Source of the DNA: a virus
DNA length: 25,727 nucleotides
Reading direction: 5' to 3' (one strand)
IMG/VR virus record: IMGVR_UViG_3300032676_000512
Location: 1-25,727 of that record
The position numbers and the translations under genes are program-made. A model generated the notes under the pieces. The model had not been told where the DNA came from. It was given only the letters and a program-made list of their open reading frames with translations, and made no database searches. Positions 1 through 25,727 of this stretch are shown one piece after another (the stretch's first letter is position 1; the number at the start of each line of letters is the position of its first letter).

Positions 1-207
1 GGCTTCGGAAATTCTGGTGCGCCAGATTTTATTGCTTGCGTAAGGGGAAGGTTTATTGGTATAGAGTGCAAGGCTAATGGCAATCGTGTCACTGCGCTTC
101 AGCAAGACAATCTCGACAGGATTGAACAGAGCGGTGGCTACGCATTCGTAGTTGATGAAATCAACGTGACTGATGTCACGCAACGGATAAAGGAGATGTT
201 CAAATGA
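1..207 (+). CDS. VRR-NUC domain nuclease, C-terminal part
   Basis: The reading frame is open from the window edge and ends at TGA 205-207, so only the last 68 residues are present. The visible part carries the PD-(D/E)XK core typical of VRR-NUC proteins: G-x-PDF near residues 6-10, the IECK motif (Glu22 and Lys24 of this fragment) and a following Gln (about 34) in TALQQ. VRR-NUC domains are stand-alone phage nucleases or Holliday-junction-type nucleases acting in recombination or replication. The position ahead of a replication module fits. The stop overlaps the next start (ATGA at 204-207), so it is the first visible member of the rightward operon. Family is clear; exact substrate is not. 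Confidence 0.85.
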   Translation, partial: GFGNSGAPDFIACVRGRFIGIECKANGNRVTALQQDNLDRIEQSGGYAFVVDEINVTDVTQRIKEMFK

Positions 208-371
208 TAAGTGCTTACGACACAATGTTTTGGATGGTTGTAATCTCTACGATTACGTGTTCGGTGGCTATGATAGCGTATGCGATTGTTTGGATAATGG
301 AGTTCACCCATGCAATCAAAAAGCGACGCATCAGAAACCAAGCGGTCAAATTCGCCATCGGACGTTTCTAA
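204..371 (+). CDS. Small single-span membrane protein (55 aa)
   Basis: An unrecognised 55-residue protein. A strong Shine-Dalgarno AAGGAG (190-195) lies 8 bases before the ATG, which overlaps the stop of the nuclease gene. Residues about 8-32 are almost entirely hydrophobic (FWMVVISTITCSVAMIAYAI), followed by a basic tail with KKRR and several Arg/Lys. This predicts one membrane span with the positive tail on the cytoplasmic side. Function unknown; small membrane proteins of this sort are sometimes lysis, superinfection or anti-host factors, but nothing here decides between them. The 3' end overlaps the next small gene by 62 bases. Confidence 0.65.
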   Translation: MISAYDTMFWMVVISTITCSVAMIAYAIVWIMEFTHAIKKRRIRNQAVKFAIGRF

Positions 372-447
372 GAAAGCCAAGAAAAAGGGAGTGCATAAAC
401 ACCCCCATCCTTGGAGAGTATTACCACCAGTGTGGGGTAAGAAATGA
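310..447 (+). CDS. Small basic protein (45 aa), overlapping gene
   Basis: A 45-residue frame starts inside the preceding gene, in another frame. GGAG (299-302) is 7 bases before its ATG, an ideal spacing, which is why I accept it despite its length. It is rich in Lys, Ser, Pro and His (KKAKKKGVHKHPHP in the middle), with no hydrophobic segment and no recognisable domain. Its TGA (445-447) overlaps the ATG at 444. Unknown function; a nucleic-acid-binding or disordered peptide is possible. An accidental frame cannot be excluded. Confidence 0.45.
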   Translation: MQSKSDASETKRSNSPSDVSKKAKKKGVHKHPHPWRVLPPVWGKK

Positions 448-824
448 AAACCCAGATAGAAGGTTACTCAGATTTAGGAAGCCACTTGAAACGTGTCTTC
501 GGATACATCGACGTGGAAGAGATTGTTTCCGGACAGTCATCCATCGCAAATACAGTTACGGAGGTTACTACAATGAACAATCAAGTTACTGATTCGACGG
601 CATTTGAAATCGCCACACTCGCGCTCATGAATCAGCGCGTCTACAAACGTGAAGCAGAAGAATTGCGAACAAAGGTCTCTCTGCTTGAAGCGGAGATCAT
701 CAGGCTTAGGGCTGATAACAGCAAGCTGGCTACCGAGTCCTACGAAAAAGCTGGTGCGATAGACAAGCTGAACTGGCTGATTCAGAAGCAAGCGGCACGA
801 ATGGCTAAAGATGGAAATAAGTAA
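444..824 (+). CDS. Small coiled-coil protein, start uncertain (444 or 573)
   Basis: The frame from 444 gives 126 residues. An in-frame ATG at 573 is preceded by GGAGG (560-564) at 8 bases and would give 83 residues. The 444 start overlaps the preceding stop by ATGA, as is usual in this cluster, but its Shine-Dalgarno is weak. The extra N-terminal stretch contains the 41-base reverse-complement copy of helicase DNA (469-509), so it may be leader rather than protein. The common part is a charged helical protein with heptad-like Leu/Ile spacing (AEELRTKVSLLEAEIIRLRA), predicting a coiled coil. No enzyme motif. The TAA overlaps the next ATG (TAATG at 822-826). Confidence 0.7.
   Translation: MKTQIEGYSDLGSHLKRVFGYIDVEEIVSGQSSIANTVTEVTTMNNQVTDSTAFEIATLALMNQRVYKREAEELRTKVSLLEAEIIRLRADNSKLATESYEKAGAIDKLNWLIQKQAARMAKDGNK
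469..509 (+). repeat. 41-bp reverse-complement copy of helicase gene segment
   Basis: Bases 469-509 match the reverse complement of 6650-6690 at 40 of 41 positions; the one mismatch is at 476. The match stops abruptly at both ends. Because both loci lie in rightward genes, RNA from this segment would be antisense to the helicase message. Confidence 0.9.
560..564 (+). promoter_or_regulatory. Strong Shine-Dalgarno for internal start at 573
   Basis: GGAGG sits 8 bases before ATG 573, inside the frame opened at 444. It is better than anything before 444 and argues that at least an alternative product starts at 573. Confidence 0.5.
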
Positions 825-925
825 TGGACAGGCATCCGTTTGAAGCATATCGCCCGTTGCTATGGATCCTACTATTGATGCTGTTCATAGAGGTTTACTG
901 TTTCATATCATGGTGGACAAAATGA
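824..925 (+). CDS. Tiny membrane peptide (33 aa)
   Basis: A 33-residue frame begins at an ATG overlapping the preceding TAA (TAATG) and ends in a TGA overlapping the next ATG (922-925). After a polar head (MDRHPFEAYRP) comes a very hydrophobic run of about 18 residues (LLWILLLMLFIEVYCFI) and then SWWTK. This is a single-span membrane peptide. Being tiled exactly between two genes by stop-start overlaps is good evidence that it is translated. Function unknown; candidates are a membrane-acting host-takeover or lysis-accessory peptide. Confidence 0.6.
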   Translation: MDRHPFEAYRPLLWILLLMLFIEVYCFISWWTK

Positions 926-1104
926 ACGAAGCAGATTTCAAAATGCTGGCTGGCGAGTCTATCTTTGGCATAGCAGATGATCTGCTCAAGTCACAACGAG
1001 ACATGATTGAGCGACAGAACGAATTAATTATTCGTTTGATGGATCGTATTGATTGGCTAGAGAAGTCACAGTCGATGTCCGCAGGGATCAAGGGGGCGCT
1101 ATGA
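922..1104 (+). CDS. Small helical phage protein (60 aa)
   Basis: The start is set at ATG 922 because it overlaps the stop of the membrane peptide. A longer in-frame start at 862 would overlap that gene by 64 bases. The product begins MNEADFKMLAGESIFG and continues as a charged helix (QRDMIERQNELIIRLMDRI) that looks coiled-coil. No known domain. ATGA overlap with the next gene at 1101-1104. Confidence 0.6.
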   Translation: MNEADFKMLAGESIFGIADDLLKSQRDMIERQNELIIRLMDRIDWLEKSQSMSAGIKGAL

Positions 1105-1274
1105 CCGACGTGCTTATCTCAATCAAAGAACTTGAAGAGATGCGCCGCACGATTGATCAGTTGCGCGAACGATACGCAACGGATCTTGAAGCGTGGCGCG
1201 AGAACAATCGCTATCACGCGGCTGAGATCGAACGATTGAAAGAAATCATCCGCGCACGGGAGAATGAGGTATGA
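1101..1274 (+). CDS. Small coiled-coil protein (57 aa)
   Basis: ATG 1101 overlaps the preceding stop and follows a purine-rich AAGGGGG (1090-1096). The 57-residue product (MTDVLISIKELEEMRRTIDQ at its start) is one long amphipathic charged helix ending IIRARENEV. No catalytic motif; function unknown. Its end contains a 14-base sequence (1247-1260) repeated at the end of the gene at 2008-2199. Its TGA overlaps the next ATG (1271-1274). Confidence 0.6.
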   Translation: MTDVLISIKELEEMRRTIDQLRERYATDLEAWRENNRYHAAEIERLKEIIRARENEV

Positions 1275-1297
1275 ACAATCTAATTAAAGAACTTGCT
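1264..1297 (+). repeat. Direct repeat, copy 1 (34 bp)
   Basis: This segment spans the end of one gene and the first codons of the next. It recurs at 1403-1436 with a single mismatch. The repeat carries the start codon and first nine codons of the 51-residue gene. Confidence 0.9.
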
Positions 1298-1426
1298 GAA
1301 CAAGCTGGGTTTGGTTGGGATGATAAATATCATTGGTATGTGGGCAGTCGCCAGATGGAAAAGTTCGCCGCCCTTGTTGCTGCCCATGAGCGTGAGGCGT
1401 GGATGAGGTATGAACAATCTAATTAA
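1271..1426 (+). CDS. Small conserved phage protein (51 aa)
   Basis: Starts MNNLIKELAEQAGFGWDDK and contains KFAALVAAHEREAW near residues 31-44. I recognise this arrangement (short helix, then a FAALVAAxEREA helix) from small uncharacterised proteins of many phages of beta- and gammaproteobacteria; no activity is known to me. GGGAG (1258-1262) is 8 bases upstream and the ATG overlaps the preceding stop. The last codons (RYEQSN) lie inside the second copy of the 34-bp repeat in another frame, so the C terminus may have been created by that duplication. Confidence 0.65.
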   Translation: MNNLIKELAEQAGFGWDDKYHWYVGSRQMEKFAALVAAHEREAWMRYEQSN

Positions 1427-1436
1427 AGAGCTTGCT
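1403..1436 (+). repeat. Direct repeat, copy 2 (34 bp)
   Basis: Copy of 1264-1297 with one mismatch, 139 bases downstream. It recreates a start codon at 1410 followed by the same first nine codons. Confidence 0.9.
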
Positions 1437-1451
1437 ATGAGGGATAAATGA
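1410..1451 (+). pseudogene. Truncated duplicate of the 51-aa gene start (13 codons)
   Basis: From ATG 1410 the frame repeats MNNLIKELA of the upstream gene, then reads MRDK and stops at 1449-1451. It looks like the stump of a second gene copy whose body was lost, or a small duplication. Whether the 13-residue peptide is made is unknown. Confidence 0.5.
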
Positions 1452-1452
1452 T

Positions 1453-1761
1453 ATGGCAGCAGCAGATTATAGACTTTGTGATGTTTATTATAGACTTTGT
1501 GATGTTTGTGATCAAAAAGTCTTCTACGACGTTAATCTTAATTACAATCAAGGCAAATCCGAATGGAGTGATGTTCCACCATTTAAGAACTGCGGTGAAA
1601 ATCAATACACTCAGGACGATGAGAATTTTACGCAACATAGCGATCTAAACGAAAAATACGGACTAAGACTTGACTATCTTGGTGATTGGGCAGTGTTATG
1701 CCATGAGTGCTCCAAAAAATTCAAGACTGTGGTTGTTCCTATTGAAGGAGTTGAACGATGA
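1453..1761 (+). CDS. Small zinc-ribbon-like phage protein (102 aa)
   Basis: The product carries a CDVCDQKVFYD segment (CxxC near residues 16-19) and a second CHEC (CxxC) near residues 84-87. The spacing predicts a treble-clef or zinc-ribbon fold holding one zinc ion. Similar small CxxC...CxxC proteins occur in early regions of many phages without known function. The ATG at 1453 follows GAGGG (1439-1443). A perfect 21-base tandem duplication (1466-1507) duplicates seven residues (YRLCDVY), adding a third Cys just before the first CxxC. AAGGAG near its end serves the next gene, whose ATG overlaps this stop. Confidence 0.7.
   Translation: MAAADYRLCDVYYRLCDVCDQKVFYDVNLNYNQGKSEWSDVPPFKNCGENQYTQDDENFTQHSDLNEKYGLRLDYLGDWAVLCHECSKKFKTVVVPIEGVER
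1466..1507 (+). repeat. Perfect 21-bp tandem duplication inside a gene
   Basis: Two identical 21-base units lie back to back (1466-1486 and 1487-1507). The length is a multiple of three, so the frame of the zinc-ribbon gene is kept and seven residues are doubled. Perfect identity suggests a recent event. Confidence 0.95.
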
Positions 1762-1943
1762 TTGGATATCCAGCAGATAGCAAACCACATATCAAATGGA
1801 ATCACATTGATGGACCATTGTTGGTTTGCCGTGATGGAACACCACATTGGTTGACTATGCAAGAACGACTTTGGTTGAGACTGGGATTTACCAACATTAA
1901 CCAGTTGGATGAAAAATATTGTCAAGAACCACAAAGGGGATAA
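1758..1943 (+). CDS. Small hypothetical protein (61 aa)
   Basis: Starts at ATG 1758, overlapping the preceding stop, with AAGGAG (1744-1749) 8 bases before it. The product is soluble and Trp-rich, with no Cys pair (WNHIDGPLLVCRDGTPHWLT in the middle and a C-terminal WLRLGF). The segment CRDGTPHWLTMQERLWLRLG looks like a compact fold common in small phage early proteins. I cannot assign a function. Good ribosome binding site and exact tiling make translation likely. Confidence 0.6.
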   Translation: MIGYPADSKPHIKWNHIDGPLLVCRDGTPHWLTMQERLWLRLGFTNINQLDEKYCQEPQRG

Positions 1944-1946
1944 GGT

Positions 1947-2015
1947 ATGAACGAACGAATTCGAGAAGTTTTGTCAGCCATCCGCGCGCTTAACAACGAG
2001 GTGCCCCGTGGATGA
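1947..2015 (+). CDS. Possible 22-aa peptide or gene remnant
   Basis: ATG 1947 has AGGGG about 8 bases upstream and begins MNERIREVLSAIRALNNEV before a stop at 2013-2015. The tail resembles the ends of two neighbouring small genes (IIRARENEV, DAIRARGEKP), so it may be the remnant of a related gene. It overlaps the GTG start of the next gene. Confidence 0.35.
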   Translation: MNERIREVLSAIRALNNEVPRG

Positions 2016-2199
2016 AAAGACGCGAGAGTTGGTGGAGAGGTTGAGCGCGCTAGATCACAGCTTCGTTCCTTACCCAAGGTCAGGCGGTAGCCCGCAAACG
2101 GTAGGCAGTGAAACATGGAAACTGATCTGCACAGGCGAACAGCGTGGCGCGCTGTCTGATGCAATCGACGCCATCCGCGCACGGGGGGAGAAGCCGTGA
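2008..2199 (+). CDS. Small hypothetical protein (63 aa), GTG start
   Basis: The GTG at 2008 follows GAGG (1998-2001) at 6 bases and overlaps the end of the 22-codon frame. The product runs MDEKTRELVERLSALDHSF, then a Gly/Pro/Ser-rich turn, and ends DAIDAIRARGEKP. No recognised domain. Its TGA overlaps the GTG of the next gene (GTGA 2196-2199). Confidence 0.55.
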   Translation: MDEKTRELVERLSALDHSFVPYPRSGGSPQTVGSETWKLICTGEQRGALSDAIDAIRARGEKP

Positions 2200-2375
2200 A
2201 GATTCCAGAGATAGTATTGTTTGCATACCAGACCAAAGGCGAGGCGCTTGAGGTTGCTAATCATCAAGAGGATGTTGAGGTAGCGACTGTCTACATCAAG
2301 AAAGGAATCAAGAAAGGATTCAGCCTCGCTGAAGTCCCTGTGTGTTATCTGATGCTGCCGAAGGAGAAGCAATGA
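2196..2375 (+). CDS. Small hypothetical protein (59 aa), GTG start
   Basis: GTG 2196 overlaps the preceding stop and is served by a GGAG about 7 bases upstream within a G-run (2184-2190). The product starts MKIPEIVLFAYQTKGEALEV and has a Lys-rich middle (IKKGIKKGFS). No domain recognised. Its end carries AAGGAG (2361-2366), the ribosome binding site of the DNA polymerase, and its TGA overlaps the polymerase ATG (2372-2375), so the two are probably translationally coupled. Confidence 0.6.
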   Translation: MKIPEIVLFAYQTKGEALEVANHQEDVEVATVYIKKGIKKGFSLAEVPVCYLMLPKEKQ

Positions 2376-4249
2376 GCATCATCACCATAGACTTTGAAAC
2401 TTACTACGACAAGGATTATTCCCTGTCGAAGATGACAACCGAGGAGTACATCAACGATCCAAGGTTTGAAGTCATTGGCGTAGGTATCAAAGAAGATGAT
2501 GAACCCTCTAGATGGTTTAGTGGGGAAGATATATCGGTTGCTTTAAACAGTATTGACTGGGAAGACACCATACTGATTTGTCACAACATGATGTTCGACG
2601 GCGCGATCCTTGCGTGGCGCTACGGGATTTTCCCAGCTATGTATGTGGATACATTATGTATGGCACGAGCCATTCATGGTGTTGACGCGGGTGGTTCGCT
2701 CAAGGTATTGGCTGAACGATACAACATAGGAGCGAAAGGCAATGAAGTCATCGAAGCTATGGGCAAACGTAGAAGTGATTTTAGTCCTGCTGATCTTGTT
2801 CGTTATGGCGAGTACTGCTGTAACGATGTTGAGCTTACCTACAAGTTGTTTTACAAACTTCAGCCGTTCCCTAACAACGAATTGAAACTGATTGACCTGA
2901 CCATCCGTATGTATACGGATCCAGTCTTTGAACTGAACGATAGTCTGTTGATAGCAAGGCTTGAAGAAGTTCGTACTGACAAAGAGAATCTTCTACGTGG
3001 TCTGATGGCAGGTTTGAATGTCTCTACTGAAAAAGAAGTCAGCGAGTTGTTGTCCAGCAATAACAAGTTCGCAAACATCCTAAACAGTTTAGGTGTATCA
3101 CCGCCGCTCAAGATAAGCCCTGCGACGGGTAAGGAGACCTACGCGTTCTCCAAGACAGACGAAGGGTTCCTTGCATTGAAGGAACACCCAGATGAATTTG
3201 TACAGGAGTTGTGCAGAGTTAGGCTTGGCACAAAGTCTACAATCGAAGAATCACGTATAGAACGGTTCCTTGATGTTGGAGAGCGTAACCGTGGGAAACT
3301 ACCTATCCCGTTAAAATACTACGGCGCACATACTGGCCGATGGTCTGGCACCGAAGGTATAAATCTTCAGAACCTGCCTAGCCGTGACAAGACCAAGAAG
3401 ACTCTTAAGAACGCGCTAGTGGCTCCACCGGGGCATTTGATAATCAACTGCGACTCAAGCCAGATCGAAGCACGCGTGCTTGCGTGGCTGGCTGGCGAGA
3501 CAGATCTAGTCAAAGCGTTCCGAGAAAAGAGAGATGTCTATTCAGAGTTTGCTACCAAGGTATACAAACGCAAGATCACCAAAGCCAACGAGTTGGAACG
3601 GTTCGTTGGCAAGACTTGCATACTTGGTTTGGGTTACGGCACTGGAGCCAAAAAGTTAGAACTAACTCTCAAGACAAGTGCAATGCGTGTTGAGTTGGAA
3701 GAAGGCAAGGCTGAAGAGATAGTAAAAACTTATAGAAAAACCAACACTAAGATCCCTGACCTTTGGTACGAAGGGGATAAATTGCTGGCTAACTTATGCG
3801 GCTGGCCGACAGACGGACGTGAAAGCTATGAGTTCGGGAACTCATCAGTCATTGTGGATAAAACAGGAATACGTTTACCTAATGACCTATACATACGCTA
3901 CCCCGGTTTGAATACAGAAACTAAAACCGCCGAAGAAAACCGCGAAGCAAAGTCCTATAAAGTTTATCAATCCCGCAAGGGTAAGGTAAGTATCTGGGGT
4001 GGTTCAGTCGTTGAGAACGTAGTGCAAGCGTTGGCTAGAATTATCATAGGCGAACAGATGCTCAAGCTGAAAGAACGCTATCGTGTAGCCCTGACGGTGC
4101 ACGATGCTGCGGTGCTTGTTGTTAGCGAAAAAGAAATCGAAGAAGCCCTTGCATTTGTAACGGAAACTATGTCTACTGCACCTAAGTGGTGTAGTGATTT
4201 GCCTGTGGCTTGTGAGGCCAAATACGGCTTTAGTTATGGAGATTGCTAG
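2372..4249 (+). CDS. DNA polymerase, family A, with 3'-5' exonuclease
   Basis: A 625-residue replicative polymerase resembling the Klenow part of Pol I, without a 5'-3' exonuclease. The exonuclease has all DEDDy residues: D7 and E9 (IDFET), N72 and D76 (HNMMFD), and Y148/D152 (YCCND). Polymerase motif A is D361-SSQIEAR. The O helix reads R410-x3-K414-x3-L418-x3-Y422-G, so the residue equal to E. coli Phe762 is Leu. Motif C is H577-D578-A, with Ala where Pol I has Glu883. The start at 2372 is chosen over an in-frame one at 2342 because of AAGGAG at 2361-2366 and the ATGA overlap. It heads the replication genes and should copy the phage genome with the primase-helicase at 9081. Confidence 0.93.
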   Translation: MSIITIDFETYYDKDYSLSKMTTEEYINDPRFEVIGVGIKEDDEPSRWFSGEDISVALNSIDWEDTILICHNMMFDGAILAWRYGIFPAMYVDTLCMARAIHGVDAGGSLKVLAERYNIGAKGNEVIEAMGKRRSDFSPADLVRYGEYCCNDVELTYKLFYKLQPFPNNELKLIDLTIRMYTDPVFELNDSLLIARLEEVRTDKENLLRGLMAGLNVSTEKEVSELLSSNNKFANILNSLGVSPPLKISPATGKETYAFSKTDEGFLALKEHPDEFVQELCRVRLGTKSTIEESRIERFLDVGERNRGKLPIPLKYYGAHTGRWSGTEGINLQNLPSRDKTKKTLKNALVAPPGHLIINCDSSQIEARVLAWLAGETDLVKAFREKRDVYSEFATKVYKRKITKANELERFVGKTCILGLGYGTGAKKLELTLKTSAMRVELEEGKAEEIVKTYRKTNTKIPDLWYEGDKLLANLCGWPTDGRESYEFGNSSVIVDKTGIRLPNDLYIRYPGLNTETKTAEENREAKSYKVYQSRKGKVSIWGGSVVENVVQALARIIIGEQMLKLKERYRVALTVHDAAVLVVSEKEIEEALAFVTETMSTAPKWCSDLPVACEAKYGFSYGDC

Positions 4250-4608
4250 TGTCTAAAATAAAAACTGATGAGTTGGATAAGAAGCTCGACTCCATGAACA
4301 AAGAAGAGACTAGGAAGTTTATCATCACCATGCTCACCGAGATGCTGGACATGGCACAACAGTTCGCAGCATCAGCAGCAGAGATGAGGATGGCTGTGCA
4401 TGAGTCCATGCTTCTGATGTCCAAGGCTCCGCTCAAAGATTGCGAAGGTAAAGACGAGTGCGAGCCGTGTTACTGGCGTGGTTCGGTTGTAGGTCTGTAC
4501 GATCAGATCGCTGCTAAGCCATTAGAAGTCGAAGACAGCATGACGCCAGAAGAAGCGATGAAGAAACTGAATACGATTCTCCGCAGTGACAAGATGTACG
4601 ACGCATGA
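4249..4608 (+). CDS. Small phage protein with Cys cluster (119 aa)
   Basis: The GTG at 4249 overlaps the polymerase stop (TAGTG) and has GGAG (4238-4241) 7 bases upstream; I prefer it to an in-frame TTG at 4243. The N-terminal two thirds is charged helix (KTDELDKKLDSMNKEE; then a Met/Ala-rich helix). A CEGKDECEPCYW segment near residues 64-75 offers three close Cys that might bind a metal. No family recognised. It sits between the polymerase and the RecB-like nuclease, suggesting a replication accessory role, but this is only context. Confidence 0.65.
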   Translation: MSKIKTDELDKKLDSMNKEETRKFIITMLTEMLDMAQQFAASAAEMRMAVHESMLLMSKAPLKDCEGKDECEPCYWRGSVVGLYDQIAAKPLEVEDSMTPEEAMKKLNTILRSDKMYDA

Positions 4609-5255
4609 TCAAGTGGTCATTCAGTGGCTTGAAGCAGTACCTCAACTGCCCAAGACAGTTCAACGAGGTCAAGGTGCTTGGGAATTTCCAAACGAAAGTC
4701 TCACACCAGATGGCCTATGGGACTGATGTACACAAGTCATTGGAGGAGTATGCTCGGGACAATAAAGAACTTCCGGTACATCATAAACAATTCAAATCTA
4801 TTGTTGATGTTCTGTTGGAGATTCCGGGCGACAAATACATCGAACACAAGATGGCTCTACGGGCTGACAAAACCCCGTGCGATTTCGACGCACCAGACTA
4901 TTGGGTGCGTGGCATTGTTGACTTGATGATTGTAGATGGTGATACGGCGTTCGTGGTTGATTACAAAACCGGATCGAACAAGTACCCTGATCCAAAACAG
5001 TTGAAGCTGATGGCGCTACTGACCTTCGCACATTTCCCAGATGTCAATCTGGTCAAAGGTGGTCTGCTGTTTGTAGTTCACACCAGCTTCTTACCCGACG
5101 ATTATTTACGAGACAAGTCCGAGAAGTATTGGCAGGAGTTTGCTCCCGATCTGATGCGTTTGGAAATGTCTTTTAAACACAATAGCTGGCCCCCACAATC
5201 GAGTCCGTTGTGTCGGTGGTGTCCGGTAAACACTTGCGAATTCAGGAAGGCGTAA
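4605..5255 (+). CDS. RecB/Cas4-like PD-(D/E)XK exonuclease with Fe-S cysteines
   Basis: A 216-residue nuclease of the RecB/PDDEXK_1 superfamily. Visible motifs in order: WSFSGLKQYLNCPRQF at the N terminus, GTDVH with H43, D106 in RGIVD, D119-Y-K121 in VDYKTG, and a following Q132. Cys15 together with C203-x2-C206-x4-C211 matches the four-cysteine iron-sulfur arrangement of Cas4 and AddB nucleases. All catalytic residues are present, so it should be active on DNA ends, probably in recombination or end processing during replication. No Cas1, Cas2 or CRISPR array is nearby, so a CRISPR role is not supported. ATGA overlap with the preceding gene. Confidence 0.9.
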   Translation: MIKWSFSGLKQYLNCPRQFNEVKVLGNFQTKVSHQMAYGTDVHKSLEEYARDNKELPVHHKQFKSIVDVLLEIPGDKYIEHKMALRADKTPCDFDAPDYWVRGIVDLMIVDGDTAFVVDYKTGSNKYPDPKQLKLMALLTFAHFPDVNLVKGGLLFVVHTSFLPDDYLRDKSEKYWQEFAPDLMRLEMSFKHNSWPPQSSPLCRWCPVNTCEFRKA

Positions 5256-5257
5256 TT

Positions 5258-5434
5258 ATGGGTGCGTATGAAAGTTGGTTTTTTGTTAAAGACGGAGACC
5301 TGTATCTACACACTGAGAACGATGGCCCTGCCGTATTGAGGCGTGGGCTTGAGAAAACTGATGCGCGCTTGTGTTCGGTAGAAGAAGCCAAGAAACTTTA
5401 TCCAAATGAATTAGCGAGAGCATTGGAGAAATAG
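5258..5434 (+). CDS. Small hypothetical protein (58 aa)
   Basis: The ATG at 5258 has a strong AGGAAGG (5244-5250) at 7 bases, so I place the start here rather than at an in-frame GTG at 5210 inside the nuclease gene. The product (MGAYESWFFVKDGDLYLHTE, then a helix VEEAKKLYPNELARALEK) is small, soluble and slightly acidic, with a beta-strand-like first half. Not recognised. The stop is directly followed by the next ATG. Confidence 0.6.
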   Translation: MGAYESWFFVKDGDLYLHTENDGPAVLRRGLEKTDARLCSVEEAKKLYPNELARALEK

Positions 5435-5689
5435 ATGCCATACACAAAGACTGCCAGACCATACAAACACGAGTACAAGAAACAGCTTGAGCGTGGTGAG
5501 CATGAAGACCGCATGGAGCGGCAACGTGCGCGGCGTAAGATTGACAAGAAGGGTGTGAGCCGTAAGGGCAAGGACGTGGCTCACGTCAAGGCGCTGTCCA
5601 AGGGTGGCAGCAACAAAGATGGTGTGCGACTAGAGCCGCCTAGCAAAAACAGATCGTTTCCTCGCAAGTCGAGTGGAGCAATGAAGTAA
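5435..5689 (+). CDS. HNH-like small basic phage protein (84 aa)
   Basis: A very basic N-terminal half (many Arg/Lys) leads into KGKDVAHVKALSKGGSNKDG and then PPSKNRSFPR. This is the layout of small HNH proteins common in phages: central VDH, LSKGG and a late Asn. Here H50 and N72 are present but the residue before the first His is Ala49 instead of the usual Asp. The late part of the motif (VRLEPPSKNRSF) is intact. It may be a weak or inactive nuclease or a DNA-binding protein. GGAG lies 8 bases upstream. It is the last gene before the 163-base gap. Confidence 0.7.
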   Translation: MPYTKTARPYKHEYKKQLERGEHEDRMERQRARRKIDKKGVSRKGKDVAHVKALSKGGSNKDGVRLEPPSKNRSFPRKSSGAMK

Positions 5690-5796
5690 CGTCGTAAGGC
5701 ATGAGTGGACGTAAGCTGGTAATACAGCAAACCATGTCATCTAAGATTGGTAATTAAACTCTGCATAGAGCCTCCGTAGCAAGTCTTAGACGAGTG

Positions 5797-5815
5797 ACTC
5801 CCGTAAGGAGTTTTT
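5797..5815 (+). terminator. Weak candidate intrinsic terminator
   Basis: ACTCC-CGTAA-GGAGT forms a 5-bp stem (a sixth G-U pair is possible) followed by TTTTT (5811-5815 includes the last stem base). The stem is short, so efficiency would be partial. It could end the polymerase-nuclease-HNH transcript. Confidence 0.45.
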
Positions 5816-5817
5816 AT

Positions 5818-5833
5818 CGTGATGCGAATCACG
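5818..5833 (+). promoter_or_regulatory. Perfect hairpin with GNRA tetraloop before helicase gene
   Basis: CGTGAT-GCGA-ATCACG is a perfect 6-bp inverted repeat with a GCGA (GNRA) loop, 19 bases before the helicase ATG. As RNA it is a stable hairpin; as DNA it could also be a small operator. Confidence 0.45.
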
Positions 5834-5852
5834 CAGTACAGTAGGTATAGTA

Positions 5853-7436
5853 ATGGAAATTGTAGACGATATCGCAGTGCGTTTGACACTGCCCTCGGAG
5901 TATGCCGATAGAGTTCTCAGATGGGTTGGCAGGAGCGCGTTAGCGCAGGATTTGGGTTCAACCAAGTCTATCGTGGTCTATTGGGATCAGCGCGAAACAG
6001 AATACCTGACCAGAGTTGCAGATGAACTTCGACCCAACATGGCGTTGGATATTCCTTCACCATTGTTGAGAGATTACAAGTGGCCCGGTGTCCACAAGCC
6101 TTTTGATCATCAACGAGACACAGCGTCATTCTTGAGTATTCGTAGTAGAGCATTCTGTTTCAATGAAGCAGGAACCGGTAAGACTTCCGCCGCCATATGG
6201 GCTGCGGATTACCTAATGAATTTAGGATTGGTGAGACGGGTACTCGTAGTGTGCCCGTTGTCCATCATGTTCACGGCATGGCGCGATGAAGTGTTCAAAG
6301 CCGCGATGCACCGTTCGTGTTTCGTTGCTTACGGGTCGAACGAAAAGCGTAGAAGAATCATTGCTCACCCATACGAGTTCACCATTATTAATTATGATGG
6401 AGTCAACATCGTCAGTGATGCGATAGCCGACGCCAAGTTCGATTTGATCATTGTCGATGAGGCTAATGCTTACAAGACTGTGAGTACCAAACGCTGGCGT
6501 ACCTTGTCCAAGTTGATAACGCCATCTACAAGATTGTGGATGATGACAGGTACACCAGCATCGCAATCGCCAATGGACGCGTTCGGCCTTGCACGTCTTG
6601 TATCACCCTTGCGCGTACCAAAGTATTCCACAGCATGGCGCGACACCGTGATGTATCCGAAGACACGTTTCAAGTGGCTTCCAAAATCTGATTCTAAGGA
6701 AAAGGTGTTTCATGTCTTGCAGCCAGCGATTCGGTTTAACAAGAACGACTGCCTCGACCTGCCACCTGTAACTTATCAGACTAGAATTGTTCCCTTGACA
6801 GTGCAAGCGCAAACATACTATCGCAAGCTGAAGCAAGAGATGTTAATACAAGCTGTTGGCGAACAAGTCAGCGCAGTCAATGCCGCTGCCAAACTAAACA
6901 AGCTGTTGCAGATATCTGGCGGTGCAACATATACAGATGGTGGCAACGTCATTGAATTCGACATTGGGCCTCGCTTCAAAGCACTGCGAGAAGTGCTTGA
7001 CGAAACGTCCAACAAAGTAATAGTGTTCGTTCCCTATCGGCACACCATCACTGTCGTTGCGGAGTACCTTGATAACGAGGGCTTCACAAACGACATCATC
7101 ATGGGTGACGTTACCCCAAAAGAACGCGCAAACATCATCACCAAATTCCAGACACAATCGGATCCTCATGTGTTAGTGATTCAACCGCAGTCAGCTTCTC
7201 ATGGTGTCACACTCACCGCTGCGGATACGGTTGTGTTCTGGTCTCCAGTCATGTCGGTCGAAACATACTTACAATGTATCGGTCGTATTGATCGAGTCGG
7301 ACAGAAGAACAAGATGACTGTTGTTCATTTGCAAGGCTCGGAAGTAGAGCGTCGTGTATACGACATGCTCAATAGTAAAGTAGATAGTCATAACAAGTTA
7401 ATTGACCTGTACAAGCAGGAGTTGGAGGCAGAGTGA
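5853..7436 (+). CDS. SNF2-type superfamily 2 DNA helicase/translocase
   Basis: A 527-residue ATPase with the SF2 helicase motifs in order: Walker A AGTGKT (K110), motif Ia VVCPLSIMFTAW, motif II D202-E203-A204-N205 (DEAN instead of the usual DEAH), motif III TGTPASQS, motif V SHGVTL and motif VI QCIGRIDRVGQ near residue 475. Motif VI is the SNF2 form. Phage members of this family are thought to move along DNA in replication, recombination or repair. The ATG at 5853 has only a poor Shine-Dalgarno (TAGG) and follows the structured gap, so its translation may be regulated. Bases 6650-6690 (residues about 266-280) are duplicated in antisense at 469-509. GTGA overlap with the next gene. Confidence 0.9.
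   Translation: MEIVDDIAVRLTLPSEYADRVLRWVGRSALAQDLGSTKSIVVYWDQRETEYLTRVADELRPNMALDIPSPLLRDYKWPGVHKPFDHQRDTASFLSIRSRAFCFNEAGTGKTSAAIWAADYLMNLGLVRRVLVVCPLSIMFTAWRDEVFKAAMHRSCFVAYGSNEKRRRIIAHPYEFTIINYDGVNIVSDAIADAKFDLIIVDEANAYKTVSTKRWRTLSKLITPSTRLWMMTGTPASQSPMDAFGLARLVSPLRVPKYSTAWRDTVMYPKTRFKWLPKSDSKEKVFHVLQPAIRFNKNDCLDLPPVTYQTRIVPLTVQAQTYYRKLKQEMLIQAVGEQVSAVNAAAKLNKLLQISGGATYTDGGNVIEFDIGPRFKALREVLDETSNKVIVFVPYRHTITVVAEYLDNEGFTNDIIMGDVTPKERANIITKFQTQSDPHVLVIQPQSASHGVTLTAADTVVFWSPVMSVETYLQCIGRIDRVGQKNKMTVVHLQGSEVERRVYDMLNSKVDSHNKLIDLYKQELEAE
6650..6690 (-). repeat. Source locus of the 41-bp inverted copy
   Basis: This coding segment of the helicase (VMYPKTRFKWLPKS region) has a reverse-complement near copy at 469-509. 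The helicase frame is intact through it, so this is probably the original and 469-509 the copy. Confidence 0.9.
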
Positions 7437-7831
7437 ATACAGTAAACATCAGTAGTTTGGTTGCATCGTATCTTGGTATTCGATCACAGCGTGAAGCGTT
7501 GTCGAGACAATTCGAGGAAGCAGATGCTGCACTAAAGCAGGAACTATCAGGCTTTGAAGCGCAGTTGCTCGCAGCTTGCAACGATATAAATGCGAATAGC
7601 ATCAATACCGAAAACGGTACTGTGATTCGCAAGTTGAATGAGCGATACATCTGCACGGACTGGGAACACTTTAAACAGTTCGTCAAGGACAACGATGCTT
7701 TGGATTTGTTTGAGAAACGCATCAATCAAGGGAACATCAAACAGTTGTTAGCGGAGTACCGCGAGCTTCCCCCCGGTGTGAACGTGATGCGAGAGTTTGG
7801 TGTAACCGTTCGTAAACCCAGTAAGGAATAG
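7433..7831 (+). CDS. Conserved phage protein downstream of helicase (132 aa)
   Basis: GTG start at 7433 overlapping the helicase stop, with GGAGG 4 bases upstream. The first half is helical (RQFEEADAALKQELSGFEA), the second half reads TENGTVIRKLNERYICTDWE, then FKQFVKDNDALDLFEKRINQ and PPGVNVMREFGVTVRKP. I recognise this as a family often found beside SNF2 helicase and ssDNA-binding genes in phages; the helix followed by a small alpha/beta domain recalls Gam-type nuclease inhibitors only loosely. Exact function unknown; context suggests a DNA replication or recombination accessory protein. Confidence 0.7.
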   Translation: MNTVNISSLVASYLGIRSQREALSRQFEEADAALKQELSGFEAQLLAACNDINANSINTENGTVIRKLNERYICTDWEHFKQFVKDNDALDLFEKRINQGNIKQLLAEYRELPPGVNVMREFGVTVRKPSKE

Positions 7832-7836
7832 TAATC

Positions 7837-8697
7837 ATGAGCAACGATCTAATTACGTCGATTAAGAACAGTATGCCCGTCGTCAAAGGTGAACTTGACG
7901 AAGACACCAAGGCGGTAGCTGGCGGTAACAGTGGTAGATTCAAGCGGATCTCCATCAAGGGTGGTGTGTTCCGCAAGCTAGTCAATGGCAAGGAAGTTGG
8001 CTCCATCGAAGACCGTCACATGAACGTGATCTTTGTCAAGATGGCGCACAACCCCGCACGTACCTATTACTCGCAGGGCTATCAGGAAGGAGCGAAGGTC
8101 TCGCCCACCTGCTGGTCGAGCGATAGCAAGACCCCTGACAATGATGTCAAGACGCCACAGGCACCTACCTGTAACTCTTGTCAGAACAGCGTCCAAGGTA
8201 GCGGTCAAGGTGGCATGGGTGCTGCGTGTCGCCTGTCGTGGCGCACGGCGGTCGTGTTGCCGAACGATCCGGGTGGTGATGTGATGCAGCTTGTGCTGCC
8301 AGCCACGTCGTGCTTTGGCAATGAAGATAATGGCCGGTATCCGTTCCGTCCGTATATTCAGATGCTGGCACAGAACAGCATCAGCGCAGGACGCGTTGTT
8401 ACCAAAATGGCGTTCGACACCAAGTCGCCTGTACCGAAGCTACTGTTCTCTCCAGTCGCTCCGGTTCCGCAGGAAGACGTTGAGTTTGTGCTTGAGCAAG
8501 CCAAGAGTCCCATTGCGGAAAACGCAGTCAAGATGAACGTGTATCAGGGCGACTCATCTGCCGAAGCTGCGCCGCCGATCTATACATCTGAGCTTCCAAC
8601 TATGGAAGAACCGAAGCTGCGTGAGATGAACAAGTCATCTGACGCTGAGCCAGAGGTTTCGGATATGGTCAAGCAGTGGGCTAAAAAGAAGAAGTGA
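7837..8697 (+). CDS. Phage DNA-metabolism protein, candidate ssDNA-binding
   Basis: A 286-residue protein with an SD AAGGA about 9 bases before ATG 7837. Recognisable pieces are FKRISIKGGVFRKLVNGKE near residue 35, PTCWSSDSKTPDNDV near 88, CNSCQNS near 110, a fourth Cys in AACRLSWRTAV and PFRPYIQMLAQNSISAGRVV. The four Cys could bind zinc. I know this layout from a phage family that sits between helicase/annealing genes and primase genes and is often taken to be ssDNA-binding, but I do not know direct proof. The C terminus is disordered and ends KKKK rather than in the acidic tail of classical SSB. Role assignment is inference; the family resemblance is firmer. Confidence 0.65.
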   Translation: MSNDLITSIKNSMPVVKGELDEDTKAVAGGNSGRFKRISIKGGVFRKLVNGKEVGSIEDRHMNVIFVKMAHNPARTYYSQGYQEGAKVSPTCWSSDSKTPDNDVKTPQAPTCNSCQNSVQGSGQGGMGAACRLSWRTAVVLPNDPGGDVMQLVLPATSCFGNEDNGRYPFRPYIQMLAQNSISAGRVVTKMAFDTKSPVPKLLFSPVAPVPQEDVEFVLEQAKSPIAENAVKMNVYQGDSSAEAAPPIYTSELPTMEEPKLREMNKSSDAEPEVSDMVKQWAKKKK

Positions 8698-8700
8698 TTC

Positions 8701-9012
8701 ATGCCACGGAACTACAGCGATAAATTTCTATACGAACTGTCGCAAGCGAACTCCGATAGACTCGGGGTTCGTCTTGGTCGCCTGTGCGTAGAGATGAATA
8801 TCCCTGCTTCGTATGTTGCAGTTGCACTCAAGACTTCGCGTATGACTATCTACAGTTGGTTTCGCGGTAGAGGCGTAAGCGAAAATAAACGAGCCTTGGT
8901 TGAGACATTCATCAGATTGGTTGAGGACGATGCCAAGGTTGGCATGTTACCCGCCAAGAACATGGTCGATGCCAAGAACTACATACAAGAGATGTTGGGG
9001 GTATCCATTTGA
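8701..9012 (+). CDS. Helix-turn-helix DNA-binding protein (103 aa)
   Basis: The region around residues 22-62 reads as a Cro/CI-like HTH: LGRLCVEMNIPASYVAVALK, then TSRMTIYSWFRGRG as the recognition helix, followed by a helix RALVETFIRLVEDDAKVG. Such small HTH proteins often regulate phage transcription. It starts 3 bases after the preceding stop and is followed at once by a strong terminator, so it is the last gene of its transcript unless read-through occurs. Its binding site may be near the terminator or in the 5690-5852 gap, but I cannot identify an operator. Confidence 0.75.
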   Translation: MPRNYSDKFLYELSQANSDRLGVRLGRLCVEMNIPASYVAVALKTSRMTIYSWFRGRGVSENKRALVETFIRLVEDDAKVGMLPAKNMVDAKNYIQEMLGVSI

Positions 9013-9039
9013 TTTGATGGTTGGTAGTTCTTCACCTCT

Positions 9040-9069
9040 CGCCGGGGGTAGCTCCCCCGGCGTTTTTTT
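9040..9069 (+). terminator. Strong intrinsic terminator before primase gene
   Basis: A perfect 9-bp GC-rich stem (CGCCGGGGG at 9040-9048, CCCCCGGCG at 9054-9062), loop TAGCT and seven T (9063-9069). It acts in the rightward direction. Only 11 bases separate it from the primase ATG, so it may serve as an attenuator. Confidence 0.9.
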
Positions 9070-9080
9070 CTACGGCGAAT

Positions 9081-11924
9081 ATGAAAAAACAATTTTACGA
9101 ACACCTACTTCCATCGCAAGGTTTCTACTGTGTAGCAAAAATCGACAAGGACGGTAGCTTAGGCAGTCGGTTTGCAGAGAACCTTGATGATCTAATTAAA
9201 ATAACGGACGAGTACAAAACAGCGGGGGCCAATGTTTACGTAACACCAAACTCATTCAAAGGATACAGTCGGCAAGCGAAGAGCGCGTTATGGTCGCGTT
9301 CGTTGTTCGTTGATCTGGACGTAGGGGCTGAGAAGGAATACAGCAGTCAAGAAGAAGCGTTGGCTGCGCTTGATGACTTCATCGCCAACACAGGTATGCC
9401 CGAACCGGTTCGGGTTAACTCAGGAACTGGCATCCAAGCCTTCTGGATACTCACGCAAGATATCCCGATTGAAAAATGGAAACCGCTGGCTGAATCATTT
9501 AAACAATTTTGCGTGGACAAGGGGTTGCTCATAGACCCCTCAGTGACAGCCGATGCTTCCCGGCTCATGCGTTGCCCAGACACTTTTAACTATAAAACAA
9601 ACCCGCCCAGCCCGACCAGCGTACTGACCAGCTCGGTGGTCGTACATGAACTTGTTTATATAGAGTCAATTATTTTTGGGCGGGTAACTTCTAACACCGG
9701 GAATAATTCACCATCTATAGATGTTCTAGCCCAGATTCCGAAGGGATTGGATGAAGATACTGCCAGCATTGGTAACAAGGGCAAATTCGACGGCACCGAG
9801 AATTATTTTCAAGACGTGCTGGAGAAGTCCCTAGAAGACAACGGCTGCGCCCAGATCAAGAGATTGGTCGCTGCCCCGGCCAAGCAGAAGTACCCAGAAT
9901 GGTTTTGGCTGCTGTCCATTGCCGCTCATTGTGTGGATGGCGAAGAGGCTGTACACGTCGTTTCGCAAGGACACCCCGGTTACGATTACGACAAGACGGT
10001 TCTTAAAGCCCAAGAAACTTTAAAGAATGATGCACCGCAGCGATGTGACACCATAGAGGGCGTTTACCCAAAAGGGTGTGATGGCTGTCACTTCAAAGGC
10101 AAGATCGGATCCCCTGTGGCGTTGGGCAAACGAGTCAAGCCACTACCTCCCGAGAAAATGCCTCCCGGCCTTCCTAAACTTCCCGAAGAATTGTTTCCGT
10201 ATTCATGGGGTGCTGATAACGCCTTGTGGTACAAGCCGCCGATTGAGTATGACAAGAAGGGCAAGGAGGTAGATCCCCCCGCCGTCATGATCTGCCGACA
10301 TATCTTTTATCCAACAACGCGCATCTTCAGCAAGCGCGATGGCGCAGTTCTTACAGTAAAAGTCATGCTCCCCAAAGATCCAGATCGGGAGTTTGATTTG
10401 CCGGTGAAGTACATATCCATTGGTAATGACAAGTTTAGAGAGTTACTTGCTAGTTACGATGTGATGCCTACACACCCAAACACAGCACTGATCCAAAGGA
10501 TGGTTGACTACATGAGCAAATGGAATGATTACTTTATTAACATGAAAACCGCCGAGCAGATGCAGACCCAGATGGGTTGGACTGATCACATGGATTCTTT
10601 TGTCATTGGATTCAATGAGATTACCCGGAGCGGAGAGGTGCGTAAGACCGCTGCTTCTCCCGGTGTACGCAAACTTGCCAAGATCATGCCAGCTACCGGT
10701 AGCTTCCAAGTGTGGAAGAACTCAGCAAGGCAGTTAAACCAACCGTCGCTTGAGCCTATAGCCTTCGCCATGCTGTGCGCGTTCGGTTCCCCCCTGATGT
10801 CATTGACCAACACTCCCGGCGTGTCGGTGTGCTACTCAGGCCCATCGGGTGCTGGCAAGTCTGCGGCAATGTTGGCGGGGTTGAGTGTCTATGGAGACCC
10901 CCGTGGCTTGTGTTTGCAGGAGAACAACGCGACCGACAACGTACTTGTGGGGCGTATGCTCAACTTAAAAAACATTATGTTTGGTCTTGACGAGGTGCAC
11001 TCCCGGCTTCCAGAACAGCTTTCCAAGTTTATCTTCCAAGTATCTACCGGCAAGCCCAAGGCGAGGATGCAGTCGTCCGAGAATGAAGAACGCGACATCG
11101 AAGCCTTTGCATCGCTTATCTCGTTGTGGAACTCCAACGCTGACGTGCTGGATATTCTACGCCAGTACAAGAAGAACCCCGAGGGCGAAATCGCCCGTTT
11201 CGTTCAGTTCATGGTGCAGACACCCAAACTGTTTGAACGGCACCCTGAGCTTGGCCCTATGATCATTGAGCCTTTCAACCATAACTACGGTCATGCAGGA
11301 ATCGAATTCATCAAAGCCGTCTACGCTATGGGGTTCGATGAAATCAGCATCCGTTTGGCTTATTGGGGCAGTCGGTTTGATAAGTCGTTTGGAACGCACA
11401 CCAAGTATAGGTTCTACCGTAGCTTAGTTAGTGCATCGTTTACAGGCGGGGAGATTGCCAACAAGGCCGACATCATTAGACTTGATCTTGAACGAGTTTA
11501 TGAGGAAGTCATGAAAGCCATGATTGATTTCCGTGACCGCACTAACAGCAACGATGCTAATTACCCTGACGAGTTCAATACCTTTATGAACGACAACCTG
11601 CACTCGTTCTTGAAGATGGACGGCGACACCATTATAAACTTTCCAACCCACCATGCTTTTATTGGGCGCATTGAGTTGGACAGCCAGTTGGTCTGGGTGC
11701 ACAAACAAGCCATCAAGAACTACATCGGCGGCAAACAAAAACTCAACATTAGCCAGTTTGAACACGTGATGCAGGAACGAGGAATACTTATCAAGTCCGA
11801 GAAAAAGAGGATTGGTGCTGGCTGGGGCGAAGCATCGGTCGTAGGGCCAGTACACTGTTGGGTCTTCAAGCTAGACCCATCTGATATTGAAATGCTTATC
11901 GTCAAAGACAATCCAAAACATTAA
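9081..11924 (+). CDS. Primase-helicase (AEP-like primase plus DUF927-like ATPase)
   Basis: A 947-residue two-domain protein. The N-terminal part resembles archaeo-eukaryotic primases of phages: FVDLDVG with D78 and D80 (metal ligands), VNSGTGIQAFW where the usual His is Gln119, and ADASRLMRCPDTFNYK with the basic residue. A Cys-rich linker (CDTIEGVYPKGCDGC) may bind zinc. The C-terminal part has Walker A GPSGAGKS (K593) and Walker B FGLDEVH (D637, E638), as in DUF927-type helicases. It should unwind DNA and perhaps prime synthesis for the family A polymerase. I place the start at ATG 9081, after the terminator; the frame also runs open through the terminator from 9021, but without a credible start. 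Confidence 0.88.
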   Translation: MKKQFYEHLLPSQGFYCVAKIDKDGSLGSRFAENLDDLIKITDEYKTAGANVYVTPNSFKGYSRQAKSALWSRSLFVDLDVGAEKEYSSQEEALAALDDFIANTGMPEPVRVNSGTGIQAFWILTQDIPIEKWKPLAESFKQFCVDKGLLIDPSVTADASRLMRCPDTFNYKTNPPSPTSVLTSSVVVHELVYIESIIFGRVTSNTGNNSPSIDVLAQIPKGLDEDTASIGNKGKFDGTENYFQDVLEKSLEDNGCAQIKRLVAAPAKQKYPEWFWLLSIAAHCVDGEEAVHVVSQGHPGYDYDKTVLKAQETLKNDAPQRCDTIEGVYPKGCDGCHFKGKIGSPVALGKRVKPLPPEKMPPGLPKLPEELFPYSWGADNALWYKPPIEYDKKGKEVDPPAVMICRHIFYPTTRIFSKRDGAVLTVKVMLPKDPDREFDLPVKYISIGNDKFRELLASYDVMPTHPNTALIQRMVDYMSKWNDYFINMKTAEQMQTQMGWTDHMDSFVIGFNEITRSGEVRKTAASPGVRKLAKIMPATGSFQVWKNSARQLNQPSLEPIAFAMLCAFGSPLMSLTNTPGVSVCYSGPSGAGKSAAMLAGLSVYGDPRGLCLQENNATDNVLVGRMLNLKNIMFGLDEVHSRLPEQLSKFIFQVSTGKPKARMQSSENEERDIEAFASLISLWNSNADVLDILRQYKKNPEGEIARFVQFMVQTPKLFERHPELGPMIIEPFNHNYGHAGIEFIKAVYAMGFDEISIRLAYWGSRFDKSFGTHTKYRFYRSLVSASFTGGEIANKADIIRLDLERVYEEVMKAMIDFRDRTNSNDANYPDEFNTFMNDNLHSFLKMDGDTIINFPTHHAFIGRIELDSQLVWVHKQAIKNYIGGKQKLNISQFEHVMQERGILIKSEKKRIGAGWGEASVVGPVHCWVFKLDPSDIEMLIVKDNPKH

Positions 11925-12124
11925 TGCAGCCACCAGCAGAACCCGAGTTTTTGTTGCCGTTTGAATGGATGAGTGTTGGGGATAGTTTCTTTATCCCCAC
12001 ACTCAGACCAGCGGAACTTACTTACATCATAGACACTCGTGCCAAAGTCGCCAAAGTGAAGGTCAAAATCTTCTCAACGACTAAAGATGATTGTCTTGGT
12101 GTACGGGTGTGGCGCGTTGCCTAG
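11924..12124 (+). CDS. Small conserved phage protein after primase (66 aa)
   Basis: Starts by TAATG overlap with the primase stop. The product contains FEWMSVGDSFFIPTLRPAEL and ends DDCLGVRVWRVA, a strand-rich pattern I know from small proteins encoded next to phage primase/helicase genes. Function unknown. It is the last rightward gene; its TAG (12122-12124) shares a CTAG with the stop of the converging giant gene. Confidence 0.65.
   Translation: MQPPAEPEFLLPFEWMSVGDSFFIPTLRPAELTYIIDTRAKVAKVKVKIFSTTKDDCLGVRVWRVA
12121..12124. other. CTAG shared by two convergent stop codons
   Basis: TAG on the + strand (12122-12124) ends the rightward arm and TAG on the - strand (complement of 12121-12123) ends the leftward arm. 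No terminator hairpin fits between the arms. Confidence 0.95.
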
Positions 12125-15100
12125 TGTTCTGATTCGTTGTAAGTATCGACCATATCGCGCATGATCATTCTGCGCATGTCCTTATAGTCCTCAAGTTCAT
12201 CTCGACGTTCTTGAGGAGTTTGGTCTTGGTCACGAACTTTATTCATTTCTGCATTGATTTTGTTCAAATGCTCGCGGTTGGTAACGTAATACTGACGCAG
12301 CATTTCAGCATCGGGATGGGTTTCAACATACCGATCATAGGCGTCATCAAAGCCACGAGACTCAAAGTTGTCCAGAATCTTTTTGTTTTTCACCAACGCG
12401 TCGTTTATCTCAGAATACTGACGAGCATCAACATCGGTCTTACGCCCAAGGAAGCTACTCAAGAACGGTAAGTCTTTCTTGGGATCAAAGTCTTCTTTGC
12501 CCGTTACGAAGTTGTAGATGCTCATTACGCTGTTACCAATCGTGGTTAAGCCTTCAGCATACTGATTGAACGCAAACTGCAACTCATCAGGGTTAGGCAT
12601 CCACATGCCATTTGTTACTTTAGCAATAGTATCCGCAGCCGATTTGAACGCTTCCGAAGTACTGTCTCCACCAACTTCACCGTAGCGAGATGGACGTGGG
12701 TTATAAATCTGCCGTCCGAAGTCGTCCATGTTGAACGCGTATTCGAGCAGTGGGCGTACTGGTGCTGGAGCCGCAGAAGTCAATGCCCATCCCATTGGGT
12801 TCTTTTTGAACATATCAATCGACTCGACCGGCAGGGGCAGGAACGACTCTTTGGCGGCAACCGACATATTAGTTACAGCTTCTTCTGGTTTGATATCCCC
12901 GTTCGCCAACGCAGCCATCTGTGATCCTATTGATGCAAACGCGCCCGTGCCAAAGCCCCACGGCATGTTGATGAACTGGGTGTCTTTGCCAAAATACTTG
13001 GTGGCTTGATCGCCAAAGATACTGACAGGCACCCGCATACTACGAACCCACAAACGGTGGTCATCCGAAGCAACCTCGTTACGCCCGTCTTCATCATTTT
13101 GTCCCATTGCACGTGAGCGGTTGTACATCATGTAACCGAAGCCAATAGCCGCGCCTAATGTAATGGCGGCGTTCCTACGCAGCTTGTTGTAGTTCTCAAT
13201 AAACTTTTGCGCACCGGGGTCGTTGTCAATAATTTTTTGGTAAAACTCTTCAGCACCTTCAAGGGATTTAATGCCAAGTTTTTTGCTGTCTTCTATTTGC
13301 TGCAAACGATACAGTGCACCAAAAACTTGATGCCCCATGCCCTGCGTCCAGTTGCTTCTCAAATAACTGTTGGCGCTCTGAAACAAAGGCGACAGCAACG
13401 CGTCGGTTTGACGAACAGCACCCGTTGCCTCGGCCTTGAACATCGGGAACCACGAACCCATTGCCTGACTGTAGTGACCTTTCTTTTCAAGGTTAAGAAG
13501 ATTCTTGGTGAAGGCAGACGCAGACTCAATGGCTTGTTCTTCGGTCATGCCGTTTCTCAAGTTGGCTTTTTTTATGGTGTCGAAAGCCGCTTCACGGTTC
13601 ATGAATTCAAACATGTTGTTGTAGGTGTCAAACACCAGCTTGATCTGGTCAAGCGTCCGGGTAACGGGCTTTCTGTTAAAACTTTCCATAACAGAACGCG
13701 TGGCAGCGTCATTGGTGCCGTAGGCTTTGGAGAACGACATCCTGCCGCCTGCATTATCCCAATCAAGAATGTTCTTGTAGAAGTCATCGTTTTTGGCAAG
13801 TTGTTCTAGCTTTGCTTTATTACCTGTCTCAATTAAATACGATGCTCGCGCAGCTTTGAACGGAGACCCTTTGATGGCTTGCGTAAACATCCGACCCATC
13901 ATTTGACCCGCAGCAAGAGGGCCGTATTCACTCGCCATGATGTTGCCTAGGTTGGTCATACCGTGGCGCACAGCATTTGACGGTGCGAACGCAGGGTTGA
14001 ACCGAGTGAACCCCAATGTAATACCTCTCGTCACCCTACCAACATTACTTATGATCGGGTTCGGGGGAGTAATAATGCCCTTGACAGCATCGCGCCACTG
14101 CTTGTCTTTGAATTGGATAACGTCGTATTTGCCATCTGGACGTGGATGGAGTACCACGTTGTCAGGGTTGTTGTTTTCAAAAAACTCCCGAGCAGCTTCA
14201 CCAGCTTCAAGAGGTTCTGTTAGAACTTTAGCGCCGGGGATTAAATTTTTCTTGGCAGCGTTGTAGACAGCATCTATTAATGCTTTGTTGTCCAACCTAC
14301 GTAGCCCAACTTCAGCATCTGCTATAGTTTGGGTTATCGGGTTATCCGACTCCGTAATGCGGCCTTCTTGCGCATCGACAACTTTGGACAAATCTCTGTT
14401 TACCCGTTGCCCAGTAATCTCATCGAAGTCGGGTCTTTCCGTACTTCCTTTCAAAGTAAAGTACGTATCACCACGACGATTGAACCGTACCCAATTATCT
14501 ACGTGGTCTCCCCACTTGCCAGCCGCACGTTCGATGTCGGTGACTTTTTCACGCAAGGCTTTCTCAGCAGCAAACACAGCGTCTATCTGAGGGCCAAACT
14601 TTTCACGGGCAGCAGCCAGATCTTTTTGGAAACCTTCAATCGTTTCCGGGTGCCAATTACCTACTACAGAATAGGCAGGGTCATCCCGCAGAATGGCTTT
14701 AGTAGCCATGATATGTTCATCTGGGCTATAGCCATTTATGTCAACGTATTGACCGTCAGTAATCCTATCCAGTTCGTCACGTAAATGATCGATTATTCGT
14801 TCTCGTTCGGCTTTAGTGTAATGCTCAGACGAAAGATTATTTATAGTGTCAACTATTTGTTTGCGGTAATCCGCAGGGCTTATTTTTGAACCATTAGGCA
14901 GCGTTATGATTGGATCGGTGCTTAACGGTACCCGCATACGCCACAGATAGTCTCGCAGCTTGGGTTCCGTGATGCCTATAGACCACATCTTAAAATCAGC
15001 AAGGGACTGAGACCACGACCGGCCAGTGGCCTTACTGTAATTTATAAGTGCGTCATGTAAAATATTCGTAAGGTTGTTTACAGCAGGACGTTCAGCCGCA

Positions 15101-17778
15101 CTGGGGGTATTGGTTACGGCATCGCCTATATTGAGGCCATTCTCAATAACCCATTTTTTACCGTGCTGTAGTTCAAGTGATTTTTGTAGATCACTTAAAA
15201 GACGATGCTGGTCTTGGAATTTTTCGATCAACTGAGTGTACGGACGGTCACGGAATTTTTGGACGAACTCTTTTAGCTTGCCAATAAAAGTTCCAGAATC
15301 AACTTTCTTCTGTTCATTCTGCGACATCCCTTCTTTGATCCTACCGACTGTATCTTCAATACTGCCGGGTTCAGGCGGCGCTTCAACACGCACGCTTGAC
15401 ATTTGCGGAACAGGTGATGCTTCAGCACCGGGAGGCGGTTCTTTTCCTTCATCCAAGGCTGCATTGGCAGCATCTATATTATTTTCTTCGGTGGTTTCCG
15501 TACTGGGGTTAATTCCCGTAGGTGATTCTCCGGGTTTTGTTCCACTGAGACGACCTTCTTCAACAAGATCGAATGATTTTTTAAGAGATGAGAGCGCGAG
15601 TGTACGAAGATCATCAGCAGTAAGATCTACCCATCTGCCTCCCATTTTTTGCCAAAACCAAGTTTTGATATTGCTAAATATCTGTTTGACCAATGGCAAT
15701 TCGGGATGTTTACCTACAAGATATGCAAGACGTTCTTCCTGTAAATATATTGAATTAGTGTTTGCTGGTACTTGGTTGTTAGCTTCTACGAACGGGGCTT
15801 CATTATTTTTAATTCCTTGATCAACGCGATCTAGAACTTTTTGATACAAGTCAGGGCCAAGCATGTTTTTTATGTTTGCATGCACCCCAATCTCATGAAT
15901 CATCAATTCTTTTAAAAAACTAGGCTTGACTTTACCGTCAGCATCTAAATGTAAATTGTCTACGTTAAAAACAACTGAATTTACATTGGGGTCGTAATAA
16001 CCAGAACTTACATCAATCGGTGAAGACTGATCCAGTCTTAAAAACCCACTATTAATCAAACGATTAGTATGGATTCCAAAAATAGCTTTCAGCCCCTCAT
16101 ATACATCTTTATAAGTTGTATTTGGGGAATTAGATGGTACTGGTTTTATACTGGGGTGTATGTCAGCCCCCCAACTTAAAACGCTATCGCCAGTTTCCGG
16201 ATTTTGATCAAGAACTCTGGGGGCTATATGGCGAGCCATCTCATCTAAATTATAAGTAGCGTCACCATACGATACATGTTGATCTTCGGGTTCTCGACTT
16301 CTTGGTGGCTCACCGTAAGAATCTACCAATGCGTGGTGTACATCTACGCCATTATCCCATCGACCTTGGAATGAATGATCACCAGTATCAGGGTCTATTG
16401 CGTGGGCATAGACAGTAAAGCGACCATCTGGAGTAAGGACTCGATCGCCTACGTTTAAGTTTCTAGCGGTGTCGTAGCTATCAGTGTGGTTAACAACTTG
16501 ATCGTCGGTAGGTACCGAAGGTGGCACGGGTTCTTGGATGTCTGGTGATTCAGAAGAAATTATAGGCCCACGAGGTGGCACTCCCTCTCGTTCCGGGAAC
16601 TTCAATGCCTCTTGAACGCTCTTGGGGGTAACTCCGTATGTAAAGCCTTCGCCAATCCTCATAAACCCCTTGCCCAATGCAGTGGGAGTATGGAACGTGC
16701 CACCAATAAGAGCGTTTAGCCCAAGATTGTATGGATCGAAAGGCTGGTCGCTAAAGGCTTGTTCGGCGGTATTAATACCGCCCATGATTGCAGCGCCTTT
16801 TGCCGTTTGCCCCCACGCTTTACCTAGTGCCTCTTCACCAACCCCTAGTAAAGACTTAAGCCCCCCATAGCTGGGCCTGAACCCGCCAGCTATAATATTT
16901 GTACCTACACCAGCTAATGTGCTGACCATCGGGTGGGCGGCTTCATCAGCGGCGCGGGTTTCTGCGTCTTGCCCCAACGCTTTGGCTAAATCAGGGTGGG
17001 CTTCTAAAAAAGATTCTTGCGCTTTTTCAACAGCAGAACCTGCTGCAACAGCGCCAGCATAACCCGCTGCAAGATTACCAATACCGGGAATAAATGATCC
17101 TAACGGACTAGCGGCTATGCCTACTAACGAACCCACAGCCGCAGGAATAACATTCCTCTCCGCTGCACGTGCCGCAACGCCTAGCGAACTTGGGCCTTCA
17201 TCAGCAGGAGGTGTTTGCGGGGTGTCTGAGTAATGTAACTTCTGCACATAGTACGAAGCCATCTGTGAGGGCGTACCACGCGGGAGTTCTACCCGATAAG
17301 TATTGCCATCGTTCCATTTTACTTCGTAGGTATCTTTGGCAGACCCAGCCCCCGCTCTAGCTCCGGGTGAACCATAACCTGCTGCATACTCGCCTACGCT
17401 AGTGCCTAACGCATCGCGTCGTGAAGTATCAATCGTGCCATCTGGCCTGACGACACCGGGGCCACCTAGATAAGTGGCACGGAGCAAGTAAGGGTCTGTG
17501 GTGTTAAACCGTTCACTGTTCGACTTGATGTAGGCAACACCAGCCGCTGCATTGTCGTAGGGGTTATTCCACTGAGCATCTTTTGGGATCCTACCTTCAG
17601 CTTTCATCTGGTCGAAGGTAGGCTTGATGACCTGCATCGGGCCGAGAGCGCCCCCCGGCCCTACTTTAGATGTATCAGCACGGCCACTACTAGACTCAGT
17701 TTGATAGATAGATTTGATCGTGGGGGCTAACTCTTCAGCCCCCTGATCCTTGATGATCTGATCTAAATCAACAGCCAT
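12121..17778 (-). CDS. Giant polyvalent virion protein: transglycosylase, zincin-like, LPD38-like
   Basis: An 1885-residue protein. Residues 1-130 are a lytic transglycosylase (SLT) domain: catalytic E28 in QTESSSGR, GPMQV at 46-50, NPYDNAAAG at 72-80 and YLGGPG at 103-108. A Gly/Ala-rich hydrophobic stretch follows near 210-260. Near 540-760 lies a domain with HEIGVH (628-633), a zincin-like metal motif. Long charged helical regions fill the middle. About 1235-1500 resembles LPD38 of large polyvalent phage proteins (FTRFNPAFAPSNAVRHGMTN), and AAITLGAAIGFGYMMY near 1535 is a possible membrane span. By analogy with T7 gp16 it is probably packed in the virion and ejected, cutting peptidoglycan and helping DNA entry. 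Its ATG directly follows the upstream TAA. Overall assignment is good; the zincin reading is tentative. Confidence 0.85.
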   Translation of the reverse strand: MAVDLDQIIKDQGAEELAPTIKSIYQTESSSGRADTSKVGPGGALGPMQVIKPTFDQMKAEGRIPKDAQWNNPYDNAAAGVAYIKSNSERFNTTDPYLLRATYLGGPGVVRPDGTIDTSRRDALGTSVGEYAAGYGSPGARAGAGSAKDTYEVKWNDGNTYRVELPRGTPSQMASYYVQKLHYSDTPQTPPADEGPSSLGVAARAAERNVIPAAVGSLVGIAASPLGSFIPGIGNLAAGYAGAVAAGSAVEKAQESFLEAHPDLAKALGQDAETRAADEAAHPMVSTLAGVGTNIIAGGFRPSYGGLKSLLGVGEEALGKAWGQTAKGAAIMGGINTAEQAFSDQPFDPYNLGLNALIGGTFHTPTALGKGFMRIGEGFTYGVTPKSVQEALKFPEREGVPPRGPIISSESPDIQEPVPPSVPTDDQVVNHTDSYDTARNLNVGDRVLTPDGRFTVYAHAIDPDTGDHSFQGRWDNGVDVHHALVDSYGEPPRSREPEDQHVSYGDATYNLDEMARHIAPRVLDQNPETGDSVLSWGADIHPSIKPVPSNSPNTTYKDVYEGLKAIFGIHTNRLINSGFLRLDQSSPIDVSSGYYDPNVNSVVFNVDNLHLDADGKVKPSFLKELMIHEIGVHANIKNMLGPDLYQKVLDRVDQGIKNNEAPFVEANNQVPANTNSIYLQEERLAYLVGKHPELPLVKQIFSNIKTWFWQKMGGRWVDLTADDLRTLALSSLKKSFDLVEEGRLSGTKPGESPTGINPSTETTEENNIDAANAALDEGKEPPPGAEASPVPQMSSVRVEAPPEPGSIEDTVGRIKEGMSQNEQKKVDSGTFIGKLKEFVQKFRDRPYTQLIEKFQDQHRLLSDLQKSLELQHGKKWVIENGLNIGDAVTNTPSAAERPAVNNLTNILHDALINYSKATGRSWSQSLADFKMWSIGITEPKLRDYLWRMRVPLSTDPIITLPNGSKISPADYRKQIVDTINNLSSEHYTKAERERIIDHLRDELDRITDGQYVDINGYSPDEHIMATKAILRDDPAYSVVGNWHPETIEGFQKDLAAAREKFGPQIDAVFAAEKALREKVTDIERAAGKWGDHVDNWVRFNRRGDTYFTLKGSTERPDFDEITGQRVNRDLSKVVDAQEGRITESDNPITQTIADAEVGLRRLDNKALIDAVYNAAKKNLIPGAKVLTEPLEAGEAAREFFENNNPDNVVLHPRPDGKYDVIQFKDKQWRDAVKGIITPPNPIISNVGRVTRGITLGFTRFNPAFAPSNAVRHGMTNLGNIMASEYGPLAAGQMMGRMFTQAIKGSPFKAARASYLIETGNKAKLEQLAKNDDFYKNILDWDNAGGRMSFSKAYGTNDAATRSVMESFNRKPVTRTLDQIKLVFDTYNNMFEFMNREAAFDTIKKANLRNGMTEEQAIESASAFTKNLLNLEKKGHYSQAMGSWFPMFKAEATGAVRQTDALLSPLFQSANSYLRSNWTQGMGHQVFGALYRLQQIEDSKKLGIKSLEGAEEFYQKIIDNDPGAQKFIENYNKLRRNAAITLGAAIGFGYMMYNRSRAMGQNDEDGRNEVASDDHRLWVRSMRVPVSIFGDQATKYFGKDTQFINMPWGFGTGAFASIGSQMAALANGDIKPEEAVTNMSVAAKESFLPLPVESIDMFKKNPMGWALTSAAPAPVRPLLEYAFNMDDFGRQIYNPRPSRYGEVGGDSTSEAFKSAADTIAKVTNGMWMPNPDELQFAFNQYAEGLTTIGNSVMSIYNFVTGKEDFDPKKDLPFLSSFLGRKTDVDARQYSEINDALVKNKKILDNFESRGFDDAYDRYVETHPDAEMLRQYYVTNREHLNKINAEMNKVRDQDQTPQERRDELEDYKDMRRMIMRDMVDTYNESEH

Positions 17779-19770
17779 TTACGACGGTACCTTAGTCACC
17801 GTTACCCCCGGTGGGACTCCCCCGCCGGGCATAAATCCGCTCAAGTCAATACCAGCAGCGGTGAGTTGCATCGCCAACGCCCGTGCCTGTGCTTGCAACT
17901 TTGGATCAGTTGCATATTCAGGTTTTTGTACAATTTTAGAAAGTTGGCTTATAGGCATTTGATATTTTGAAGCAATCACACCTTGTTGATAGTTTCGACG
18001 GTCTTCAGCGCTCTGTTTTGAAGTTTCAAGTCTTTCCTGCATGATCATGTCTGTTTGGGCCTTACTAACTCCAGCCATCATCAGACGCTCCCTAATTTCA
18101 TCCGCGCCCATGCCTGTTCTCAGGAGGCTATCAACTTCATTCGTGTACTGTTTAAGATCTTCACGGCTAAGCGTTGCTTCAGTACGCAGGTTCTGCGACT
18201 TGCGAGCCTCCTCGTTCATCAACGCATCTGTCTGCAACTTGTCAAGGTTGTTAAGCGCCCCCGCTCTTTGAGCAGCAAGTTCTTGTTTTGCTGCACCTTG
18301 GGCTGCAAAGTTTCTGCCAAGTGATAACGCAACACCCGCAAGACCGGGAACATAACCGGGTTGATTCCCACGAAGGCCCGCTTGATTTAGTCCGGCACTC
18401 ATACCAGCTAAATCGGCATAGCCCCCCGGTGCAGTACCTGCGTTATACATGGCATCAGCTCGCGCACGACCGTCGCCAATAATGCCAGACACTTTATTGA
18501 AGGCGTCGCCAATCCCCATTTCTTTTTCAGTTTTCATGAACTGATCATGAACAGAATCGAACGTAGGACGTGGGCCAAGATCATTAAGTCTCTTTTTGAT
18601 TTCATCAGTCCAGATACTGCCCAATGGTGGGTGGCCGCTCGCGTCTGCCGCTGCAACTCGATCTGTGGCAGTGTGGTCATCCGGAAGCGATGCAATAGCC
18701 GCAGCGGGATGGATCAATGCTGGAGAGAATGGGCCACTAAACTGACTTGGGCTACCAAACGGCTGCGTTGGGTCTGGCAGTTTACCGGTGCCAAACAAAG
18801 TTGACATTGCTTCACCGGGAGTACGTATTGGAGCAGAGGGCAAGTAAGGGCCAGAACCAACACCGGGGAGAGGCATTAGATTTTGTGTTCGCCCACCAAT
18901 AAGCCTTGCTGCGGCATTTTGCTGTAACGCATTTTGATTATAGAAACCTGCCCCTGCTCCTTGCATCCCTTGGTTAAAAGCATTAGGTACAGTATTCCCA
19001 AAGAAGTTACCTACTGAACTAAGAGTGTTGCCCAACACAGATTGCTCAAACGGTACATAAGGGGCATCGTTAGACACATCTGAACCATACGGCCCAGAAT
19101 ACTTCTTAACCGGCCCACCATGTGCGGCAGAAAAATCTATATCAGACGGAACCATTTGAGGCGCTTGCACAGGTCTGCCACCTGCGTTTGGCGACTGCTC
19201 GCTGCTTCGTGATAACACATCAGCGTAATTCGCAGTCATCAGTGCCGACTGAATATCGCCACCTTCATCAAACGCAACAATGCCACCGCCAGCATAATTT
19301 TTGCCAATGTTGTGCACTGCAATATCAGCGAGGCCACCGCTACGAGCATGAGCAGTTGGCATAGACATCGGTTGTGGTGCGCCGGGGCCAATCACTGGCG
19401 GCTGACCCATCTGGGGTTGCCCCATCTGTGGAGGCTGACCCGTCTGCGGTGCTTGCGGGACTTGAGGAGGTGGGTTGGCTTGCGACAGCAACTGCTGCAT
19501 ACGATCTAAATTTAATTTTTGAGCTTGCCCTGCGATGCTCGTTGTAGGTGGCTGCGGCAATGCTGGATTAGTTTTCTGTATGTCAGACAACATCGAATAC
19601 AACATGGCTGGGCTAACCATCCCATTTGTATCCAAAACTTCTTGTCCCAACGCTGCACGAATCTGATCATCGGGCATGTTCTGAGCTTTTAACTGACGAG
19701 CTTTTTGCTCGACAGCATTCATCTTCATGGCTGTCTGGGGAGGCTTGACTGATTTAAGAAGGTCGTACAT
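17779..19770 (-). CDS. Pro/Gln-rich virion (internal) protein, 663 aa
   Basis: No enzyme domain. Order of regions: a short helical N terminus (EQKARQLKAQNMPDDQIRAA), a Pro/Gln/Met-rich low-complexity stretch near residues 95-135 with imperfect repeats of GQPPQMGQ, a GGLADIAVH...NYAGGGIVAF segment, a Gly/Pro/Asn-rich middle, and a charged helical part near 500-610 (DKLQTDALMNEEARKSQNLR). GGGGT-like purines 6 bases upstream support the ATG. Its place between the giant ejection protein and other low-complexity virion proteins suggests an internal virion or DNA-transfer protein, comparable in position to T7 gp14/gp15. That role is inference from order and composition. Confidence 0.7.
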   Translation of the reverse strand: MYDLLKSVKPPQTAMKMNAVEQKARQLKAQNMPDDQIRAALGQEVLDTNGMVSPAMLYSMLSDIQKTNPALPQPPTTSIAGQAQKLNLDRMQQLLSQANPPPQVPQAPQTGQPPQMGQPQMGQPPVIGPGAPQPMSMPTAHARSGGLADIAVHNIGKNYAGGGIVAFDEGGDIQSALMTANYADVLSRSSEQSPNAGGRPVQAPQMVPSDIDFSAAHGGPVKKYSGPYGSDVSNDAPYVPFEQSVLGNTLSSVGNFFGNTVPNAFNQGMQGAGAGFYNQNALQQNAAARLIGGRTQNLMPLPGVGSGPYLPSAPIRTPGEAMSTLFGTGKLPDPTQPFGSPSQFSGPFSPALIHPAAAIASLPDDHTATDRVAAADASGHPPLGSIWTDEIKKRLNDLGPRPTFDSVHDQFMKTEKEMGIGDAFNKVSGIIGDGRARADAMYNAGTAPGGYADLAGMSAGLNQAGLRGNQPGYVPGLAGVALSLGRNFAAQGAAKQELAAQRAGALNNLDKLQTDALMNEEARKSQNLRTEATLSREDLKQYTNEVDSLLRTGMGADEIRERLMMAGVSKAQTDMIMQERLETSKQSAEDRRNYQQGVIASKYQMPISQLSKIVQKPEYATDPKLQAQARALAMQLTAAGIDLSGFMPGGGVPPGVTVTKVPS

Positions 19771-19773
19771 AAA

Positions 19774-20751
19774 TTACCCCGAAGGCCCAAAGAAGCTGCC
19801 AAGTCCGGTTAAAAGATTCGCACCGATAGCTGTTGCGTTTGCCGGTGCCGCATACATCGTAGATGCGCTTTGTGCAACAGGCACTTTGTTTATAGCACCC
19901 ATAAGATTATTAAGTTGCTGGTACGGGAAGTTCAACGCATTGTAGTAATTCTGCATTGAATTATTAAAGACGTTTTGTTCCTGTCCTTGTTGCAGTGCAC
20001 CTGCACCCAGTAGCGCAGTATTGATACCGGCATTCTGAGTGTAATCTTGCATACCGAGATTACCCAACGCACCAGAAGCGGCGAGTTGGTTTTGATTGGC
20101 AGTATTGAACTGCCCCTGCGCGTTCTGGAATGCGTTCTGTAACCCAGTCGCTTGGATGTTCTGTAATTGTTGCTCAAGCCCCTGTTGCCCCATCGCATTA
20201 ACAAGTGCTTCACGAGAACCGCCTAAACCCCCTGCTTGGGTAGCGACACCCGCCATACCGGGGAGCTGTTGAGCGTAGCCGCGAATAGCGCCCTGCTGTT
20301 GTTGAGCGATAACATCGTTGACGTAAGGAGACATATACTGGTTGACGTTGGCACCAGTAAATTGGTTAGTCCCCGCCATCCCTGCAAGATTCGCTGCCTG
20401 ACCGGTATAAGCCGAAGGCTGCATCTGCTGTATATTTTGGAAAGCTTGAGTTTGCTCAGGCGAGAACCCAGCTACCTGCTGTCCGGTATAAGGCTGATAC
20501 CCCGGCCCGTTAAAGATTAAGTTCGATAGCGAACCTAAACCCTCCATCGCATAGGGCATCAACTCTGGCGGGATGGTGTTCTGGTAGACATTAGTCGTCG
20601 TGGCGTTTGATGCCGAACTTGACGGTGTACCTGACCCCGTTGCCAGATTGGTAGGTGTGGCGTATGTACTAAGGGACGTACCCGCCAACGGGTTGCTAGT
20701 AGTGGCAGAAGTATTAGTATTTGCCGAAGAACTTTGTGTTGGAAGTGCCAT
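19774..20751 (-). CDS. Gln/Asn/Ala-rich virion protein, 325 aa
   Basis: AAGGA 6 bases upstream of the ATG. The first 55 residues are Ser/Thr/Asn-rich and disordered. The rest is a Gln/Ala/Gly-rich helical protein with GFSPEQTQAFQNIQ, YMSPYVNDVIAQQQQGAIRG, GGLGGSREALVNAMGQQGL and a string of NAQGQFNTANQNQ. The YxxPYxxDVI and GGSR pieces are ones I associate with podovirus virion or DNA-injection proteins. It ends GSFFGPSG. Probably an internal or head-tail protein of the particle; no specific partner is visible. It lies 3 bases before the next leftward gene. Confidence 0.7.
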   Translation of the reverse strand: MALPTQSSSANTNTSATTSNPLAGTSLSTYATPTNLATGSGTPSSSASNATTTNVYQNTIPPELMPYAMEGLGSLSNLIFNGPGYQPYTGQQVAGFSPEQTQAFQNIQQMQPSAYTGQAANLAGMAGTNQFTGANVNQYMSPYVNDVIAQQQQGAIRGYAQQLPGMAGVATQAGGLGGSREALVNAMGQQGLEQQLQNIQATGLQNAFQNAQGQFNTANQNQLAASGALGNLGMQDYTQNAGINTALLGAGALQQGQEQNVFNNSMQNYYNALNFPYQQLNNLMGAINKVPVAQSASTMYAAPANATAIGANLLTGLGSFFGPSG

Positions 20752-20760
20752 AGTTATTCC

Positions 20761-23145
20761 TTATACCGGCAAGTACTTGTCAGGATTAATTTGCTTGCCC
20801 TGCTTTGGATTACCCGTGCGAGCCATGCGCACTTTGTCCATCATCGCGTAGAGTTTTTTGGATCCCGCTTCTGTTGAGCCATTTCCGAGATGCGATACAA
20901 CATCTGCCGGTATAACAAACTCGCCATCAGCAAGCGCGGCGCGTTGCGGTCTGTTGCCGCCAATGACTGCCGGAATCGAGTCGGACATTCCATCGCCATC
21001 TCCTCGCAACAACTTACCACCAGCAGCATAAGTATCTGGGAACGAACCTAAACCACCTGCCGCCATAGCGTGGATATAACCGCCATGCGCTCTTGGGTTT
21101 TCACCCGCTTTTCCGCTATCACCAAAATCACTACCAAAACCGCCGATATCACTACCAAAACCACCGCTTCCTTCACCGATACCAAGATCTACACCCGAAG
21201 CCCCTACTGGATTATAGGGAGTAGTGGAAAACGGGCTATCTGAGTTTGCTTGATTCGCTATGTTTTGGCTGGATGCACTTGTGTCGGGAGCATTTCCGGA
21301 TGTATCGCTTGAAGTTTGATTAGTACCTTGGACAGTATCGCCTTCAACAGTCACCTGCCCTTTCGGTAATACCATATTACCTAATGCCCCTAGAGGGCCA
21401 AGAGCCATGCCACCAATCAACGAAGACCAGAAAGGATGGGCGCTTCTAAACCCTTGCACTTCGTTAAAAGCATTAGTAGCCAATCCTTTCAAACCAGAGT
21501 TGTTTGAACTTGGCTTTGAACTTGGTGTTGAACCCGGCGGGGTCGCAGGGACTGTATCACCCAGTGGTACGTTGGATGAAATATCTTGTGTCCCTGATGT
21601 ATCAATAGTGCCGTTACCAATACCCGCACTATCAATACCTACGCCACTACCAGCCCCAGCTAAACTCCCGCTACCGCCCGTTGCTTCACTTCCAGCGGTT
21701 TCCCCAATGTTTTTTCCACCACCACTGCTACCACTTCCACCAGTCATACCAGCGTAGGGGTTTGTATAAGGCTGCGGTAAAACTTCCGTAGCAAGGTTAC
21801 TGAGGTAGCTATTTTCAGCGTTGGGGGGCGGCGGAGGTAAATTCATGTTGGGGTTCTGAGCCAACGCATTCAAAAGCCCATTTTGATATTGAGCGTTAGC
21901 AGCTTGAAGCGTAGCTTGATCAGTACCCATCTGGGTTGTTGGCAAGGGCGCGTTGGTTGCAAGAATTGCTTCACCAACAGAAGTTGGTATAGCCCCCGCC
22001 GCCGTCGATGCACCGCCAGCAGCGTAGTGCTTAAGACTCGCAAGGCCGCCAGCCTTCATGCCCGTACCCGAAGGAACCGTGCCGGTGTTAGCACCGGGAG
22101 TTGAAGACCATGCGCCGGGGTTCCATCCTGCCCCAATGAACGCTGGCTGACCCGCTGGGAGATAGCCAAGTTTGGCAATCAAAGGATTGACCGTGCCTTG
22201 GTTCCACAGCGTCTTGTAGCCGGGAGCAGGTACGTAAAACTGATAGCCTGTGGAAGCGCCAAGAGATGACGAAGGAGTAGATGGTGTTGCGGCTTTCGTA
22301 TAAGCGTTCAACACGGGCATAGCCATCATGTAGGCTTTTGCCATTCTTTGATAATTGGTGTCGCCAAGGGTGTTGTAAAAATCTTTTGAAGCTTGTGACG
22401 GGTTATCAGCAAACTGTTGCATCCCCTGCCCAATAACATCAGTGCGAGTAGGACTTGTAAGGAAAGTACCACTAGTATTTCGGGCGTACTGCGGGGCTGT
22501 GTTAGAAGCATCCGCAGCCTTTTGAAGTTCTTCCTGAGATGCTTCACCCCCAGCAGCAGAGTTAAGCGAATCCAATGATGTTGAATTAGGCATGAATTCA
22601 GTTGGCGTAAGAGCATTAGCCGCCGCCATGCTTTGTCCCATTGTCTCTAGGGCTGGCCCCGACACAGGGACATTAGCGGCATCTGTGGCGTAGGCTGTAG
22701 CCAACGGCGCTTGCCCCATTTTGTTCATGCCACTAGTTACTTGAGAACCACCATAAACACCCATGCCTAGGTTGATGGCATCAGCGGTGCTTGCACCCGA
22801 CAGCTTATCAACCAACCCTGCGCCAATGGCGATCTCAGGCATCAGGGCATCAGCGCCGGGGACATACGCATCAAGGAGCGCACCGCCAATCGTTGGCAAG
22901 AGACCCTTGGCAAACGTGCCGAGCGAGAACGCTTCGGGTAGACCAGTATTAGGGTTAGTGGTCAATGACTTGCCGTGGGCTTGAGCCAGCGACTGTAACC
23001 CACCAACTTCTTCTGGGGACATGTGCACCAGCATGGAGTCGCCGTGCCGCCCAAGAGACGCAAGGCCACTAGCCATCGTATGCGGATGATGGGCAAGGGG
23101 GCGGGGTAAACCGGGGGTTACTCCACCAAAGGCATACTTATTCAT
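20761..23145 (-). CDS. Gly/Ser-rich virion protein with DGEFVIPADVV signature, about 794 aa
   Basis: I use ATG 23145; a GTG at 23160 would add five residues. The N terminus carries RHGDSMLVHMSPEEVGGLQS and NPNTGLPEAF, and the C terminus GDGMSDSIPAVIGG, ADGEFVIPADVVSHLGNGST and KLYAMMDKVRMARTG. I know both end modules from structural proteins of aquatic podoviruses; the middle is low-complexity Gly/Ser/Thr/Asn. Two GGLxS...YAAGG motifs resemble one in the 663-residue protein. There is a 7-residue repeat GGFGSDI/GGFGSDF (DNA period 21). Likely a particle protein involved in the tail or interior; exact role unknown. Confidence 0.72.
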   Translation of the reverse strand: MNKYAFGGVTPGLPRPLAHHPHTMASGLASLGRHGDSMLVHMSPEEVGGLQSLAQAHGKSLTTNPNTGLPEAFSLGTFAKGLLPTIGGALLDAYVPGADALMPEIAIGAGLVDKLSGASTADAINLGMGVYGGSQVTSGMNKMGQAPLATAYATDAANVPVSGPALETMGQSMAAANALTPTEFMPNSTSLDSLNSAAGGEASQEELQKAADASNTAPQYARNTSGTFLTSPTRTDVIGQGMQQFADNPSQASKDFYNTLGDTNYQRMAKAYMMAMPVLNAYTKAATPSTPSSSLGASTGYQFYVPAPGYKTLWNQGTVNPLIAKLGYLPAGQPAFIGAGWNPGAWSSTPGANTGTVPSGTGMKAGGLASLKHYAAGGASTAAGAIPTSVGEAILATNAPLPTTQMGTDQATLQAANAQYQNGLLNALAQNPNMNLPPPPPNAENSYLSNLATEVLPQPYTNPYAGMTGGSGSSGGGKNIGETAGSEATGGSGSLAGAGSGVGIDSAGIGNGTIDTSGTQDISSNVPLGDTVPATPPGSTPSSKPSSNNSGLKGLATNAFNEVQGFRSAHPFWSSLIGGMALGPLGALGNMVLPKGQVTVEGDTVQGTNQTSSDTSGNAPDTSASSQNIANQANSDSPFSTTPYNPVGASGVDLGIGEGSGGFGSDIGGFGSDFGDSGKAGENPRAHGGYIHAMAAGGLGSFPDTYAAGGKLLRGDGDGMSDSIPAVIGGNRPQRAALADGEFVIPADVVSHLGNGSTEAGSKKLYAMMDKVRMARTGNPKQGKQINPDKYLPV
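21127..21168 (-). repeat. 21-bp imperfect tandem repeat in virion gene
   Basis: Two units of 21 bases encode GGFGSDF and GGFGSDI in tandem, with a partial third unit on the 21117 side. It is in frame and part of the Gly-rich middle. Confidence 0.75.
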
Positions 23146-23169
23146 ATCAGTACCCACCACTAATTAGAA

Positions 23170-23496
23170 TCATTTTCCTATAACCGTCCAATTCAGTCCA
23201 TTACTCCATATCAGATATGTAGTTGAACCGCTAGCAGTTATTGTGTCGCCCCATGCAAGACCAGACGCACCATTGGTCACGTAGCCTATCTTGCCTATGT
23301 TGGTTGCTGCGCTAGGCAGGGTGCCAACAGTATAAGCAGGGGTTTGTGTGCTATTTAAAAGTTGATTAACGGCATTGGCTGTCCGGGTGCCAAACTGCTG
23401 AATTGTGGTCGCCAAAATATTTTGGTGCACTGCACTATAGCTTGGGGTAGGGATGGGCAAGCTAGGAGGGGCAATCGTGCGGGGTGATACGTTCAT
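23170..23496 (-). CDS. Short phage structural protein (108 aa)
   Basis: The ATG overlaps the stop of the tail protein (ATGA, 23493-23496) with GGATGG upstream. The N-terminal half is Pro/Ser-rich then helical (ILATTIQQFGTRTANAVNQL). The C-terminal half (YTVGTLPSAATNIGKIGYVT ... LIWSNGLNWTVIGK) is a beta-rich module that recurs at the ends of many phage tail or fibre proteins. Likely a minor tail or particle component. It lies between the gp10-like protein and the large Gly-rich virion protein, in one leftward operon. Confidence 0.65.
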   Translation of the reverse strand: MNVSPRTIAPPSLPIPTPSYSAVHQNILATTIQQFGTRTANAVNQLLNSTQTPAYTVGTLPSAATNIGKIGYVTNGASGLAWGDTITASGSTTYLIWSNGLNWTVIGK

Positions 23497-25727
23497 CGGC
23501 GTCCATCCGGTCTAATGTCCAGCCGCATGTTGCCCAACTGCCACATGACGCCCAAGGCTGTAGACGGATACCCGTATATCAGATAGGCATCGTTGGCATT
23601 GCCAGTATCGACCCGGAACGCAAATTGACGCCCACGGATGCGGGTGTAGACCTGCCCCGTGAATTGCTCAATCGGGTACTGAGGAACTACCCCGTAGTCT
23701 CTTACGTTCTTGACTGGCGGTTGGTCTACGTTCTGTTGGTAAGACGAGCCAGAATTCAACCGTGGAAGAACGGTCAGGGTCATCTGCGGGTTTTGCGATG
23801 ACGAGTTGACAAACGTCAAGTCAGGCACGATGCGCCATATGGATGAAAAGTGGTGTCCATCCCCGATCTCAATATCAGAAGACTGGATGTAGCTTACGAC
23901 TGGCAGCGTCACGCCCGGAACGGTATGCACATCAACGCCGTATTCGTGGAACATGATCTGGTTTGGCACCACGTCCATGACCGGCGTATACGCTTGGATG
24001 GTTGAGTTTGGCGTAGAGCCGTAGGCACCGCGAGTGCATCCAGTAAACGACGTTCCGGTATTGCCTGTGTAAGCGATGATCTCACTACCAATCACAATCG
24101 CCCCCTGCTGCGGGAACGACGAAGAATCAGCAACTGGAATAGTCGTTATATATGAGTAGTTGACAAGTGCAGTCGTGTAAGTCGTCTGTGTGCTATAGGC
24201 ACCCATGGGATACGCCTGTAGCGATGTACCCAGCCACGCCGAACGGTTTAGCGACCCGTAATCCCACACGTTATCAATGAAATTAAACTTGACGTAGCTG
24301 TCGTTCACCGTGCTGGTCAATGACGGGTAGAACCACCAGATCTCACTGAAGCCTTCGTTGTAGCCAGCAACAACCTGCCACTGCTCGGCTTTGTTGATAT
24401 TGCTGAACACATAGCGACGCAACGAACAGGGCAGGGTTTGCACCGTGCCGTTGTACATGTAGAACTTGTCTATGCCCATCCACCACGTCACGTTGTTGGC
24501 TGTGAGAGCAGCGTTCTGTGAAATGATCGAGATGTTTTCTTGCAGAAGGGTAAAGCTAAATACGTAAGGCGCTCCTACGTACTGCATCTGGTACACAGCG
24601 GTATCGGTGTACACCAAAATGATTTGAAGGTTGTTGACTGCCGTTACAAGCGTCGAACCATTACCCAGCGACTGTTCCCCCGCCTGATTGGATACTTGAG
24701 GGATCCACTGTTCAGGTACAGTCTGATCCGACCAGCGAACCAGCAAGGGATCAAAGGTCGAATTGGCATTGGTGGGGTCGTAAGGATTGGCACCCAGTGC
24801 AATCACGAACTGATACACCGGAGATACGAAGATCTTGTTGGTTTGCGTAGGTACGTACAAACCCGAATAGCTGACGTTCAACGTCGAGTTGTATGGGATC
24901 GTTACCAGATTGCTGACCGTGACAACCAGCCCGGAAATAGACAATATTGTCGTACCCGCAGGGATCGACCCTGTGGATCCGGGGGCAAACGAGATAACCT
25001 CACCCGGATAAATATAGTCATTGAACGCTACGGTGAAAGTGTTTGAATTAAACACGCCACCTACGTCCGTGGTGGTGATCGTCTGATACTGCTGGGTCGT
25101 GGCGTATTCGGCAAGTGTGATTGCCGGTGTCCAGTTGACGGTACTCTTGACCCAGTAATAGATCGGCCCACCTTGGATCGACATGATGAGATCGTCGCCG
25201 AACGAGGCTTGCGACCACTGTCGATTATTGTACGTAATCGTTTGTGGCTGACCTAAACCCCAACGCCCCAGACCCCATGTACCAAGACCCCAAGCATAGA
25301 TTGTTTCAACAGTCGTACTGCCCGAGTTGACCAAGTACGTAGCCGTAACTGCGATGCCGCCGGTTACACCACCAGCAAACGCACTACCAGAACCAATAAT
25401 TTTGTACGAGTCTGTCGGGAACACGACAGTCCCGCCAGTAGCACTTCCAGTAGTCGGATTGTTGTAAGTGATCGTCGTACTGTTGGCTGTAATAACATTA
25501 TAGATGCCATTGAAGCCATCTACCGTCAATCCATAAATAGTGATGGACGTACCGGCAGTTGGTACTACCGCAAACGTACCCGTCAGGGTAGCGACTGATC
25601 CGGTGCCGGTTGCAGTCACAGCAACTTGTGTGGTGTCCCTAGCTACACTAATAACAGTGTAGGACTGCGCACCTACCGTGGTCTGTGTACCAAACGTAAC
25701 AGTCACGCCGTCAATCGTCATTGACGT
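23493..25727 (-). CDS. P22 gp10-like tail/DNA-stabilisation protein, 5' end cut
   Basis: At least 742 residues from an internal ATG at 25721; the frame continues open to the window edge, so the true start probably lies outside. The first 150 residues are Thr/Val/Gly beta repeats (TGTFAVVPTAGTSITIYG), then a triple WGLG run, then the typical stretch LLVRWSDQTVPEQWIPQ, LVYTDTAVYQMQYVGAPYVF, WWMGIDKFYMYNGTVQTLPC and EIWWFYPS. This pattern is that of podovirus tail hub or packaged-DNA stabilisation proteins like P22 gp10. It ends with GVMWQLGNMRLDIRPDGRR. It would close the portal channel and support tail assembly. Resemblance is by eye. Confidence 0.78.
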   Translation of the reverse strand, partial: TSMTIDGVTVTFGTQTTVGAQSYTVISVARDTTQVAVTATGTGSVATLTGTFAVVPTAGTSITIYGLTVDGFNGIYNVITANSTTITYNNPTTGSATGGTVVFPTDSYKIIGSGSAFAGGVTGGIAVTATYLVNSGSTTVETIYAWGLGTWGLGRWGLGQPQTITYNNRQWSQASFGDDLIMSIQGGPIYYWVKSTVNWTPAITLAEYATTQQYQTITTTDVGGVFNSNTFTVAFNDYIYPGEVISFAPGSTGSIPAGTTILSISGLVVTVSNLVTIPYNSTLNVSYSGLYVPTQTNKIFVSPVYQFVIALGANPYDPTNANSTFDPLLVRWSDQTVPEQWIPQVSNQAGEQSLGNGSTLVTAVNNLQIILVYTDTAVYQMQYVGAPYVFSFTLLQENISIISQNAALTANNVTWWMGIDKFYMYNGTVQTLPCSLRRYVFSNINKAEQWQVVAGYNEGFSEIWWFYPSLTSTVNDSYVKFNFIDNVWDYGSLNRSAWLGTSLQAYPMGAYSTQTTYTTALVNYSYITTIPVADSSSFPQQGAIVIGSEIIAYTGNTGTSFTGCTRGAYGSTPNSTIQAYTPVMDVVPNQIMFHEYGVDVHTVPGVTLPVVSYIQSSDIEIGDGHHFSSIWRIVPDLTFVNSSSQNPQMTLTVLPRLNSGSSYQQNVDQPPVKNVRDYGVVPQYPIEQFTGQVYTRIRGRQFAFRVDTGNANDAYLIYGYPSTALGVMWQLGNMRLDIRPDGRR
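25252..25298 (-). repeat. Triple WGLG repeat in tail protein
   Basis: Three consecutive WGLG units with one residue between them (WGLGTWGLGRWGLGQ). The DNA units are similar but not identical, so this is a maintained protein motif rather than a new duplication. Confidence 0.8.

Follow-up and report, generated by a model that had tools for sequence, protein, structure and literature searches.

The window analysed here (the whole 25,727-nt stretch of IMG/VR record IMGVR_UViG_3300032676_000512) carries on its + strand a cluster of early genes and, further downstream, a 527-aa SNF2/DEAD-type DNA helicase gene (5853..7436; Pfam SNF2-rel_dom 4.9e-18, Helicase_C 5.2e-17). In the early cluster, a 45-aa gene (310..447, +) ends with a TGA that overlaps the ATG at 444 (ATGA) of an orphan early ORF of 126 aa (444..824, +), whose frame has the highest codon-usage score of the six. 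An internal start in the same frame would give an 84-aa version (573..824, +) and is preceded by a strong Shine-Dalgarno sequence, GGAGG at 560-564. The 126-aa ORF contains a 42-nt reverse-complement copy of helicase codons (468..509, +), which is read in frame as SDLGSHLKRVFGYI, codons 9-22 of the ORF. The corresponding segment inside the helicase gene (6650..6691, +) encodes MYPKTRFKWLPKSD.

When 468-509 was compared with the reverse complement of 6650-6691 within the window, 41 of 42 positions were identical (BLAST E about 1e-14), with 6140 nt separating the two arms. The sole mismatch falls at 476, where the early copy has A in place of the T that a perfect match to the helicase would give; this difference leaves the helicase residue unchanged (Pro, CCA vs CCT) and gives Phe vs Leu in the early ORF. 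Outside the pair, identity was 17/60 in the left flank and 19/60 in the right flank, and local alignment scores placed both flanks at background, within the range of shuffles. Since the flanks have no further similarity, the ends of the copy are sharp. A larger, decayed inverted copy around 468-509 was looked for and not found. This is the only inverted pair of such quality in the window and in the whole 61-kb genome, and the match far exceeds chance. The initial annotation had described the same repeat one base shorter, with 469-509 antisense to 6650-6690 at 40/41 positions; its coordinates and orientation were correct, and its statements that the ends are sharp and that chance is excluded agree with these results.

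The helicase segment aligns without gaps with about 80 related helicases and keeps the FKW.P motif common to them. Judged from these alignments, the helicase copy is the original and the early copy at 468-509 is derived from it.

A search with an exact 28-nt probe found three further IMG/VR contigs with the early copy. Two of these, IMGVR_UViG_3300022602_000006 (60,992 nt) and 3300032675_000057 (39,611 nt), have both copies in opposite orientation; in the third, 3300032562_001280 (10,740 nt), the early copy is present and the contig stops before the helicase. Each of the three contigs reads through the left and the right border of the early copy, and in the sequence that it shares with the window there is no difference (100% identity). 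Four records in all share the arrangement exactly, three of them bearing other IMG metagenome numbers, and their complete identity at the sequence level suggests one phage population. An assembly or amplification chimera had been offered as one origin of the early copy, and amplification artefacts do typically include small inverted joins. However, this option is contradicted by the recurrence of the exact arrangement in the three further contigs (independence of the samples being assumed), and a chimera would normally be expected to leave one join, whereas here a short insert has both flanks continuing. A chimera is very unlikely, and the copy is real and fixed in the sampled population. The 60,992-nt contig also has identical 102-nt ends (L106 1-102 and L109 891-992), and its record is classed as linear. 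The end overlap suggests a circular or circularly permuted map, and the phage genome is probably complete in this contig, at about 60.9 kb.

Two further origins were considered and rejected. The first is that the inverted repeats serve as a switch that recombines or inverts the 6.1 kb lying between the arms, which would be in keeping with a 42-nt inverted pair of 98% identity that flanks early genes and the polymerase. However, inversion would cut the helicase gene, the orientation is the same in all records spanning both copies, and the 61-kb genome gave no match to a resolvase/invertase (PF00239) or a tyrosine integrase (PF00589), which leaves a switch highly improbable. The second is that the copy is the product of a reverse-transcriptase system (DGR or retron) or a CRISPR-like spacer, either of which could place a short copy of coding sequence elsewhere. 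Here the genome has no RVT_1 (PF00078) match, which does not agree with a diversity-generating retroelement; flanking repeats are absent; and the copy is inverted, with a single change and no adenine-mutation pattern. The probability of such an origin is close to negligible.

The arrangement was also not seen in related phages, where the initial annotation had proposed to look for it. When 78 relatives (helicase identity at least 50%, upstream sequence at least 5 kb) were searched, none had an antisense helicase match of more than 20 nt, the longest being 20 nt. Only three inverted pairs were detected at E 1e-4 in 2.0 Mb of related loci. Two of these are 21-22 nt long, and the third, a 45-nt pair whose arms are 57 nt apart, lies right at the beginning of a contig and has the look of a fold-back artefact. 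No inverted copy comparable in size and distance was found in those 2.0 Mb, whereas direct short copies are far commoner (65, mostly local), and direct copies of 21-50 nt are common in these phages. On these comparisons, the arrangement is lineage-specific, and its orientation and distance are unusual.

The region around the early copy has few counterparts. In the syntenic relatives L115 and L116 other genes occupy its position, and the contig of another relative, L095, begins at window base 618, just past it. Protein searches with the host ORF, a degenerate DNA search with the upstream gene, and degenerate DNA and sub-domain searches with the helicase segment together gave, for this region, the same phage and L095 only. 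A scan of genome contigs found only helicases of 50-66% identity. A homologous empty site without the insert was not found; the source is conserved in relatives and the copy is absent in the 78. The event at 468-509 may have been an insertion or a replacement. L095 itself (1-1215) matches parts of 618-1399 and 2168-2362 of the window at 78-92% DNA identity, and beyond this shared early cluster no similarity was found to the window polymerase or helicase, which marks a sharp mosaic border.

The initial annotation placed the copy in a leader before the strong Shine-Dalgarno sequence of the start at 573. That site is indeed strong (-10.2 kcal/mol, vs a moderate -6.0 kcal/mol before 444), but the leader is doubtful: the frame that opens with the ATG at 444 runs through the copy and is in frame with the ATG at 573, so 468-509 need not be a leader. 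The 42 nt of the copy are free of stops and add up to 14 whole codons, and by codon usage the frame over 444-572 outranks the other five, whether or not the copy is counted. The ORF at 444-824 had no match in Pfam, PHROG or phage searches, and no relative of its N-terminal part was found. Given that residues 59-126 are 84% conserved in L095, the downstream part is a real gene. The copy probably lies in a translated ORF, with translation from 444 being what we infer.

It was also proposed that the copy acts as an antisense regulator in trans. An early rightward RNA over 468-509 would pair with the helicase mRNA at 6650-6691 and lower helicase, by RNase III cleavage or blocked elongation, either early or in superinfecting genomes. 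The RNAs could indeed pair as described, both loci being on the + strand with a predicted duplex of about -72 kcal/mol, and the extent of complementarity is what an antisense RNA would need. The one mismatched base does not alter the helicase protein, and phage antisense RNAs are known, such as OOP (cII mRNA, RNase III) and STnc6030 (superinfection exclusion) (PMC12197685). However, the pairing is not conserved among the 78 relatives. The fold of the region is slightly weaker than that of shuffles (z +0.7), the segment folded by itself is unremarkable (z -0.4), and an Rfam search gave no match. Consensus scans found 4 promoter-like matches against a shuffle mean of 3.7 and 4 terminator-like matches against 2.1 in shuffles, neither a clear excess, the terminator-like ones being sited elsewhere (the nearest at 387-417, - strand), and no promoter or terminator match frames 468-509 on the + strand. 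The target lies mid-gene, about 800 nt inside the helicase coding sequence, the closest known RNAs (OOP, sar, STnc6030 and aQ) are not 6 kb from their targets, and the segment is probably translated. These results leave the proposal without positive support. The complementarity and the shared strand are the only facts that favour it; a regulatory role is possible and unsupported, and we consider it improbable. It is, if anything, less probable that one mutation equipped the phage with an antisense element that acts in trans against the phage's own replication helicase and serves as a newly arisen regulator or as a check on superinfection. If the pairing were active, it would mean that one step is enough to create an antisense regulator.

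The explanation that we favour, with good though not full confidence, is that a template switch over a long range placed an inverted copy in an orphan early gene, where it is read as 14 extra codons. In a recent, lineage-specific mutation, 42 nt of the helicase gene would have been copied as their reverse complement into an early gene 6.1 kb upstream of the source, with a template switch by the polymerase, or illegitimate repair of a similar kind, as the probable mechanism; alternatively, 33 nt would have been copied after priming by an 8-nt match. The copy starts with the 8 nt TCAGATTT; next come the single mismatched base and a run of 33 exact bases. Across the genome, TCAGATTT is found only one time on each strand. 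This pattern fits short-match priming followed by a mismatched base and, equally, a 42-nt copy with one later substitution. Replication template switching yields reverse-complement copies (PMC8794818), and the near-exact match with sharp ends is what such an event would leave. Template switches described in the literature found are mostly short-range, with tens to hundreds of nt involved (PMC7954356); the arms here are 6140 nt apart, a distance that only a long-range variant could match. Among the three explanations listed in the initial annotation, a small inverted copy by template switching is the best fit. Because the insert keeps the frame open, its main present effect is probably that 14 codons are added in the N-terminal region of an early protein that evolves fast. 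Further counterpoints are that inverted copies of such size and distance are rare and that the strong site before 573 could make 444-572 untranslated. The sequences directly show the copy, its direction, its occurrence in four records and absence from relatives, and the open frame; we infer both the mutational mechanism and the absence of an RNA function.

Other repeats were also observed. A 34-nt stretch at a gene start (1264..1297, +) is partly copied at 1403..1436 (+), and the repeat spans a gene end and the start of the next gene. L095 has only one copy, with a sequence that agrees with that at 1403-1436; the early cluster has thus seen other small duplications or exchanges. A 21-nt unit stands twice in exact tandem (1466-1507) inside a small ORF with the frame kept, and in the late region a 139-nt direct repeat of 95% identity (G001 29979-30117 and 30684-30822) lies within a 970-aa ORF.

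The early copy is a well-documented case of a short inverted copy that came to lie 6 kb from its source in a phage genome with the frame kept, and it shows a route by which orphan early phage genes can acquire codons. Template-switch mutations (PMC8794818, PMC7954356) differ from it in that their source lies within hundreds of nt rather than 6.1 kb away, and the switch points here lack an ancestral state for reading. They resemble it in being short reverse-complement copies of tens of nt with sharp ends. The phage antisense RNAs lambda OOP, P22 sar and BTP1 STnc6030 (PMC12197685) are characterised RNAs with shown effects, whereas the element described here is known from sequence alone, sits 6 kb from its target and faces the middle of a coding sequence. 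What it has in common with them is long, near-perfect complementarity to a phage mRNA.
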